This document shows, piece by piece, positions 1-64,000 of a DNA stretch of 64,000 nucleotides (within the stretch, counting starts at the first letter, position 1; every line of letters starts with the position of its first letter). The stretch comes from Frigoribacterium sp. CG_9.8 (GTDB taxonomy: Bacteria > Actinomycetota > Actinomycetes > Actinomycetales > Microbacteriaceae). The stretch spans positions 620,001 through 684,000 of the forward strand of contig NZ_JADOVH010000001.1 of the NCBI RefSeq assembly GCF_015751965.1, given 5' to 3'. The translations under genes and the position numbers were made by a program. The notes below the pieces were generated by a model. That model was not told the DNA's origin, did no database searches, and worked only from the letters and a program-made list of their open reading frames with translations.

Positions 1-2
1 CG

Positions 3-401
3 ATCATCGCCCTGGTGATGTATTCTCTGCTGCCGATCGTGCGCAACACGGTGGTCGGCCTGCGCGAGGTCGCCCCCGCCGTCATGGAGTCAGCGACGGG
101 CATGGGAATGAACAAGTTCACTGTGCTCTTTCGGGTGCAGTTGCCGATCGCTTGGCCCATCATCCTCACCGGAGTGCGCGTGGCCGCGCAACTCACCATC
201 GGAGTCGCAGCGATCGCGGCATATGTCGCTGGCCCGGGGCTTGGCACCTTCATCTTCCGGGGTCTCTCGTCGCTCGGCTCGGTCAACGCTCTCAACTTCG
301 CTCTCACCGGAACTCTGGGAGTGGTACTCCTCGCGCTCATCGTCGACGCACTCTTCGTTGCCATCACCCGCTACTCCACGTCAAAGGGACTCCGTGCCTA
401 A
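3..401 (+). CDS. Quaternary-ammonium ABC importer permease (C-terminal part)
   Basis: Inner-membrane permease of an OpuC/Yeh-type importer for betaine, choline or a related compound. The gene runs in from before the window, so only about 132 C-terminal residues are visible and no start codon can be assigned. The visible part holds the binding-protein-dependent transport signature: a PIVRN stretch, then an E-A-A-like loop around ESATGMGMNKFTVLFRVQLP that docks on the ATPase, then membrane helices. The same SATGMGM loop recurs as SARGMGM in the second permease at 1449. Its stop overlaps the start of the ATPase gene by 8 nt, so translation is probably coupled. Family assignment is firm; the exact ligand is not readable. 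Confidence 0.9.
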   Translation: MIALVMYSLLPIVRNTVVGLREVAPAVMESATGMGMNKFTVLFRVQLPIAWPIILTGVRVAAQLTIGVAAIAAYVAGPGLGTFIFRGLSSLGSVNALNFALTGTLGVVLLALIVDALFVAITRYSTSKGLRA

Positions 402-1452
402 AACACCAGCCACCGCCATTCTGCAGATCGCCCGCAACACCAGCGGTGCCCGGATCGTGCTCGATCAGGTGACCAAGAGCTACGCCAACCAGCCGGTCGC
501 GGCGGTGGAGAACTTCTCCATCGCGGCCGAGCCGGGCGAGCTCATCATGTTCGTCGGCCCGAGCGGCTGCGGCAAGACCACCACCATGAAGATGATCAAC
601 CGCATCATCGAGCCGACGAGCGGATCCATCTCGATCGACGGGCGCGACGTGCTCTCCCTCGATCCGCACGAGCTTCGTCGCCACATCGGTTACGTCATTC
701 AGCAAATCGGACTCTTCCCGCACATGACCATCGCGGAGAACATCGCGGTCGTGCCGAAGCTGCTCGGCTGGACCAAGGAGAAGACGGCCGACCGGATCGA
801 CGAGCTTCTCACCACAGTCGAGCTCGATCCACGGGAATTCGCACACCGCTATCCCAAGCAACTCTCGGGTGGTCAGCAGCAGCGCGTGGGGGTGGCGCGG
901 GCGCTCGCCGCCGACCCACCGGTGATGCTCATGGATGAGCCATTCGGCGCGACCGACCCGATCACTCGCGAGAAGCTGCAGGCCGAGTTTCTGCGGCTGC
1001 AGGAGACTCTGGGTAAGACGATCATCTTCGTCACCCATGACTTCGACGAGGCAGTGCGACTCGGCGATCGCATCGCAGTGCTGAGCGGGCGCAGCCAGAT
1101 CGAGCAGTTCGACACGCCTGCCAACATCCTTGCGGCACCTGCCAACGACTATGTGGCCTCGTTCATCGGGCATGGGGCGGCGATCAAGCGGCTCACCCTC
1201 ATCCCGGTGACCGAGGCGCGACTCGGCCCGGCAAGTGAATCCTCCGGCGGACCGGTCACCGTGCGGGCCACCGACAGCCTGCGCGACGCCCTCGACTCCC
1301 TCGTGCTCACCGGGCTTGGCGCCCTCACCGTTCTCGACTTCGACGGCGTTGCGATCGGCTCGATCAGCATGGAGCGGATCTCGGCTGTGCTCGGCGCGCA
1401 AGTCCCGTCGGCCCCGACCGGACTCCCGCCGGCAGCGGCAGACCGACCATGA
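394..1452 (+). CDS. Quaternary-ammonium ABC importer ATPase (OpuCA/ProV-like)
   Basis: Cytoplasmic ATPase of the importer, about 352 aa. Walker A GPSGCGKTT is near residues 55-63, the signature LSGGQ near 157-161 and Walker B VMLMDEP near 177-183. After about residue 280 there is a C-terminal extension resembling one CBS half-domain; OpuA/OpuC ATPases use tandem CBS domains to sense ionic strength, so this may be a reduced version. I chose GTG 394, which overlaps the upstream permease stop and is preceded by an AAAGGGA Shine-Dalgarno. The open frame extends further upstream but that part runs through the permease gene. The 3' end overlaps the next permease by 4 nt (ATGA). Confidence 0.93.
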   Translation: MPKTPATAILQIARNTSGARIVLDQVTKSYANQPVAAVENFSIAAEPGELIMFVGPSGCGKTTTMKMINRIIEPTSGSISIDGRDVLSLDPHELRRHIGYVIQQIGLFPHMTIAENIAVVPKLLGWTKEKTADRIDELLTTVELDPREFAHRYPKQLSGGQQQRVGVARALAADPPVMLMDEPFGATDPITREKLQAEFLRLQETLGKTIIFVTHDFDEAVRLGDRIAVLSGRSQIEQFDTPANILAAPANDYVASFIGHGAAIKRLTLIPVTEARLGPASESSGGPVTVRATDSLRDALDSLVLTGLGALTVLDFDGVAIGSISMERISAVLGAQVPSAPTGLPPAAADRP

Positions 1453-2228
1453 CCGCCGTCACTTCCCCGAACGCATCGACCGGGTACGCCGACGGGGTGC
1501 GCGAGCGGTTCTTCACGCCACGTCGCTTCGTCACCCCGCTGGTCGTCGTTATCGTGCTCGGAGTGCTCCTGTTCTGGCTGTCGAGCATTCAACTCGACTC
1601 CATCGAGAAGCGCACGCTCAACATCGACTACATCGTCAACCGCACACGTGAGCATCTCGGGCTCACGATCGTGGCATCCGCTCTCGTCGCCATTCTTGCC
1701 ATTCCCACCGGAATCGCGCTCAGCCGCACGAAATCGCGGGTGGTGCGTGCACTCGTTCTCGGCATCGCCAACATCGGGCAGGCGACTCCGGCCATCGGAG
1801 TGATCATCCTGCTCGCCATCATCTGGCAGACCGGCTACAGCACCGCGCTCGTCGCTCTGGTGGTCTACTCATTTCTGCCCGTGCTGCGCAACACTCTCAT
1901 CGGAATCCAGCAAGTGGATGAAAACGTGCGCGAATCCGCGCGCGGCATGGGGATGACGCCCAACCAGGTGCTGCGCCGTGTGGAGTTGCCACTGGCAGTA
2001 CCGGTGATCCTGGCCGGGCTGCGCACCTCGCTGGTATTCTGCGTCGGCGTCGCCACAGTGGCCACCTTCATCAACGCCGGCGGTCTCGGCGACATGATCG
2101 TCAACGGACTCAAACTGCAGCGCTACCCCGTGTTGATCACCGGGGCCGTGCTGGTGGCCTGCATCGCCCTGCTCATCGACTGGGTCGCAAGCCTGGCCGA
2201 AGACCGACTGCGCCCGCGCGGTACCTGA
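1449..2228 (+). CDS. Quaternary-ammonium ABC importer permease (OpuCB/OpuCD-like)
   Basis: Second permease of the importer, 259 aa. About six hydrophobic segments follow a short cytoplasmic N-terminus, and the ATPase-docking loop ESARGMGMTPNQVLRRVELP matches its partner at the window start. Two distinct permeases flanking one ATPase is the usual layout of OpuC and YehYXW systems. ATG 1449 overlaps the ATPase stop (ATGA). A 58-nt spacer with its own Shine-Dalgarno separates it from the binding-protein gene, the only sizeable gap in this operon, perhaps so that the binding protein can be translated more often than the membrane parts. Confidence 0.92.
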   Translation: MTAVTSPNASTGYADGVRERFFTPRRFVTPLVVVIVLGVLLFWLSSIQLDSIEKRTLNIDYIVNRTREHLGLTIVASALVAILAIPTGIALSRTKSRVVRALVLGIANIGQATPAIGVIILLAIIWQTGYSTALVALVVYSFLPVLRNTLIGIQQVDENVRESARGMGMTPNQVLRRVELPLAVPVILAGLRTSLVFCVGVATVATFINAGGLGDMIVNGLKLQRYPVLITGAVLVACIALLIDWVASLAEDRLRPRGT

Positions 2229-2286
2229 CTACACCCGACTTGTCATCCGACACAGCACCCAACACAGAAAGCACAAGGAGAAGTAC

Positions 2287-3231
2287 ATGAATAAACGCAC
2301 CATCAGCCTGATTGCGGTCGCCGCCGTGGGCATCCTCGCCCTCAGCGCGTGCTCCGCAAGCACCGGGGGAGAGACGAAGACGTCCTCGTCCAAGAGCGAC
2401 GAAGTCAAGGGACTCACCGGCACCATCGGGGCCAAAGACTTCTCGGAGCAGTACATCCTCGCCTACCTCACGAGCGAACTGCTCAACGCCCACGGCGCGA
2501 AGACCGAGGCCAACATCAAGGTCGTCGGCTCTGCCAACGTGCGCGCCGCGCTCGAGAGTGACAACTTCATGGGGTACTGGGAATACACGGGCACCTCGTG
2601 GATCAACTACAACAAGAACACCGCACCGGTGAAGGGTGAGGCCGCCCAGTTCGCCGCGACCAAAGCAGCGGATGCCAAGAACGGCATCGCCTGGCTAGAC
2701 CCGGCTCCGCTCAACAACACCTACGCGTTCGCGATCCGTTCGGACAAGGCGAAGAAGCTTGGCATCACCTCGCTCAGTGACATTGCGAAGCTGCCCGCGA
2801 GCGAGCAGACCTTCTGCATTGAGAGCGAATTCTCAACCCGTGATGACGGCTGGCCGGGACTCAAGAAGGCCTACGGACTCACCGTGCCCGACTCGAGCGT
2901 GTCGATGCTCGACACCGGTGTCATCTATACAGCCACCCAGAAGGGCACCGACTGCAACTTCGGAGAGGTCTTCCAGACCGATGGCCGCATCAAGGCACTC
3001 GATCTCACCGTCATGAAGGACGACAAGGAGTACTTCCCCGTCTACCAGGGCGCCTTCACCGTGAAGCAGACGACGCTCGACAAGTACCCGGGCATCGCGA
3101 AGGTGATTGCGCTGATGGCAGGCAAGCTCACGACAGCCGAAATGCAGACACTCAACGCGCAGGCCGATGTCGATGGGGACGACCCGAAGACCATTGCCCA
3201 GAATTGGCTCAAGAAGCAGGGATTGATCTAA
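2287..3231 (+). CDS. Substrate-binding lipoprotein of the quaternary-ammonium importer
   Basis: Extracytoplasmic binding protein, 314 aa. It has a lipoprotein signal MNKRTISLIA...LSAC with the modified cysteine at residue 22, then a Ser/Thr/Lys-rich linker and an OpuAC-family fold. The GYWEYTGTSWINY stretch resembles the aromatic ligand-cage segment of choline/betaine-binding proteins. Start ATG 2287 has a strong AAGGAG Shine-Dalgarno. The stop codon directly abuts the ATG of the Fae-like gene, which ties transport to the enzymes downstream. Which quaternary amine is bound cannot be told from sequence. Confidence 0.92.
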   Translation: MNKRTISLIAVAAVGILALSACSASTGGETKTSSSKSDEVKGLTGTIGAKDFSEQYILAYLTSELLNAHGAKTEANIKVVGSANVRAALESDNFMGYWEYTGTSWINYNKNTAPVKGEAAQFAATKAADAKNGIAWLDPAPLNNTYAFAIRSDKAKKLGITSLSDIAKLPASEQTFCIESEFSTRDDGWPGLKKAYGLTVPDSSVSMLDTGVIYTATQKGTDCNFGEVFQTDGRIKALDLTVMKDDKEYFPVYQGAFTVKQTTLDKYPGIAKVIALMAGKLTTAEMQTLNAQADVDGDDPKTIAQNWLKKQGLI

Positions 3232-3786
3232 ATGACCCAGGCCCTTCAAATCGGCGAGAGCTTTGTCGGCGACGGCGTCAATGCCGCTCACGTCAACACC
3301 GTTTTCGGCCACCGCGAGGGGCCAGCTGGGGTGGCGTGGGCTTCGGCCCTCGCCACCCCCAGCCAGGGGCACGTGCCCTTTGTCACCGTGCTGCGGCCAT
3401 CGCTGCCGGTGAAACCACTCACCCTGTTCGTGACCAAGTCCGCCCCGGCTGGTGACGAACACGGGCTCCTTATCTGGGGTCCGGCACAGGCCGGTATCGC
3501 CGCTGGCGTCGCGGATGCTCTCGCCGACGCGGTGATCTCCCGCGAACAGGCCGACTCTCATGTGATCATCGCCGCCGTCTGGGTGAATCCGAAGGCGGAT
3601 GACGCGGAGGCCGTCTTCGCCAACAACCGCCTCTCGGTTCGCACCGCACTCGAGAACGGAGCGCTCTCGCTCCCCGACACGGACGACGTGATAGCGGCCA
3701 GGAATTCCCCGGCCAACCCGTTTTTCACCCCGCAACCCCGCTCTGACTCACCGTCCCAAACCGTCGATTCCGGAAGCTCTGAATGA
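3232..3786 (+). CDS. Formaldehyde-activating enzyme (Fae) family protein
   Basis: This 184-aa protein resembles Fae, which in methylotrophs condenses formaldehyde with tetrahydromethanopterin. Family landmarks visible are IGESFVGDG near residues 7-15, a conserved His at about 20 (the presumed catalytic base), FGHREGPAGVAWASAL, the KP..LFVTKS segment near 60-70, FGPAQ-like WGPAQAGIAAGVADALADAVI near 83-102 and a C-terminal PANPFF. The HID found in many Fae proteins reads HVN here. It is coupled on both sides, abutting the binding protein and overlapping the enolase-family gene by 4 nt. Actinobacteria of this kind are not known to make tetrahydromethanopterin, so the real substrate may differ. 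Family membership is likely; function is open. Confidence 0.8.
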   Translation: MTQALQIGESFVGDGVNAAHVNTVFGHREGPAGVAWASALATPSQGHVPFVTVLRPSLPVKPLTLFVTKSAPAGDEHGLLIWGPAQAGIAAGVADALADAVISREQADSHVIIAAVWVNPKADDAEAVFANNRLSVRTALENGALSLPDTDDVIAARNSPANPFFTPQPRSDSPSQTVDSGSSE

Positions 3787-4886
3787 AGATCACGGCCATC
3801 CGCCTCACGCGAATGACCTTGCCGCTTGAACCCGCGTTCAACGCCGCCTGGGATCCGAATCCCCGGCGCCAGTTTCCTGCCACTCTCGTCACGGTGGAGA
3901 CCGATGCGGGTATCGTCGGCATTGGTTCCGGCGACACGATGGACGGTTTCGAGGCCTATGAGCATTTGTTTCTCGGCACTGACCCGCTGCAGATCCTGAA
4001 CCAAGTGCGGCGCATCGAGACCATCAACTTTCACGGCGGGCGGTACTGGCCCCTCGAAGTGGCACTCTGGGACATCATCGGCCAGGTTGCCGGACTGCCG
4101 GTGAGCGTGCTGTTCGGTGGCGCACGTGACCGGCTGCCGGCCTACGCATCCTGTGGCGAGCTGAAGGCGCCGGAGGCTCGTGCGCAGTCGGCTCTCGCCG
4201 CGAAGGCCAGAGGATTCCGTGCCATGAAGATTCGGATCTCCCGCGACGACGTTGCCGGCGGTATCGCTGCCGTTCGAGCGACCCGTGAGGCGGTCGGTGA
4301 CGACTTCGACCTGATGGTGGACCTCAATCAGATGTGGCGGATGAGCGGCGATATCGCACCTGCTCTGCCCCTCGCCCGCGTGCAGAGGATTGCAGAAGAA
4401 CTGCAGGAGCTTGCCGTTCTGTGGCTCGAGGAGCCGCTGCCGCAAGTTGATGTGGTCGGTGCGCAGAGGGTGCGCGCCCAGACCGGTATGCAGATTGCCG
4501 GCGGCGAAATGGTGCGCAGCATTGCCGAACTCGCCGCGCTGGTCGAAGCGGATGCCTACGACATCTACCAGCCGGATGTCGTACTGGCGGTTGGCATGTA
4601 CCGGGCGCGACAGGTAGCCGAATCAGCGAACCTGCGCCACCGGCTCTTCACCCCGCACACCTGGACCAACGGGCTCGGACTGCTCGCCAACCTGCACGTG
4701 GCAGCCGGGGTGGATGCCGGCCCCTACCTCGAGTTTCCCTATGACCCGCCCGGGTGGACTCCCGACCGGCGCGACTTCTTCCTCGAGCCGATCGACATCG
4801 ATGACACCGGATGCCTCGTGGTGCCGACGGCTCCCGGGCTCGGTGCCACAATCGACTGGGATGTTGTGAAAAGGTTCACCGTATGA
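3783..4886 (+). CDS. Enolase-superfamily enzyme, mandelate racemase type
   Basis: Predicted racemase, epimerase or dehydratase of the mandelate racemase/muconate lactonizing superfamily, 367 aa. These enzymes abstract the proton alpha to a carboxylate with Mg2+ help. The residues are all visible: K149-x-R151 on the second barrel strand, metal ligands D180 (in DLNQ), E216 (EEP) and E242 (GGE), and the His-Asp dyad D265 with H292 (PHTW). That dyad places it in the mandelate racemase subgroup, which includes sugar-acid dehydratases and betaine epimerases. ATG 3783 overlaps the Fae-like stop (ATGA). Substrate unknown; context beside a quaternary-amine importer makes a betaine-type acid one possibility. 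Confidence 0.9.
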   Translation: MKITAIRLTRMTLPLEPAFNAAWDPNPRRQFPATLVTVETDAGIVGIGSGDTMDGFEAYEHLFLGTDPLQILNQVRRIETINFHGGRYWPLEVALWDIIGQVAGLPVSVLFGGARDRLPAYASCGELKAPEARAQSALAAKARGFRAMKIRISRDDVAGGIAAVRATREAVGDDFDLMVDLNQMWRMSGDIAPALPLARVQRIAEELQELAVLWLEEPLPQVDVVGAQRVRAQTGMQIAGGEMVRSIAELAALVEADAYDIYQPDVVLAVGMYRARQVAESANLRHRLFTPHTWTNGLGLLANLHVAAGVDAGPYLEFPYDPPGWTPDRRDFFLEPIDIDDTGCLVVPTAPGLGATIDWDVVKRFTV

Positions 4887-6388
4887 CCAACTGGGCGGCC
4901 CGCGCGGCCGCGCTCACACCCGAGACCCGCCTGTTCATCGACGGGCAATTTCGATCCGCCCTCGACGGCGCGACATTCGACACGATCGCCCCACGCGACG
5001 GCAGAGTGATCGCCGCCGTCAGCGCGGCCGGAGCAGCGGATGTCGACCTCGCCGTTCGGGCCGCTAATCGTGCTTTCGAATCGGGGGTCTGGTCTCGCGC
5101 CGACCGCCGCAAGCGGGCTCGCGTGCTGCTTCGGCTCAGCGAACTCATGCTCGAGGACCTCGACACACTTGCCCTTCTCGAATCCCTCGACTCCGGGCAT
5201 CCGATCGGCGACGCTCGAAATGTGGATGTGCCGAACGCGGCCCGCACGATGCGGTGGTACGCCGAAGCAATCGACAAGATCTATGACGAGATCGCTCCAG
5301 CGCCGGAGAGCGCGCTTGCGCTGATCACCCGGGAGCCGCTCGGCGTGATCGGTGCGGTGGTGCCCTGGAACTATCCGCTCATCATCACCGCCTGGAAGAT
5401 CGCCCCGGCACTCGCCGCGGGAAACTGCGTGGTGTTGAAGCCCGCAGAGCTCACGAGCCTCTCCGCGCTGCGTCTGGCCGAACTCGCCGCCCGTGCCGGA
5501 CTTCCGGCCGGGGTGCTGAACGTCGTACCGGGACTCGGAGCGGTCGCGGGCGAAGCGCTGGGGCGGCATCCGCTTGTCGACAAGGTCACCTTCACCGGGT
5601 CGCCGGCGGTAGGCCGCCGGTTCCTCAGCTATTCGGGTGAGTCGAACGGCAAGCAGGTCGCGCTCGAACTCGGCGGCAAGTCGCCGCAGGTCGTGCTTGC
5701 GGATGTCGAGGACATCGCCGCCTGTGCCTCCGCGGTGGCCTGGGGCATCTTTTACAACGCCGGGCAGACCTGCCACGGAGGGAGCCGCCTCATCGTGGAT
5801 GAGCGCGTGCACGATGATCTCGTCGCTGCGGTGATCGCGGTCGGGGAATCCCTCGTGCTCGGTGACCCGCTCGACGAATCAACGCAGATCGGCTCGATCG
5901 CCAGCGCGGTGCAGCTCCAGCGCGTGCTCGATTACACCGGCATCGCCCGTGCTGAGGGAGTCACCGTGCACGGCGGGCGCCGGGTACGCCCCGATGGACT
6001 TGCCGATGGCTTCTATGTGGAGCCGACGGTCTTCACCGGAGTGGACAATGCCGGACGCATCGGCCAGGAGGAGATCTTCGGACCGGCCCTCTCGGTGTCG
6101 AGCGTTCCTGGCGCGGCGGAAGCGGTTCGCGTCGCCAACGACAGCGCCTACGGACTTGCGGCCAGCGTCTGGACGCGGGATGTCACCACCGCACATCGGG
6201 TGGCACGCGAGCTGCGCGCCGGCACAGTGTGGATCAACACCTTTGACGTCGCCGATGTCATCACGCCGTTCGGCGGGTTCAAGAGTTCGGGCAGCGGACG
6301 CGATCGATCGCTGCACGCCTTCGACGCCTACACGGCCCTGAAAACCACCTGGATCAACCTGGGCAATTCGCCCCTGACCAACGATTGA
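4883..6388 (+). CDS. NAD(P)-dependent aldehyde dehydrogenase (first of two)
   Basis: Aldehyde dehydrogenase superfamily enzyme of about 501 aa, oxidising an aldehyde to its acid. The PWNYP motif near 161-165, FTGS near 237-240, general base Glu262 in LELGG and catalytic Cys297 in GQTC are present. An earlier in-frame start at 4811 lies inside the enolase gene; ATG 4883 overlaps the upstream stop by 4 nt and gives a family-typical N-terminus. It closely resembles betaine-aldehyde/gamma-aminobutyraldehyde type dehydrogenases, but substrate cannot be fixed. Its stop overlaps a TTG that could start the next gene. Confidence 0.93.
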   Translation: MTNWAARAAALTPETRLFIDGQFRSALDGATFDTIAPRDGRVIAAVSAAGAADVDLAVRAANRAFESGVWSRADRRKRARVLLRLSELMLEDLDTLALLESLDSGHPIGDARNVDVPNAARTMRWYAEAIDKIYDEIAPAPESALALITREPLGVIGAVVPWNYPLIITAWKIAPALAAGNCVVLKPAELTSLSALRLAELAARAGLPAGVLNVVPGLGAVAGEALGRHPLVDKVTFTGSPAVGRRFLSYSGESNGKQVALELGGKSPQVVLADVEDIAACASAVAWGIFYNAGQTCHGGSRLIVDERVHDDLVAAVIAVGESLVLGDPLDESTQIGSIASAVQLQRVLDYTGIARAEGVTVHGGRRVRPDGLADGFYVEPTVFTGVDNAGRIGQEEIFGPALSVSSVPGAAEAVRVANDSAYGLAASVWTRDVTTAHRVARELRAGTVWINTFDVADVITPFGGFKSSGSGRDRSLHAFDAYTALKTTWINLGNSPLTND

Positions 6389-6390
6389 GA

Positions 6391-7329
6391 ATGCACGAAC
6401 ACATGAGCAGCACTTCACCGACACGCATCGGCTTCATCGGACTTGGCAACATGGGCTCAGGGATGACCCGCAACCTGCAGAAGGCGGGGTTCGACCTTGT
6501 CGTCAATGACATCCGCCGGGAATCCGCCGACCAACTGGTGGCAAATGGCGCAGAGTGGGCGACCACTCCGGCCGAGGTCGCTGCGGCGAGCGACGTTGTG
6601 ATCACCATGCTGCCGACGCCCCGGCACGTGGAAACGGTTGTCAACGGACCCGCGGGCATCCTCGCGGGTATCGCCGACGGCGGCACGTGGGTCGACATGT
6701 CCACCTCGGTGCCGGAGGTGGCGCAGCGGGTGAGGGCCGAAAACCCGCATCGTGACCTTCACATTCTCGATGCCCCGGTTAGCGGTATGGCTGTCGGCGC
6801 TGCCTCCGGAATGCTGCAGATCTTCGTCGGAGGAGAGGAGGCGGATGTCGCGCGCCTCCGCCCGGTGTTCGAGGCGATGGGAGACCCGGAGCGCATCCTG
6901 CACGTGGGAGCGGCCGGCGCCGGCTACACCGTCAAACTCATGATCAACCAGCTCTGGTTCTCCCATCTCGTGGCGACCGCTGAGGTGCTCGCCATTGGGG
7001 TGAAGGCCGGTGTCGACCTTGCCGTTCTGCGTAATTCGCTCATCGCGAGCCCGGCGAACAGCAACTTCGTGCAAAACGATATGCTCTCGATCCTCGATCA
7101 TGGTGACTACGACGAGGGCTTTGCAATCGCCCTCGCCTGCAAAGATCTCGGTCTCTCGATCGACCTCGCCCGGTCGGTCGGAGCACCCTCCGAGCTCAGC
7201 GCGCTCGTGGAACAGATCTATCGCCGTGCCCGTGCCCAGTACGGTGACCTCGCCGGGGAAATGACGCCGGTGAAGCTCTATGAAGACCTGATCGGCGTCA
7301 ACCTCCGGCTCGAGAGAGTGCTTGTATGA
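6391..7329 (+). CDS. NAD-dependent beta-hydroxyacid dehydrogenase (3-hydroxyisobutyrate dehydrogenase family)
   Basis: Reversible oxidation of a 3-hydroxyacid to its semialdehyde or ketoacid. A dinucleotide-binding GFIGLGNMG follows directly after the N-terminus, the substrate-loop motif DAPVSG lies about 110 residues on, and the catalytic lysine is probably the one in YTVKLMINQ. The start is ambiguous: TTG 6385 would overlap the upstream stop, while ATG 6391 and ATG 6403 are both in frame and none has a strong Shine-Dalgarno; 6391 is a compromise. The gene overlaps the alcohol dehydrogenase gene by 4 nt. Its place between an aldehyde and an alcohol dehydrogenase suggests consecutive oxidation steps. 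Confidence 0.9.
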   Translation: MHEHMSSTSPTRIGFIGLGNMGSGMTRNLQKAGFDLVVNDIRRESADQLVANGAEWATTPAEVAAASDVVITMLPTPRHVETVVNGPAGILAGIADGGTWVDMSTSVPEVAQRVRAENPHRDLHILDAPVSGMAVGAASGMLQIFVGGEEADVARLRPVFEAMGDPERILHVGAAGAGYTVKLMINQLWFSHLVATAEVLAIGVKAGVDLAVLRNSLIASPANSNFVQNDMLSILDHGDYDEGFAIALACKDLGLSIDLARSVGAPSELSALVEQIYRRARAQYGDLAGEMTPVKLYEDLIGVNLRLERVLV

Positions 7330-8528
7330 GCGAACGTGCCTCTACGGGGTGCGCGCCACTACCGCGCACGCTCGATGACATCCAGCTCACCCTGGATCCC
7401 AAGCCCATCGCGCACTTCGGGCGCGGAACCGTTGTGCGGGTTGGGGCGATCACGGCGGCAACCGGCGCCACAACGGTGTTGGTGGTCACCGATCCGTTTC
7501 TTGCCGCCTCCCCGGTCGTCGCCCTCGTTCGTGCCTCCCTCGAGGGAGCCGGTTTAGCCGTGACCGTTTTCGGGGGAGTGACCCCGAACCCGACAACCAC
7601 CTGTGTCGACGAGGGAAGCGACCTCGCCATGTCGATCGGTGCCGGTGCAATCGTCGCCGTCGGTGGCGGATCGTCGATGGATGCCGCAAAAGGCATATCT
7701 CTGGGAGCGGTGAACCCCCAGCGCGGAATCGAGCTGGACTACACGAGCACCTTCGCCCACCCTGCGCTGCCGGTCATCGCCATCCCCACGACCGCTGGCA
7801 CCGGCGCAGAGGTGAATGCCTTCGGAGTGATCACCGACGTGCAGAGTCACCGCAAGTTCTACGTCGGTCACGACAGCGCACTCGCCAGGGCAGCGATCCT
7901 CGATCCGGACCTCACCGTCGGACTGCCCGCGAGTGCGACGGCCGCAACCGGAATGGATGCCCTCACGCACGCACTCGAGTCGTATCTCTCGGTGCGGGCG
8001 AATCCCTACAGTGACGGCATCGCCCTTCAGGTGATCTCGACCGTTGCCACCTTCCTGCCGCGCGCGGTGGCGGATGGTGCAGACATCGAAGCCAGGGCCG
8101 AGCTGCTGCTCGCCAGCCACATCGCCGGTGTGGGGTTCTCGCACACAGGACTCGGGCTTGTGCACGGGATCGCGCATCCGCTCGGCGGTCAGTTCAATAT
8201 TCCGCACGGCCTCGCGCTGTGCATCGTGATCGAGGGGGTGTTGCGGTTCAATCTCTCGGCGCGACGGGAGCGTATCGCCCGTGTGGCTTTCGCCCTGGGT
8301 GTGGGCGACACCGCGGCATCCGTTGCCGAGAACGCTGAGGCGGCCATCACGGAGATTGCGGCGCTTGCGGCCCGGGTGGGAATGAACGGCCCACTCTCGA
8401 AATTTGGAGTCACTCTCGAGGCGTTGCCGTCACTTGCGGAGGACACTCTCGCTGACGCCGTCACCATCAATAACCCGATCAAGCCAACCGTCGATGACGT
8501 CATCGGCATTCTCACGGAGTCTCTATGA
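7326..8528 (+). CDS. Iron-containing (group III) alcohol dehydrogenase
   Basis: Metal-dependent alcohol/aldehyde oxidoreductase of 400 aa. The NAD-binding GGGSSMDAAK is at 113-122, and the four metal ligands expected in the family line up at D211, H215, H280 and H294. ATG 7326 and the 3' end both use 4-nt overlaps with neighbours. The family covers propanediol, 4-hydroxybutyrate, maleylacetate and hydroxyacid-oxoacid dehydrogenases, so its step is unclear. It probably interconverts an alcohol and the aldehyde handled by one of the two flanking aldehyde dehydrogenases. Confidence 0.92.
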   Translation: MSERASTGCAPLPRTLDDIQLTLDPKPIAHFGRGTVVRVGAITAATGATTVLVVTDPFLAASPVVALVRASLEGAGLAVTVFGGVTPNPTTTCVDEGSDLAMSIGAGAIVAVGGGSSMDAAKGISLGAVNPQRGIELDYTSTFAHPALPVIAIPTTAGTGAEVNAFGVITDVQSHRKFYVGHDSALARAAILDPDLTVGLPASATAATGMDALTHALESYLSVRANPYSDGIALQVISTVATFLPRAVADGADIEARAELLLASHIAGVGFSHTGLGLVHGIAHPLGGQFNIPHGLALCIVIEGVLRFNLSARRERIARVAFALGVGDTAASVAENAEAAITEIAALAARVGMNGPLSKFGVTLEALPSLAEDTLADAVTINNPIKPTVDDVIGILTESL

Positions 8529-10009
8529 CCATCACCCCAGCTATCGAAGCCGCCCTGCTCAGTCGAATCCCCACCGGTCTGTTCATCGGGGGTGAATTCC
8601 GCGCCGCGAGTGATGGCGGCACCTTCGACGTGCACGATCCGTCTACTGGAGGTGTGCTGCTGAGCATTGCGGATGCCACCCCGGCCGACGGCGCGGCGGC
8701 ACTCGCTGCGGCCGATGCGGCCCAGCGGGACTGGTCACGCACCGCCCCGCGCACACGAGCCGAGATCCTGCGCACCGCCTTCGAGTTGCTCACTGCCCGG
8801 GCAGACGACTTCGCACTGCTGATGACGCTGGAGATGGGCAAGCCACTGGCCGAAGCCCGCGGTGAGGTGGCGTACGGTGCCGAGTTTCTGCGCTGGTTCT
8901 CGGAGGAGACGGCCCGCATCTCGGGGCGCTTCGCGACGGCACCGGATGGCAACAGCCGGCTGATGGTGACCCGCCGCGCGGTCGGCCCGTGCCTGTTCAT
9001 CACCCCGTGGAACTTTCCGCTCGCGATGGCCACGCGCAAAATCGCTCCGGCGATCGCGGCCGGCTGCACGATGGTGCTGAAGCCCGCTGCCCTCACTCCG
9101 CTCACCGCTCTGTTCTTTGCGCAGCTTCTTCAGGAGGCCGGTCTCCCGGCCGGCGTGCTCAACCTGGTGCAGACCTCACGGGCCGGCGCGGTCACCGCCC
9201 CGCTCATCGCGGACTCCCGCCTGCGCAAGCTGTCGTTCACCGGGTCGACCGAGGTCGGACGCCGCCTGATCGCTGATGCCGCGCCGCAGGTGTTGCGCGT
9301 CTCGATGGAGCTCGGCGGCAACGCGCCGTTCCTCGTGTTCGCGGACGCCGATATCGACCGAGCCGTCGATGGGGCGATGATCGCCAAAATGCGAAACGGA
9401 GGTGAGGCCTGCACCGCGGCCAACCGGTTCCTGGTGCACGAATCCGTCGCCGCAGAGTTCACCGGCAAACTCATCGAGCGGATGCGCGCCCACACCGTCG
9501 CCCGCGGCACCGAGCCGCACTCGAAGATCGGTCCACTGGTGGATGAGGCCACCAGGCAGAAAGTGCATGAGCTCGTGACATCCGCCATCGAAGACGGCGC
9601 GACTCTCGCTCTTGGCGGATCTGCCGTCGACGGGCCGGGCTACTTCTATCTGCCCACTGTTCTCACCGATGTGCCGCCGCACGCTCGAATCCTGCATGAG
9701 GAGGTGTTCGGCCCGGTCGCACCTATTTCCACCTTTACGACCGAGGTCGAGGCCATCCGGCTCGCCAATGACACGGAGTTCGGGCTCGTGGCGTATGCCT
9801 ACACGCGAGATCTCAATCGCACCCTGCGTCTGGCGGAGGAACTCGAGGTCGGCATGCTGGGCATCAACACCGGCATCGTGTCCAACCCGGCCGCGCCGTT
9901 CGGCGGTGTGAAACAGTCCGGACTCGGGCGTGAGGGGGGCTTCGAGGGTATCGACGAGTACCTGGAAACCCGATACGTGGGAATCGCGGATCCGTTCGTC
10001 GACGCCTGA
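8525..10009 (+). CDS. NAD(P)-dependent aldehyde dehydrogenase (second; succinate-semialdehyde dehydrogenase-like)
   Basis: 494-aa aldehyde dehydrogenase with the PWNFP motif near 161-165, SFTGST near 237-242, Glu262 in MELGG and Cys296 in GEACTAANR. The GEACTAANR form around the cysteine is typical of succinate/glutarate-semialdehyde dehydrogenases, unlike the GQTC of the first copy, so the two enzymes probably act on different aldehydes, this one perhaps a semialdehyde leading to central metabolism. ATG 8525 overlaps the alcohol dehydrogenase stop. It is the last gene of the operon; an 8-bp tandem repeat starts 13 bp after the stop. Confidence 0.93.
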   Translation: MTITPAIEAALLSRIPTGLFIGGEFRAASDGGTFDVHDPSTGGVLLSIADATPADGAAALAAADAAQRDWSRTAPRTRAEILRTAFELLTARADDFALLMTLEMGKPLAEARGEVAYGAEFLRWFSEETARISGRFATAPDGNSRLMVTRRAVGPCLFITPWNFPLAMATRKIAPAIAAGCTMVLKPAALTPLTALFFAQLLQEAGLPAGVLNLVQTSRAGAVTAPLIADSRLRKLSFTGSTEVGRRLIADAAPQVLRVSMELGGNAPFLVFADADIDRAVDGAMIAKMRNGGEACTAANRFLVHESVAAEFTGKLIERMRAHTVARGTEPHSKIGPLVDEATRQKVHELVTSAIEDGATLALGGSAVDGPGYFYLPTVLTDVPPHARILHEEVFGPVAPISTFTTEVEAIRLANDTEFGLVAYAYTRDLNRTLRLAEELEVGMLGINTGIVSNPAAPFGGVKQSGLGREGGFEGIDEYLETRYVGIADPFVDA

Positions 10010-10022
10010 GCGGTCGAATGCT

Positions 10023-10070
10023 GTGCCACTGTGCCGCTGTGCCACTGGTCCACTGTGCCGCTGGTCCACT
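10023..10070 (+). repeat. 8-bp tandem repeat, six copies
   Basis: Six consecutive 8-mers, GTGCCACT, GTGCCGCT, GTGCCACT, GGTCCACT, GTGCCGCT and GGTCCACT, lie just after the last gene of the catabolic operon. Copies differ at one or two fixed positions, so it is a degenerate array, perhaps a remnant of repeat expansion. Confidence 0.85.
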
Positions 10071-10125
10071 GCGGTGCAGCGGTCGGGTGCTGGCATCGTC
10101 CCTGGTGATCTGAGTTGTCGGTTCA

Positions 10126-10142
10126 CGGACCCTTCGGGTCCG
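10126..10142 (+). terminator. Possible operon terminator hairpin
   Basis: Perfect 7-bp stem CGGACCC/GGGTCCG with a TTC loop, 117 bp after the last dehydrogenase stop. It lacks a T-tract, so an intrinsic terminator role is only plausible. Confidence 0.4.
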
Positions 10143-10325
10143 GCATGTGTCGGTGACCCACCTCTGCCAGGCGGGACTTCGCGCGATCTACTTCGTCTAA
10201 GCCGTGAACCCGGCCGCGAACAACGGTCGCCACGCGCCTCATGATTGAGGCCGCAGTGCGACGCAGATGAAGCTTCCACCTGCGGGCCCTTTTGTGAGGT
10301 CGTGCGGGCCGCCTGTCGTTTAGTG

Positions 10326-10969
10326 ATGGATCAGACAAAGCACATCCTTGTGTACTCCGACTCGCTCACGTGGGGGATTGTGCCCGGGACTCGGCGGCGA
10401 CTCCATTCGACTCCCGGTGGTCAGGCGTCTTGCACAACGCGCTAAACGTCGGCGATCTGCGGATCCGCGTCACCGAAGACTGCCTCAACGGTCGTCGAAC
10501 GGCGTTCGACGACCCGTACAAGCCGGGACGCAACGCGCTCGTGGGCATTAGTCAGGTCATCGAAGCGCAATCGCCCCTCGACGTCGTGATTCTCTTGCTC
10601 GGCACGAACGACTTCCAGTCAATGCATCCGCACAGTGCTTGGCATTCGGCGGCGGGTCTGGCCTCGGTAATCAACGCCGTGCGCACTGCCCCGACCGAGC
10701 CGGGGATGCCCGTACCACCGATCCTTCTAACCGCACCCCCGCAACTCGACGACCCTCGCGGCCCCATCGGCCCGAAGTTCGCCGGCGGGGATGTTGCCTC
10801 GCGCGGCCTCTCGGACGCGATACGGCAGGTTAGCGAGGACACCGGGTGTGCGTTTTTCGACGCCAACTCCGTCACCACGAGCAGCACCGTGGACGGGGTG
10901 CATCTGGATGCCGACCAGCATGAGATTCTCGGCCGCGTGCTCACCCCCGTAGTCGCGGACCTGCTGTAG
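10326..10969 (+). pseudogene. SGNH (GDSL-like) hydrolase with a one-base frameshift
   Basis: Reading starts at ATG 10326 (MDQTKHILVYSDSLTWG), carrying block I with the nucleophile serine as SDSLTWG. The frame is lost after RRL at about 10401-10405 and resumes one frame over as PFDSRWSGVLHNAL, continuing to the stop at 10969. The second part holds block III GTND and block V DGVHLD (Asp-x-x-His). Adding a single C to CTCC at 10401-10404 would restore RRLPFDSRW seamlessly, so this is a one-base deletion in a short homopolymer, real or a sequencing error. Intact length would be about 214 aa. The family hydrolyses esters; acyl-CoA thioesterase or arylesterase relatives are likely. Confidence 0.8.
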
Positions 10970-11189
10970 CGGGTGTGAGCCTCGCCAGACAATTGCCGGT
11001 CTGTCGTGTCGTCGCGTGTGGGATTCCGTAGCCGATGGTTGAATTCCGCGAAGCGTGTATCGAAACGAAGGCAACGAGATCGTCTATTCGGGCCTTGTTT
11101 CGAAACGTCAACGTGGTCGGCTACTCAACGAGCGACCCTCTGTCAGGCGGCAAGGCAGTCGAAGGGTTCGGCGCCAGCCCATACGCAAA

Positions 11190-11229
11190 GCTGGTTTCGA
11201 ACCCATCACTCCGCGACGTCTCAACCAGC
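11190..11229. repeat. REP-like inverted repeat at the 3' end of the ABC-F gene
   Basis: Arms GCTGGTT and AACCAGC flank about 26 nt containing TTCGAACC and GTCTC. The element overlaps the last codon and stop of the ABC-F gene. Its CTGGTTTCGA...GTCTCAACCAG layout resembles palindromic repeats scattered between genes in high-GC Gram-positives, from memory rather than a search. It could act as a terminator for the leftward gene. Confidence 0.5.
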
Positions 11230-12891
11230 GAGTTGCGCGACCCGCCCACCGACGAGGTGCAGTTCGTCGGCGTCCCACCGGCACCGCAACCAGCGGTCGT
11301 GGCTGGCGATGACGACAGCACCCGGGTATGTACCAAGGGCGTGCTCCAGTTCCCCGGCCAGCGCGAGGGACAAGTGGTTGGTCGGCTCGTCGAGCAGGAA
11401 GACGTGCGGAGGCTTCGCGATAATCAACGCGAGGGCCAGCCTCCGCTGTTGACCCACCGAAAGGAGTCCGACAGGACGGTCAATTTCCCACGGCGCGACC
11501 AGGCCGAGGCAAGCGAGTGGGGTTCGCGCACTACGCTCCTCACCGAGCACCTCCCGATACACCTCGCGGCCAGTCCGGCGCGGATCGGCGAATCGCACGT
11601 CCTGCTCCAACAAACCAATGCTGAGGCCACGTCGGGTGCCACGTACGCCTCCATCCAAAGCAAGCCGGCCGGACAGGGCTCCGAGCAGCGTCGACTTGCC
11701 CGAACCATTGGGACCGGTGACGAGCAGGCGCTGTCCCGCCCGTATCGCCAGCGACTCGATCGCCAAGCGGTCGCCGACCGTCACCGCACTCAGCTGGACG
11801 AGTGGCCCTGAGTCGTCCGCCGCCGAGAACCCATGCGGGATGCCGCCGAAATCGAGCGGCGCCCGTGGTTTTCGCACCTGGATTGCGTCCAACTCGTCGA
11901 ACCGCCTCCGGGTGTTCTGTACCCGCCGACTCACTTGCTTGTGGATGCGGCCAGTCTTTAAGTTATAGCCCATCTTCTCGTGGTCGCTCGGCGGTTTGAA
12001 ATTGGTCACCCGACGCGACGTGACCGCAACTCCGTACCTCAGATCTCTCAGCTGCTGTTGTTCGGTCTCGTATTGCTCTGCCCGGCGGTCGCGTTCCGCG
12101 GCCTTCTCAGTCAAGTACGACGAATAGACAGGGCCGGCAACGCCCGTACCCACGCCGATCCTTCGGGGCAGGGTGGTGCGGCCGGGGTCGAGGTCGACGA
12201 GGTCGGTCGCCGTGGCGTCAAGGAACGCGCGATCGTGGCTGGCGAAGATCACCGGCCCACTCCAATCGCGGAGGGTCTGCTCAAGGAACACGGCGGCCTC
12301 GTCATCGAGGTGGTTGGTCGGCTCGTCAAGCACCAACGCCTCCGGCTTCGCCAGCAGGAGGCCGGCGAGCGCTACGCGGGCACGCTCTCCTCCGGAGATC
12401 CCGTCGAGACGGCGCGACTCCTCGACGTCCGCTAGGCCGAGGCCTGCGATCACCGACGCCCGACGCGCATCGACTGACCAGACCTGGGCCGCCTCCGCGG
12501 CGGCAAGTGCGCGACTGTAATGTTCACAGGCAGTGGTGTCGTCAGACGCCGCACCATGGTTGCGGGCAAGGCTGGACGCGGCATCTGCGAGTTGCTGCTC
12601 GATGGCGCGCACGTCGGCGAGGGCATGCTCGATAAGGTCATCGACTGTGTTGGTGGGCTCGAACGGCACCTCCTGCCAGAGCAGACCGGTGCGCGCCGGG
12701 CGCTGCACGGTACCGCTGTCTGCCTCTTCGACTCCGGCGAGAAGTCGAAGCAGGGTCGACTTCCCGACGCCGTTCTCGCCGATCAAACCAATGCGTGCGC
12801 GCGGATTGACCGTGATGCTGAGGCCATCGATGATGATGCGGGTGCCGTAGGCCCTGGTCAGGTCGACAGCGCGGATATAGATCTCTGCCAT
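11221..12891 (-). CDS. ABC-F family ATPase, probable ribosome-protection (antibiotic resistance-like) protein
   Basis: 556-aa protein with two ABC cassettes and no membrane segments. Walker A motifs are GENGVGKST (about 38-46) and GPNGSGKST; signatures are ISGGERARV and LSVGQQRRL; both LDEPTNHL Walker B motifs are present. Between them is a long charged linker (YLTEKAAERDRRAEQYETEQQQL...) matching the P-site tRNA-interaction motif that ABC-F proteins insert into the ribosomal E site. The linker resembles those of actinomycete macrolide-type self-resistance proteins (TlrC/OleB/Msr group), so drug protection is plausible but not shown. ATG has a good AAGGGA Shine-Dalgarno. A 385-bp upstream leader suggests its own promoter. 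Confidence 0.9.
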   Translation of the reverse strand: MAEIYIRAVDLTRAYGTRIIIDGLSITVNPRARIGLIGENGVGKSTLLRLLAGVEEADSGTVQRPARTGLLWQEVPFEPTNTVDDLIEHALADVRAIEQQLADAASSLARNHGAASDDTTACEHYSRALAAAEAAQVWSVDARRASVIAGLGLADVEESRRLDGISGGERARVALAGLLLAKPEALVLDEPTNHLDDEAAVFLEQTLRDWSGPVIFASHDRAFLDATATDLVDLDPGRTTLPRRIGVGTGVAGPVYSSYLTEKAAERDRRAEQYETEQQQLRDLRYGVAVTSRRVTNFKPPSDHEKMGYNLKTGRIHKQVSRRVQNTRRRFDELDAIQVRKPRAPLDFGGIPHGFSAADDSGPLVQLSAVTVGDRLAIESLAIRAGQRLLVTGPNGSGKSTLLGALSGRLALDGGVRGTRRGLSIGLLEQDVRFADPRRTGREVYREVLGEERSARTPLACLGLVAPWEIDRPVGLLSVGQQRRLALALIIAKPPHVFLLDEPTNHLSLALAGELEHALGTYPGAVVIASHDRWLRCRWDADELHLVGGRVAQLAG

Positions 12892-13276
12892 GGGAATCCC
12901 TTGTCGCGGATGCGATGACCATCGGGCAAAGCCTCAGACGTGGTCCTGAAAAGGAATTAAAACTTCATAGTGAGGCCAGCTCAGCAAACGCATACCCTAA
13001 ACTTCCGCTGCGATCGCAGCCAACACTATGAACCGCCCATTGACATGGGCTCCACTCCATCAGGCGTTACCTCGCCAAAGGGGATCACGTGCCGATGCCG
13101 CGCTTGCCGCATCATGACGACCCATTGCAAGATCGCCCACCTTGGTCTCCCTTGGTCCCGTTGTGTTCGCGGACCGTTTGTTCATCTGTGATCCAGTCGA
13201 CTCGGGCGTACTCAACAGGGTTGGCGTCCCCGACAGTGATGCACGACTGATTTTTGACGGCGTGGACAGTGTTATC
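12892..13276. other. Leader region of the ABC-F gene
   Basis: 385 bp between two leftward genes. It contains a candidate leftward promoter at 12994-13023, an AT-rich stretch at about 12950-12965, and a 19-codon open frame on the minus strand (12993-12934) whose ATG immediately follows the -10 box. Nothing protein-coding of normal size is credible. Length and position fit an attenuation or drug-responsive leader as known for other ABC-F genes, but I see no clear terminator/anti-terminator pair. Confidence 0.5.
12994..13023 (-). promoter_or_regulatory. Candidate ABC-F promoter
   Basis: On the minus strand TTGGCT (13018-13023) and TAGGGT (12994-12999) are separated by 18 bp, close to a sigma-A type promoter. 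The start codon lies about 100 nt downstream, so a structured leader would be transcribed. Confidence 0.45.
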
Positions 13277-14053
13277 TCAGCGCACTTCGCGTCGGACCAC
13301 GCGCACGGCGCCCAAGATCAGAGGCAGAAGCACCCACACCCCAATCGAGACTGTGATGCGTACCAGGTCATCGTTGGTGACGCGGCCATCGAGTAGTGGT
13401 GTCGTGGTGGTGCCGATGTCGAACCACGCGGCGATGGCGGCTCCGGTCTTGCTGGAGACGGCAATGAGGCTCCAAGCCATGGCACTCGTGGCGACGAAAA
13501 TGATCGCCGCGGGGGCGTTGAGGATTAATGTGCCGAGTGCGACCCCACTGAGCACGAGTATCACGTTGACCGAAAACCAGCCTGCTGTGGCCGCCGGATC
13601 GAAAGTCCAGTCGGCGGTGACACCCCGCGCCGCGGAGACTGCCCCGGTGATGACGAAGGCAACCCCGACCAGTACGGCGCAGGTCAGCGCAGTCGCGATT
13701 ACCGGGGGAAACAGTTTCGACGCGACGATGCGCACACGCCGAGGTTCGAGAGCGAATGTTGTCGAGGCGGTACCGTGGCTCCATTCGCTGGTTACCGCAA
13801 GTATTCCCATAGCCGGAAGGAGAATCGACAGAACCGCCCCGGAGATCATGATCACACCTTGCACTGTTGGCTCCATGAACCAGGCATATCCGATCATGAT
13901 GCCGACTGTGAGCACGATCGTCACGTCCGTGAGTACCTGCCCGACGAGGGTGTCGAAGAACTTGCGGGTCTCGACGTTGATGAGGCGGTGGAACGGGATG
14001 GACGAGCTATCGAGCCGAATGGCCGGCGCTGAGGAGACGGTTTGGGAGATCAT
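13277..14053 (-). CDS. ABC-2 type transporter permease
   Basis: 258-aa integral membrane protein with about six hydrophobic segments (for example VLTDVTIVLTVGIMIGYAW and AVLSILLPAMGILAV) and an EWSHGTASTTFALEPRR loop typical of ABC-2 exporters, where E/R-rich cytoplasmic motifs follow the second helix. Start overlaps the ATPase stop by 4 nt (ATGA on the minus strand), making an exporter operon. The two-component genes next door are divergent, the usual arrangement when the kinase senses a drug or envelope stress and induces the pump. Cargo unknown. Confidence 0.88.
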   Translation of the reverse strand: MISQTVSSAPAIRLDSSSIPFHRLINVETRKFFDTLVGQVLTDVTIVLTVGIMIGYAWFMEPTVQGVIMISGAVLSILLPAMGILAVTSEWSHGTASTTFALEPRRVRIVASKLFPPVIATALTCAVLVGVAFVITGAVSAARGVTADWTFDPAATAGWFSVNVILVLSGVALGTLILNAPAAIIFVATSAMAWSLIAVSSKTGAAIAAWFDIGTTTTPLLDGRVTNDDLVRITVSIGVWVLLPLILGAVRVVRREVR

Positions 14054-14763
14054 GCTGCGCTCCGATCGGTTGGGGTGGTGAGCTGGAAATAGAGGTGCTC
14101 GAGGTCGCGCCCGGCGGCGAGTTCGCGCGTGGAGCCGGCGGCGAGCACCCGACCGCTGCCGATCATCACGATCCGGTCGGCCACCTGCTCGACCTCGTGC
14201 AAAAGGTGTGAGCTGAGCAATACGGCGCAGCCGTCATCGGCGAGGGACCGGACGAGGGTGCGCAGCCAAGCGATGCCCTGCGGGTCGAGTCCGTTGGCTG
14301 GTTCGTCCAGGACGAGCACGCGGGGCTCGCCAAGCAGTGCCTGGGCAATGCCGAGACGCTGCCGCATACCGAGCGAGTACCCGCGCACGCGAGTCGTACT
14401 CTCTCGCCTGGTGAGTCCGACTCGGTCGAGCACCTCGTCGACATGGGGAATGGGCACCCCCATCATCCTTGCTGCCAGTCGGAGCGTTTCCCGGCCGGTC
14501 CGTCCCGGGTGAACGGCTCCCGCATCGAGCAGACTGCCGACGTGGCGACCCGGATTGTGAAGCTTGGCGTATCGGGAACCAAGGACTGTCGCGGTACCAG
14601 AGGTCGCTCGGGCGTGGCCGAGGAGAATTCGCATCGCCGTTGTTTTGCCAGCCCCGTTAGGGCCGAGGAATCCCGTGACCGAGCCCGGTGGCACCGTGAA
14701 AGTGACATCGTCTAGGGCAGTGCGGCCTCGGTAACGCTTGGTGATTCTGCTGAATTCGATCAT
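14050..14763 (-). CDS. ABC-2 type exporter ATPase
   Basis: 237-aa ATP-binding subunit. Walker A GPNGAGKTT lies near residue 34, signature YSLGMRQRLGIAQALLG near 130 and Walker B VLVLDEPANGLDP near 150, followed by the switch His in LLSSHLLHEVEQ. ANGLDPQGI wording matches the BcrA/drug-resistance exporter branch. The first gene of its operon, it is transcribed away from the histidine kinase gene across a 159-bp shared regulatory region. Confidence 0.92.
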   Translation of the reverse strand: MIEFSRITKRYRGRTALDDVTFTVPPGSVTGFLGPNGAGKTTAMRILLGHARATSGTATVLGSRYAKLHNPGRHVGSLLDAGAVHPGRTGRETLRLAARMMGVPIPHVDEVLDRVGLTRRESTTRVRGYSLGMRQRLGIAQALLGEPRVLVLDEPANGLDPQGIAWLRTLVRSLADDGCAVLLSSHLLHEVEQVADRIVMIGSGRVLAAGSTRELAAGRDLEHLYFQLTTPTDRSAA

Positions 14764-14851
14764 GAAGTCAGTTCATCCCACCACCGGCCACCGCACATCG
14801 GGCAGAGGTCGAAACGTGATAGCCGTCCGGTGCGATGTTTGGGGTACATCG

Positions 14852-14865
14852 TCGACATCTGTCGA
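14852..14865. promoter_or_regulatory. Candidate operator between exporter and two-component genes
   Basis: TCGACA-TC-TGTCGA, a perfect 6-bp inverted repeat with a 2-bp spacer, sits in the middle of the divergent intergenic region (14764-14922). NarL-type regulators bind such short dyads, so the response regulator at 16050 is the natural candidate. Confidence 0.5.
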
Positions 14866-14910
14866 TGCTGAAGTAGACAAAGGTTACAGAACCGAGACGC
14901 GAGAGACCCA

Positions 14911-14916
14911 TAAGCT
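14911..14916 (+). promoter_or_regulatory. -10 box, leaderless start of the histidine kinase gene
   Basis: TAAGCT ends 6 nt before ATG 14923 and no Shine-Dalgarno is present, as expected for a leaderless transcript. Confidence 0.5.
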
Positions 14917-14922
14917 CGAAAC

Positions 14923-16053
14923 ATGGACCGGCCGAAGTGGATGCGCGCCACTCCGTACGTCTGCGCACTTCTAGTTACGGGATTCTTCACCACCATCCTC
15001 GTCTGGATCGCCGTGACCGAGCCCGAACGCCGATGGTGGGTGGCCGGCGATCTCGTTGTCGGCATCGGGGGACTGGTTCTCCTCCGAGTCCGACACCGCG
15101 CACCATTCGCTGTCGCGCTCATCACCGCCGCAGCGACACTCATGTCAACCACCGTCATCGGGCCAGCCTTCGTCGCCTACGTTTCTCTCACGACGCACCG
15201 CCGCTGGGGCCGCATCGTGCTGGCCGCGCTCCTGCTCTGGACCGCCACCGCTGTCTATTCCAGCGGTGATGGCATCACCCAGCAACTCATTCTCGCTGTC
15301 TCGACGACGACATTGTCGATCATCGCGCTGACCGTTGCAGGCCTCTACCTGCGGAGCCGCCGAGATCTCGAGACTGAGCGCGCAGAACGGCATGCGGAGG
15401 AACAACGCCGCCAACTCGAACAGCTGGAGCAGGCCCGGCTGAACGAACGAGCCCGCATCGCCCGCGAGATGCACGACGTGCTGGCCCATCGCATCTCGCT
15501 GCTCTCCCTGCACGCGGGAGCGCTCGCGCATCGGACCGACCTCACCGCCGAGGACGTGCGTGCGGCCGCGACGGTGATCCACGAAAGCGCGCACCAAGCC
15601 CTTACCGAGTTGCGCGCAACCCTCGGCAGCCTTCGTGACACTTCGTCGACCGCGCCACCGCAACCATCATGGACAGAACTTCCCGCGCTCCTCGACGAAG
15701 TTCGCGAGGCCGGCCAGAGCGTCGAAGTCAGCGACGAGGTGACCGGCGTTGCGCAGTTACCTGCCCAGATCGGGCGCCACGCCTACCGCATCGTACAAGA
15801 GGCCCTCACGAACGCACGCAAACATGCACCAGGGGCGCGTGTCGAGGTGCTGATGCGCGGGCGACCGGGGCGTGAACTTCACCTGCGCATCAGCAACACG
15901 CTAACCCTGGGCCGAGTCGATCCTTCGTCCGGTGGCCTCGGACTGATCGGCCTGACCGAACGAGTAAATATGGTGAGCGGTACCCTGACGAACCGTGTCG
16001 CGAATGGACGGTTCATCCTCGATGCGACACTTCCCTGGGAGATGCCCTCGTGA
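14923..16053 (+). CDS. NarL-type sensor histidine kinase
   Basis: 376-aa kinase. About five membrane segments fill residues 10-145, followed by a charged coiled coil (about 146-175), a HisKA_3 domain with phospho-acceptor His184 in REMHDVLAH, and a C-terminal ATPase domain with the N-box EALTNARKHAPG and a G-box GGLGLIGLTERV. This architecture (DesK/LiaS-like) usually senses membrane or cell-envelope stress through its membrane segments. GTGA overlap couples it to the response regulator. It is divergent from an ABC-2 exporter, its likely target. Confidence 0.93.
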   Translation: MDRPKWMRATPYVCALLVTGFFTTILVWIAVTEPERRWWVAGDLVVGIGGLVLLRVRHRAPFAVALITAAATLMSTTVIGPAFVAYVSLTTHRRWGRIVLAALLLWTATAVYSSGDGITQQLILAVSTTTLSIIALTVAGLYLRSRRDLETERAERHAEEQRRQLEQLEQARLNERARIAREMHDVLAHRISLLSLHAGALAHRTDLTAEDVRAAATVIHESAHQALTELRATLGSLRDTSSTAPPQPSWTELPALLDEVREAGQSVEVSDEVTGVAQLPAQIGRHAYRIVQEALTNARKHAPGARVEVLMRGRPGRELHLRISNTLTLGRVDPSSGGLGLIGLTERVNMVSGTLTNRVANGRFILDATLPWEMPS

Positions 16054-16697
16054 TCCGTTTGGCGATCGTGGACGACGACGCGCTGGTGCGCACCGGGTTA
16101 CGGCTCATCCTCGGTGGTGAAGCCGATATCCAGATCGTTGCCGAGGCGGCCAACGGCGTTGAGGCAGAAAAATTCGCGGATGGCGTCGACGTGATGTTGA
16201 TGGACATCCGCATGCCGGTACAAGACGGTCTCGCCACGACAGAGAAGCTCATGGCGCACCCCACAGCGCCGGCCGTCATCGTCCTGACCACGTTCGAAGC
16301 GGACGACCTCGTCCTTCGCGCTCTGGGTGCCGGGGCCGCCGGTTTTCTCCTGAAAGACACGTCTCCTGCACGGCTAATCGAAGCAATCCACGCCGTCGCA
16401 GCCGGCGAACCGATGCTGTCACCGGCGATCACACGCCGGTTGATTGCCGCGGCCATCAGTCCCGCCGCGGCCACTCCGATGGACTCCGCAGCGTCAGCAT
16501 CACTCGCCACGCTCACCGACCGCGAACGCGAAGTCGCTATTGAGGTCGCACGCGGACTGCCGAACGCGGAAATAGCCACCCGCCTATTCATGAGCGTCGC
16601 GACGGTGAAGGCGACGGTCACACGCATTTTTCAGAAGATCGATACCGCCAACCGCGTGCAACTGGCCATAAAAGTGCGTGACGCAGGACTGCTCTGA
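16050..16697 (+). CDS. NarL/FixJ-family response regulator
   Basis: 215-aa regulator. Receiver domain has acidic triad D8-D9-D10, phospho-acceptor D52 in LMDIRMP and K in LLKDTSP; the C-terminal LuxR-type helix-turn-helix reads LTDREREVAIEVARGLPNAE followed by IATRLFMSVATVKATVTRIF. GTG 16050 overlaps the kinase stop by 4 nt. It probably controls the divergent ABC-2 exporter through the dyad at 14852-14865, and possibly its own operon. Confidence 0.94.
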   Translation: MIRLAIVDDDALVRTGLRLILGGEADIQIVAEAANGVEAEKFADGVDVMLMDIRMPVQDGLATTEKLMAHPTAPAVIVLTTFEADDLVLRALGAGAAGFLLKDTSPARLIEAIHAVAAGEPMLSPAITRRLIAAAISPAAATPMDSAASASLATLTDREREVAIEVARGLPNAEIATRLFMSVATVKATVTRIFQKIDTANRVQLAIKVRDAGLL

Positions 16698-16855
16698 TCC
16701 CCATCAGATTCATCCTGTGCGTGAGAGGTGGTTCCCAGTTACTCAGCGAGGGACGCAGTCCCCTGTCCCGCAACGGGCTCGGCCTACAGGCGCTGCGAGC
16801 GTGCTGTGGAGTCCGTCGCTGATGGCGCTCGAAGCTGAGATGCGAGGCTGGGTAA

Positions 16856-17610
16856 ATGAATGCGCACAGTGGTTCAAAGTCGCAGAAACTGTGGTTCGAA
16901 GTTACCGGTGATGGTGTGCCTTTGGTACTGATGCATCCAGGGGCGCTGATTTTCGAACTTTCGGCCCCGTCGTGGAGCCGCTGATCGGGACCTATCGGCT
17001 CATCACCCCGGATCAGCGAGGCCGCGGTCGAACTCGAGACATGCCGGGCCCAATCTCGCACGAGATCATGGCCGAGGACTACATCTCCTTGCTTGATGAG
17101 CAGCTTGGTGAGCCCGTTCACTTGCTCGGCTACAGCGACGGCGCCGTTGTCGCGCTATTCGTGGCGCTGAAGCGGCCAGACCTCGTCACAGACCCCGTTG
17201 TCGTCTCCGGGGTGTATCACCGCGACGGATGGGCCCCGGGCGTTCTTGACACCGAGGTCCCGGAGTTCATGATTGATTCCTATGCAGAGGTGTCACCGGA
17301 CGGGCGAGCACACTTCACCGTTGTCGCGGTAAAGCTCACTCAGATGCGTTCCACGCAACCTGCAATCACCGAGAGGGAGCTTGCGGATGTCTCGTGCCCG
17401 ACCCTTGTGCTCATCGGTGACGACGACGAGGTGCTGCTCGAGCACGCTGTCTCCTTCTACCGGGCTCTACCCCAGGGCGAGCTCGCTGTCGTTCCGCACG
17501 CCTCGCATGGTGTGCTCGTTGAGAAGCCCGAACTTTGCAGCTCGATGATCACCGCGTTTCACGGCTCCGACAAGCCCGCGACATACGCGCCGATACAACG
17601 GGCAAACTGA
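16856..17610 (+). pseudogene. Alpha/beta-hydrolase with a one-base frameshift
   Basis: ATG 16856 opens MNAHSGSKSQKLWFEVTGDG and VPLVLMHPG, the start of an alpha/beta-hydrolase with the HPG oxyanion loop. The frame fails at the GGGG run at 16940-16943; one frame over it continues as GADFRTFGPVVEPLIGTYRL to the stop at 17610. Inserting one G restores HPGGADFRTFG, the usual family wording. The second part carries the nucleophile elbow GYSDGA, the acidic residue in LIGDDDEV and the catalytic His in PHASHG. An intact gene would give about 251 aa. Substrate unknown. As with the SGNH gene, an assembly error at a homopolymer cannot be excluded. Confidence 0.8.
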
Positions 17611-17699
17611 AACGCGGACACCGGCTAGCTCGTTGACGTCCCATCGAGGGTTGGTCTGCGGGCGGGGCTGTGCGGAATGTCAGCGCCAAGCGCCGGGTC

Positions 17700-17719
17700 A
17701 TGCTATATTTGTATAGCAT
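17700..17719. promoter_or_regulatory. Toxin-antitoxin operator/promoter palindrome
   Basis: ATGCTATA-TTTG-TATAGCAT: perfect 8-bp arms around a 4-bp spacer, ending 15 nt before the antitoxin ATG. TATATT or TATAGC inside it could be the -10 box, so antitoxin binding would block transcription, the usual autoregulation of ribbon-helix-helix antitoxins. Confidence 0.8.
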
Positions 17720-17734
17720 CCTGAGGAGGGTCCC

Positions 17735-17953
17735 ATGCCGCAAATCAACCTCCGCGTAGACGAGGAAACTGAGCAGCGTCTGCAGTACTTGTCTGCACGT
17801 ACTGGGCGGTCGAAAACGTTCTATGCGACCGAAGCACTGACACAGTATTTGGACGAGAATGAGGACTACTTCCTGGCGAAAGATGCGCTGGAGGAATTCA
17901 CTCAGTCCAACGACGATGCGATTGATCTTGCTGACGTGGTCTGGCCTGTGTGA
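17735..17953 (+). CDS. Ribbon-helix-helix antitoxin (RelB/CopG-like)
   Basis: 72-aa protein. The N-terminal MPQINLRVDEETEQRLQYLS strand-helix, followed by a second helix containing GRSKTFYATEAL, is a ribbon-helix-helix DNA-binding fold; the acidic C-terminus (DENEDYFLAKDALEEF) is the expected toxin-binding tail. A strong GAGGAGGG Shine-Dalgarno precedes ATG 17735. It overlaps the toxin start by 4 nt (GTGA), so the antitoxin is made first. It probably dimerises on the palindrome just upstream. Confidence 0.9.
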   Translation: MPQINLRVDEETEQRLQYLSARTGRSKTFYATEALTQYLDENEDYFLAKDALEEFTQSNDDAIDLADVVWPV

Positions 17954-18216
17954 GCTACGCGATCAGGCTCACGCCGAACGCAGCAAAACAGATCAGGAAA
18001 CTTGATCCGACGGCAGCGAAGCGAATCCGTAGTTTTCTTGAACAAAAACTCGCTCAGCTAGACAATCCGCGCTTGCTCGGCAAGAAGCTTGTGAACGAGG
18101 AATTCTGGCGTTATCGTGTGGGCGACTATCGGATCCTCACAAACATTGACGATGACCAGATTCTGATTCTCATTGTTGAAGTTGCGCACCGCCGCGAGGT
18201 CTACAACACTCTCTAA
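17950..18216 (+). CDS. RelE/ParE-family toxin
   Basis: 88-aa basic protein with the compact RelE fold pattern: MSYAIRLTPNAAKQIRKLD, two helices, then strands containing the FWRYRVGDYRILTNIDD and VEVAHRREVYNTL motifs. Arg residues in YRVGDYR and the C-terminal HRREVY are the positions used for mRNA cleavage in RelE relatives; ParE-type members poison gyrase instead. GTG 17950 overlaps the antitoxin stop. Sequence favours RelE (mRNA interferase) but does not prove it. Confidence 0.9.
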   Translation: MSYAIRLTPNAAKQIRKLDPTAAKRIRSFLEQKLAQLDNPRLLGKKLVNEEFWRYRVGDYRILTNIDDDQILILIVEVAHRREVYNTL

Positions 18217-18387
18217 ATCCGGAAGCAGCACACGAGGCCGCTGGCGACGAGACACTCAGTCCAGTCTCGTTCTCAGGCCGCCGTTCCCGCTGGCGAGGAT
18301 TCCGCCGGGGTCATTGCACGCAGTGTGCAAAGGGCCCGACTGACACAGGCCATCACAGCAGTAGACGCCGACGCGACGCACCCCAAG

Positions 18388-18900
18388 CTACAGAGCGGCG
18401 TGCTTGCGGCTCAGCTCGACGTAATGTGCCGCGTTTGCGGTGACATGCGCCACTTCGGCATCCGTTAATTCGCGACGCACCTTGGCTGGCACTCCAGCGA
18501 CGAGCGACCTGGGTGGGATGGCTGTGCCCTCGAGCACGACGGCTCCCGCAGCCACGAGAGAGCCGGCACCGATCACCGCGCCGTTGAGCACCGTTGCGCT
18601 CATGCCGATCAGGCAGTCGTCCTCGATGATGCAGCCGTGCAGCACTGCGGAATGACCGACACTCACCCGCTCACCGACGATGGTCGGCATACCGTGGTCG
18701 CAGTGCACCGCGACGTTGTCTTGCAGATTGCTCCCCGCTCCGATCGAGATCGAGTCCGTGTCGGCGCGAAGCACCGCGCCGTAGAACACGCTCGAATTGG
18801 CGGCGAGGGCCACCTGTCCGATGAGCGTGGCATTCGGGGCGACCCAGGCGGCGGCGTCGATTGCGGGCGTGTGGCCATCGAATGGCAAGACCAGTGACAT
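18388..18900 (-). CDS. Gamma-carbonic anhydrase-like hexapeptide-repeat protein
   Basis: 170-aa left-handed beta-helix protein of the YrdA/CaiE/gamma-carbonic anhydrase group. Repeated [LIV]-G-x-x-x-x turns run through the whole chain (ATLIGQVALAANSSVFYGAV and so on), and the three histidines expected to bind metal are in VHCDHG and GHSAVLHG. ATG is preceded by TAGCCT ending 6 nt upstream, with GAGGGG as possible Shine-Dalgarno. Activity as a carbonic anhydrase is uncertain, since many YrdA-type relatives have none demonstrated. Confidence 0.9.
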   Translation of the reverse strand: MSLVLPFDGHTPAIDAAAWVAPNATLIGQVALAANSSVFYGAVLRADTDSISIGAGSNLQDNVAVHCDHGMPTIVGERVSVGHSAVLHGCIIEDDCLIGMSATVLNGAVIGAGSLVAAGAVVLEGTAIPPRSLVAGVPAKVRRELTDAEVAHVTANAAHYVELSRKHAAL

Positions 18901-18906
18901 CCCCTC

Positions 18907-18912
18907 AGGCTA
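18907..18912 (-). promoter_or_regulatory. -10 box next to the gamma-carbonic anhydrase-like gene start
   Basis: TAGCCT on the minus strand ends 6 nt before the ATG at 18900. Confidence 0.45.
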
Positions 18913-18956
18913 GCGCCGCAGCCCGGCAGAACAATAGAGTCCGGCAGGGTGTGCCG

Positions 18957-19949
18957 TCAGGTGAACAGCGCCTCCACCTGCTCTGCGAGAGCATCGTCGA
19001 AGTCCATCGACGCAGCATCCGTCACAGCGTCCCAGTGCTCGGTACGTCGCGGCGACACGATTGTGGCGGTGACCTGTGGATGCCGGCGCAGCCAGCCCAG
19101 CGCCAGGGCCGCGATGTCCACCTCACGTTCCCGCGCGAGTGGCAGGAGCCCGGCTACCCGGGCCAGATTCGGCAGCGTGAACGACGCGGCGTACATCGCG
19201 GGGGCGAGTGCGAGCCGGCTGCCGGGCGCAGGATCGGGCAGCTCTTCGGGATCGTCAGTGAGATACCGCGCGGAGAGGATGCCCCCGGCCAGCGCCGAGT
19301 GCGCCACGAACCCGACACCCTCCTCGACGAGCAGCGGCAGCAGGTCTCGCTCCACCGAGCGGGCGACGAGGCTCAGCTCGGACTGCACCCAGCCCGGTCG
19401 GGGGAGCCCTGCGCGGTCGGCAGCGAGCAGCCACGCTTCGACCTCGCGAACCGAGCCGGTCGAGCATCCCCAGGCCCGGATCTGTTCGGTATCGATGGCG
19501 GCAGCGAACGCGGTGATCGTCTCCTCGAGCGGTGTGCGCTCGTCGAATCCGTGGGCGAGGTACAGGTCGAGCGAGCCGAGGCGTGACCGGCTGAGGGCGA
19601 GCTGCCGTTCGATGTGATCGGCGGCGAGCGAGATGGTCTCCTGGCCACGCTCCACCACATTGCCGACCTTCGTCGAGACGAGCACATCGGATCGTTCGCG
19701 CTCTTCCCGCCAGCGCCCGATCACTCGTTCGCTTTCGCCGCCCGCGAATGAATTGGCGGTATCGAGCACCCGGATGCCGACCTCGTGGGCCTCATCGAGT
19801 CGCTCGAGTGCCTCATCCGTCTTCATCCCGAGCCCAATGCGCGAGGGCGCCGAACCGATTCCGCCGATGGCCGCACCGCCGAAGAAGAACTCGCTGACCT
19901 CGATGCCGGTCGAGCCGAGCGGAACCGAGCGAAGTGCGGAGACAGGCAT
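18957..19949 (-). CDS. Aldo/keto reductase family protein with a substituted catalytic tyrosine
   Basis: 330-aa TIM-barrel oxidoreductase. Of the family's Asp-Tyr-Lys-His tetrad, D63 (VLDTANS), K94 (STKVG) and H133 (YLAHGFD) are present, but the position of the proton-donating tyrosine is Phe68 (DTANSFAGGES); the codon at 19746-19748 reads TTC where TAC would give Tyr. That predicts much reduced reductase activity or a different role. ATG 19949 is preceded by TAGGCT ending 6 nt upstream and lacks a good Shine-Dalgarno, so the mRNA may be leaderless. Confidence 0.9.
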   Translation of the reverse strand: MPVSALRSVPLGSTGIEVSEFFFGGAAIGGIGSAPSRIGLGMKTDEALERLDEAHEVGIRVLDTANSFAGGESERVIGRWREERERSDVLVSTKVGNVVERGQETISLAADHIERQLALSRSRLGSLDLYLAHGFDERTPLEETITAFAAAIDTEQIRAWGCSTGSVREVEAWLLAADRAGLPRPGWVQSELSLVARSVERDLLPLLVEEGVGFVAHSALAGGILSARYLTDDPEELPDPAPGSRLALAPAMYAASFTLPNLARVAGLLPLAREREVDIAALALGWLRRHPQVTATIVSPRRTEHWDAVTDAASMDFDDALAEQVEALFT

Positions 19950-19955
19950 CCCTGC

Positions 19956-19961
19956 AGCCTA
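19956..19961 (-). promoter_or_regulatory. -10 box, leaderless start of the aldo/keto reductase gene
   Basis: TAGGCT on the minus strand ends 6 nt before the ATG. Confidence 0.5.
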
Positions 19962-19990
19962 GATGGCGGACATGGCGAGTCGGCGCCTCC

Positions 19991-20872
19991 TCAGCGCAGC
20001 TCGGGTAACAGCGCCGCCACCTCCTCGAGCACGGACTCGTCGCCGGCATAGATGCCGCCCTCCCGTGGCCAGTGGGCGATGACATCCGTGAATCCGAGAG
20101 CTGCCGCTCGCGCAACAACGTCTTCGAAGGCGCCGACGCTGGAAAGCGAGTACAAGCCACCCGAGTCGATGGACAAATAGCGATCGATGGATGCCGCTTC
20201 CCGTCCCGCGCGCTCGGCCGCGTCATCCAGCCGCCCGGCGAGTGCGGCGACCGACTGCCACCACTGATCCCCGGCGAGTCCGTCTCCTCCCGTGCTCACC
20301 CAGCCCTGGCCGAATCGTGCTGCCAGATCGAGCCCCTTCGGGCCGTTCGCCGCGACCACGAATGGCATTCGCGGCAGTTGTGCCGGCATCCCGACCATGC
20401 GCGCCTCGTGGGCCGTGAACCATTCGCCGGAATGCGAGATCGGGCCGTCATGCTCGAATCGCAATAGCCCATCGAGCTGCTCAACAAACTCGGTGAACCG
20501 GGCATGCCGCTCGCGGGCAGTGAGCTCGGGTTGGCCGAGCACAGACGCGTCAAAGCCGGTGCCGCCCGACCCGACCCCCAGAATGAAACGACCACCGGCG
20601 ATGTCATCGAGAGTCGCGACATCCTTTGCGAAGGTCACCGGATGCCGAAAGTTCGGCGACGACACGAAGGTGCCGAGACGGATGCGCGAGGTCACGGTCG
20701 CCGCGGCGGTCAGGGTGGGGATGGTGGCGCCCCATGGCTCATCGGCGAGGGTGCGCCAGGAGAGGTGGTCGTAGGTCCAGGCGTGGTCGAAGCCAAGCTC
20801 CTCCGCCCTGGCCCAGGTTCGACGTGCCGTTGCCCAGGGCTGCTGGGGCAGGATCGTGATTCCAAAGCGCAT
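19991..20872 (-). CDS. LLM-class (luciferase-like) F420-type oxidoreductase
   Basis: 293-aa bacterial-luciferase-like monooxygenase fold. The N-terminus MRFGITILPQQPW, the AEELGFDHAWTYDH strand and the segment RFILGVGSGGTGFD are typical of F420-dependent members of this superfamily in actinobacteria; FMN-dependent relatives look similar. The open frame extends far upstream through the divergent ffh gene; I chose ATG 20872 because TATGCT ends 7 nt before it and the protein then begins at the first barrel strand. Only 48 bp separate it from ffh, so the two promoters lie close together. Confidence 0.9.
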   Translation of the reverse strand: MRFGITILPQQPWATARRTWARAEELGFDHAWTYDHLSWRTLADEPWGATIPTLTAAATVTSRIRLGTFVSSPNFRHPVTFAKDVATLDDIAGGRFILGVGSGGTGFDASVLGQPELTARERHARFTEFVEQLDGLLRFEHDGPISHSGEWFTAHEARMVGMPAQLPRMPFVVAANGPKGLDLAARFGQGWVSTGGDGLAGDQWWQSVAALAGRLDDAAERAGREAASIDRYLSIDSGGLYSLSSVGAFEDVVARAAALGFTDVIAHWPREGGIYAGDESVLEEVAALLPELR

Positions 20873-20905
20873 GTGCGCCAGCATAGGTCGGGCCTGTGAC
20901 CGGGT

Positions 20906-20911
20906 TAAACT
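20906..20911 (+). promoter_or_regulatory. -10 box of ffh, near-leaderless
   Basis: TAAACT ends 9 nt before ATG 20921; no Shine-Dalgarno is visible. Confidence 0.5.
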
Positions 20912-20920
20912 GATCGCACA

Positions 20921-22519
20921 ATGGCCACATTCTCGAATCTCACTGACCGCCTCGCGGACACCTTCAAAAACCTGCGCGGCAAGGGCAAGCTCAGTGCAGC
21001 GGATGTCGACGGCACCGTTCGCGAGATCCGTCGTGCCCTGCTTGACGCCGACGTCGCGCTCGAGGTCGTCAAAGACTTCACCAGCCGCGTTCGCGATCGC
21101 GCCCTCGGTGATGAGGTCTCGAAGGCACTCAACCCCGCCCAGCAGGTGGTGCAGATCGTCAACGACGAGCTCGTGACTATCCTCGGCGGCGAGGCACGCC
21201 GCATCCAGTTCGCCAAGACGGCACCGACCGTGATCATGCTCGCCGGCCTGCAGGGTGCGGGCAAGACGACGCTCGCCGGCAAACTCGCCAAGTGGCTCGC
21301 GGGCCAGAACCACACCCCGTTGCTCGTTGCGGCTGACCTTCAGCGACCGAACGCGGTCACCCAGCTGAAGGTTGTCGCCGAGCAGGCCGGCGTTGTGGTC
21401 TACGCGCCGGAACCCGGCAATGTGGGAGCCGAGGATGCTACGCCGAAGTCGTTCTTCTCCGGCGCCGCGAACCCGGTGAAGGTCGCAAAAGACGGCGTGA
21501 AGTTCGCCAGGGACAAACAATATGACGTCGTCATCGTCGACACAGCTGGTCGCCTCGGCGTCGACGCGGACCTCATGAAGCAGGCCTCTGATATCCGCCG
21601 GGCGATCGATCCCGACGAGGTCTTCTTCGTGATCGACGCGATGATCGGACAGGATGCCGTCGCCACCGCGAAGGCCTTCCAGGAGGGGGTCGACTTCACG
21701 GCCGTCGTGCTCACCAAACTGGATGGCGACGCGCGCGGCGGGGCCGCGCTCTCTGTGGCATCCGTCACCGGGCGCCCGATCATCTTCGCCTCGACCGGCG
21801 AGTCGCTCGACGACTTCGAGCCCTTCTATCCCGACCGCATGGCCAGCCGGATTCTTGATCTCGGAGACATCCTCACCCTGATCGAGACGGCGCAGAAGAC
21901 CTTCGACGAGGAGGAGTCGCGCAAGGTCGCCGAGAAGTTCATGACCGACAGCTTCACGCTGGAGGACTTCCTCAGCCAGATGCAGCAGCTCAAGAACATG
22001 GGCTCGATCAAGAACATGCTCGGCATGCTTCCCGGCGCGAAGGGCATGCGCCAGCAGCTCGACAACTTCGACGAGTCGGAGATCACGCGCACGGAGGCGA
22101 TCATCCAGTCGATGACGATCGGCGAACGCCGCCAGCCCAAGGTGCTCAATGGATCGCGTCGCGTGCGCATTGCCCGCGGATCCGGAACGACCGTCACCGA
22201 GGTCAACGCCCTCGTCAACCGGTTCGAACAGGCCGCCAAGATGATGAAGACCGTTGCCAAGGGCGGAATGCCGCAGGTTCCCGGCATGGGACCGATTCCC
22301 GGAGCCAAATTCGGTGGGCCGAAGAAGCTGCAGGCGAAGAAGGGATCGAAGTCGGGAAACCCGGCCAAGCGGGCCGCGGAGAACGCGGCTCTCGCGTCGG
22401 GTGCCAAGCCATCCACGGGGGCTACCGGATCAGGGTTCGGACTCGGCGGAAGTGCCGGCAAGCCTGGCCCATCCGAGGAGGAGCTTGCGAGTCTTCAGAA
22501 AATGCTCGGCCGCGGCTGA
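20921..22519 (+). CDS. ffh: Signal recognition particle GTPase Ffh (SRP54)
   Basis: 532-aa SRP protein that binds 4.5S RNA and signal peptides of nascent membrane proteins and docks with FtsY. N domain residues 1-95, G domain with P-loop GLQGAGKTT at 109-117, DTAGR, TKLDGDARGG and the ASTGE motif, then a Met-rich M domain with the RNA-binding segment around SRRVRIARGSG. The C-terminal tail after about residue 455 is a Lys/Gly/Ala-rich extension. The stop codon lies inside the first unit of a 14-bp tandem repeat. Gene order towards rpsP is the common actinobacterial one, here with inserted genes. Confidence 0.98.
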   Translation: MATFSNLTDRLADTFKNLRGKGKLSAADVDGTVREIRRALLDADVALEVVKDFTSRVRDRALGDEVSKALNPAQQVVQIVNDELVTILGGEARRIQFAKTAPTVIMLAGLQGAGKTTLAGKLAKWLAGQNHTPLLVAADLQRPNAVTQLKVVAEQAGVVVYAPEPGNVGAEDATPKSFFSGAANPVKVAKDGVKFARDKQYDVVIVDTAGRLGVDADLMKQASDIRRAIDPDEVFFVIDAMIGQDAVATAKAFQEGVDFTAVVLTKLDGDARGGAALSVASVTGRPIIFASTGESLDDFEPFYPDRMASRILDLGDILTLIETAQKTFDEEESRKVAEKFMTDSFTLEDFLSQMQQLKNMGSIKNMLGMLPGAKGMRQQLDNFDESEITRTEAIIQSMTIGERRQPKVLNGSRRVRIARGSGTTVTEVNALVNRFEQAAKMMKTVAKGGMPQVPGMGPIPGAKFGGPKKLQAKKGSKSGNPAKRAAENAALASGAKPSTGATGSGFGLGGSAGKPGPSEEELASLQKMLGRG

Positions 22520-22582
22520 CCGAGTGCGGCTGACCGAGTGCGGCTGACCGCGTGCGGCTGACCGCGTGCGGCTGGCCGACTG
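22513..22582 (+). repeat. 14-bp tandem repeat at the ffh stop codon
   Basis: Units CGGCTGACCGAGTG (two copies), CGGCTGACCGCGTG (two copies) and a degenerate fifth CGGCTGGCCGACTG run without gaps from 22513. The TGA in the first unit is the ffh stop; each later unit repeats the same TGA, with frames shifting by two each time. Confidence 0.9.
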
Positions 22583-22629
22583 ATGGCTGGCCGACGAACG
22601 GCGGAGGAATCCCCACACCGGGCCAGTAC

Positions 22630-22665
22630 GGTCTTCCGGGGTCGGCGTGCCAGCCCGGAAAGACC
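22630..22665 (+). terminator. Probable ffh terminator hairpin
   Basis: GGTCTTCCGGG (22630-22640) pairs with CCCGGAAAGACC (22654-22665) apart from one bulged base, around a 13-nt loop. GC-rich stem 110 bp after ffh; no T-run, as is common in actinobacteria. Confidence 0.55.
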
Positions 22666-22766
22666 GGATACGCCCGGAAAGGCGTGCACAACGGAAAGTG
22701 CCTGACAACGCCATCACAGGCACAACCGGCACACTCGGCAGCCGAGGAGACCCCCTCACATCGACA

Positions 22767-22772
22767 TAGGCT
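22767..22772 (+). promoter_or_regulatory. -10 box, leaderless start
   Basis: TAGGCT ends exactly 6 nt before ATG 22779, with no Shine-Dalgarno. Confidence 0.55.
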
Positions 22773-22778
22773 TGGCCA

Positions 22779-23582
22779 ATGACTGACGACATGATCCGTT
22801 CTGTCCGACTCGGTGTGCAGATCGCGCCACAGCACGCACCGTACGAAAAGATTCGGGATACGGCAGCCGAGTTGGAGGCACTCGGCGCTGACATCCTCTT
22901 CAACTGGGATCATTTTTATCCGCTTTCCGGCGAACCGGATGGCCTGCATTTCGAGTCGTGGACCATGCTCGCCGCGCTTGCCGAACAGACCTCTCGTGTG
23001 GAGCTCGGTGCGCTGGTCAACTGCAACAGCTACCGCAATGCGAACCTGCAGGCCGACATGGCCCGCACCATCGATCACATCAGCGCACACGGCACCGGGA
23101 CCGGTCGTTTTATCTTTGGAACCGGTTCCGGATGGTTCGAGCGCGACTACGACGAGTACGGGTATGAATTCGGCACGATCGGACAGCGCCTGGATACCCT
23201 CGCTACCAACCTCCCGATTATTCAGGAGCGCTGGGGCGTACTCAATCCACCGCCCACCCGTCACATACCGGTGCTCATCGGCGGTGGTGGGGAAAAGAAA
23301 ACGCTCCGAATCGTGGCCGAACATGCGGATATCTGGCACTCGTTTAGCGACCCTGAGACGCTGCAGCGCAAGCTCGGAATCCTCGCCGAACACGGGGAGG
23401 CGGTCGGCCGTGATGTCTCCCAAATCGAGATCTCGACCGAACTGCGCGGGCGCACGCCCCACGAGGCTGACGAACTTCACGCCCTCGGTACGACTCTGTT
23501 CACGCTCGGCCTCAGCGGCCCGCACTACGACCTCGCCCCAGTGCACGACTGGCTGGCCTGGCGCGACTCGAAGAACGCTTGA
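22779..23582 (+). CDS. LLM-class (luciferase-like) F420-type oxidoreductase
   Basis: 267-aa member of the same superfamily as the protein at 19991 but a different subfamily. Features are LGVQIAPQHAPYEKIRDTAAELEALGAD, NWDHFYPL, the FIFGTGSGWFERDY turn and IPVLIGGGGEKKTLRIVAEHAD, all typical of actinobacterial F420-dependent members. ATG 22779 is supported by a TAGGCT box 6 nt upstream. Substrate unknown. Two such enzymes a few kilobases apart support an F420-producing host. Confidence 0.9.
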   Translation: MTDDMIRSVRLGVQIAPQHAPYEKIRDTAAELEALGADILFNWDHFYPLSGEPDGLHFESWTMLAALAEQTSRVELGALVNCNSYRNANLQADMARTIDHISAHGTGTGRFIFGTGSGWFERDYDEYGYEFGTIGQRLDTLATNLPIIQERWGVLNPPPTRHIPVLIGGGGEKKTLRIVAEHADIWHSFSDPETLQRKLGILAEHGEAVGRDVSQIEISTELRGRTPHEADELHALGTTLFTLGLSGPHYDLAPVHDWLAWRDSKNA

Positions 23583-23609
23583 CGTCGACGTCGCTCTAGC
23601 AGGGCTCTG

Positions 23610-23653
23610 GCAGGCGTGTGGCAGAGGTGCAGCAGGCGTGTCGCAGGGGTGCG
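23610..23653 (+). repeat. 22-bp direct repeat, two copies
   Basis: Two adjacent 22-mers starting GCAGGCGTGT (23610 and 23632), differing at a few positions, lie between the luciferase-like gene and the amidase gene and end just before the amidase promoter box. Confidence 0.75.
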
Positions 23654-23661
23654 GCATACCA

Positions 23662-23667
23662 TAGGCT
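23662..23667 (+). promoter_or_regulatory. -10 box, leaderless start of the amidase gene
   Basis: TAGGCT ends 6 nt before ATG 23674, with no Shine-Dalgarno. Confidence 0.55.
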
Positions 23668-23673
23668 GAGCCA

Positions 23674-25032
23674 ATGACCCTCCTCACCGCTGTGGAGTCA
23701 GCTGCCGCAGTGCGCGCCGGCACGATCACCGCCGTCGATGCAACCCGTGCTGCGCTCGCCCGAATCGAGGGCGGATCCCGCCTCGGCGCATTTCAGCTGG
23801 TTCGCGCAGAGAAGGCACTCGCCGAGGCGGCGGAAGTCGATGCCCGTGCCGACCGTTCGACGCTTCTGCTCGCGGGCGTTCCGATCGCCATCAAGGACAA
23901 CATCCCGGTGGCGGGCGAGCCGATGCGTGACGGATCGGCAGCAACCAGTTCCGCCCCACAGGGCGCGGACCATGAGATTGTCTTGCGCCTGCGGGCGGCC
24001 GGCGCGATCGTCGTCGGCATCACCCGGGTGCCGGAACTCTGCGTGTTCGGCACCACGGATTCCGTTTATGGCACCACGCGGAACCCCTGGAACGAGGCGC
24101 GCACCCCCGGCGGCTCGTCCGGTGGTTCTGCTGCCGCCGTTGCCTCCGGTCAGGTGCCCGTCGCCCACGGCAACGACGGGATGGGGTCGGTACGTATTCC
24201 CGCCGCTAATTGCGGCCTGTTCGGAATCAAGCCGGGGAGCGGACTCGTGCCGCAGGACATCGGCGTCGATGCCTGGCTCGGTATGAGCGAGAACGGACCG
24301 CTTGCGACGACGGTTGCGGATGCCGCCCTGCTGCTCTCAGTGATGGCGGGACGCCCGGAGCTGGCCACTCCTGCCGAGCCGTCCCAGCCGCTGCGCATCG
24401 CAATCGCGGCGGGGGAGCCCTCCCCGCTCGTGTCCCTCGACGCCGAGTGGCGGCGCGGACTCACGGAGACGGCTGACGCACTCCGGGCCGCAGGACACAA
24501 CGTCAGCGAGGTGACCTTTCCCTACGATCCCAACCCGGCCCCGTTGCTTGCCCGCTGGTTCGCGGGCACGGCGACCGATGCCGAGACGCTTGACACCGCG
24601 ACGCTGGAGCGGCGAGTGCGGGTGCACGCGCGGCTTGGACGGCTCGCCCGCCGGGCGGGGCTGGTGACGGATGCCCCGGTCGATCGGCTCCGCGCCCGGG
24701 TGCATGCCTTCTTCGCCGACTACGACCTGCTGCTCACGCCCACCCTCGCGCAGCCGGGTCCGCTGGCTGAGAACTGGCACGAACGCGGCTGGTGGGCAAA
24801 TATCGTGTCGAACATCCGCTACGCACCCTATCCGTCGACCTGGAATCTGCTCGGCTGGCCGGCAGCGAGCATCCCGGCCGGGTGGCATGCGACGGCGCAG
24901 GTGCCTCTTGCGGTGCAGATCGTCGCGGAGCCGCGGCCCGACGGCGCCGGCGAAGCGCTCATCTTGTCTCTCGCTACCCATCTCGAGCGGCTGCGCCCGT
25001 GGCCACGGGTGGCCCCCGGATTCGCTGATTAG
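23674..25032 (+). CDS. Amidase signature family protein
   Basis: 452-aa hydrolase of the GatA/amidase family. The Ser-cisSer-Lys triad is visible: Lys in GVPIAIKDNIPV (about residue 75), the Gly/Ser-rich GGSSGGSAAAVASG (about 148-161), and the nucleophile Ser in MGSVRIPAANCG. No gatB or gatC is adjacent and the sequence departs from GatA, so it is more likely a stand-alone amidase than part of the tRNA amidotransferase. A 6-nt-spaced TAGGCT precedes the ATG. Confidence 0.9.
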   Translation: MTLLTAVESAAAVRAGTITAVDATRAALARIEGGSRLGAFQLVRAEKALAEAAEVDARADRSTLLLAGVPIAIKDNIPVAGEPMRDGSAATSSAPQGADHEIVLRLRAAGAIVVGITRVPELCVFGTTDSVYGTTRNPWNEARTPGGSSGGSAAAVASGQVPVAHGNDGMGSVRIPAANCGLFGIKPGSGLVPQDIGVDAWLGMSENGPLATTVADAALLLSVMAGRPELATPAEPSQPLRIAIAAGEPSPLVSLDAEWRRGLTETADALRAAGHNVSEVTFPYDPNPAPLLARWFAGTATDAETLDTATLERRVRVHARLGRLARRAGLVTDAPVDRLRARVHAFFADYDLLLTPTLAQPGPLAENWHERGWWANIVSNIRYAPYPSTWNLLGWPAASIPAGWHATAQVPLAVQIVAEPRPDGAGEALILSLATHLERLRPWPRVAPGFAD

Positions 25033-25119
25033 CGAGGCCGGACCGCCATCCCTCGGCCCACCGTGCGCGGATCGCGGGCAGGGCATGGTCCGCGGTCTCG
25101 GAGCGCCGCCCGCTATGGA

Positions 25120-25125
25120 TAGCCT
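25120..25125 (+). promoter_or_regulatory. -10 box, leaderless start of the DMT transporter gene
   Basis: TAGCCT ends 6 nt before ATG 25132. Confidence 0.5.
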
Positions 25126-25131
25126 GAGCAT

Positions 25132-26100
25132 ATGACGCGAACCCCCATTGTCGGAGAGCAGTCGCGGGGTGCTGACCCGGTTGTGCCGCGACTCAGTACG
25201 TCGGTGCTGATAGCGATTGTCGTCACCTTGCTTGCCTGGTCGAGCGCGTTCATCGTGATTCGTGGAGTCGCGCCACACTTTGCCGGGGGTTCCCTCGCGC
25301 TTGCCCGCTTGCTTGTGGGCACGGTCGTACTGTCGCTGCTTCTGATCGGGCGTCGCTGGGTACGCCCGACTGGGCGGGAGTGGCTGCTGATCGTGGTGTT
25401 CGGGCTCTCCTGGTTCGCCGCGTACAACGTGGGTCTTAACATCGCCGAGCAGTCTCTGGACGCGGGAACGACGGCGATGATTGTGGGAATCGGACCAGTG
25501 CTCATCGCCCTGGGAGCCGGCGTATTTCTCGGTGATGGAATCCCCAGATGGCTGGCCATTGGGGCAAGCGTCGCCTTCCTCGGCGTGGTGCTGATCGGCA
25601 TTTCGAGCGGTATTACCCGAATCGGCGATGGCGCAGGTGTCACCTGGGCGATCATCGCCGCGATCACCTATGCGATCGGGGTGATCGCCCAAAAGCCGGT
25701 CTTGCGCAGATTGCCGAACCGCCAGGTCACCTTTCTGGGCTGTGCGGTCGGAGCTATCGCCTGCCTGCCATTCGCGGGCACTCTCATCCACGATCTCGCA
25801 CAGGCGCCCGTGGCCAGCATCCTCGGGGCTGTCTACCTCGGTGTCGTGCCGACGGCAATCGCCTTCAGCACCTGGGCATTCGCCCTCTCGCGGATGTCTG
25901 CAGGTCCCCTTGCAGTGACGACCTACATCGTGCCGACGCTTGTCGTTATCGAGGCATACCTCTTCTTCCGGGAGGTGCCGGCCCCCGTCGCGGTGGTCGG
26001 CGGAGTCGTCTGCCTCGTGGGCGTCGCACTGTCGCGCAAGCGCTCCCAGGCACGCCGCACAGCGGTTGGTTCCTCAAACCCAAGAAACCTGCAAGAATGA
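25132..26100 (+). CDS. EamA/DMT-family transporter
   Basis: 322-aa membrane protein with ten predicted helices in two EamA repeats, the first containing LAWSSAFIVIRGVAPHFAGG and the second TWAIIAAITYAIGVIAQKPV. EamA carriers export amino acids and other metabolites; nothing here fixes the cargo. It is a single gene, with rpsP following after a 128-bp gap. The start has a TAGCCT box 6 nt upstream. Confidence 0.9.
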   Translation: MTRTPIVGEQSRGADPVVPRLSTSVLIAIVVTLLAWSSAFIVIRGVAPHFAGGSLALARLLVGTVVLSLLLIGRRWVRPTGREWLLIVVFGLSWFAAYNVGLNIAEQSLDAGTTAMIVGIGPVLIALGAGVFLGDGIPRWLAIGASVAFLGVVLIGISSGITRIGDGAGVTWAIIAAITYAIGVIAQKPVLRRLPNRQVTFLGCAVGAIACLPFAGTLIHDLAQAPVASILGAVYLGVVPTAIAFSTWAFALSRMSAGPLAVTTYIVPTLVVIEAYLFFREVPAPVAVVGGVVCLVGVALSRKRSQARRTAVGSSNPRNLQE

Positions 26101-26228
26101 TTAGTCGAGACTCATGCTGTTCGACCCTCTATTCCAACGGCATCGTCTCCCATTAGAGCTTTTCTGCCGAGTGTGCACCCCACGCTCACGGCAAGCAGTT
26201 CGACCTCAAAAATCATCTCTGGAGAATT

Positions 26229-26726
26229 GTGGCTGTAAAAATCCGTTTGAAGCGCATGGGCAAGATCCGCGCTCCTTACTACCGAATCGTTGTCGCCGAC
26301 TCACACACCAAGCGTGATGGTCGTGTCATCGAAGAGATCGGCAAGTATCATCCCACCGAGGAGCCCTCGTTCATCGAGGTCGACTCGGCCCGCGCGCAGT
26401 ACTGGCTCGGAGTCGGTGCGCAGCCGACCGAGCAGGTCGCCGCCATCCTCAAGCTCACCGGTGACTGGGGGATCTTCAAGGGTGACAAAAACGCGGTCAG
26501 CACCGTGAAGACCAAGGAATCCAAGGTCGATTTCGTGGCCGACGAGAAGAAGAAGCCGGTACTCAAGCCGAAGGCCGTCGCGCCCGCACCCAAGGTCGAA
26601 GCAGCTGTGGTCGAGGCACCGGCCGAAGCATCCGCCGACGCAGTCGTTGACGCACCTGTTGACGCAGCCGCAGCCGATGTGGCAACCGAGGCTGACGCCG
26701 AGGCCGCCACCGCCGACAAGGCCTAG
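26229..26726 (+). CDS. rpsP: 30S ribosomal protein S16 with a long acidic tail
   Basis: Small-subunit protein S16. The core (residues 1 to about 85: [33 protein letters not shown] and so on) is standard, but the protein is 165 aa, about twice the usual 80-90, because of a Lys/Pro then Ala/Asp/Glu/Val-rich tail. GTG 26229 follows a GGAG Shine-Dalgarno. It leads the operon rpsP-khpA-rimM-trmD; khpA begins 3 nt after its stop. Tails of this kind occur in other actinobacterial S16 and probably project from the ribosome surface. Confidence 0.97.
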
Positions 26727-26729
26727 TCA

Positions 26730-26966
26730 ATGCTCGCAGCCGCCCTCGAACATCTCGTCAAGGGGATCGTCGATCACCCCGACGAGGTTCAGGTCGTCGT
26801 CAAGAACTCACCGCGCGGCGAAGTCCTCGAGGTGCGAGTGCACCCCGAGGATCTCGGCCGGGTTATCGGTCGCGCTGGTCGCACCGCGAAGGCGCTTCGC
26901 ACCCTCGTTTCGGCCATCGCCGATGGTCGTAAGGTGCGCGTCGACGTGGTGGACACCGATTTCTAA
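26730..26966 (+). CDS. khpA: KH-domain RNA-binding protein KhpA
   Basis: 78-aa single KH domain. The GRVIGRAGRTAKALRTLV segment carries the GxxG loop that grips single-stranded RNA. KhpA partners with KhpB/Jag in Gram-positives and influences cell division and sRNA function. The gene is fixed between S16 and RimM in actinobacteria, suggesting a ribosome-related job. Starts 3 nt after rpsP. Confidence 0.94.
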   Translation: MLAAALEHLVKGIVDHPDEVQVVVKNSPRGEVLEVRVHPEDLGRVIGRAGRTAKALRTLVSAIADGRKVRVDVVDTDF

Positions 26967-27018
26967 TAACCCGGAACCCAGCGCACAGCCCGCACCGGCC
27001 CCATCCGGGTCCGACCAG

Positions 27019-27669
27019 TTGCGGGTTGGTCGACTCACCAAGGCTCACGGCCTCAAGGGAGCGATCAAGGTCGAGCTCTACACGGATGCCCCGGAACGTC
27101 GTTTCGTTCCGGGCGCCGTGTTCACACTGCAGGTGCCGACCTCGTCACCCTGGCACGGGAAGACCCTCGAGCTCGTTGAGCTCCGGTGGTACAACCTCCA
27201 GCCGGTCGCATTTTTTGCTGGCGTCGCGGATCGGTCTGCTGCGGAGGGCCTGATCAAGGCGATCCTCTGGGTCGATCACGATCTCGCTGCCGCTTCGGAC
27301 GAGGAAGATGCCTGGTACGACCACCAACTGGTCGGCCTCAAGGTCGTGCGTGACGGCATCCGCATCGGCGTAGTTAGCCAAGTGGATCACCTGCCGGCCC
27401 AGGATCTTATTCATGTGAAGACGGACGCTGGCGAAGTGCTTGTGCCGTTCGTGAAGGCCATCGTGCCGACCGTCGACATCCAATCGGGCACGCTGACGGT
27501 CACGCCGCCAGCTGGGCTGTTCGAAGAGCTGCCTGAAGATGACGACGAAGAGACGGCGCCGAACGCGGCGTCCCCCGGCGTTGACCCCATAGTAAAGGCT
27601 GACGTTGAGCCCGGCGTCGAGATCGGTACTGAGACCACCGTCGAGCCCGGCGCGAAGTCGATCGACTGA
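27019..27669 (+). CDS. rimM: 16S rRNA processing protein RimM
   Basis: Assembly factor for the 30S head that binds S19. The N-terminal beta-barrel begins [20 protein letters not shown] and the PRC-barrel domain has [13 protein letters not shown] and ILVPFVK-like [14 protein letters not shown]. After GLFEELPED comes an acidic, low-complexity tail of about 45 residues. The start is uncertain: TTG 27019 places the start directly at the conserved domain; ATG 26923 would overlap khpA by 44 nt, and no Shine-Dalgarno decides. trmD follows 11 nt after the stop. Confidence 0.9.
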
Positions 27670-27680
27670 GGAGCTCAGCG

Positions 27681-28418
27681 ATGCGCATCGACATCGTCAC
27701 GATCTTCCCGGAGTTCTTCTCCGTGCTCGACGTCTCCCTGCTCGGCAGGGCGCGCCAGACCGGGCTGATCGAGCTCGGCGTCCACGATCTGCGGGACTTC
27801 ACTTCTGACCGGCACCGTACCGTTGACGACACTCCCTACGGTGGCGGTGCCGGAATGGTGATGAAGCCGGAGCCCTGGGGTGAGGCGCTCGACGGCATCC
27901 TCGACCTCAGCGGGACACTGGGAGCGGATGCCCCGGTCGTGATTTTCCCCTCACCCGCCGGGGAACTCTTCACCCAGAAGCTCGCACAGGAGTTGGCTGC
28001 CGAGCCCCAACTGGTCTTCGGCTGTGGACGATACGAGGGCATCGACCAGCGGGTCGTCGACTACGCCTCGACTCGCGCCCGGGTGCGTCTCGTGAGTCTC
28101 GGCGACTATGTGCTCAATGGTGGGGAGGTCGCAACCATGGCCATGATCGAAGCGATCGGGCGGCTCATCCCAGGTGTCGTCGGCAATCCGCAAAGTCTCG
28201 TCGAGGAGTCGCACTCCGACGGCCTGCTCGAATACCCCAGTTACACGAAGCCGGGTGAGTGGCGCGGGTTCGAAGTGCCTCCCGTGCTGTTGAGTGGCAA
28301 TCACGCGGCGATCGCGAAATGGCGACACGACCAGCAGCTCGAGCGCACCAGGGCCGTGCGGCCCGACCTGCTGCCGCCGGATCTAGCAGTGGCCGAGGAT
28401 GCGGCTCCGCGCGCGTGA
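27681..28418 (+). CDS. trmD: tRNA (guanine-N1)-methyltransferase TrmD
   Basis: 245-aa SPOUT-class enzyme that methylates G37 of tRNAs and prevents +1 frameshifting. Conserved [43 protein letters not shown], the SAM-binding knot [11 protein letters not shown] and [11 protein letters not shown], and the C-terminal HHYYTRP-like [10 protein letters not shown] are present. GGAG Shine-Dalgarno precedes ATG. The stop overlaps the GTG start of an acetyltransferase gene at the beginning of a 15-bp repeat. Confidence 0.97.
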
Positions 28419-28474
28419 CTGACGGGCCTGTGACCGACGGGCCTGTGACTGACGAGCCTGTGAGCGAAGGCCTC
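28415..28474 (+). repeat. 15-bp tandem repeat at the trmD/acetyltransferase junction
   Basis: Four consecutive 15-mers start at 28415, 28430, 28445 and 28460; the first three read GTGAC(T/C)GACG(G/A)GCCT and the fourth is degenerate. In the acetyltransferase frame they encode [20 protein letters not shown]. Every unit starts with GTG, a possible start codon, and GTGA in the first unit forms the overlap with trmD. Confidence 0.9.
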
Positions 28475-29047
28475 GAAGTCATCGCATGGCCGGTCCGCAC
28501 CGAGCGCCTCGAGATCCGCCCGGCGACAGCGGCAGACGGTCCGGCAACCTGGCACTATCGCCGACAAGAGTCCGTCGCCCTCTGGATCACCAGTGCTCAA
28601 CCCGACTGCGAGCAGTATCTCGCCGACTTTACCGAGCCCGCGCGACTGGCTGCGACGCTGGTGATCGAGTGCGACGGACGCGTGATCGGCGATCTGATGC
28701 TGGCCATCGAGGATGCCTGGGCCCAGGCTGAAGTGAGGGATCGGGCGCGTGCGGTGCAGGCCGAGCTCGGCTGGAGTCTCGATCCGGTGCAGACCGGCAA
28801 GGGATACGCCACCGAGGCAGTCGCTGAGTTGATCCGGATCTGCTTCGAAGAACTCCACCTGCGCCGGGTGACTGCCCAGTGCTTCGCCGACAACGAGTCC
28901 TCCTGGCGCCTGATGGAGCGCGTGGGCATGCGTCGCGAGTCCCACGACGTGCGCGGGTCGCTGCACCGTTCCGGCGAATGGCTCGACGGGTTCACGTACG
29001 CCCTACTCGCCGACGAGTGGCGCAGCGCACGGCTGGGCACACCGTAG
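28415..29047 (+). CDS. GNAT-family N-acetyltransferase
   Basis: About 210 aa. [21 protein letters not shown] and [20 protein letters not shown] (acetyl-CoA pyrophosphate loop, Q/R-x-x-G-x-G/A version QTGKGYA) followed by [23 protein letters not shown] mark the RimJ/RimL-type branch that acetylates protein N-termini or small amines. The real start is unclear because GTG recurs every 15 nt in the repeat (28415, 28430, 28445, 28460); I used 28415, which overlaps the trmD stop as GTGA. Confidence 0.88.
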
Positions 29048-29143
29048 CGCGGTCGCCCGCCGCATCGCTCAGGGGCGCAGAGTGCACGATTCGTGTCGGC
29101 GCGCCCCAGAGCGGCGTGACGCGGTAGCGAATCTCTGCGGCGG

Positions 29144-29908
29144 TCAGCGGGCGGTCAACACCACCGGCCCGGCATCCGTGATCGCGATCGTATGCTCGCT
29201 GTGGGCGGCCCGTGAGCCGTCGAGGCTGCGCAGGGTCCAGCCATCTGGATCGGTGAAGATGCGGTCCGTGCCCTCCATGAGCCATGGCTCGATCGCGAAG
29301 ACCAGTCCGGCGCGCAGTGGCAGACCCCGGCCCGGGCGACCATCGTTCGGGATGTGCGGGTCCCCGTGCATCGTGCGCCCGACGCCGTGCCCGCCGAAGT
29401 CCACATTGACCGAGTAGCCCGCCGCGCGGCTCAGGTCTCCAATTGCGGCCGAGATATCGCCGATGCGTGCCCCGACCTGTGCGGCCGCGATTCCCGCCGC
29501 AAGGGCGCGTTCCGTCGTGTCGATGAGAGCGACATCCGCCGGTCTCGGGGTGCCGACGATCACGGTAACGGCAGAATCGGCGACCCAGCCATCGACGGAC
29601 ACCGCGAAATCGAGGCTGAGCACGTCGCCGTCCATCAGCGCGTAGTCGTAGGGGAGGCCGTGCAGCGCAGCATCGTTCACCGACGTGCAGAGAGACTTGC
29701 CGAAGGGCATCGCTCCGAACGACGGGTGGTAGTCCACGTAACAGCTGGTGGCGCCAGCACTGCGGATGAGCTGCGCGGCGAGCGCGTCGAGCGCAAGCAG
29801 GTTGACGCCCACCTTCGAGGCAGCAACCAGCTGCGTGAGGGTCGCAGCAACAAACCGGCCTGCGGCGCGCATCTCGTCGATCTCTGCGGGCGTCTTGAGT
29901 TCGATCAT
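29144..29908 (-). CDS. map: Type I methionine aminopeptidase
   Basis: 254-aa cytosolic enzyme removing initiator Met. The metal-binding residues are in LSLDFAVSVDGWVADSAVTV (two Asp), GGHGVGRTMHGDPHIPN (His), FAIEPWL (Glu) and SEHTIAI (Glu), with the substrate His in AALHGLPYD. ATG 29908 has a strong AGGGGAG Shine-Dalgarno; longer frames upstream lack one. It is transcribed against its neighbours. Confidence 0.96.
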   Translation of the reverse strand: MIELKTPAEIDEMRAAGRFVAATLTQLVAASKVGVNLLALDALAAQLIRSAGATSCYVDYHPSFGAMPFGKSLCTSVNDAALHGLPYDYALMDGDVLSLDFAVSVDGWVADSAVTVIVGTPRPADVALIDTTERALAAGIAAAQVGARIGDISAAIGDLSRAAGYSVNVDFGGHGVGRTMHGDPHIPNDGRPGRGLPLRAGLVFAIEPWLMEGTDRIFTDPDGWTLRSLDGSRAAHSEHTIAITDAGPVVLTAR

Positions 29909-30073
29909 CCGATTCTCCCCTGCTCTTATCCGGCGATGACCGGGCTTTCTCTGGCGACGATACGGCCACGGCCTGGCGACGGCCCGGGGACGGCCCAGCG
30001 ACAATTGGGCTGCAACCGGGCTGCGACGTCGCGCGGGCGATCGGTCTTCGCACTCGAGCGTAAGCTTCTGCCC

Positions 30074-30667
30074 ATGTGGTATCGCCGGGTTTTATTCAAC
30101 ACCCAGTTCGCCGCCACCATCGTTTTGCCGGTATGGCTGCTGTTCGGACGGGTCTTCTTCGGAGTAATCCTCGGCTGGCATTACGCGATCGGTCTCTTCC
30201 TCGCTCCGCTGCTCTTCATCTTCCTCGCTGTCGTGACGACCCTCACGCGGGCCCGCTCGAGCATCCGCCGGGATAGGGCCGTCTCGAGGGCGGATGCCGC
30301 GCTCCTGACTGCCTGGTACCTCTCGGTGCTGTGCTACGGCTTCTTCGTCGTGGACTCCGTCTACAGCACGGATCCAGGCACATCGATCGCTACGCGCGCA
30401 TTCGGGCAGGGGTTTCGGGATGCCTCATTCACCATCGCGGACATCGCGGGCGGAGTCGTCATCATCATCGCGTTCGCCACGATCTGGGTGGTGCTGATCG
30501 AGTATCTTCTCGAGACGCGCCAGCAGGCGGTTTTCCGACTCACAGGATTGGACTACGAGGAGTTGCGTCGCGGTCCTGCAGTAGGCGGTCCAGAAGCACA
30601 AGGTCGTGACGCAAGTGGCGGGCCCGCAGTCCGGCCGGGTGGCTTAGTTCCGGGCGATGTGGAATAG
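30074..30667 (+). CDS. Small multi-pass membrane protein, function unknown
   Basis: 197 aa. About four hydrophobic segments are visible (FNTQFAATIVLPVWLLFG, YAIGLFLAPLLFIFLAVV, AWYLSVLCYGFFVVDSV, GGVVIIIAFATIWVVLIEYLL) followed by a charged Gly/Pro-rich cytoplasmic tail. I do not recognise the family; similar small proteins are common in Microbacteriaceae. TAAGCT ends 7 nt before ATG 30074 and there is no Shine-Dalgarno. The open frame extends into the map gene on the other strand, which is not coding here. Confidence 0.75.
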   Translation: MWYRRVLFNTQFAATIVLPVWLLFGRVFFGVILGWHYAIGLFLAPLLFIFLAVVTTLTRARSSIRRDRAVSRADAALLTAWYLSVLCYGFFVVDSVYSTDPGTSIATRAFGQGFRDASFTIADIAGGVVIIIAFATIWVVLIEYLLETRQQAVFRLTGLDYEELRRGPAVGGPEAQGRDASGGPAVRPGGLVPGDVE

Positions 30668-30792
30668 TAGTGACTTGTGCCTAACGCACGACTCTGCCAC
30701 AGGGGAGTCGGTATCGATCTGGGCACCACTTCCTTCTGATTTATTACCCTAATTCGCGGTCGACCTGTGGCGGTTGCAGAGAGCGAACCACA

Positions 30793-31143
30793 ATGCATAT
30801 CCTCGACGCCGTAGACGCGGCATCCCTCCGATCGGACATTCCGGACTTTCGCGCTGGCGACAACGTGAAGGTTCACGTGAACATCGTGGAAGGTACCCGA
30901 TCTCGTATCCAGGTCTTCCAGGGTGTCGTAATCGGCCGCTCCGGCGAAGGTGTGCGCGAGACGTTCTGTGTTCGCAAGGTCAGCTTTCAGGTGGGTGTCG
31001 AGCGCACCTTCCCGGTTCATTCTCCGGTGATCGACCATATCGAGGTCGTCACCCGCGGTGACGTGCGCCGCGCCAAGCTGTACTACCTGCGCAACCTCCG
31101 TGGCAAGAAAGCGAAGATCAAAGAGAAGCGCGACGCCCACTAG
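30793..31143 (+). CDS. rplS: 50S ribosomal protein L19
   Basis: 116-aa large-subunit protein at the 30S-50S interface. [57 protein letters not shown] and [19 protein letters not shown] are all family-typical. ATG 30793 lies after a 125-bp leader that contains a CGACTC/GAGTCG hairpin at about 30682-30705. A strong hairpin directly follows the gene, in the spacer before lepB. Confidence 0.97.
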
Positions 31144-31167
31144 GGACGCCGCTCCGACGAAGTTTTT

Positions 31168-31209
31168 CCCCGAGCTCCCCACCACCTAAAATGATGGGGA
31201 GCTCAGGGG
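31168..31209 (+). terminator. Hairpin between rplS and lepB, enclosing a promoter box
   Basis: CCCCGAGCTCCCCA (31168-31181) pairs with TGGGGAGCTCAGGGG (31195-31209), one bulge, and TTT follows, so it looks like the rplS terminator. Its loop holds TAAAAT (31187-31192), a good -10 box for lepB, and its 3' arm holds the AGGGG Shine-Dalgarno 4 nt before the lepB ATG. Confidence 0.75.
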
Positions 31210-31213
31210 TTTA

Positions 31214-31972
31214 ATGACAGACATCGGTCCAGCCACATCCACCGAGGATGCGGCCGAGAATCGGCACAGCAGATCGCGCGGAGTGAAACTCTTCCTCCGG
31301 GACATCGTGCTGATCGTTGTCGCAGCCGTCATCATCTCGGTGGGCATCAAGGCGTTCCTGATCCGATCGTTCTATATTCCCTCCGGCTCGATGGAGAACA
31401 CTCTCCAGATCGATGACCGCATCATCGTGAACGAACTGGTGCCGCGGATGTTTCCGGTGCAGCACGGCGACGTAGTGGTCTTCACGGATCCGGGCGGGTG
31501 GCTGCCTCCGCAGACCACGGTGCAGCGGAACGGCTTCGTCGCAGGGGTGGACTGGGTGCTCTCCGTGGTGGGATTGAGCGCGCCAGACAGCAACGACCAC
31601 CTCGTAAAGCGCGTAATCGGGCTACCGGGTGACACAGTCACCTGCTGCAACGCTTTTGGGCAGATGACCGTGAACGGCATCCCCCTTGTCGAGACCTACC
31701 TCAAGCTCCCAAACGGTGTGACGAAGGTCGCCGCGAAGGACTTCTCGGTCACTGTGCCGAAAAACTCGCTCTGGGTAATGGGCGACAACCGCTACAACTC
31801 GGAGGATTCCCGCGCGCACGCCGCGACTCCGAGCAAGGGTTTCGTGCCGATGGATCAAGTGGTCGGCCGTGCCTTCCTGATCAGCTGGCCCACGAGCCAC
31901 TGGACCTGGCTCGACGACTATCCGGATGTCTTCGGAGGCGTCACCGCGGCAAACCCTGGCACCGTCAAGTAA
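31214..31972 (+). CDS. lepB: Signal peptidase I
   Basis: 252-aa membrane-anchored peptidase that cleaves signal peptides of secreted proteins. One N-terminal membrane helix (about 29-48), then the catalytic Ser59 in PSGSMENTL, Lys132 in LVKRVIGLPGD, and the GDNR...SEDSR box. The Ser/Lys dyad is intact. Read-through from rplS would place the ribosome-binding site in a stable hairpin, while a start at the TAAAAT box would leave it free. rnhB begins right after the stop. Confidence 0.96.
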   Translation: MTDIGPATSTEDAAENRHSRSRGVKLFLRDIVLIVVAAVIISVGIKAFLIRSFYIPSGSMENTLQIDDRIIVNELVPRMFPVQHGDVVVFTDPGGWLPPQTTVQRNGFVAGVDWVLSVVGLSAPDSNDHLVKRVIGLPGDTVTCCNAFGQMTVNGIPLVETYLKLPNGVTKVAAKDFSVTVPKNSLWVMGDNRYNSEDSRAHAATPSKGFVPMDQVVGRAFLISWPTSHWTWLDDYPDVFGGVTAANPGTVK

Positions 31973-32632
31973 GTGGGTGTCGCAGCCCCCACCCTCCAAT
32001 ACGAAGCGCAGCTTCATGAGGCGGGTGCACGATTTGTGATCGGGTGCGATGAGGTTGGTCGTGGTGCCATTGCCGGCCCGGTGGCCGTGGGACTCTGCGT
32101 TGTGGATGTCACGGTCGGCTCGATGCCGGTTGGCCTGCGGGACTCCAAGCTGCTGAGCGAGAAACGCCGCGAGCAGCTCGCGCCGCTCGCGGCATCCTGG
32201 GCACTGTTCAGTTCGGTGGGACTCGCCACGGCCGGCGAGGTCGATGAGTTCGGCATCATCGTGGCACTCGGACTCGCGGGGAGGCGGGCACTCGTTTCGC
32301 TTCACGAGGCGGGAGCGTTGATTCGCGAATCGGTGATCCTGCTCGACGGGAGTCACGACTGGCTCACCCCCGCACTGCAGAGTCCGTTGCGGTTGACGAC
32401 CCGCGTGAAGGCAGACCGGGACTGTGCCTCCGTGGCGGCGGCATCCGTCGTCGCGAAAGTTCACCGGGACCGGCTCATGATCGACGCCAATTCAAAGAGC
32501 CCCGGCTACGGCTGGGCGTCGAATAAGGGGTACGGCAGCGCCGGCCATTTTGCAGCGATCGCTGAGTTAGGAGCCACCGATTTCCACCGTCGCACTTGGC
32601 TTCATGCGGGCGAATCCGCCCTGCATGACTGA
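31973..32632 (+). CDS. rnhB: Ribonuclease HII
   Basis: 219-aa enzyme that nicks RNA in RNA/DNA hybrids, including single misincorporated ribonucleotides. The catalytic acids are in IGCDEVGRGAIAGP (Asp-Glu), LLDGSHDWL (Asp) and KADRDCASVAAASVVAKVHRD (Asp), with the Y-x-W-x-x-NKGY segment GYGWASNKGYGS near the end. GTG 31973 directly abuts the lepB stop. Conserved lepB-rnhB-DUF2469 order. Confidence 0.96.
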   Translation: MGVAAPTLQYEAQLHEAGARFVIGCDEVGRGAIAGPVAVGLCVVDVTVGSMPVGLRDSKLLSEKRREQLAPLAASWALFSSVGLATAGEVDEFGIIVALGLAGRRALVSLHEAGALIRESVILLDGSHDWLTPALQSPLRLTTRVKADRDCASVAAASVVAKVHRDRLMIDANSKSPGYGWASNKGYGSAGHFAAIAELGATDFHRRTWLHAGESALHD

Positions 32633-32649
32633 ACTAGAATTGCGTCAGC

Positions 32650-32973
32650 ATGGACGACGATGAGTTCGAAGATTATGACCGTGAGGTCGAGCTGGCGCTA
32701 TACCGCGAGTACCGGGATGTCGTGTCCCAGTTTCGCTACGTCGTCGAGACCGAGCGTCGCTTCTACCTCGCCAACGAGGTCGAACTCGTGCGGCAGGACA
32801 CGGAACACGATTTCTACTTCGAGCTCACCATGAACGACGTCTGGGTCTGGGATGTCTACCGCTCGGACCGTTTCGTGAAATCCGTGCGCGTGCTCACGTT
32901 CAAGGACGTGAATGTGGAGGAGCTCTCGGCAAAGGAGCTCGAGCTGCCCAAGGAACTCGCCCTCGACGAGTAG
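32650..32973 (+). CDS. DUF2469 family protein
   Basis: 107-aa acidic protein (MDDDEFEDYDREVELALYRE) found next to rnhB in nearly all actinobacteria; no biochemical role known to me. Aromatic-rich core (FRYVVETERRFYLANEVEL, MNDVWVWDVYRSDRFVKSVR) and a charged C-terminus. TAGAAT ends 9 nt before ATG 32650, so it may have its own start as well as co-transcription with rnhB. Confidence 0.92.
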   Translation: MDDDEFEDYDREVELALYREYRDVVSQFRYVVETERRFYLANEVELVRQDTEHDFYFELTMNDVWVWDVYRSDRFVKSVRVLTFKDVNVEELSAKELELPKELALDE

Positions 32974-33044
32974 CGCCCCTTCGCGCGCGTTCCATCGCTG
33001 GTGAAGTAGCCGCCACGGGCGCGGATCGCGACCCGGTGCCCGCT

Positions 33045-33050
33045 TAGGCT
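33045..33050 (+). promoter_or_regulatory. -10 box, leaderless start of the S9 peptidase gene
   Basis: TAGGCT ends 6 nt before ATG 33057, with no Shine-Dalgarno. Confidence 0.55.
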
Positions 33051-33056
33051 TAATGC

Positions 33057-35081
33057 ATGACTGACGAGAACCTCTGGCTCGAAGACATCCACGGGGAGGC
33101 GCCCCTCGCATGGGCCGCGGCGCAGTCGGCGGCAACCCTGGATCGATTTGCCTCTTCCGATTTTGATCAGCGTGCACGCCAACTGCTCGAGGTATTCGAC
33201 TCTGAGGATCGCATCCCGGTCGTCAAACGCCGCGGCGCGCACTACTACAACTTCTGGCGCGACCGCGAGCATCCACGTGGCCTGTGGCGGCGTACCACCC
33301 TTGACAGCTACCGCTCGGCGGATACCGACTGGGAGCTGCTTCTCGATGTCGACGAGCTCGGCCACGACGAGGGCACGCAATGGGTGTTTTCCGGAGCATC
33401 ACTGCTTCCCCACGACTACACCCGGGCTCTCGTGGCACTTTCCCCGGATGGCGGGGATGCCGTGACGGTGCGTGAATTTGATCTGCCGAGCCGCACCTTT
33501 CTGGCCGACGGTTTCATCGTGCCCACCGCAAAGAGCGACTACTCCTGGATCGACCGCGACACCATCTATCTCGGCACCGACTTCGGGCCCGGCAGCATGA
33601 CCGCGTCGAGCTACCCGCGCACCGTTCGTCGTCTGCGCCGCGGCCAGCCCCTCTCCGAGGCTTCGCTGGTGCATGAGGTCTCGGCGAGCGACCTCAGCGT
33701 CTCGGGCATCCACCACCACACTGTCGGATTCGAGCGCGATCTCATCGTGGAACACCTCGATTTCTATCGCAGCCGCACCTTCCTCATCGTTGACGGGCAG
33801 CCCGTGCAGCTGCAGGTTCCGGATGACGCGGACATCTCTGTGCGTCAGGAATGGCTGCTCGTGCATCCGCGATCCGACTGGGCAGTCGGCGGAGTGGTGT
33901 ACCCCACCGGAGCCCTGCTCGCGATCAGCCTCGATGCTTTTCTTGGCGGCGAGCGCGGGTTCCACGAGCTGTTCCGGCCCGATGCGCACACTGCGCTTGA
34001 GGACTGGAATTTCACTGCTACCCGCCTGATTCTCACGCTGCTGGTCGATGTGGCATCCACTCTGGTCGTGCTCGATCCCGCCACGGGATGGACGCGGTCT
34101 GCGCTCACCGGGGTGCCGGAACTGAGCACGGTGCAGGTGATCGATACCGATCCGGATTTATCCGATGAGTTCTGGCTGCATTCGACCGGATTCACGACGC
34201 CGTCGACGGTGCTGCGTGGCGTTCTCGGCGCAGTCGACCCGGAGGTGATCCGGCGCTCCCCGGCGTTCTTTGACGCTTCCCGGTTCGATGTGCAGCAGCA
34301 CTGGGCCATTTCGAATGACGGAACTCGCGTGCCGTATTTCAAGGTCGCGGCACGCGGGCTGATGCTCGACGGCTCGCACCCGACCCTGCTGTCGGGTTAC
34401 GGAGGCTTCCAGGTATCCCGGCTGCCCGAATACAGCGGCATTGTCGGCCGGGCGTGGCTCGAGCGTGGCGGGGTTTTCGTGCTCGCGAACATCCGCGGCG
34501 GGGGCGAATTCGGCCCCGGCTGGCACACTGCAGCGCTCAAACGGAATCGACCCCGCGCCTACGAGGACTTCGCTGCGATCGCCCGTGATCTCGTGACGCG
34601 CGGTGTCACGAGCCCAGCACGGCTCGGGTGCGAGGGCCGAAGCAACGGCGGGTTGCTCGTTGGCAACATGCTGACACGCTATCCCGAGCTGTTCGGCGCT
34701 GTCGTCTGCGGTGTGCCGCTGCTCGATATGAAGCGATACACGCACCTCTCTGCCGGTGCCTCCTGGATCGCCGAGTACGGGGACCCGGATGTCGCGGAGG
34801 AGTGGGAGTACATTCGCACTTTTTCGCCGTACCAGCTGGTACGCGAAGAGGGGGCCTACCCTCCGGTGCTGTTATACGCCGCGACGAGCGATGATCGGGT
34901 GGGGCCGGTGCAGGCGCGCAAGATGGCGGCGCGGATGCAGGCGATGGGTATCGATGACGTGCTGTACTACGAGAACTCGGACGGCGGCCACGGCGGTGCG
35001 GTCGATAATTCGCACACGGCACGCCTCCAGGCGCTTGTCTACGAATTCCTCTGGCGGAACCTGGCAGCTCACGTCGAATAG
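33057..35081 (+). CDS. Prolyl oligopeptidase family serine peptidase (S9)
   Basis: 674-aa cytosolic enzyme with a seven-bladed propeller (first about 400 residues) capping an alpha/beta-hydrolase domain. Triad: Ser in GCEGRSNGGLLVGN, Asp in ATSDDRVGPV, His in DGGHGGAVDN. The NIRGGGEFGPGWHTAALK loop and YEDFAAIARDL are typical of prolyl oligopeptidases. No signal peptide. Length is near the usual 690-700 aa. TAGGCT 6 nt before ATG 33057 supports the start. Confidence 0.94.
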   Translation: MTDENLWLEDIHGEAPLAWAAAQSAATLDRFASSDFDQRARQLLEVFDSEDRIPVVKRRGAHYYNFWRDREHPRGLWRRTTLDSYRSADTDWELLLDVDELGHDEGTQWVFSGASLLPHDYTRALVALSPDGGDAVTVREFDLPSRTFLADGFIVPTAKSDYSWIDRDTIYLGTDFGPGSMTASSYPRTVRRLRRGQPLSEASLVHEVSASDLSVSGIHHHTVGFERDLIVEHLDFYRSRTFLIVDGQPVQLQVPDDADISVRQEWLLVHPRSDWAVGGVVYPTGALLAISLDAFLGGERGFHELFRPDAHTALEDWNFTATRLILTLLVDVASTLVVLDPATGWTRSALTGVPELSTVQVIDTDPDLSDEFWLHSTGFTTPSTVLRGVLGAVDPEVIRRSPAFFDASRFDVQQHWAISNDGTRVPYFKVAARGLMLDGSHPTLLSGYGGFQVSRLPEYSGIVGRAWLERGGVFVLANIRGGGEFGPGWHTAALKRNRPRAYEDFAAIARDLVTRGVTSPARLGCEGRSNGGLLVGNMLTRYPELFGAVVCGVPLLDMKRYTHLSAGASWIAEYGDPDVAEEWEYIRTFSPYQLVREEGAYPPVLLYAATSDDRVGPVQARKMAARMQAMGIDDVLYYENSDGGHGGAVDNSHTARLQALVYEFLWRNLAAHVE

Positions 35082-35261
35082 GTGCCGCTGGTGTTGCCTG
35101 TTGGTCGAGTGTCGCCTGCCGCACGAGTGGGGCGATCGTGCGCTCGCATTGAGACCCGCCTCCTCCTGCACATCCCGCTTCGAATGGTGCTGATCCACAA
35201 ATAGTCTCCCGGCAACTCGCGTCCTATCCCGCCCGCGGCATCCTCGACTCAGGAGGTAGCC

Positions 35262-35618
35262 ATGGCTGCGAAAGATGTGTTGGGCCGACGAGGAGAAGAC
35301 CTCGCCGCTGCCTTTCTTACCGGAGCTGGCTACCTGGTGGTCGATCGCAACTGGCGCTGCAGCCAGGGTGAGATCGATATTGTCGCAGTGGATGGGGTCG
35401 AGACGGTTTTCGTCGAGGTCAAAACCCGGTCGAGCGTGGCGTTCGGGCATCCGTTCGACGCGATCACGGCACAGAAACTGGCCCGACTCAGACGACTGGC
35501 CGCCGCATGGTGCGCCGCGAACCCCGGCGATCACCGCCGCATCCGCGTCGATGCAATTTCTGTTATCGCCCCCGGGGATGGCCCACCGCAGATCGATCAT
35601 CTGGCACGGGTGTTTTGA
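35262..35618 (+). CDS. yraN: YraN/UPF0102 endonuclease-like protein
   Basis: 118-aa protein with a restriction-endonuclease-like fold: GRRGEDLAAAFLTGAGYLVVDRNWR, GEIDIVAVDG (catalytic Asp) and VFVEVKTRSS (E-x-K). Function is still unclear, though the gene's linkage with comM/dprA suggests DNA metabolism. AGGAGG Shine-Dalgarno precedes ATG. Stop and next start overlap as TGATG. Confidence 0.93.
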   Translation: MAAKDVLGRRGEDLAAAFLTGAGYLVVDRNWRCSQGEIDIVAVDGVETVFVEVKTRSSVAFGHPFDAITAQKLARLRRLAAAWCAANPGDHRRIRVDAISVIAPGDGPPQIDHLARVF

Positions 35619-37147
35619 TGGCGATCGCACACACCAGAGCCGTTGCGCTGTTCGGGCTCACCGGCACACTGGTCGATGTCGAAGCCGACATCTCGAGCAA
35701 CCTGCCTTCCTTTGTTCTGATCGGGTTGCCGGATGCTGCCCTTAACGAGGCTCGGGATCGCGTGCGTGCCGCTGCGACAAACTCCGGATGTCCGTTGCCG
35801 AACCGTAAGCTCACCGTCAACCTTTCCCCGGCCGCGCTGCCCAAACACGGGTCTGGATTCGACCTTGCTATCGCGATGGCGGTGCTCGCGGCGGCAGGCG
35901 TCATCTCCCTCGACTCGGTGGCCGGGGTTGTGCACCTCGGCGAGCTGGGCCTTGACGGACGGCTGCGACCGATCGCTGGCATCCTCCCTGCTGTGCTCGC
36001 CGCCTCGCGGGCGGGTGCCTCAACCGTGATGGTTCCCTTCGGTAACGCGGGGGAGGCGGGGCTCGTGCCGGGAATCCGGGTCGTGCCGGTGAGTTCGTTG
36101 CGGGATGCTGCGATCTGGCACGGCGGCGAACTTGAGCCGATCGTGGTTGACGCGATCGAGTCGGCTCGCGTTGACGAGCCAGCGGACGACGTTCTCGATC
36201 TCTCCGACATCGTGGGCAATGAGGATGCCATCGAGGCGCTCACTGTCGCCGCGGCGGGTGGACACCACCTCTTTTTACTCGGACCTCCCGGCGCAGGCAA
36301 GACGATGCTTGCCGCGCGGCTCCCGGGACTGCTACCCGATCTCGGAGCCGAAGATGCGCTGGAGGTGAGCTCGATCCGTTCACTGGCTGGTCTGCCTGTC
36401 GGGGCGAGTCTCGCGGTGCGTCCGCCCCTCGAGTCACCCCATCACACCGCGACAGCGGCGTCCCTCGTCGGTGGTGGCAGTGGCGTGATTCGCCCCGGCG
36501 CGGTGGCCCGCGCATCCCACGGGGTCCTGTTCCTCGATGAAGCTCCAGAATTCAAACCGGCCGCCCTCGACGCTTTGCGCCAGCCGCTCGAGGCCGGGGT
36601 GGTCAGTATTCATCGGGCTAATGCCGTGGCACACTTCCCCGCGCACTTTCAGCTTGTCATGGCTGCCAATCCCTGCCCCTGCGGGCAGTATGGCGCCACA
36701 GACTCGGACTGCGTGTGTACGCCCCATGTGCGCCGGAGGTATCTTGCGCGATTATCGGGACCGCTGATGGACCGCATCGATATTCAACTGAGGGTCAACC
36801 GGGTGACGGCGGTGCGTCTCAGACTCGGTGACGAAAGCCCATCCATCACCTCAGTGGCAGCCCGCCAGCGAGTGACGGATGCCCGCGCGGCCGCCGCTGT
36901 ACGCCTCGAACACACGCCGTGGCGCCTCAACTCGCAGGTGCCGGGACCGTGGCTGCGCAGCAGGGAGCGCCGACTCAGCCCGGCGACGACGACCTCGATC
37001 GATCGTGCTCTCGAACGGGGCGGTCTTACGATGCGCGGCTATGACAGGGTGCTGCGCCTCGGGTGGTCGATCGCTGACCTGGCAGGAGCGGTGATCCCCA
37101 CGCCCGACCACATCGGGCGTGCGCTTTACCTGCGCAGAGCCCTCTGA
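35618..37147 (+). CDS. comM: YifB/ComM family Mg-chelatase-like AAA ATPase
   Basis: 509 aa. ComM relatives are hexameric helicases promoting branch migration during natural transformation. The N-terminal Lon-protease-like domain (KLTVNLSPAALPKHGSGFDLAIAMAVLAA) lacks the catalytic pair; AAA domain has Walker A GPPGAGKTM, Walker B VLFLDEAPEF, and a zinc-like cluster ANPCPCGQYG...CVCTPHV. C-terminal Mg_chelatase helices end in GRALYLRRAL. ATG 35618 overlaps the yraN stop by one base; the frame upstream of it belongs to yraN's shadow. Confidence 0.95.
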   Translation: MAIAHTRAVALFGLTGTLVDVEADISSNLPSFVLIGLPDAALNEARDRVRAAATNSGCPLPNRKLTVNLSPAALPKHGSGFDLAIAMAVLAAAGVISLDSVAGVVHLGELGLDGRLRPIAGILPAVLAASRAGASTVMVPFGNAGEAGLVPGIRVVPVSSLRDAAIWHGGELEPIVVDAIESARVDEPADDVLDLSDIVGNEDAIEALTVAAAGGHHLFLLGPPGAGKTMLAARLPGLLPDLGAEDALEVSSIRSLAGLPVGASLAVRPPLESPHHTATAASLVGGGSGVIRPGAVARASHGVLFLDEAPEFKPAALDALRQPLEAGVVSIHRANAVAHFPAHFQLVMAANPCPCGQYGATDSDCVCTPHVRRRYLARLSGPLMDRIDIQLRVNRVTAVRLRLGDESPSITSVAARQRVTDARAAAAVRLEHTPWRLNSQVPGPWLRSRERRLSPATTTSIDRALERGGLTMRGYDRVLRLGWSIADLAGAVIPTPDHIGRALYLRRAL

Positions 37148-37173
37148 TCCTCACGCAAGATAAAGGAACCATC

Positions 37174-38460
37174 ATGAGCATGTTCGGATTGGACAGCACG
37201 GAAATCACCGGGCTGATCAAAGACCTTGCGCCCGGCCCTGACCCTGACCCCGGAAGCGTAGCGGAGCTGTTCGCGCGGGCCAGTTGGACCGGCATCGCCG
37301 AACCGGGCGACCGTGCGGCAGGTGAACTCGTCGCGAGTCTCGGGCCGGACGGTGCACTGACCGCACTGGTCGAGGCTTGGCCGGTCGCGCGAATCATGGA
37401 TGCCGCATCCGTCGCCGGATCGGACCTCACCGCAGCAGACCTCGCCTCCGCCCTCGCCCGGTGGGCCCCGCGGCTCAAGTCGGGTGTCGCTCTCGTCGCA
37501 CTGCGGCAGGCAGTGCGCTTCCGTGTTCGCCTCCTCGTGCCTGGCGATCCGGCGTGGCCCATCGGCGTCGATGACCTCGGGCCCCACGCCCCGATCGCGC
37601 TCTGGCTGCGCGGAAACAAGGCGGCACTCGCTGCCGCACGGTATTCAATCGCTCTCGTCGGGGCCCGAGCCGCGACCGGCTACGGAGAGCACGTGACGAT
37701 GGAGGCATCCGCGGGGCTGGTCGATCGTGGGTTCGCGATCATCTCGGGTGCCGCCTACGGGATTGACGGGATGGCTCACCGCGCAGCTCTAGCGAGCTCC
37801 GGACAGACGGTGGCAATCCTTGCCGGCGGGGTCGATCGGTTCTATCCGAGCGGCCATGATGCGTTGCTAGCGCGCATCGTTGAATCCGGCGCTGTGGTCT
37901 CTGAGCTTCCCTGCGGCTCCCCACCGACTAAATGGCGCTTCCTTCAACGCAACAGGCTTATCGCCGCGGCAAGTCAAGCCACCATCGTGCTCGAAGCAGG
38001 ATGGCGTTCTGGCTCACTGAACACGGCCGGTCACGCGGCATCGCTGGGCAGGCCGATTGGGGCGATGCCTGGACCGGTTACCTCGGCGGCATCCGCGGGC
38101 TGCCACCGCCTCATCCGGGAGTTCGCGGCCACCCTGGTGACCACAGCGTCTGAGATGGCCGAACTCGTGCTTGGTACTGACATGCAGGAAGGCGAAGCAC
38201 AGGGAAGTGAAGAGCAGGGAGGTGAAGCGCAGCAAAGTGAAGTGCGCACCAGTTCCGATGCGCCAGGGGGCCAGTCGCACCCGACTTCTGCGCGGGTGCG
38301 CCTCACGGACGCTCTCAGCCTGAGAGCCCCACGCACAGTCGATGATCTGGCGGCGCGATCGGGGATGTCGATTGCGGACGTGCAGGCGGAGCTCGGCGCC
38401 CTCGAGATCGATGGCGGTGCAATGGAGCGGGAGCGCGGGTGGGTATCTCGCCGATCATAG
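37174..38460 (+). CDS. dprA: DNA-processing protein DprA with an expanded linker
   Basis: 428-aa protein that loads RecA on incoming single-stranded DNA. Rossmann-like core: SIALVGARAATGYGEH, FAIISGAAYGIDGMAHRAAL, ILAGGVDRFYP, GSPPTKWRFLQRNRLIAAAS. A C-terminal winged helix (VRLTDALSLRAPRTVDDLAARSG) is separated from the core by a Glu/Gln/Gly-rich linker (about residues 337-370) encoded by four 15-bp repeats. Follows comM by 26 nt. Natural competence in the host is not shown by this. Confidence 0.95.
   Translation: MSMFGLDSTEITGLIKDLAPGPDPDPGSVAELFARASWTGIAEPGDRAAGELVASLGPDGALTALVEAWPVARIMDAASVAGSDLTAADLASALARWAPRLKSGVALVALRQAVRFRVRLLVPGDPAWPIGVDDLGPHAPIALWLRGNKAALAAARYSIALVGARAATGYGEHVTMEASAGLVDRGFAIISGAAYGIDGMAHRAALASSGQTVAILAGGVDRFYPSGHDALLARIVESGAVVSELPCGSPPTKWRFLQRNRLIAAASQATIVLEAGWRSGSLNTAGHAASLGRPIGAMPGPVTSAASAGCHRLIREFAATLVTTASEMAELVLGTDMQEGEAQGSEEQGGEAQQSEVRTSSDAPGGQSHPTSARVRLTDALSLRAPRTVDDLAARSGMSIADVQAELGALEIDGGAMERERGWVSRRS
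38185..38244 (+). repeat. 15-bp tandem repeat inside dprA
   Basis: Four consecutive 15-mers beginning CAG and sharing G(A/G)AG(G/T)(C/T)GAAG cores (38185, 38200, 38215, 38230) encode a Q-E/G-rich linker without breaking frame. Confidence 0.8.
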
Positions 38461-38498
38461 CGATCTTCCCACTCCTGCGTCGATCGAGGCCGCCGCTC

Positions 38499-38504
38499 TA
38501 GGCT
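38499..38504 (+). promoter_or_regulatory. -10 box, leaderless start of the phosphoesterase gene
   Basis: TAGGCT ends 6 nt before GTG 38511; a GGAG lies in the same 6 nt, too close for a ribosome site. Confidence 0.5.
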
Positions 38505-38510
38505 GGAGCT

Positions 38511-39494
38511 GTGACCCAGTTTGGACAGTACCCGGCGCCGACTCACGTGATCGCCCACCTCAGCGATACCCACTTCCTCGGTGCCGACGAGCACGCCACT
38601 GGGCGTGAAGACGAGTGTTCCGACGGAGCATTGCTCTACGGCGTGATCGACACCCATCGCAACCTCCGTCGTGCGCTGCAGCAACTGGAGCGTTCCGGCG
38701 CGAACCCGGCAGCTCTTGTGTTCACGGGTGATCTCACCGACCTCGGCGAGCAGGATGCCTATGTCAGCCTGCGGCAGATTGTCGAACCGGTCGCCGCCCG
38801 CATGGGATCTGCGGTGATCTGGGTGATGGGCAACCACGATGAGCGACAGCGGTTCGCGATCGATCTCTACGACGATGACCCTGCGACCGGACTTGCGATG
38901 CGCCCGCAGGACCGCGTGCACGATATCGACGGGCTCCGCATCATCGCTCTCGACAGCACCGTGCCTGGCTATCATCACGGGGATATCACCCCGCAGCAGC
39001 TCGAGTGGCTTGGCCGGCAACTCGCTACCCCGGCTCGACACGGCACCCTGCTCGCCCTGCACCATCCGCCCATCCCGACCGCGATAGACCTGATGGCGTT
39101 GCTCGAGCTGCGCGGCCAGTCGCAGTTAGCGGAGGTGATTCGGGGTACGGATGTGCGCGGCATCCTCGCCGGCCACCTGCACTACGCCACGCACAGTACT
39201 TTTGCGGGCATCCCCGTGTCCGTCGCGGCCGCCACCTGTTACACGATGGATCTCAGCGCACCTCTGCACTCGCTGTCGGGCGTTGATGGCGGGCAGTCGT
39301 TCGATCTGGTACACATCTACGACGACCAGGTGGTGCACTCGGTAATCCCGATCGGGGATCACGCGGCGGTGAGCGGCTTCAGCGCGGGTTTCGTGCAGAG
39401 AATGGCCGCGCTCAGCCCCGAGGATCGGCTCGACATCTTCTCGAACAAAACCTCGACGGTGACGGTCGCGGATGTTGAGGCCGGGCGAGCCTGA
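38511..39494 (+). CDS. Metallophosphoesterase (CpdA-like)
   Basis: 327-aa calcineurin-like phosphoesterase. Metal and active-site motifs: HLSDTHFLG, FTGDLTDLGE, WVMGNHDERQRF, LALHHPPIPT and ILAGHLHYATHS. This set matches class III cyclic-nucleotide phosphodiesterases such as CpdA and Rv0805, though many relatives hydrolyse other phosphoesters. GTG 38511 is backed by a TAGGCT box 6 nt upstream. Confidence 0.92.
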   Translation: MTQFGQYPAPTHVIAHLSDTHFLGADEHATGREDECSDGALLYGVIDTHRNLRRALQQLERSGANPAALVFTGDLTDLGEQDAYVSLRQIVEPVAARMGSAVIWVMGNHDERQRFAIDLYDDDPATGLAMRPQDRVHDIDGLRIIALDSTVPGYHHGDITPQQLEWLGRQLATPARHGTLLALHHPPIPTAIDLMALLELRGQSQLAEVIRGTDVRGILAGHLHYATHSTFAGIPVSVAAATCYTMDLSAPLHSLSGVDGGQSFDLVHIYDDQVVHSVIPIGDHAAVSGFSAGFVQRMAALSPEDRLDIFSNKTSTVTVADVEAGRA

Positions 39495-39573
39495 AAGTCG
39501 TGGGCCGACGCCGGATTCACACCCGCGAGCGAGGCATCCAGCCATTGACGTCGTCGTGCGGCACCATGGAATC

Positions 39574-40548
39574 GTGCACTGGGAACATGTGGTCGACGAC
39601 TTCGCGGTCTATCTCTCCGCCGAACGCGGCTTCAGCGCTCACACCGTGCGTTCTTACCGCTCAGATCTCGCTCAGCTGAGCTCCTTCGCACACTCACGGG
39701 GGATCGACGAGGCCGAGAACATCTCCCTCGAGCTGCTGCGTGATTGGCTCTGGCAGGCTTCTCAAGCCGGGCTGGCCCGATCCACTCTCGCGCGCCGATC
39801 CGCTGCCGTGCGCAGCCTCACGTCGTGGCTTGCGAAGACGGACCGCGTGCACCAAGATGCAGCATCCCGGCTGAAGTCGCCGCGCGTCGACCACCATCTT
39901 CCGCGCGTGCTCACCAGGCCTCAGATAACTACGCTGATCGAAGGTCTTGTCGCGCGCGCGCACGCGGATGCCCCAGAGGCCGTGCGCGACCTCGCCGTGA
40001 TCGAGCTCCTCTACGCGTCAGCGCTGCGGGTGAGCGAGGCAACCGGGCTCGACGTCGCCAGCGTCGACCTGGAACGCCTCACGGTGAGAGTCACGGGTAA
40101 GGGCTCCAAAGAGCGCGTCGTCCCGTTCGGAGTTCCCGCCAAGCGGGCGATCGAGCGCTACCTCACTGTCGCGCGCCCGATCCTGCTCGAGCGCCACCTC
40201 ACCGTCGCGCGCCCGCTTCTGCTCGCAGACCCACTTCTCCGCGCAGACCCGCTTCTCCGCGCCGACCGACCAGATGCCCTGTTCCTCTCAGGCCGCGGCG
40301 CACGGCTCGGTACTCGGGCGGTCTACACCCTCGTCTCGACCCTGCTCGCCACCGTCCCCGGTAGCGGACCCTCCGGACCCCATGCCCTTCGCCACACCGC
40401 CGCGACACATCTGCTCGACGGTGGTGCAGATCTTCGCGCGGTGCAGGAACTGCTCGGCCACGCCAGCCTCGGCACGACTCAGATCTACACGCACGTGTCG
40501 GCGGAGAGACTCAAGGAGAGCTACCGCACCGCGCATCCGCGAGCCTGA
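39574..40548 (+). CDS. xerC: XerC-type tyrosine recombinase
   Basis: Site-specific recombinase for chromosome dimer resolution, about 324 aa. N-terminal SAM-like core-binding domain (FAVYLSAERGFSAHTVRSYRSDL) and catalytic residues Arg in SALRVSEATG, Lys in GKGSKERVVPFG, His-x-x-Arg in HALRHTAATH, His in LGHASLGTTQ and Tyr in IYTHVS. Between the KER strand and the DALFLSGRG segment is an insert built from repeats (about 35 extra residues). Start uncertain: GTG at 39556, 39574 or 39589. Same neighbourhood (dprA...rpsB) as xerC in related genomes. Confidence 0.93.
   Translation: MHWEHVVDDFAVYLSAERGFSAHTVRSYRSDLAQLSSFAHSRGIDEAENISLELLRDWLWQASQAGLARSTLARRSAAVRSLTSWLAKTDRVHQDAASRLKSPRVDHHLPRVLTRPQITTLIEGLVARAHADAPEAVRDLAVIELLYASALRVSEATGLDVASVDLERLTVRVTGKGSKERVVPFGVPAKRAIERYLTVARPILLERHLTVARPLLLADPLLRADPLLRADRPDALFLSGRGARLGTRAVYTLVSTLLATVPGSGPSGPHALRHTAATHLLDGGADLRAVQELLGHASLGTTQIYTHVSAERLKESYRTAHPRA
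40156..40260 (+). repeat. 36-bp and 18-bp tandem repeats inside the recombinase gene
   Basis: A 36-bp unit occurs twice (40156-40191, 40192-40227), then an 18-bp unit twice (40225-40242, 40243-40260) with a partial third. They encode RYLTVARPILLE, RHLTVARPLLLA, ADPLLR and ADPLLR, all in frame. Confidence 0.88.
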
Positions 40549-40560
40549 CAAAAGCACCAA

Positions 40561-40917
40561 TCAGCTATCCACTACCCCGATGAAGAACCCGCCGATCTCA
40601 TCGAATTCCTGCCGGGCGAGTCCCGCTGCTGGCTCGGGTAGATCCCAGATGTTGTGATCCGAACAGCTGAGAAAGGTGAACTCTGGCCACCATTTCTTCG
40701 GCCGCGCCGATTCGGTGTGGCCGCAGATGTCACAGGTTAACTGCACCCAGACCGGTCGCCCTCCCGAGCGATTCGCGCGGGACTGCGCGAGCCAGGCCGG
40801 AGGATCTTGTGCGAGTGCCGCGATGTCTTCCTCCGAGATCCAGCCCGGGATGCCATGTCGCTGGGCCATCTCGAGTGGGATGTCGAGGCGCTGGGCGGCA
40901 TCGCGTCGGCTGATCAT
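40561..40917 (-). CDS. Conserved actinobacterial protein with a CxxC...CxxH cluster, function unknown
   Basis: 118 aa. The N-terminal half (MISRRDAAQRLDIPLEMAQR, ISEEDIAALAQDPPAWLAQSR) looks helical and helix-turn-helix-like; the C-terminal half has CDIC and, about 20 residues on, CSDH, a likely zinc site, around a WWPEF patch. I do not recognise a named family. The GTG at 40935 is also in frame; ATG 40917 fits the promoter box better. Convergent with the recombinase gene. Confidence 0.75.
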   Translation of the reverse strand: MISRRDAAQRLDIPLEMAQRHGIPGWISEEDIAALAQDPPAWLAQSRANRSGGRPVWVQLTCDICGHTESARPKKWWPEFTFLSCSDHNIWDLPEPAAGLARQEFDEIGGFFIGVVDS

Positions 40918-40924
40918 TGTTCCA

Positions 40925-40930
40925 ACGATA
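40925..40930 (-). promoter_or_regulatory. -10 box of the small zinc-finger-like gene
   Basis: TATCGT on the minus strand ends 7 nt before ATG 40917 and supports that start over GTG 40935. Confidence 0.4.
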
Positions 40931-40947
40931 GTCACCGCGAGGGTGCG

Positions 40948-41511
40948 TTACGGAGGCAGAGGCAAGCGCTGCGGTCGTTTCGGTAACAGGACCGACCACG
41001 GGATTCCCCCGAGGTAGTTGAGCGGGGACACGTACTGCCCGTAGAGACGAACACCGAAATGCACGCAGGCCGCGGTGCAATGGCCGGGGATCAGATGACC
41101 GACGGTGTCACCCCGCCGCACAGTGGTTCCAACCAACAGGACTGACTCGACCGGCTCATAGCTCGAGACCAACCCATCCGCATGCCGGATCGACAGCACC
41201 GGCCGGTCGACCACGATGCCAGCGAAATAGACGATTCCATCCGCGGGGGCGGTGACAGGAATTCCTTCGCTCGCGGAGATATCGATTCCCCGGTGTCCAG
41301 CGGCGTACGCGGTGGCCGGCGCGATGAACCCTCTAACGATCGGATGGGGGACTGGCACTGGCCAGTCCCAGCTGGCGGTTGCCCTCGCCGCGGCTTGCGC
41401 GCTCGCCGGCACCATCGATGGAACGAGGGAGACGGATGCCGACAGCAGCGCACACAGGATCACCAGGCGACTAAGCCGGGTCGGCCGGGCGGCCGCGAAC
41501 GAGGACAACAT
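40948..41511 (-). CDS. M23-type peptidase domain protein, secreted
   Basis: 187 aa. A signal peptide is visible (RLSRLVILCALLSASVSLVPSM then PASAQA), followed by a LytM/peptidase M23 domain: GHRGIDISASEGIPVTAPADG, SYEPVESVLLVGTTVRRGDTVG and HFGVRLYGQYVSP. HxxxD in GHRGID and HFG are the zinc ligands. It may cut peptidoglycan cross-bridges or act as an amidase activator. ATG 41511 has GGGAGG 8 nt upstream, better than ATG 41553. Such a gene beside rpsB is common in actinobacteria. Confidence 0.9.
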   Translation of the reverse strand: MLSSFAAARPTRLSRLVILCALLSASVSLVPSMVPASAQAAARATASWDWPVPVPHPIVRGFIAPATAYAAGHRGIDISASEGIPVTAPADGIVYFAGIVVDRPVLSIRHADGLVSSYEPVESVLLVGTTVRRGDTVGHLIPGHCTAACVHFGVRLYGQYVSPLNYLGGIPWSVLLPKRPQRLPLPP

Positions 41512-41867
41512 CTGCTCAGCCTCCCGTAGCGGCGCACGGGTGAGCCGCGGCATCCGCGATTCGGGGAAGTTAATTGCGATCGGGCTGGCAGGGGAGGAGA
41601 GGAGCGGCTCAGGAGCGCCCGGTGTTACACTTCTCGAAGCACCCCGCCTCGGTGGGGTGACTACGCGTGCTCACTGCATCTTCTGATGCGGCACTCCTCC
41701 ACCAGTCTCCACCCGTTTCACCGGGTCGGGCGGATGCGTGTCGGGCACCAGGATTGGCCGCCGTCCGGCGTTCATAAGAAACTGAAATAGCGTCATGACG
41801 TGCTCGAAAGAGATGCTCTCGGAAGAGGCTGCTCGACAGAGACGCGGCGCAGATAAGGAGACGGCTC
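41512..41867 (+). other. rpsB promoter and leader region
   Basis: 356 bp between divergent genes. TGTTACACT (-10 box TACACT at 41626-41631) is the clearest rightward promoter; just after it a CACCCC/GGGGTG hairpin (41640-41659) lies in the presumed leader, which would be about 230 nt before the rpsB ATG. Long leaders of rpsB are autoregulatory in other bacteria; here that is only suggested. AAGGAGA precedes the ATG. Confidence 0.55.
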
Positions 41868-42956
41868 ATGGCCGTTGTAACCATCCGCCAGCTGCTTGAC
41901 AGCGGCGTGCACTTCGGACACCAGACTCGCCGCTGGAACCCGAAGATGAAGCGCTTCATCCTGACCGAGCGTTCGGGTAGCCACATCATCGACCTGCAGC
42001 AGTCGCTGCAGTACATCGACAAGACCTATGACTACGTCAAGGAGACCGTCGCCCACGGTGGCACCATCCTCTTCGTTGGTACGAAAAAGCAGGCCCAGGG
42101 TTCGATCCAGGAGCAGGCGCAGCGCGTCGGCCAGCCCTTCGTCAACCAGCGGTGGCTCGGTGGCCTCCTCACCAACTTCCAGACGGTTTCCAAGCGTCTG
42201 GCCCGCATGAAGGAACTCGAAGAGATCGACTTCGACGACACCACGCGCGGGTACACCAAGAAAGAGCTGCTCATCCAGCGTCGCGAGCTTGTCAAGCTGC
42301 AGCGCTCGCTCGGTGGTATCCGCAACCTCACCAAGACTCCGTCCGCGATCTGGATCGTCGACACCAAGAAGGAGCACCTCGCGATCGATGAGGCGCACAA
42401 GCTCGGCATCCCGGTCATCGCGATCCTCGACACCAACTGCGACCCCGACGAGGTGCAGTACCCGATCCCCGGTAACGATGACGCGATCCGTTCTGTCGGA
42501 CTGTTGACCCGCATCATTGCGGATGCCGCAGCCGAGGGCCTCATCCAGCGTCACCAGAAGGCTGAAGAGGGCACGGGCAACGTCTCCGCCGTCGAACCAC
42601 TCGCCGAGTGGGAAGCCGAGCTCCTCGGAGCGTCGCAAGCCCCGTCCACCGAGGCCGAAAAGATTGAAACCGTCGATGGTCTCGTCAGCTCCACCGAGTC
42701 GAACAGCGCGGCCGTAGCCGAGGTCATCGCCGCCGAGGTGCCGGTCGAAGAAAATAATGCGGATGCTGCCGTTGCCGAGCACGAGGCTGCTGCGGATGCG
42801 AGCATTGCGCCAGCGCATCATGTCGAGTCGGATGCTGTTGCCGAGGCGAAGATCGAGGCCGAAGCGACTGACGCGGAAAAGGCGCACCCCGCCGACAAAG
42901 CGAAGCCAGCCGCATCGAAGCCCGCTGCAGCAAAGCCTGCTGCCGCAAAGAAGTAA
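41868..42956 (+). CDS. rpsB: 30S ribosomal protein S2 with a long acidic tail
   Basis: Small-subunit protein S2, 362 aa against about 240-290 usual. The core ([47 protein letters not shown]-like [27 protein letters not shown]) ends near residue 230; the rest is Ala/Glu/Val-rich ending in a [17 protein letters not shown] Lys/Pro tail. Operon with tsf, 11-nt spacer. Confidence 0.97.
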
Positions 42957-42967
42957 GGGAAGCCAAC

Positions 42968-43795
42968 ATGGCAGATTTCAGCCTAGAAGACCTGAAGACC
43001 CTGCGCGAGCGCCTCGGCACCGGCATGGTCGAAACCAAGAACGCCCTAGTTGAGGCGGGCGGTGACCTCGATAAGGCCACCGAGCTGCTGCGACTGAAAG
43101 GTGCGAAGGGCAACGCCAAGCGCGCTGACCGCTCCACCAGCGAGGGTCTCGTCGCAGCGAAGGAGAACGGCTCGACCACGACTCTCATCGAGCTGTCCTG
43201 TGAGACGGACTTCGTCGCCAAGGGTGCGAAGTTCGTGTCTCTTGGCGAGACCGTGCTTGACGCGATCGTCGCTGCCGGAGCATCCACGCCCGAAGAGGGC
43301 CTTGAGGCCCCGCTTGGCTCGGCAACGGTCGCCGACCTGATCAGTAACGAAGCGGCAGTCCTCGGCGAGAAGATCGTTCTGCGCCGTGTTGCCGTCATCT
43401 CGGGCGAAAAGTTCGCCGTGTATCTTCACAAGACCAACAAGGACCTGCCACCGCAGGTCGGCGTAGTTGTCGGATACTCGGGTGACGACGCAGAGACCGC
43501 GCGCAGCATCGCGCAGCACATCTCGTTTGCTGACCCGCTGTACTTGAGCCGCGACGAGGTGCCGGTCGATCAGGTCGAATCCGAGCGTCGGATCGTCGAG
43601 GAGATCAGTCGTGGCGAGGGTAAGCCCGAGGCAGCCCTTCCGAAGATCATCGAGGGTCGCGTCAACGGCTTCTTCAAGCAGGTTGTGCTCCCCGAGCAGG
43701 ACTATGCGCGCGATAACAAGCAGTCCGTCGCCACAGTGCTGAAGGATGCGGGCCTCACCGTGAATGGGTTTGCTCGATTCAAGGTCGGCGCCTAG
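42968..43795 (+). CDS. tsf: Elongation factor Ts
   Basis: 275-aa nucleotide exchange factor for EF-Tu. N-terminal UBA-like ADFSLEDLKTLRERLGTGMVETKNAL, the TDFVAKGAKF (TDFV) core contacting EF-Tu, and the dimerisation domain with HISFADPLYLSRDEVP. A GGGAAG-type Shine-Dalgarno precedes ATG 42968. A strong terminator follows about 55 bp after the stop, ending the rpsB-tsf operon. Confidence 0.97.
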   Translation: MADFSLEDLKTLRERLGTGMVETKNALVEAGGDLDKATELLRLKGAKGNAKRADRSTSEGLVAAKENGSTTTLIELSCETDFVAKGAKFVSLGETVLDAIVAAGASTPEEGLEAPLGSATVADLISNEAAVLGEKIVLRRVAVISGEKFAVYLHKTNKDLPPQVGVVVGYSGDDAETARSIAQHISFADPLYLSRDEVPVDQVESERRIVEEISRGEGKPEAALPKIIEGRVNGFFKQVVLPEQDYARDNKQSVATVLKDAGLTVNGFARFKVGA

Positions 43796-43850
43796 CCCCC
43801 AGGGTACATATCGTCACTTAGCGTCACAGCACGCGACACCACCCGTCGCT

Positions 43851-43891
43851 CGAAGAAGCCCGGACCGCACCACGCGATCCGGGCTTCTTCG
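43851..43891 (+). terminator. rpsB-tsf operon terminator
   Basis: Perfect 14-bp stem CGAAGAAGCCCGGA/TCCGGGCTTCTTCG with a 13-nt loop, 55 bp after tsf. The strongest hairpin in the window; no T-run but TTCTTCG on the descending arm. Confidence 0.85.
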
Positions 43892-43953
43892 CGTATTGGA
43901 GCCTGTGCTGCCGCTATACCTCGGTTGATTCGCCGCAGCCGGGTGCAATCCAC

Positions 43954-44016
43954 AATCGACTCGGTAGACGTTGGGACTTTGCCGGTCTTGAGGTCGCAAC
44001 GTCTACCAAGTCGATT
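43954..44016. repeat. 20-bp inverted repeat between tsf and pyrH
   Basis: Arms 43954-43973 (starting AATCGACT, ending GTAGACGTTG) and 43997-44016 match except at one position around a 23-nt loop. It lies 62 bp beyond the rpsB-tsf terminator and about 125 bp before pyrH, in a 345-bp gap otherwise without genes. Could be a second terminator, a pyrH leader structure or a small mobile palindrome. Confidence 0.85.
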
Positions 44017-44058
44017 TCCCACGACCCCACACCGCCACCGTGGGCTCGCGGGCTCCGC

Positions 44059-44106
44059 AATGGCGCACAGCCGAGCATCCGGAATGGCGCGCAGCCGAGC
44101 ATCCGG
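44059..44106 (+). repeat. 24-bp tandem repeat just upstream of pyrH
   Basis: Two adjacent 24-mers starting AATGGCGC (44059, 44083) differ at one base. Each contains an ATG in frame with pyrH, so the duplication creates alternative in-frame starts ([16 protein letters not shown]) before the real Shine-Dalgarno and ATG 44141. Confidence 0.85.
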
Positions 44107-44140
44107 TAGCCTTAACCGGGCCACGAGTGAAGGAGCAAAC

Positions 44141-44854
44141 ATGACGGACGCGCGCAAGAGACGGGTTCTGCTAAAACTCTCCGGTGAGTCCTTCGGCGGC
44201 GGCTCGCTCGGCGTCAATCCCGACGTGGTGAGCTCACTTGCGAAGGAGATCGCGGCAGCGGCGACGGATGTCGAAGTCGCCATCGTCGTCGGTGGAGGCA
44301 ACTTCTTCCGTGGCGCCGAACTCAGCCAGCGTGGTATGGATCGCGGCCGGGCGGATTACATGGGCATGCTCGGCACCGTCATGAACGCCCTTGCGCTGCA
44401 GGACTTCCTTGAGCAGGCTGGCGCGGCCACCCGCGTGCAATCCGCCATCTCGATGACGCAGGTCGCCGAGCCATACATTCCGCGGCGCGCGGAGCGTCAC
44501 CTCGAGAAGGGCCGCATCGTTATCTTCGGCGCCGGAGCCGGGCTACCCTACTTCTCCACCGATACCGTCGCAGCTCAGCGCGCCCTCGAAATCAGCGCGG
44601 ATGTCGTGCTGCTGGCCAAGAACGGCGTGGACGGCGTGTATGACTCTGACCCCCGCACCAACAGCGGCGCAAAGAAGCTGCAGCATGTCACCTACCAGGA
44701 GGCTCTCGTGAAGGGCCTCAAGGTCGTGGACTCGACGGCATTCAGCCTGTGCATGGACAACAGAATGCCAATGGTCGTGTTCGGCATGGAACCGCACGGC
44801 AATGTGACGGCGGCCATCCGCGGCGACCGTCTCGGCACGCTCGTATCCAACTAG
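44141..44854 (+). CDS. pyrH: UMP kinase
   Basis: 237-aa amino-acid-kinase-fold enzyme, UMP to UDP, the first committed kinase of pyrimidine nucleotide supply. [12 protein letters not shown] (phosphate-binding), [31 protein letters not shown] and the ATP-binding [13 protein letters not shown] plus [15 protein letters not shown] are present. ATG 44141 has AAGGAG 6 nt upstream; the upstream in-frame extension is the tandem repeat. In related genomes it follows tsf and precedes frr, as here. Confidence 0.97.
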
Positions 44855-44922
44855 CTGGTCTTCGAACAAGCCGCGCCCAACTAAACTCGATTCAGTCCCA
44901 TCCCCCTCGAAGGAGGCCTTTC

Positions 44923-45477
44923 GTGATTTCCGATGTCCTGGCAGAAGCTAAAGACAAGATGCACAAGTCCGTCGAAGCTGCGAAAGACGATTTCAGCAAC
45001 GTGCGCACCGGCCGCGCCAACCCGGCGCTGTTCCAGAAGATCCTCGTGGACTACTACGGCACGCCGACGCCGCTCGGCCAACTCGCAGGCATGAACAACC
45101 CAGAGGCACGAACCCTGATGATCACGCCCTACGACAAGGGGTCGCTCAAAGACATCGAACGGGCGATTGCTACTGCGCCGAACCTCGGGGCCAACGTCGG
45201 AAACGACGGCACGGTCATCCGCGCCACCCTGCCCGAGCTCACCGAAGAGCGTCGCCGCGAATTTGTGAAGATCGTGCGCGCCAAAGGGGAGGACTCCAAG
45301 GTGTCGATCCGCAATATTCGTCGCAAGGCGAAGGATGATCTCGACGCCCTGAAGACCGAGGTCGGAGACGACGAGGTAGCCCGCGGTGAGAAAGAACTCG
45401 AACTGGTGACGAAGGCGCACATCGACGCGATCGAGGATGCCCTGAAGAAGAAGGAAGCCGAGCTCCTCGAGGTTTAG
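44923..45477 (+). CDS. frr: Ribosome recycling factor
   Basis: 184-aa factor that splits post-termination ribosomes with [55 protein letters not shown] and [34 protein letters not shown] match the family. GTG 44923 is preceded by a perfect AAGGAGG; an upstream in-frame start lies inside pyrH. cdsA begins directly after the TAG stop. Confidence 0.97.
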
Positions 45478-46458
45478 ATGACTGAGCCAGCGGAGAAAGC
45501 TCCGGCCAAGAAGAGCCGCAGCCGAGCCAAGCGTGAAGAGCTCGAAGCGCGGGCGCATCTACTCGAAGAGGAGTTCAGGGCGCAGATCGCAGCGACCCGT
45601 GCCCAGATCGACGCCACCAATGTGAAGATCGAGGCGCGCACCGGTCGCAATCTCCCGCTCGCGATTCTCATCGGCATCGGGCTCGGAGTCCTGCTCATCG
45701 GCAGCCTGATCTTCGTCAAATCACTGTTCATGATTTTCACCGGTGCACTCATCGGGTTTACGACATTCGAACTCGCGAGCGCTTTGCGCTTCGCCGGTCG
45801 CGATGTGCCGCGCTGGCCGAGTGTCGTCGCGGGGCTCGCGATGATCCCCGCCGCCTTCTATCTCGGCGGCGAGGGCCGGTGGCTCGTCGTGCTCGGCGCG
45901 ATACTCTTCGTGGCCGTCTGGAGGCTTGCTCAAAGCTTGGGAAAGAATCACCAGGCCAACGCCCAGGACCTGTGGAAGGATGTCGCGGCCGGCACCTTCG
46001 TTCAGGTCTACGTGCCGTTTCTCGCAAGCTTCGCCGTGCTCCTTGCTGCCGAGGACGGAGGGGAGTGGTGGGCTCTCGGCTTCCTGCTCATCGTTATCTC
46101 TGTGGATATCGGTGCCTACGCTTCGGGGCTGTCCTTCGGCAAACACCCGATGGCGCCGCGAATCAGTCCCAAGAAAACCTGGGAGGGTTTTGCTGGCTCT
46201 GTGCTCGCCGCGCTCATTGCGGGAGTGCTCGTCTCGCTCTTCATGCTGAACGAGCCCTGGTGGTTCGGGCTCATCTTCGGCGCGGTCATGGTGTTCACCG
46301 GCACGATCGGCGACCTCACCGAGTCGCTCATCAAGCGCGATCTTGGAATCAAGGACATCAGCACCTGGTTGCCGGGACACGGGGGGTTCCTCGACCGCCT
46401 CGACTCGATTCTGCCGAGCTCGGCGGCGGCCTATGTGCTATTCGTCATCTTCAGCTGA
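45478..46458 (+). CDS. cdsA: Phosphatidate cytidylyltransferase CdsA
   Basis: 326-aa membrane enzyme making CDP-diacylglycerol. A charged coiled-coil cytoplasmic head (about residues 8-58, KKSRSRAKREELEARAHLLEEEF) precedes eight or so membrane helices. The signature is PKKTWEGFAGS...GDLTESLIKRDLGIKDISTWLPGHGGFLDRLDS, containing the CTP-transfer Asp and Asp/Lys residues. ATG abuts the frr stop. Confidence 0.95.
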   Translation: MTEPAEKAPAKKSRSRAKREELEARAHLLEEEFRAQIAATRAQIDATNVKIEARTGRNLPLAILIGIGLGVLLIGSLIFVKSLFMIFTGALIGFTTFELASALRFAGRDVPRWPSVVAGLAMIPAAFYLGGEGRWLVVLGAILFVAVWRLAQSLGKNHQANAQDLWKDVAAGTFVQVYVPFLASFAVLLAAEDGGEWWALGFLLIVISVDIGAYASGLSFGKHPMAPRISPKKTWEGFAGSVLAALIAGVLVSLFMLNEPWWFGLIFGAVMVFTGTIGDLTESLIKRDLGIKDISTWLPGHGGFLDRLDSILPSSAAAYVLFVIFS

Positions 46459-46493
46459 TCACGTCGGACTGACCGGTAGGGCACAATGGTGGC

Positions 46494-47045
46494 GTGAGTA
46501 CAACCTTTCCCCGCATCCGCAAGTCCCGTCGCGGCTATAGCGTTGACCAGGTCGAGGACTTCCTTGAGGAGGCGCGTCGTGCCTACTCCGCCGAGCCAAA
46601 CGAACCAGCGGTGGTCAATGCCACCAACATCCGTCAGATGGCTTTCTCGCTGCAGAAGGGCGGCTATTCGCCCTCGCACGTGGATGCCGCGCTTGAGCGC
46701 CTTGAGGATGCCTTTGCCAGCCGCGAGCGAGAGCGTGCGATTGCCGAGCGCGGGGACGAAGCCTGGTACACCGAGGCGCGCAGCATCGCCCGTGAGATCC
46801 TTGACCGGCTTGCCCGACCCGCAGCCCACCGTTTCGATCGGGTCGGCCTGCTGAGCAAGGGCTATCACCGTGTGGATGTGGATGCTTTCGCGTCGCGCCT
46901 GACGAATTACTTCCAGGATGGTCGACCGATGAGCATCGATGAGGTGCGCACAGTGTCCTTCCGCCCGCAGAAGGGGGGATACCGCGAGGCCCAGGTCGAC
47001 CTGGTTCTTGACTCCGTGATCACCGTGATGCTGGCGGTTCGCTGA
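46494..47045 (+). CDS. DivIVA-repeat protein (four DivI1A-type motifs)
   Basis: 183 aa. A GY-x4-VD motif, the membrane-curvature/coiled-coil entry of DivIVA-type domains, occurs four times: GYSVDQVEDF (14), GYSPSHVDAAL (57), GYHRVDVDAF (123), GYREAQVDLV (162). Each is preceded by a short F-rich strand. This matches the actinobacterial DivIVA-domain repeat family; role in polar growth or septation is inferred. GTG 46494 has a CACAAT box ending 6 nt upstream rather than a Shine-Dalgarno. Confidence 0.88.
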   Translation: MSTTFPRIRKSRRGYSVDQVEDFLEEARRAYSAEPNEPAVVNATNIRQMAFSLQKGGYSPSHVDAALERLEDAFASRERERAIAERGDEAWYTEARSIAREILDRLARPAAHRFDRVGLLSKGYHRVDVDAFASRLTNYFQDGRPMSIDEVRTVSFRPQKGGYREAQVDLVLDSVITVMLAVR

Positions 47046-47092
47046 GGCAGGAATGGGCTTTTTGTCGATCCGTGGGCTACAGTTGGGCACCT

Positions 47093-47722
47093 ATGGGTAG
47101 GCGATCGAAGCATCTTTCTCCCCGGGCCGCGTCACGCGGGGTCGGGGTGGCTGCTCAGGGACACCGGATTCGCACCGGGCGTCTGCTTCCGATCTTCTCC
47201 TTCCTGGCCGCATCCGGCCTCATTCTGGCGCTGACGATCGCACCCGACCAGGCACAAAATTCATTTGCCCTCACCCAGGTTGCACAGCACGATCTGCAAA
47301 AGCTGGAAATAGCGGATGTGACGGCCGCAGTAGTCACCCGGGACAGCTACCAAGTCACGAAGAAAAAAGTCCAACCGGTCATTGCGGTCGGTGCTGGTGC
47401 TCCGGCGGTCGGAATACCCGATCCGGGATCCGCACAGGCCATCGGCCACGATATGGTTCTCGCCCGCGGCTGGGGAGAAGACCAGTTTGCCTGCCTTGTC
47501 GCTCTGTTCAATCGTGAATCAGGCTGGAACGTCTACGCTGCTAATCCCAGCGGTGCCTACGGTATCCCGCAGGCGCTTCCGGGGTCGAAGATGGCCACAG
47601 CGGGTGCTGACTGGGCCACTAACCCGGCAACCCAGATCTCCTGGGGGCTCGGGTACATTGAAGCGCGCTACGGCACCCCGTGCGGCGCATGGGGACACAG
47701 CCAGTCTGCAGGCTGGTACTAA
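47093..47722 (+). CDS. Membrane-anchored lytic transglycosylase-like protein
   Basis: 209 aa. A basic N-terminus, one hydrophobic anchor (LLPIFSFLAASGLILALTIA), a variable linker, then a lysozyme-like domain with catalytic Glu in FNRESGWNVYAANPSGAYGIPQALPG. Such proteins cleave peptidoglycan glycan strands. In-frame GTG 47072 is an alternative start; TACAGT ends 9 nt before ATG 47093. Neighbouring DivIVA-type gene suits a wall-growth role. Confidence 0.88.
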   Translation: MGRRSKHLSPRAASRGVGVAAQGHRIRTGRLLPIFSFLAASGLILALTIAPDQAQNSFALTQVAQHDLQKLEIADVTAAVVTRDSYQVTKKKVQPVIAVGAGAPAVGIPDPGSAQAIGHDMVLARGWGEDQFACLVALFNRESGWNVYAANPSGAYGIPQALPGSKMATAGADWATNPATQISWGLGYIEARYGTPCGAWGHSQSAGWY

Positions 47723-47768
47723 GAAGCCAGAGCGGGTCGCGGTGCGATTGCATCCGTCGACACTCATT

Positions 47769-47774
47769 TAGGGT
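47769..47774 (+). promoter_or_regulatory. -10 box before the small zinc-ribbon gene
   Basis: TAGGGT ends 6 nt before ATG 47781; GGGAG overlaps this gap. Confidence 0.45.
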
Positions 47775-47780
47775 GGGAGC

Positions 47781-48080
47781 ATGCCCCGTTCCAACCGCCG
47801 CCGTGGATCGCGTTCCGCAGACGGTGCGAACGAGGGCTACGACGTCACCCGCGCTCTGTTTGGCAGTCGCCTCAGCGTGTCCCGACGTGACGGACAGTGG
47901 AACGTGCAATCGGTCTCGGCCGCATCGGCGAGCAAGACCTATATCTGTCCGGGTTGCAGCCTCGAGATTGCACCGGGGACGTCACATCTTGTTGCGTGGC
48001 GGGCGGATGGGCTGATGGGCGAGGCGGAAGATCTCGCGGCCCGTCGGCACTGGCATCCACACTGCTGGAAGATCACATGA
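47781..48080 (+). CDS. Small zinc-ribbon-like protein, often labelled ATP/GTP-binding
   Basis: 99 aa. Basic Arg-rich N-terminus (MPRSNRRRGSRSADGANEG), then TYICPGCSLEIAPGTSHLVAW and a terminal RRHWHPHCWKI, giving CxxC plus HxxC metal ligands. Similar small proteins are widespread in actinobacteria and are often annotated ATP/GTP-binding, although no P-loop is present here. ATGA overlap couples it to the hydrolase gene downstream. Function unknown. Confidence 0.85.
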   Translation: MPRSNRRRGSRSADGANEGYDVTRALFGSRLSVSRRDGQWNVQSVSAASASKTYICPGCSLEIAPGTSHLVAWRADGLMGEAEDLAARRHWHPHCWKIT

Positions 48081-48808
48081 CGGGCCTCCTGATCCGCGGT
48101 GCAGTTGAACTGCCCGCCCGACGCGAAGACATAGAGCTGCACACCCGGGACGGACTGACTCTGGTGGGCGAGCTGTCAGTTCCGCTCGACCGGGATCCGG
48201 TGGCGACAATCGTCACGCTTCATCCGCTGCCGACAGCCGGCGGCTTCATGGACTCGCACATTATTCGCAAGATGGCTGGGCGGTTACCAGCCCTCGCCGA
48301 TCTCGCAGTGTTGCGCTTCAACTTCCGCGGCGTGTCTTCGCCGCGGGGTACCTCCGGTGGTTCGTTTGGTGGCGGAGTCGACGAACGGCATGATCTCGCG
48401 GCGGCGATGGAGCTGGTACAGGCGCGCGGTCTGCCGCATCCGTGGCTACTCGGTTGGTCCTTCGGCACCGAGGTCGTGCTCACGTATGGACTGGAGCACC
48501 GGATAGACGGGGCGATCCTCCTCTCGCCGCCTCTGCATCGCGCGACGGATGACGAGATCGCCGCGTGGGCGGGCAGCGGTAGGCGCCTGGTCGCGATCAT
48601 TCCCGAGTTGGACGACTATCTGCGCCCCGCAGAAGCACGTGAGCGATTTGCCCTCGTGCCCGAGATCGACCTGGTTGCCGTCGAGGGTGGTAAACACCTC
48701 TGGGTGGGGGAGTCCCAGACGCGTCGGGTGCTCACTGAAGTGGTGCAGCGGCTCAACCCGACAGCGATCCCTCTGCCCGAGATCTGGCCGCCCACCCCGC
48801 CACGCTGA
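48077..48808 (+). CDS. Alpha/beta-hydrolase family protein
   Basis: 243 aa. TLHPLPTAGGFMDSHIIRKMAGRL and RFNFRGVSSPRGTSGGSFG are typical of the small YpfH/PA-type alpha/beta hydrolases; nucleophile elbow GWSFGTEV, acidic residue near PELDDYLRP and His in VEGGKHLWVGE. No signal peptide. Substrate unknown. ATG 48077 overlaps the upstream stop. Confidence 0.9.
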   Translation: MTGLLIRGAVELPARREDIELHTRDGLTLVGELSVPLDRDPVATIVTLHPLPTAGGFMDSHIIRKMAGRLPALADLAVLRFNFRGVSSPRGTSGGSFGGGVDERHDLAAAMELVQARGLPHPWLLGWSFGTEVVLTYGLEHRIDGAILLSPPLHRATDDEIAAWAGSGRRLVAIIPELDDYLRPAEARERFALVPEIDLVAVEGGKHLWVGESQTRRVLTEVVQRLNPTAIPLPEIWPPTPPR

Positions 48809-48814
48809 CGCGGA

Positions 48815-49867
48815 TCAGAGTTCGTTCTGCCGCGGGACAACCACCTGGTCGATGATGAGCAACACTGAGGCCGCGACCGGAATGGCGATGAGCGCTCCGA
48901 GGATACCGAGCAGCGCCCCGCCAGCAAGCGCGGCGATGACGACGATGGCCCCCGGTACCTTCACCGCGCGGGTCATCACGCGTGGGTTGATCACGTATGC
49001 CTCGATCTGCATGTAGATCACGTAGTAGATCCCAACCCAAAGCGCGGGGCCGGGGCCGGCAAGTAGCAGTGTGCTCAGGGTGATCAGCACACTGCCCGAC
49101 AGCGTGCCAACGAGCGGCACGAGAGCGAACAGGAAGGCGATGAAGGCAAACAGAGCCGGGTATTTTGCACCGAACAGCTGACCGATCGACAGGAAGATGA
49201 AGCTCGCGACACCGTTTGCAAGGGCGATGGTTCCCTGGCCGATTACGTAACGCCCGACCGAGGCAGTGATCTGTTCGGCGATATCGGAGAAGCTCGCCCG
49301 CTTTGAGGCCGGGACGAGACGGTACAGCCCCCGCTTCATGCTCGAGAGCGACGCGACGAAGTACAGGGTGAGGATCAGAATAATCACAAACCCCGTCACA
49401 CCGCTTGCGATGCCGACGCCGACCGACAGGAGGCCGCCGCCGATGGTGGAGACGTTATTACGCAACCAGCTCTCGGACTGGGTTATCAGGTCGTTCAGGT
49501 TGATCCAGACCGGCAGGTTCTTCTGGGTGTCTTTGATCCAGTTTGCCTGCGAGACCGTTGCAATGAAGTCGGGGAGGCTGGCGATGAGATTATTCACCTG
49601 GTCGACGATGACCGGTACGACGGCGAAGATCAGTCCGACGAAGACGCCGAGGACGCCGATGAGCACGGCGAGAATCGCCAGCGGCCGGGGAAACCGGTGT
49701 CGCTCGAGCCACGAGACAGCCGGATCGATCCCGAGGGCGAGGAACAAGGCCGCCCCGATGTAGGTCAGAATCGTCGACAGGGACGCCACTGCACTGCCGA
49801 TGCCGACCGCGACCAGCACCCCGAGGCCACCCAGCAGCCCCAGTCGAAAGGCGTTCTGGATCTTCAC
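48815..49867 (-). CDS. AI-2E family transporter (PerM-like)
   Basis: 350-aa membrane protein with about eight helices, the first near residues 10-30 and a long re-entrant central part (ITQSESWLRNNVSTIGGGLLSVG). ALVPLVGTLSGSVLITLSTLLLAGPGPALWVG is the family's conserved C-terminal core. Relatives export AI-2, Na+/H+ or other solutes; no cargo can be inferred. GTG start with GAGG upstream. Convergent with the hydrolase gene (6 nt apart). Confidence 0.93.
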   Translation of the reverse strand: MKIQNAFRLGLLGGLGVLVAVGIGSAVASLSTILTYIGAALFLALGIDPAVSWLERHRFPRPLAILAVLIGVLGVFVGLIFAVVPVIVDQVNNLIASLPDFIATVSQANWIKDTQKNLPVWINLNDLITQSESWLRNNVSTIGGGLLSVGVGIASGVTGFVIILILTLYFVASLSSMKRGLYRLVPASKRASFSDIAEQITASVGRYVIGQGTIALANGVASFIFLSIGQLFGAKYPALFAFIAFLFALVPLVGTLSGSVLITLSTLLLAGPGPALWVGIYYVIYMQIEAYVINPRVMTRAVKVPGAIVVIAALAGGALLGILGALIAIPVAASVLLIIDQVVVPRQNEL

Positions 49868-49908
49868 TGCTGTTCCATCCTCACGGCAACTCCCGTAGCA
49901 CTCGGAGG

Positions 49909-51861
49909 TTACTGATCGGTGGCAACCTTCTCTGCCTGAGACAGTACCGTCCGGAGACTCTCGAAGTAACCAGCCACGGCCTCGCGCTCGATCCGAATCT
50001 GGGAGAGTCGCTCTTCGGCATCCGCGACGAGGTCTGCGCTGCGCTTCTCGGCATCCTTCTGCATTGCCCTGGCGCGAGCCTCGGCATTGGAGAGGATCTC
50101 CGCAGCTTCGGTGCCAGACCGGTCCCGAAGCTCCCGGGCATCCGCTTTCGAGTCCACGTCGATCGCGTCGGCTTCGACCCGCTTCTCAGCGGTGATGCGA
50201 ACCGCCTCCGCAAGCTGGGCCTGAGCCTCCTCGAGATACTTCTGGGTCTGGGCGACGGCCTCCTGATGCTTGGTCAGGAACTCCTTCTCCGCTTCGTCCC
50301 GACGTGCTGTCAACTCGACGTCCAGATCGGTGCGTGCCTGCTCCGAGTCGAGGGTGAGGCGGGTGCGTGCCTCGGCGGTGTCATGGGTGAGCGACGCACG
50401 AGTCTGCTCAACTTCGCGCGTGATGTCTGCGCGCAACTGCTCCACTTCGCGAGAAATGTTGGTGCGCTGTTCCTCGACGTCGTGCTCGAGTATCGATCGA
50501 GCTCCGGTGAGTTCGACGTTGAGCTGTGAGCGCGCTTCGGTCGTCTCCTGCAACAGTTCAGCACGAGCGCGGGTCGATTCGAGGGCCAGCGTTGCCGTGG
50601 CAGCCTTCGCCTCCTGAGTGATGGTCGCGGCTGCGGCTGCGCGATCCTGCTGCACTGTGGCGAGGGATGCGGTGGTCTCCTGCTGTAGTGCGGCGCGCGC
50701 GGCGGCGGTTTCCTGCTCGAGTGTCTCGCGGGTCGTGGCGGTATCGAGGGCGAGGGCATTGCGGGCTGCAGTGGTCTCCTGCTCGAGAGCGGCACGGGCG
50801 GCTTCGGTCTCTTCCTCTAGCGCGACCCGGCTCACCTCGGTTTCCTGCTCGAGAGCTGTGCGGGCAGCGGCAGTTTCCTGCTCGAGCGCGATGCGGGTGG
50901 CTGTGGTCTGCTGCTCGAGTGATGCACGGGTCTCGGCGGTGCGGCGCGCGAGGGCGTTGTGAGCATCCGCCGTCTCACTCTCGAGAACATTGAGCTTTTC
51001 GGCGCTGTCGAGTTCGAACGCGGTGCGCGCCTCGTCGATCTCACGTGCGAGTTCCGCGCGCTGCGCCTCTGCAGAGAGCGCGAGCTCGCTGCGGACGGCA
51101 TCGGTGTCTCGTTCCAGATCGGTGCGCTGCTGCTCCGTGTCGCGAGCCAGGTCCCCCCACTGCTTCTCGGCTTCACTGCTGAACTCGGTTCGACCGAGCT
51201 CGGTCTCCCTGGCAAGTGCCGCGGCGGCATCCCGCGCCTCACTCATTTCACGGTTGGCAACCGCCTTCAGCTCGGCGGCCTCACGCTCTGCTTCAGAGCG
51301 CACCGCAGCAGATTCACGCTTCGCGGTCGTGCGGGCTTCCGCAGCCTCCGTCGCGACGGCACCGCGGATTGCAGCGGCGTCGCGAAGGGCGTCCTGCGAC
51401 ATTGTTTCGGCCGCTGAGCGCGTGCGTTCGAGGAGTTCGGCTGCTTCGGAATTGGCCGAGTCGAGGATGCGGCCAACCGTAGCGTGCGCGTCGGCAACGC
51501 TCTTCTCAGCGCTTTCCATCGCGTCGGCGCGGAGCCGTGTCACCTCAGCCTGAACACCGCTGCGCAGTTTCTCGGCATCGATATCTGCCTGGCTGATGAG
51601 TCTCGTCGACTGCTCTTCGGCGACGCGGAGGGTATTTTCGAGCTTGGTCCCGAGACCGCTGTAGGTCGGGCTTCCGGCTTCTTCGATCTCCGCCTGGAGG
51701 TCATCGACCGTTGCGTGGAGGCGCTTGAGTTCCTTTGAGGCCTCTGCCTTGTCGCTGTTGGCTTTGATCAGTTCGCGTCGCAGGTCCTGGATCGCACTGT
51801 CCACCTCGTCGCGGTTGTAGCCCCGCATCGCCGTGGTGAAAGTCTCGTCATCGGTGGCCAC
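49909..51861 (-). CDS. Scy-like polar-growth coiled-coil protein with 27 hendecad repeats
   Basis: 650 aa, almost entirely alpha-helical. The N-terminus (TTAMRGYNRDEVDSAIQDLRREL) is a DivIVA-type entry motif; residues 30-220 are irregular coiled coil; residues 225-521 are 27 uninterrupted 11-residue units with consensus xxLEQETxAAR; a final coiled coil (522-650) follows. Scy and FilP of Streptomyces, which organise the tip polarisome with DivIVA, are the closest described proteins; Scy also mixes hendecads with heptads. GTG 51861 has GAGGAG upstream and is better than the earlier in-frame ATG at 51942. Identity as a Scy orthologue is an inference. Confidence 0.88.
   Translation of the reverse strand: MATDDETFTTAMRGYNRDEVDSAIQDLRRELIKANSDKAEASKELKRLHATVDDLQAEIEEAGSPTYSGLGTKLENTLRVAEEQSTRLISQADIDAEKLRSGVQAEVTRLRADAMESAEKSVADAHATVGRILDSANSEAAELLERTRSAAETMSQDALRDAAAIRGAVATEAAEARTTAKRESAAVRSEAEREAAELKAVANREMSEARDAAAALARETELGRTEFSSEAEKQWGDLARDTEQQRTDLERDTDAVRSELALSAEAQRAELAREIDEARTAFELDSAEKLNVLESETADAHNALARRTAETRASLEQQTTATRIALEQETAAARTALEQETEVSRVALEEETEAARAALEQETTAARNALALDTATTRETLEQETAAARAALQQETTASLATVQQDRAAAAATITQEAKAATATLALESTRARAELLQETTEARSQLNVELTGARSILEHDVEEQRTNISREVEQLRADITREVEQTRASLTHDTAEARTRLTLDSEQARTDLDVELTARRDEAEKEFLTKHQEAVAQTQKYLEEAQAQLAEAVRITAEKRVEADAIDVDSKADARELRDRSGTEAAEILSNAEARARAMQKDAEKRSADLVADAEERLSQIRIEREAVAGYFESLRTVLSQAEKVATDQ
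50299..51189 (-). repeat. 33-bp coding repeat array (27 hendecads)
   Basis: The DNA of residues 225-521 is a 33-bp-periodic array, highly similar over the middle units (for example IALEQETAAAR, TALEQETEVSR, VALEEETEAAR, AALEQETTAAR) and diverged at both ends. It is protein repeat, not CRISPR: there are no spacers. Confidence 0.9.
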
Positions 51862-52209
51862 GCTGTCTCCTCGGGAGTGATTTTGGCCCATGCGCGCAGG
51901 AAGGCGCCGGCAGGAACCATCTGAGTTTACCCTGAGAGCCACGCGGCACGCCGGTCCGATTCAGCTGCTGGAACGCCATGTTCACCGGCTATCGGCGGTG
52001 ACAGTGAGGCAGCTCTCAGCGTCCTTAGGCTACTGTTGAGCGTCTTTGCCTGTTGCCATCGGGACTTTCTATTCGGTCCCCGGGCCTCCTGGCGTCACCC
52101 GATGTCGCCCTCCGCCGCTCCTGCGCTGGAGGCGGCTGAGTTACGGGAGTGATGTCGCGGGAGATGCCGACCGCCGGTCGCCCACGGCAACACGAGAGGA
52201 GTAACCAAC
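51862..52209. other. Divergent promoter region (Scy-like gene / membrane fusion gene)
   Basis: 348 bp. TAAACT on the minus strand (51924-51929) is a -10 candidate for the Scy-like gene; TAGGCT at 52026-52031 on the plus strand could serve the rightward gene, leaving a leader of about 170 nt before GAGAGGAG and GTG 52210. No gene is evident within. Confidence 0.45.
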
Positions 52210-53970
52210 GTGCGTTTCATCGCTGCGATCATCAGTTTTGTGATCGCTTTCGGGCTCATCGCCTACGGTATCGCCCAACGCACTGTGCTCGCCGAAGCCG
52301 ACAGCATCACCGCCTCGGAGACCTTCACGACCACCGCACCGGTCACCATCATCAACTCCTCGACGCTCAAAGCCCTCCCCGGTCGCCAGGAGATCCAGAT
52401 CGGTGGGGCGAAAAAGATTTTTGCGGCCTATGGCCGCACCGAAGACGTGCTGGCGTGGGTGGGCGACGCACAGTACAACCGCGTGGGTTTTGATCGCGAG
52501 AAGTCGACACTCACCTCGCGCCTCATCGCAGGAGTGGCCTCTTCCGTACCCACTCCTCAGGGTTCCGATCTGTGGCTCGACGAGTACAGCACGACCAACT
52601 CCCTCAATTTCACGGTCAATGTCCCCGACGGAATCTCGGTGATCATCGTGTCTGACGGCACCAGCGCCGCCCCGAGCAACCTGTCGATCCGCTGGCCGCT
52701 CGACAATCGCACGCCCTGGTCGGGTCCTCTCGTTGTTGGCGGCATCGTGCTTCTCATCATCGGGCTCGCCCTGTATTTGTGGGGTCTTGCTCACCTACGC
52801 AGGTCGCGCGGACCGCGCCGGAAGACGCCGAAGATGCCGAAGGTGCCACGCCAGCGCAGCTACCGACCGCGCAAGCCGAAGGCTCTCGCACCGAGCGGTA
52901 GCCGTCGGTCGAATCGGCGTCGCATGGTGGCGATCATGCCGGTTCTGCTTATTGGCGGTCTCACACTGAGCGGATGTTCACCCTCGTCCTGGCCCGACTT
53001 TGGGTCAGGGGCGGCCTCCGCGACTCCAACACCATCGGCCACGGCCCCGATAGTCAATGACACCCCTCCCGCGGTCACCAGTCCTCAACTGCGGGTGATT
53101 CTCTCGCGAATCTCAGCGGTCGCGGAGAAGGCGGATGCGGATATGGATCTCGAGTTGGCGAAGACTCGCTTCGACGGGCCTGCGCTCGACCTCCGTGCGG
53201 CGAACTATGCCATTCGTAAAGTGGATGGCACCCAGGCCGCGCTCGCGGCCATCCCGGCCGGCAACGCGACCGTGATCCTTCCGCAGCAGCAGAAGGCCGA
53301 TCAATGGCCGCGCGTCGTCTTTGTCGTGGTGCAGAACCCCACCGACAAGAAGATTCCTCCGGTGGGACTGATGCTCGAGCAGAAGACGCCCCGCTCCGAT
53401 TACAAGGTGCAGTACGCGACGGCCCTCGAAGCGGGAGTGGTCTTGCCCAAGCTGGCAGCCAAGGAGGTCGGCGCACCCCGTCTCGACCCCGAGAGCAAGC
53501 TGCTCGAACTCAAACCGTCCGCGGTCGCTCTCGCCTACGGAGATATTCTGGAGAAGGGGCCAACGAGCGCGTCGTCGAAGTATTTCGACACCGCCGATGA
53601 CAAGCTCATTGGCCTGATCGGTGTCGAGTACCGCAAGTCGTTGCAGGCGGCCCTCCCGGCAAACGCAAAGATGGAATTCGCTAACTCGGTTGGTCCGTTC
53701 GACAGCATCGCAATCGGCAGCAACGACTCCGGTGCCATCGTTGCGGTCTATCTCAATGAAACCGTGACGGTAACCCCCGTCGAAGCCGGCGCTGCAGTGA
53801 ATCCCGAGGGCCAGGTGAAGTCGCTCTCCGGCGTCACCGGGTCCACCAAAGGCACGGTTGCAATCTACGGCGACCAGTTGCTGTTCTACGTACCGAGCAC
53901 GACGAGCAATCAGAAGATAATGCTGCTCGGGTTCGCGACCGGTCTCATCTCAGCTAAGGAGCTTCCGTGA
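52210..53970 (+). CDS. Two-part membrane/lipoprotein-like fusion, function unknown
   Basis: 586 aa. Part one: membrane segments at about 2-22 and 173-193 with an extracytoplasmic domain between, then a very basic linker (196-238). Part two begins with a complete lipoprotein-like signal inside the protein, RRRMVAIMPVLLIGGLTLSGC with Cys256, followed by a Thr/Ser/Pro linker and a 300-residue domain I do not recognise. No Shine-Dalgarno precedes the internal ATG, so this looks like a genuine fusion of a membrane protein and a lipoprotein. The downstream CnoX-like gene overlaps by GTGA. Confidence 0.8.
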   Translation: MRFIAAIISFVIAFGLIAYGIAQRTVLAEADSITASETFTTTAPVTIINSSTLKALPGRQEIQIGGAKKIFAAYGRTEDVLAWVGDAQYNRVGFDREKSTLTSRLIAGVASSVPTPQGSDLWLDEYSTTNSLNFTVNVPDGISVIIVSDGTSAAPSNLSIRWPLDNRTPWSGPLVVGGIVLLIIGLALYLWGLAHLRRSRGPRRKTPKMPKVPRQRSYRPRKPKALAPSGSRRSNRRRMVAIMPVLLIGGLTLSGCSPSSWPDFGSGAASATPTPSATAPIVNDTPPAVTSPQLRVILSRISAVAEKADADMDLELAKTRFDGPALDLRAANYAIRKVDGTQAALAAIPAGNATVILPQQQKADQWPRVVFVVVQNPTDKKIPPVGLMLEQKTPRSDYKVQYATALEAGVVLPKLAAKEVGAPRLDPESKLLELKPSAVALAYGDILEKGPTSASSKYFDTADDKLIGLIGVEYRKSLQAALPANAKMEFANSVGPFDSIAIGSNDSGAIVAVYLNETVTVTPVEAGAAVNPEGQVKSLSGVTGSTKGTVAIYGDQLLFYVPSTTSNQKIMLLGFATGLISAKELP

Positions 53971-54887
53971 CCTCGATTCCCCCCGCCAGCCGCGCCAACC
54001 TGCGCGGTGCTGTCGATCTGTCTTCGCTGCTGCGTCCGGCAACCGGGGCGCCTGCGCCCGCACCTGGCCCCGCTGAATCGGTGCCATCACTGGTGGTCGA
54101 ATCGTCTGACGCATCCTTCACCGCGATCCTCGATCTCTCGCAGACGGTGCCGGTGGTTGTGGAACTCTACGTCGGTGAGCCCTCGGCCACGCTCATCCAC
54201 GCGGTCACTGCGTACCGCGGGCGTCTTGTCCTCGTAACAGTGGATGCGTCAGCGAACCCCCAGCTCACCCAGGCGTTTCATGCGGCCGCGGCTCCCACCG
54301 TCGCCGCAGTGATTGGTGGACGCCCAATCGCGCTGTATGAGGGCGAGCTGCCAGAAGCGGATGTGACGCAGGTGCTCGACCAGCTGCTCACCCTCGCTGC
54401 CCAGCAGAATGTCACCGGCACGGTGGAGCCGTCGCAGCCCGGAGCCGAGCCTGCTGAACCGGCCGAAATACCACTTCCCCCGCACCACCAGGAGGCGTAC
54501 GACGCGATTGCCGCCGGCGACTTGGAGACCGCAATCCGCGAATACACCACCGCGATCGCGCAAGATCCTCGCGACCAGCTCGCCGTGGCAGGCCTCGCCC
54601 AGGTCTCACTGCTCGCTCGCCTCGGCACAGCAACAGCCGCCGAGATCCGGGATGCTGGCGCCGCCACTCCCACCGACATTGACGCGCAGTTGGCTGTAGC
54701 CGACCTCGACGTCTCCGGCGGTCACCTTGACGACGCGTTCGACCGCCTCCTGACACTGTTCCCCACCCTCGACCAGGCGGGCAAAGATCGGGTTCGCACC
54801 CGCCTGCTCGACTTCTTCGAGATCGCGGGGGTCGATGATCCGCGGGTCGTCGCAGCGCGCCGCCGACTCACCGGGCTGCTCTACTAG
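53967..54887 (+). CDS. CnoX/YbbN-like thioredoxin-fold and TPR protein lacking the CxxC
   Basis: 306 aa. A thioredoxin-like domain (about 50-150) is recognisable from SDASFTAILDLSQTVPVVVELY and the cis-Pro APTVAAVIGGRP, followed by a TPR domain (HHQEAYDAIAAGDLETAIREY and so on) typical of the YbbN co-chaperone. Where active members have WCxxC this one reads YVGEPSA, so it has no redox cysteines and could only be a holdase or adaptor. GTG 53967 overlaps the upstream stop. Confidence 0.88.
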   Translation: MTSIPPASRANLRGAVDLSSLLRPATGAPAPAPGPAESVPSLVVESSDASFTAILDLSQTVPVVVELYVGEPSATLIHAVTAYRGRLVLVTVDASANPQLTQAFHAAAAPTVAAVIGGRPIALYEGELPEADVTQVLDQLLTLAAQQNVTGTVEPSQPGAEPAEPAEIPLPPHHQEAYDAIAAGDLETAIREYTTAIAQDPRDQLAVAGLAQVSLLARLGTATAAEIRDAGAATPTDIDAQLAVADLDVSGGHLDDAFDRLLTLFPTLDQAGKDRVRTRLLDFFEIAGVDDPRVVAARRRLTGLLY

Positions 54888-54913
54888 CTTCGCCCCGCCA
54901 AGCCGCCTCGAGT

Positions 54914-54958
54914 GTCAACTTCGCATGGGCTCAACGCCCTGGAGGATGTGAAGTTGAC
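54914..54958. terminator. Terminator hairpin between convergent genes
   Basis: GTCAACTTC (54914-54922) and GAAGTTGAC (54950-54958) pair perfectly over a 27-nt loop, between the CnoX-like stop and the glgB stop; probably bidirectional. Confidence 0.65.
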
Positions 54959-55008
54959 CCTTTGCGACAGCTGCACCCGCAGCCGCAGCCGCGAGCACCA
55001 GGGTGGGC

Positions 55009-57270
55009 TCAGCGCCGCAGCTTGAGCCAGAGGCCGGCGAGCGGAGGCAGGGTGACTTCGGCGGAGGCCGGGCGGCCAGCCCACGGCGTGTCGGTGGCTT
55101 CGACCGCGCCGAAGTTGCCGATTCCCGAGCCGCCATACTCCGAGGCATCCGTGTTCAGGATCTCATCCCAGGTGCCCGCGAAGGGAAGGCCGACCCGGTA
55201 TGGTCCCACTGGATTGCCGCCGAAGTTCATCAACACAGCGATCGGGTTGCCGTGATTGTCCCAGCGCAGGAACGACACGGCGTTGTGCTCGGCATCGCCG
55301 GCATCGATCCACTCGAATCCGCCCGGATCGTTGTCGCGCGACCACAGTGACGGCTGCTCTCGATAGACCCGATTCAGCTGGCTGACGAGGGTGAGGAGCC
55401 CCCGGTGGATCGGCTGGTCGAGAATCCACCAGTCGAGCCCGCGCTCTTCGCTCCACTCCGACGGTTGCCCGAACTCGGACCCCATGAAGAGCAACTGTTT
55501 ACCCGGATGCGACCACATGAACGCGAGATACGCCCGCAGATTGGCGAGCTTCTGCCACTGGTCGCCCGGCATCTTGTGCAGCAGTGACCCCTTGCCGTGA
55601 ACGACCTCATCGTGACTGATCGGCAGAAGAAAGCTCTCGGTGAAGGCGTAGACCATGCTGAAGGTGATCTCGTTGTGATGGTACGAGCGGTACAGGGGAT
55701 TCTCTTCCATGTACGAGAGGCTGTCGTGCATCCAGCCCATGTTCCACTTCAGGCCGAAGCCGAGGCCGGAACCGCCCGTCGGCTTGGTTACTCCCGGCCA
55801 TGCGGTCGACTCCTCGGCGATAATCACGATGCCTGGATTGCGCTTGTACGCGGTGGCGTTCACCTCCTGCAGGAAGCTGATGGCCTCAAGGTTCTCCCGC
55901 CCGCCGTTGACGTTCGGCAGCCAGTCATCGGCTTCCCTCGAGTAGTCCAGGTAGAGCATCGAGGCGACGGCGTCGACCCGGAGGCCGTCGATGTGGAAGT
56001 CCTCGAGCCAGTAGCTCGCATTAGCGACGAGAAAATTGCGCACCTGCGAGTCGCCGAAGTTGAACACCAGGGTTCCCCAGTCGCGCTGCTCACCGCGCCT
56101 GGGGTCGGAGTGCTCGTAGAGCGGCTGCCCGTCAAAGTTTGCCAGCGCCCACTCGTCTTTTGGAAAGTGCGCCGGAACCCAGTCCATGATCACGCCGATA
56201 TCGGCCTGGTGCAGTCGGTCGATGAGGTAGCGAAGGTCATCCGGATGCCCGTAGCGGCTGGTTGGCGCGTAGTAGCCGGTCACCTGGTAGCCCCACGACC
56301 CGCCGAACGGATGCTCCGCGAGCGGCATGAACTCCACGTGAGTGAATGCGGTTTCCTGCAGGTAGGCGATCAGCTCATCCGCCAGCGAGCGGTAGTCAAG
56401 TCCCGGACGCCACGAACCGACATGCATCTCATACACACTCATCGGGGAATTGTGCGGATCCCGCTCAGCTCGGCGACTCATCCAGTCTGAGTCCCCCCAC
56501 TCATACCGGGTCTGGCCAACCACCGAGGCGGTCGCCGGAGGTATCTCTGTGTAGCGAGCCATCGGGTCGGCGCGCTGCACCCAGCGCCCGTCGGCGGTGA
56601 GCAGCTCGAATTTGTAGGAGCTGCCCGGGGTGAGGCCGGGCACGAAAAGCTCCCAGACTCCGTTGTCGTCGAGTCGGCGCATGGCGTGCCCGAGGCCGTA
56701 CCATCCGTTGAAGTCTCCGAGCACCCGCGCAGCTTTCGCGTGCGGAGCCCAGACGGAGAAACTCGTTCCGACCACGTCCTCGTGCGGTCGGAAGTGCGCC
56801 CCGAACACCTGCCAGAGCTGTTCGTGCCGGCCCTGACCCCAGAGATACAAGTCGACATCTCCCACCGAGGAGACGAACCGGTACGGATCATCCGCCACCC
56901 AGTCCGGTCCGTTCGAGTAGGTCGTTTCGATCCGGTAGGCCTGACCAGCCCCGGCGATGAATCCCTGCCAGAGGCCATCAGCCAGGTGGATGAGGGGAGC
57001 GCGGCCGCCATCGGCGCGAATCACCGTCACCGAATCGGCGAGGGTACGGATGACCCGGATGACAAATCCATCCTGCAGGGGATGCTGCCCAAGAGTCTGG
57101 TGCGGCTGGGGGTGGCGACCCTCCACGAGAGCCGCGATGTGATCGGGGTGCAGAGACGGGAGCGCAGGGACCGTGCTCGAGGGCTTCTTGGCGGCTGGCT
57201 TCTTGGCGGCTGGCTTCTCGTCGGCTGGCTTTCCGCCTGTTGACTTGCCCGCGCCCGGTACGTTCGCCAT
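55009..57270 (-). CDS. glgB: 1,4-alpha-glucan branching enzyme GlgB
   Basis: 753-aa GH13 enzyme that introduces alpha-1,6 branches in glycogen-like glucan. A Lys/Pro/Ala-rich tail of about 32 residues ([19 protein letters not shown]) precedes the N-terminal CBM48 domain; catalytic Asp in [17 protein letters not shown], Glu in [13 protein letters not shown] and the transition-state Asp in [11 protein letters not shown]. The ATG directly follows the glgE stop, so the two are one operon: GlgE makes linear chains, GlgB branches them. Confidence 0.96.
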
Positions 57271-59271
57271 TTATTTGCCTCTCGGGGATTCGACACGCAG
57301 GATGTGCACGGGCTCGACGAAGGCGTCGAGTCGCACGAAGTTCCTCTGGCCCCAGATGAATTTCTGCTTCGTGATCAGGTCGGTCACCTCGAACGGCTCG
57401 TCAGCGTCAACTCCGAACCGGGTGGGGTCGAGAAAGACCGTTGACTCGCGGGCGGAGTACGGATCGAGGTTTGCCACGACGATGATCGCGTCACCACGCC
57501 CGGAGCGGGTGAATGAGCCGTCGAGGTACTTGCTGTAGACGAGTGTCGACTCGTCATCACTCCAGTGGATGTCGAGATTGCGCAGCTGGCGCAGGGCCGG
57601 ATGTTCCGCCCGGATCTTATTCAGCAGGGTGATGTACGGCGCAAGCGAACGCCCGGCTGCCTCGGCCGCGCCGAAATCCCGGGCCTTGTACTGGTATTTC
57701 TCGTTATCGATGTTTTCTTCAGAACCGGCGCGTGCAACATTCTCATACAGCTCATAACCGGCGTAGACGCCCCAGTTCGGTGAGGCGGTGGCCGCGAGCG
57801 CCGCGCGGATCTTGTAGGCCGGCGGCCCTCCGAACTGCAGGAACTCGGTGAGGATATCCGGGGTATTGACGAAGAGATTCGGGCGGAAATAGGCCGAGTG
57901 TTCGTGGGAGATCTCGGTGAAGAACTCTTCGAGTTCGGTCTTGGTGTTGCGCCAGGTGAAGTAGCTGTAGGACTGCTGGAATCCGGACTGTCCGAGGGCG
58001 TACATCATCGCTGGCCGGGTGAATGCCTCGGCGAGAAAGACCACGTCGGGAGTTTCTGAGCCCACCTGGTGCAGCATCCACTCCCAGAACTGCAGGGGTT
58101 TTGTATGCGGGTTGTCGACCCGGAAGATGGTCACCCCGAGCCCGATCCAGTAGCGGATGATGCGCAGCACCTCGGTGCGGATTCCGATGGGATCGTTGTC
58201 GAAGTTGATCGGGTAGATGTCCTGGTACTTCTTCGGGGGATTCTCCGCGAAGGCGATCGACCCATCGGGAAGGGTGGTGAACCACTCCGGATGTTCGGTG
58301 ACCCACGGATGGTCGGGCGAACACTGCAGCGCGAGATCGAGGGCCACCTCGAGGCCGTTCTTCTTCGCTGTATCGACGAAGGCCTCAAAATCCTCGACGG
58401 TGCCGAGATCGGGATGGATGGCGTCATGTCCGCCGTCCTTCGACCCGATAGCCCAAGGGGAACCCGGGTCGTTCGGCCCCGGATTGAGGGTGTTGTTCGG
58501 GCCCTTGCGAAAGCTCACACCGATCGGGTGGATCGGCGGAAGGTAGATCACATCGAAGCCCATGCCGGCGACGTTGGGGAGGCGACGGGCGGCGGTGCGG
58601 AATGTGCCGCTTTTCCAGCTGCCGTCGGAAGCCTGCTTTGCTCCTTCTGATCGCGGGAAGAACTCGTACCAGCTGCCCGAGCCAGCTCTGGTGCGCTCGA
58701 CGCGAACCTCGAGTGGGAGGCTCAGGGTGGTGAGACTCGCGAGCGGGGTCTTCTCGATCTCCGCGGTCACCCGAGGGTCGAGCGCCGCGTCGAACCGAGC
58801 TCCGGGTGCGAGGCTTTTGGTGCCCATGAGCTTCGCAGCATCCGTCAGAATCTTGTTTGTCGGGGCGCTTTTCACCGCACGGGCAAGAAGGTCCATGCCC
58901 ATCAACAGCATGAGTTTCACGTCGATCCCGGCCGCAATCTTGATCTCGGCGTTGTGCAGCCACGTGGCCCAGTCATCCCTCCACGCCTGCACGCTGTAGA
59001 CCCAGGTGCCCTGCAGGTCGAGTAAGACCTCGACTTCCCATCGATCGAGCCCGAGCCCGACCTCGCGCATCCGATACTTCGACTGCACGCCGTGCGGAGT
59101 GGACAGCAGCAGATCGACCCCGAGGATGTCGTGCCCCTCGGCGAATACAGTCGCCTGGAATGGCACCACCTCGCCCGCGAAGGCTTTGGCCGGCCAATTG
59201 TTGTCGGGCTGCTGGGGGGCGAGGGCGCGAATCGGGATGCGGCCCATTTTGGGTTCGTAGACATTCGTCAC
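57271..59271 (-). CDS. glgE: Maltosyltransferase GlgE
   Basis: 666-aa GH13_3 enzyme transferring maltose from maltose-1-phosphate to alpha-glucan. N-terminal beta domain, then catalytic Asp in VTIFRVDNPHTKPLQFWEW and Glu in VVFLAEAFTRPAMM; YLPPIHPIGVSFRKGPNNTLN is the typical substrate loop of this family. GTG 59271 has TACGGT ending 6 nt upstream. TreS and maltokinase, which make maltose-1-phosphate, are not in this window, so they must lie elsewhere or the GlgC/GlgM route feeds it. Confidence 0.96.
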   Translation of the reverse strand: MTNVYEPKMGRIPIRALAPQQPDNNWPAKAFAGEVVPFQATVFAEGHDILGVDLLLSTPHGVQSKYRMREVGLGLDRWEVEVLLDLQGTWVYSVQAWRDDWATWLHNAEIKIAAGIDVKLMLLMGMDLLARAVKSAPTNKILTDAAKLMGTKSLAPGARFDAALDPRVTAEIEKTPLASLTTLSLPLEVRVERTRAGSGSWYEFFPRSEGAKQASDGSWKSGTFRTAARRLPNVAGMGFDVIYLPPIHPIGVSFRKGPNNTLNPGPNDPGSPWAIGSKDGGHDAIHPDLGTVEDFEAFVDTAKKNGLEVALDLALQCSPDHPWVTEHPEWFTTLPDGSIAFAENPPKKYQDIYPINFDNDPIGIRTEVLRIIRYWIGLGVTIFRVDNPHTKPLQFWEWMLHQVGSETPDVVFLAEAFTRPAMMYALGQSGFQQSYSYFTWRNTKTELEEFFTEISHEHSAYFRPNLFVNTPDILTEFLQFGGPPAYKIRAALAATASPNWGVYAGYELYENVARAGSEENIDNEKYQYKARDFGAAEAAGRSLAPYITLLNKIRAEHPALRQLRNLDIHWSDDESTLVYSKYLDGSFTRSGRGDAIIVVANLDPYSARESTVFLDPTRFGVDADEPFEVTDLITKQKFIWGQRNFVRLDAFVEPVHILRVESPRGK

Positions 59272-59277
59272 CCCTCG

Positions 59278-59283
59278 ACCGTA
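59278..59283 (-). promoter_or_regulatory. -10 box, leaderless start of glgE
   Basis: TACGGT on the minus strand ends 6 nt before the GTG at 59271. Confidence 0.45.
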
Positions 59284-59394
59284 GCGGCTCAGCCCAGTAA
59301 TCTCTTCCTAATTTCTCCCCGAGACTGCTGGCCTGAACCCGCGGTACGCGTCGAACCGCTGCGGCCATGGATTCGAACGCCCAGTTTCTGCACC

Positions 59395-59400
59395 TAGGGT
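59395..59400 (+). promoter_or_regulatory. -10 box, leaderless start of glgP
   Basis: TAGGGT ends 6 nt before GTG 59407, with no Shine-Dalgarno. Confidence 0.5.
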
Positions 59401-59406
59401 ATTACG

Positions 59407-61968
59407 GTGAAGGCCATCCGTCGTTTTACCGTCCGTACCGTGCTCCCCGATGTGCTTGCACCGTTGGAGCAGCTCGCCACCAATCTGCGCTGGTCCTGGC
59501 ACCTTCCGACCCGACGCCTGTTCGAAGACCTTTCTCCGCAGCTGTGGGAGTCGAGCAAACACGATCCGATCGGCTTGCTCGGTGAGATCGAGCCGGCTCG
59601 CCTGCACGAGCTCGCTGCCGACCAGGACTTCGTCGCGCGCGTCGCGGAGCTGGGGCGCGACCTGCACACCTACTTGACCGAGCCGCGCTGGTACCAGCAG
59701 ACGGTGACCGAGGCTGCACCGAGTGCGATCGGCTACTTCTCGCCAGAGTTCGGCATCGCTGCGGCACTGCCGCAGTATTCTGGCGGTCTCGGTATTCTCG
59801 CCGGCGATCACCTCAAGAGCGCTTCCGACCTCGGCGTGCCGATCATCGGTGTCGGGCTCTTTTACCGTTCTGGCTACTTCGCCCAATCCATCTCACCGGA
59901 CGGTTGGCAGCAGGAGTCCTATCCCGTGCTCGATCCGGATGGGCTCCCGCTGTCGGTGCTGCGTCATCCGGATGGCTCGGCGGCCCAGGTCGCCCTCGCA
60001 CTCCCCGGCGACCGAGCGCTCTACGCGCGCATCTGGCAGGTCGCGGTCGGACGCATCCGCCTGTTGCTGCTCGACACCGACATCCCGGAGAACGAGGATG
60101 CCCTGCGCTCGGTGACCGATCGCCTCTATGGCGGCGGCGGAGAGCATCGCCTGCTGCAGGAGCTCCTGCTCGGTATCGGTGGTGTGCGGGCGATCAAGCT
60201 GCTCACCGAGCTGACGGATGCGGATGCGCCCGAGCTGTATCACACCAATGAGGGCCACGCTGGATTCCTGGGGCTCGAGCGCATCAGCGATCTGATCGGC
60301 GACGGGCTGTCCTTCGATGAGGCGCTGCAGGTGGTTCGCGCTGGCACCGTGTTCACGACGCACACGCCGGTTCCGGCTGGCATCGATCGCTTCGACTCCT
60401 CGCTTGTGCGGCAGTACTTCTCCACCGACCTGCTTCCCGGGGTTTCAGTCGACGACGTGCTGCAACTCGGCGCCGAGAACTTCGAGGGCGGAACGGACGA
60501 CACCTTCAACATGGCCGTGATGGGCCTTCGTCTCGGACAGCGCGCCAACGGCGTGTCCCAGTTGCACGGCGAGGTGAGTCGCGGCATGTTCGGTGCGCTC
60601 TGGCCCGGATTCGATGCCGATGATGTGCCGATCACGTCGGTGACGAATGGCGTACACGCCCCAACCTGGACCGACCCCGCACTCGTGGCGCTGGCCCGCG
60701 ACCGCCTCGGCACCTCAGACACGACGACCGCCGACTGGGCATCCGAAGCGGTCAGCGACGCCGACCTGTGGTCTGTACGCAACAGCATGCGGCAGCAGCT
60801 CGTGACAGATGCCCGCGCGCGCGTCTCGGCGGCCTGGGGGGAACAGAATCCCGGCATCCGCGACCCGGCCTGGTTCTCCCAGCTGCTCGATCCGAACGTG
60901 CTCACGATCGGGTTCGCCCGCCGCGTGCCCACCTACAAGCGCCTCACGCTGATGCTGCACGACCCCGAGCGCCTCCGCTCGCTCCTGCTCTCTCCTGAAC
61001 ACCCGGTGCAGATAGTGATCGCCGGCAAGTCACATCCCGCCGATGACGAGGGCAAGCGCCTCATCCAGAAGCTGGTGGAATTCTCGCAGGAGCCGGAGAT
61101 CCGCAAGCGAATGGTCTTTCTGCCCAACTACGACATCGCCATGGCCCAACTGCTGTACCCGGGAACGGATGTCTGGCTGAACAACCCCCTTCGTCCACTC
61201 GAGGCCTGCGGCACCTCCGGCATGAAGGCGGCGCTGAACGGCTCGCTCAACCTCTCCATTCTGGATGGATGGTGGGCCGAGTTCTATGACGAGGAAAACG
61301 GTTGGGCCATCCCAAGTGCCGACTCCGCCGGGGACTCCGCCGAGCGCGACAAGCTCGAGGCGAACTCCATGTACGACCTCATCGAGCACCAGATCGCCCC
61401 GCGGTTTTACGATCGGGGCGACGACGGGGTGCCGACGCGCTGGGTGGAGTCCATCCGCCACACCCTGTCGACGCTCTCGTTTGAGCTCTCCGCCGACCGC
61501 ATGGTGCGCGAGTACGTGCAGCGGCTGTACGTGCCATCCGCTGCCGCCCACCGCACCATCTCGGCCGAGCGGTTCGCGCCTGCGCGCGCCCTGGCCGCGT
61601 GGAAGTCGCGGGTGACCGCGGCCTGGCCACAGGTGTCGGTCACGCACGTCGAGTCCGGGGGAGTGGATGCCGTTCCGCAGGTCGGCGACGAACTGCACGT
61701 GCGGGCTCACGTCAACCTCGCCGGGCTGACCCCAGCGGATGTCTCGGTGGAGGTCGTCTACGGCCGCGCGCGCGAAAACGATCGGCTGGAGAACCCGCAC
61801 AGCGTGGAACTCGTTCCCTCACCGAGCGTCGGCGACCACTTGGCCCAGTTCGCCGGCACCGTGACGCTGTCACGTGCGGGCAGTTTCGGATACAACGTGC
61901 GGGTTGTGCCGCGACATCCGCTGTTGGCAAGCTCGGCGGAACTGGGGCTGATCGCGGTCGCCTCGTAG
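59407..61968 (+). CDS. glgP: Alpha-glucan phosphorylase
   Basis: 853-aa GT35 enzyme releasing glucose-1-phosphate from alpha-glucan. It belongs to the actinobacterial branch whose N-terminus starts NLRWSWHLPTRRLFEDLSP. Active-site segments are ALPQYSGGLGILAGDHLKSASDLGVP, TVFTTHTPVPAGIDRF, and the PLP site NPLRPLEACGTSGMKAALNG, where the Lys forms the Schiff base. Divergent from glgE across 135 bp, so breakdown and synthesis genes share a regulatory region. Polymer chain length preference is unknown. Confidence 0.95.
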   Translation: MKAIRRFTVRTVLPDVLAPLEQLATNLRWSWHLPTRRLFEDLSPQLWESSKHDPIGLLGEIEPARLHELAADQDFVARVAELGRDLHTYLTEPRWYQQTVTEAAPSAIGYFSPEFGIAAALPQYSGGLGILAGDHLKSASDLGVPIIGVGLFYRSGYFAQSISPDGWQQESYPVLDPDGLPLSVLRHPDGSAAQVALALPGDRALYARIWQVAVGRIRLLLLDTDIPENEDALRSVTDRLYGGGGEHRLLQELLLGIGGVRAIKLLTELTDADAPELYHTNEGHAGFLGLERISDLIGDGLSFDEALQVVRAGTVFTTHTPVPAGIDRFDSSLVRQYFSTDLLPGVSVDDVLQLGAENFEGGTDDTFNMAVMGLRLGQRANGVSQLHGEVSRGMFGALWPGFDADDVPITSVTNGVHAPTWTDPALVALARDRLGTSDTTTADWASEAVSDADLWSVRNSMRQQLVTDARARVSAAWGEQNPGIRDPAWFSQLLDPNVLTIGFARRVPTYKRLTLMLHDPERLRSLLLSPEHPVQIVIAGKSHPADDEGKRLIQKLVEFSQEPEIRKRMVFLPNYDIAMAQLLYPGTDVWLNNPLRPLEACGTSGMKAALNGSLNLSILDGWWAEFYDEENGWAIPSADSAGDSAERDKLEANSMYDLIEHQIAPRFYDRGDDGVPTRWVESIRHTLSTLSFELSADRMVREYVQRLYVPSAAAHRTISAERFAPARALAAWKSRVTAAWPQVSVTHVESGGVDAVPQVGDELHVRAHVNLAGLTPADVSVEVVYGRARENDRLENPHSVELVPSPSVGDHLAQFAGTVTLSRAGSFGYNVRVVPRHPLLASSAELGLIAVAS

Positions 61969-61993
61969 CTTTCAGTGCGCCGTGGCCACGCAC

Positions 61994-62467
61994 TCAGTTT
62001 CGTGCGATCGATGCCACCACAGCCGTGGTCGCCCGAATCAGGTCGTGCGGGGCGAGTTCGAGGTCGAACCCGCGACGCCCCCCGGAGACGAACACCGTGT
62101 CGAATAACTCTGCGGTCTCGTCGAGCACGGTGCGCAGCAGGGTCTTCTGACCGATCGGACTGATGCCGCCGACCAGGTATCCCGTGCGCCTCTCTGCCAT
62201 GGCTGGGTCAGCCAGTACTGCTTTTTTTGCGCCGAGCACGCTGGCAAAGGTCTTGAGATCGAGCATGCCCGATACCGGGACTATGGCGACGGCGAGAGTG
62301 CCATCGACATCCGCCACAAGCGTCTTGAACACCCGTGCTGGCTCGAGGCCGAGCACGGTCGCTGCCTCCAAACCAAAGCTCGTGTTCGCCGTGTCATGCG
62401 CGTAGCCATGTTCGATAAAGGCAATGCCCAGAGCTGCGAGGGCGACAGTGGCGGGGGTGGCGGTCAC
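61994..62467 (-). CDS. ybaK: YbaK/ProXp-type aminoacyl-tRNA deacylase
   Basis: 157-aa editing-domain protein that clears misacylated Cys-tRNAPro (YbaK) or related species. Conserved core LGLEPARVFKTLVADVDG, the Lys in FKTL, VSGMLDLKTFASVLGAKKA and the GYLVGGISPIGQK loop are present. GTG 62467 overlaps the glgX stop (GTGA), so it is cotranscribed with glgX, an accidental-looking partnership seen in several actinobacteria. Convergent with glgP. Confidence 0.93.
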   Translation of the reverse strand: MTATPATVALAALGIAFIEHGYAHDTANTSFGLEAATVLGLEPARVFKTLVADVDGTLAVAIVPVSGMLDLKTFASVLGAKKAVLADPAMAERRTGYLVGGISPIGQKTLLRTVLDETAELFDTVFVSGGRRGFDLELAPHDLIRATTAVVASIARN

Positions 62468-63999
62468 GATGAGTGTGCGAGAAACAACTGCATCGAGGCT
62501 GGCGCGAGAATCTGCTGCGAACCGGGCGCGTGCATCTCGACGGTGGCAGTGTCGTGAGCGCCGTGGGCGGCAGTGTCGTCAGCGCTGTTCCAGAGCAGTT
62601 CGTAGGATGTCACTCCGTCGTGATGCGGAAGGATCACGGTCTCGGGCGCTTCCAGTCCGTGCACGATGAGCAGGATGCGATTGAACTCCTCGAACTCGGG
62701 CGTGGATGCCGCGAGGTACTGGAGCGTGCGCTCTTTCGGTGAGTCCCAATCCTCGATCGACATCGAGAGGCCCTCTTTGTTGAACCAGTCCATCTGGGTT
62801 GCCGACGGCACAGTCTCGCCGAAGATTCCAAAGCGGCTCGGGCGCAGTGCCGGGTTTTCCCGCCGCAGTCTCAGCAGCTTCTGTGAGACCAGCAGCAGCT
62901 CGTCCTGCCAATCTTCACGCTCCCACGGTAGCCATGTCAGCTCACTGTCATGACAATAGGCGTTGTTGTTCCCTCGCTGGCTGCGACCGAATTCGTCGCC
63001 GGCTGTGATCATCGGTAAGCCAGCAGAGAGCAGCAGGGTGCCGAGCAGGTTGCGGATGGCTTTCTCGCGCGCGGAGAGAATTATCGGGTCGTGGGTCGGA
63101 CCTTCCACCCCATAGTTGAACGAGTGGTTGCTGTCGGTACCGTCACGGTTGTTTTCGCCGTTTCCGAGATTGTGCTTGTGGTTGTAGGCAGTGAGATCTG
63201 CGAGGGTGAAGCCGTCGTGCGCCGTGACGAAGTTCACAGAGGCGAGCGGCCCGCGCTCCTGAGAAAAGACGCCCCTAGAGCCGGAGAGCTTCGAAGCGAA
63301 CGGACCGATGCCGATCGGTGCTACCCCGTTCGCGCGAGCCGCAGCAATATCAGTGAGCCAGAAATCGCGGGTGCGGTCACGATAGTCGTCGTTCCACTCC
63401 GACCACGGCTCAGGAAAGTTGCCGACCTGCCAGCCGCCCATCCCCACGTCCCAGGGTTCGGCGATCATCTTCACGCCCTGCAGCTGAGGATCGGAAACGA
63501 TCGCCTCGATCAGCGGATGATGCGGGTCGAAATCACCCCGTTCGTCACGCCCGAGAGTCGCAGCGAGATCGAACCGAAAACCATCGATCTGCACCTCGTT
63601 TGCCCAGTACCGCAAAGAATCGAGCACGAGCTGCTGCGCGGCCGGCAGTGCGAAGTTCACGGTGTTGCCGCATCCGGTCACATCGATGTAGCTGCCCGCG
63701 GAATCCTGCCGATAATACGACGCGTTGTCGAGACCGCGCAGGGAGGTAGTCACACCGGTCGCACCCTCTTCGGCGGTGTGGTTATAGACCACGTCGAGAA
63801 CGACCTCGAGCCCAGCCTCGTGGAGCAGCTTGACCATGCCCTTGAATTCCCGCAGCACAGCGCCGGTGCCACCAAACTGGGCGTCCCGGCTGGCGTACGC
63901 AGCGTGAGGGGTGAAGAAATTTAGAGTGTTGTAGCCCCAGTAATTGCTGAGGCCCTGGGTGATGAGACGCTGTTCGCTCACGAACTGATGCACGGGCAA
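62464..63999 (-). CDS. glgX: Glycogen debranching enzyme GlgX (N-terminus outside window)
   Basis: GH13 isoamylase-type enzyme that cleaves alpha-1,6 branches of phosphorylase-limit glucan. The 511 residues seen lack the N-terminal CBM48 part, which lies beyond base 64000; no start can be assigned. Catalytic Asp in IDGFRFDLAATLGRD, Glu in VKMIAEPWDVG and Asp in VTAHDGFTLADL are present, as is DVVYNHTAEEG. A 24-bp tandem repeat lies near the C-terminus. Debranching feeds GlgP. Confidence 0.95.
   Translation of the reverse strand: MPVHQFVSEQRLITQGLSNYWGYNTLNFFTPHAAYASRDAQFGGTGAVLREFKGMVKLLHEAGLEVVLDVVYNHTAEEGATGVTTSLRGLDNASYYRQDSAGSYIDVTGCGNTVNFALPAAQQLVLDSLRYWANEVQIDGFRFDLAATLGRDERGDFDPHHPLIEAIVSDPQLQGVKMIAEPWDVGMGGWQVGNFPEPWSEWNDDYRDRTRDFWLTDIAAARANGVAPIGIGPFASKLSGSRGVFSQERGPLASVNFVTAHDGFTLADLTAYNHKHNLGNGENNRDGTDSNHSFNYGVEGPTHDPIILSAREKAIRNLLGTLLLSAGLPMITAGDEFGRSQRGNNNAYCHDSELTWLPWEREDWQDELLLVSQKLLRLRRENPALRPSRFGIFGETVPSATQMDWFNKEGLSMSIEDWDSPKERTLQYLAASTPEFEEFNRILLIVHGLEAPETVILPHHDGVTSYELLWNSADDTAAHGAHDTATVEMHAPGSQQILAPASMQLFLAHSS
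62542..62589 (-). repeat. 24-bp tandem repeat near the glgX 3' end
   Basis: Two adjacent 24-mers (62542-62565, 62566-62589) differ at three positions and encode, in glgX, NSADDTAA and HGAHDTAT. Confidence 0.75.
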
Positions 64000-64000
64000 C

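Follow-up and report, generated by a model that had tools for sequence, protein, structure and literature searches.

The window analysed here, a stretch of 64,000 nucleotides, carries on its reverse strand a gene for a long rod protein. The open frame occupies 49909-51942 (-) and comprises 677 aa when counted from its first GTG (51942). An internal GTG at 51861, located just upstream of the conserved domain, yields 650 aa and agrees with the residue numbering of the preliminary description. The features of the locus are as follows.

49909..51861 (-): CDS of the rod protein, most likely of the FilP group, 650 aa plus stop; homologues and the conserved domain suggest this start
51679..51861 (-): DivIVA-like head, aa 1-61, motif RGYNRDEVD (PF05103, TIGR03544)
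51664..51678 (-): predicted non-helical break at the head/rod junction, aa 62-66 (AlphaFold model)
51223..51663 (-): N-terminal rod part, aa 67-213, hendecad period in another phase (alignment and phase model)
50212..51222 (-): hendecads without a break, aa 214-550 (337 residues), containing the length-variable part (phase model)
50299..51189 (-): 27 hendecads, aa 225-521 (register reading and periodicity)
49912..50211 (-): C-terminal part, aa 551-650, with most of the conserved cap (gap-free alignment over window 49930-50262; phase model)
48815..49867 (-): AI-2E family transporter, the next gene downstream, on the same strand as the rod gene (PF01594)
53967..54887 (+): TPR protein of the neighbourhood (PF14561), of thioredoxin-TPR type in loci L067 and L024

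Upstream of the rod gene lie a frame without a Pfam match, the TPR protein, glgB, and glgE. The homologues in L067 and L024 are likewise flanked by AI-2E (next gene) and thioredoxin-TPR genes, and glgB was found in L067. The closest loci were MAGs labelled Frigoribacterium (82-84% identity), followed by records labelled Lacisediminihabitans (60-68%), and other Microbacteriaceae ranked behind both. Two same-genus genomes carried rod proteins that match those from L. profunda and L. changchengi exactly between anchors (see below), so that Lacisediminihabitans is the probable genus. Elsewhere in the window, a 14-base tandem repeat (4.9 copies, 94%) was located at 22512-22579, and a 15-base tandem repeat at 57182-57231, in the 5' end of glgB, encodes a Lys/Ala/Pro-rich N-terminal stretch. 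The MreB profile gave two partial matches in the protein's own genome, of 59.5 bits (above the family cut-off) and 21 bits, in frames of 659 and 360 aa, respectively.

The preliminary description had reported 27 uninterrupted hendecads, and this was confirmed, as window positions 50299-51189 correspond exactly to residues 225-521 and all units stand in one register. Position 3 of the unit was L, I, F, or V in 27/27 units, position 6 was D or E in 24/27, and position 11 was R in 21/27. Residue identity at lag 11 was 0.402, versus 0.119 (sd 0.019, maximum 0.178) in 1000 shuffles, and the hydrophobic period was 3.665 (11/3 = 3.667). Neither a heptad nor a 51-residue signal was detected in the window array, with identities of 0.066 at lag 7 and 0.118 at lag 51; with lag 51 at background, a 51-residue heptad/hendecad period was rejected for this protein. 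The Scy-like ORFs described below also lacked a lag-51 rise in residue identity, so the lag test says little about Scy.

Breaks in the array were sought with a phase model, a cyclic 11-state profile with equal cost for any shift; the window array served as its starting point, and 213 rods were used to train it. The model gave no break within residues 225-521. The break-free run extended over residues 214-550 (337 residues), and thus 27 units is a conservative count; the longest such run among the rods was 670 residues (L077). Phase shifts in the window rod were placed near residue 214 (+8), at residues 551-563 (+10 and +9, together +8), and near residue 626 (+8), the latter two positions belonging to the C-terminal part, which carries EREAVAGYFESLR near its end. 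Over all rods, including L052, whose C anchor had been set wrongly (33 shifts) but which stayed in the counts, 98% of the shifts fell at +4 or +8 when those within 22 residues were merged, 91% unmerged, and 96% when merged at lower cost; the value for unmerged shifts in shuffled rods was 17%. Shifts of +4 and +8 are those caused by one or two heptads, and +8 also equals a three-residue loss or gain of opposite sense. Because the profile was trained on the same rods, these values back a hendecad/heptad grammar and do not serve as an independent test of it. The heptad-compatible shifts occur at similar places within a lineage.

The AlphaFold model of a single chain, built from 24 sequences, consisted of helices 17-61 and 67-649 (mean pLDDT 77, pTM 0.36). 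AlphaFold is described as weak on hendecads and long coils (PMC11676326), and therefore the model supports an unbroken helix and not an oligomer. By this model, helix 67-649 would measure about 87 nm. A fold search of the model against the PDB returned 0 matches. According to PMC9858780, the period of hendecads lies only 0.03 away from the value for a helix free of distortion, which implies almost no supercoil. The earlier proposal of a straight or right-handed coiled coil without pauses was thus borne out in part: the array is pure and unbroken, a nearly straight course is expected by theory (PMC9858780), and the monomer model is one helix over residues 67-649, whereas the pairing of chains into a coiled coil is something that we infer.

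The middle units had been regarded as nearly identical and recently expanded. The former holds loosely, since units 7-15 (of units 0-26) share up to 82% of residues; at the DNA level the best pair agreed at 82%, and adjacent units of the window gene had on average 54% of bases and 40% of residues in common. Recent expansion was not supported, as the codons for shared residues agreed in 55/115 cases (0.48), compared with 0.470 +/- 0.040 by chance (shuffled codons). Fresh tandem copies, offset by exactly 33 or 66 nt (at least 94% over 66 nt), were absent from the window gene. Such copies were found in 5/80 homologues, where recent one- or two-unit duplications lie in the rod genes of L067, L075, L076, L077, and L015. 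Compared with L084, L001, and L002, the nearest three homologues, units 0-7 and 17-26 mostly paired one-to-one, and the one-unit gains or losses were located among the middle units; the pairing was blurred against L060, L087, and L004. Change by whole units is real in the family, and the window array itself is not a recent product.

Each chain contains one RGY-type motif (RGYNRDEVD, in which the fourth letter is N instead of D), which follows a short conserved segment, while PolyDIV proteins have 2-8 DivIVA-like domains per chain. The protein alone scored 25.8 bits with PF05103, just under the cut-off of 28, and its head scored 23.4 bits with TIGR03544, above the cut-off of 22. In the genome search, the DivIVA domain scored 27.6 bits at the head and 34.9 bits together with its neighbours in frame, at one place in the frame. 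The Pfam search of the protein itself reported two passing stretches, of which the best covered 33-142 of the 677-aa frame. The profile for DivIVA/Wag31 proper (NF050102) reached 21.6 bits against a cut-off of 260, and a separate DivIVA-domain protein (317-aa frame) is located at G000:C2:536905. DivIVA-like proteins are defined by RGYDxxEVD and a heptad coil (PMC9858780). Behind the motif of the window protein, residues 45-110, a range that starts past residues 17-44, showed a period of 3.665 and no power at 3.5.

FilP is described as confined to Actinobacteria, its rod being enlarged by hendecads (PMC9858780). For comparison with FilP and Scy, we recognised Streptomyces-like loci from adjacent FilP- and Scy-sized ORFs. 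In 12/12 of these loci, the N-cap profile (head and N-terminal rod part, 201 columns) matched the FilP ORF with 51-57 bits over model positions 2-196/197 of 201, and the Scy-like ORFs of the same loci (1155-1446 aa frames) gave 22-31 bits in an internal region only. At the C end of the Streptomyces-like FilP, a short motif pattern matched at the class-10 spacing described below, and the C-cap profile (111 columns) matched in 88/297 genomes of the order, which this search covered. Like the window protein, FilP of Streptomyces has a single DivIVA-like head, a hendecad rod, and a C-terminal motif of the same pattern. At one Streptomyces-like locus (L215), a Glyoxalase_4 gene lies beside Scy, which fits the epimerase reported near Scy in PMC9858780. 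Because the segment before RGY is conserved and the N-cap profile fits the FilP ORF, but the Scy-like ORF weakly and internally, the window protein most likely belongs, as judged from sequence, to the FilP group of DivIVA-like proteins, with one DivIVA-like head, a hendecad rod, and a conserved C-terminal cap.

The protein had been called Scy-like, and a true Scy orthologue would act as a tip-organising scaffold. Scy too is a long rod, almost entirely of hendecads, but it is reported only in Streptomycetales and begins right before RGYD (PMC9858780), whereas the window protein has its relatives in Microbacteriaceae, a conserved segment ahead of RGY, and an N-cap profile that agrees with FilP of the Streptomyces-like loci (51-57 bits) and does not fit the head of the Scy-like ORF; an orthologue of Scy is therefore extremely improbable. 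The 11-mers might instead make up a single long amphipathic helix that rests on a membrane or another lipid surface, the arrangement of apolipoproteins, perilipins, and synuclein. Sequence comparison with the PDB did match apolipoprotein A-IV (E 0.002-0.005), and Pfam Apolipoprotein (PF01442) scored 70 bits (E 2.8e-19). However, 70 bits lies below the curated (gathering) cut-off of 90, and only 51/297 residues of the array are large hydrophobics, 27 of them at one unit position, a narrow stripe that suits a coiled-coil core; the DivIVA-like head and the kinship with FilP likewise favour a dimeric rod. A lipid-surface helix is thus very unlikely. The apolipoprotein and curli family matches, which were below cut-off, were judged to be period-11 artefacts. 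Unlike the window protein, Scy also has heptads mixed into its hendecads, reportedly in a 51-residue scheme (Walshaw et al. 2010).

The length of the FilP-group rod was next compared among close homologues by means of short motifs (RGY, LR.AEEQST, and VAGYF) as anchors, without alignment. Both anchors were present in 93 of the 101 sequences examined, and 80 of these differed from one another in the span between them; L081 and L082 were left out, L096 lacked the N anchor, and L016, L019, L027, L033, and L093 lacked the C anchor, with L019 and L033 running off the contig end. A first anchor pair had placed 64/71 proteins in two classes of 32 each, with 7 lacking an anchor and 10 dropped earlier, and the patterns were then widened. 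The 80 records are labelled Microbacteriaceae or with genera of that family, and for a few the label goes no further than Micrococcales or Actinomycetota; each species is represented by one genome in the collections. The spacing from RGY to LR.AEEQST was exactly 65 residues in 80/80 proteins. The second spacing, to VAGYF, ranged from 397 to 932 residues with 31 lengths and was 1 (47 proteins) or 8 (33 proteins) modulo 11 in 80/80, and these two classes differ by 7, that is, one heptad. The N-cap and C-cap contained no gaps in 27 chosen homologues, the N-terminal rod part being gap-free up to about residue 207. The tails of the 80 proteins are short and had 13 lengths in 8/11 classes. On one maximum-likelihood tree of the caps, a Fitch count required at least 35 length changes for the 31 lengths, all but one of which can be whole hendecads, and the length class changed once, at the midpoint root. 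One clade of 25 proteins had a single length (437), and nine differing sister pairs showed steps of 1, 1, 2, 2, 4, 5, 8, 10, and 13 units.

The N-cap profile matched in 201/297 genomes of the order and 181/295 of the class. A wider set of 152 proteins, drawn from these matches partly through automatic loci and partly by hand and not de-duplicated, was measured in the same way. With an earlier pattern 79/90 were anchored, and after the C pattern was altered 144/152; the eight unanchored proteins were L120, L156, L158, L175, L180, L183, and L251, outside Microbacteriaceae (f1) and family f10, and L130 in f10, and L175, L180, and L183 had been in class 10 under the earlier pattern. Outside f1 and f10, 119 proteins of 11 families were examined, and all those that could be anchored (112/112) fell in class 10 modulo 11, with 13 lengths of 197-582; since members of one family owe a common length to their ancestry, these are not 112 independent cases. 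As a control, the tails of 131 proteins (f10 included, f1 excluded) had 66 lengths spread over all 11 classes (8-23 each), and the rods of those 131 proteins had 29 lengths in 4 classes.

Two groups were exceptions to the length rule. Family f10 fell in classes 1 (8 proteins), 5 (1), 9 (11), and 10 (1). Within it, the FilP-group rods of L131-L150 (genus g16) are very long, at 702-1068 residues between anchors, and show additional +4/+8 shifts, apparently a second expansion with more heptads. In the divergent g3/g5 proteins of Microbacteriaceae (L255-L262), the spacing was 246 (class 4) in 8/8, the cap motif was of the WQQQQL type, and the coil from head to anchor varied (95-148) without a rule of 7 or 11; visual inspection decided which residue of their C motif corresponds to the main motif. 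In g3/g5, the expandable hendecad array seems to have been lost or to be missing. Seven f1 genomes had no N-cap match, and two of them (L255 and L257) carry the divergent g3/g5-type protein. The spacing from RGY to GLG was 56 in most proteins of the wider set and 55 in the Streptomyces-like f33 (L215-L226), a step of neither 7 nor 11. It was 49 in f31 (L212-L214, L227-L231, and L235-L249) and 63 in five f13 loci, which are steps of seven.

Taken together, about two hundred related proteins vary in length almost only by whole units, with occasional sevens, which suggests that register must hold while length is free. The window protein is probably a FilP-group parallel dimer with a nearly straight hendecad rod whose length changes in whole hendecads without loss of register. 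By analogy with FilP, the DivIVA-like head may pair two chains in parallel, and the rod would space the head from the conserved C-terminal cap. A hendecad makes three helical turns, after which the core is back in register; whole units could therefore be gained or lost without disturbing the flanks, and rod length may drift or be tuned in 11-residue steps (about 1.6 nm), with 33-bp duplications as the likely supply. The filter is probably purifying selection on register, because tails vary in every class and the span between anchors hardly ever changes class. Like FilP of Streptomyces, the protein would probably assemble into filaments or a polar scaffold with DivIVA.

Selection is the part of this reading that has a serious competitor, one compatible with a FilP identity, in which neutral slippage or recombination of 33-bp units forces the 11-residue steps, register is not selected, and length is meaningless. 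The fresh 33- and 66-nt copies in 5/80 homologues agree with this, as do the gains and losses, which by comparison with the nearest homologues fall in those middle units that are most alike, and the greater self-similarity of longer rods (Spearman 0.65). However, neighbouring units of the window gene share only 54% of bases, so that mispairing should be rare, yet the tree contains a single class change; the caps are gap-free in 27 sequences while tails outside Microbacteriaceae occupy every residue class; and the length of 437 persists throughout the clade of 25 despite rods that are still repetitive (median lag-11 identity 0.343 versus 0.397 in the others). Slippage without selection is accordingly a possible explanation, but not the one we favour. 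It is rather doubtful that selection goes further, to a molecular ruler in which each lineage sets its number of hendecads to fix a distance in the polar cytoskeleton, either the lattice spacing of a filament or the gap between a membrane-bound DivIVA layer and a partner of the cap, with the hendecad as the adjustment unit because it leaves the register of a straight rod intact.

Studies of FilP assembly exist for Streptomyces, and we know of no experiment on a member from Microbacteriaceae. The Streptomyces-like FilP obeys the hendecad rule, with an anchor spacing of 197 (class 10 modulo 11) in 12/12 loci. The window rod is 2.8 times as long between anchors (556 versus 197) and is in class 6 instead of class 10, a heptad-sized difference modulo 11. 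The neighbours also differ, namely the AI-2E transporter, the TPR protein, and glgB in the window, and Scy with a glyoxalase-fold gene (one locus) near the Streptomyces-like FilP. FilP of Streptomyces is described as 37-nm rods that are placed by DivIVA and speculated to be parallel dimers, and it self-assembles into bundles with a striation of 54-60 nm, with bands of 19 and 28 nm in other preparations (PMC6599971).

Stepwise lengths are known from other coiled coils. Chemoreceptor signalling domains reportedly fall into length classes from 24H to 44H that are separated by whole heptad repeats (Alexander and Zhulin 2007); there, heptads are gained or lost symmetrically in a hairpin, whereas the window family changes by hendecads in a one-way rod. 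The coiled-coil arms of SMC proteins may serve as a precedent, since their natural lengths are limited to permitted steps, as tested by engineered resizing, although the SMC step is about 100 residues and is tied to the super-helical nature of the arms (PMC5344682), compared with 11 residues in the window family. Hendecad coiled coils have been called largely unexplored (PMC9858780), and a modulo-11 length rule was not found described in the open-access titles and abstract beginnings examined. Spacing modulo 11 provides an alignment-free rule for checking FilP-group rods. The family offers a natural series of rods that share the same ends and come in dozens of lengths spaced by 11-residue steps, which bears on how straight hendecad coiled coils really are and raises the question of whether rod length sets filament spacing, stiffness, and cell shape.
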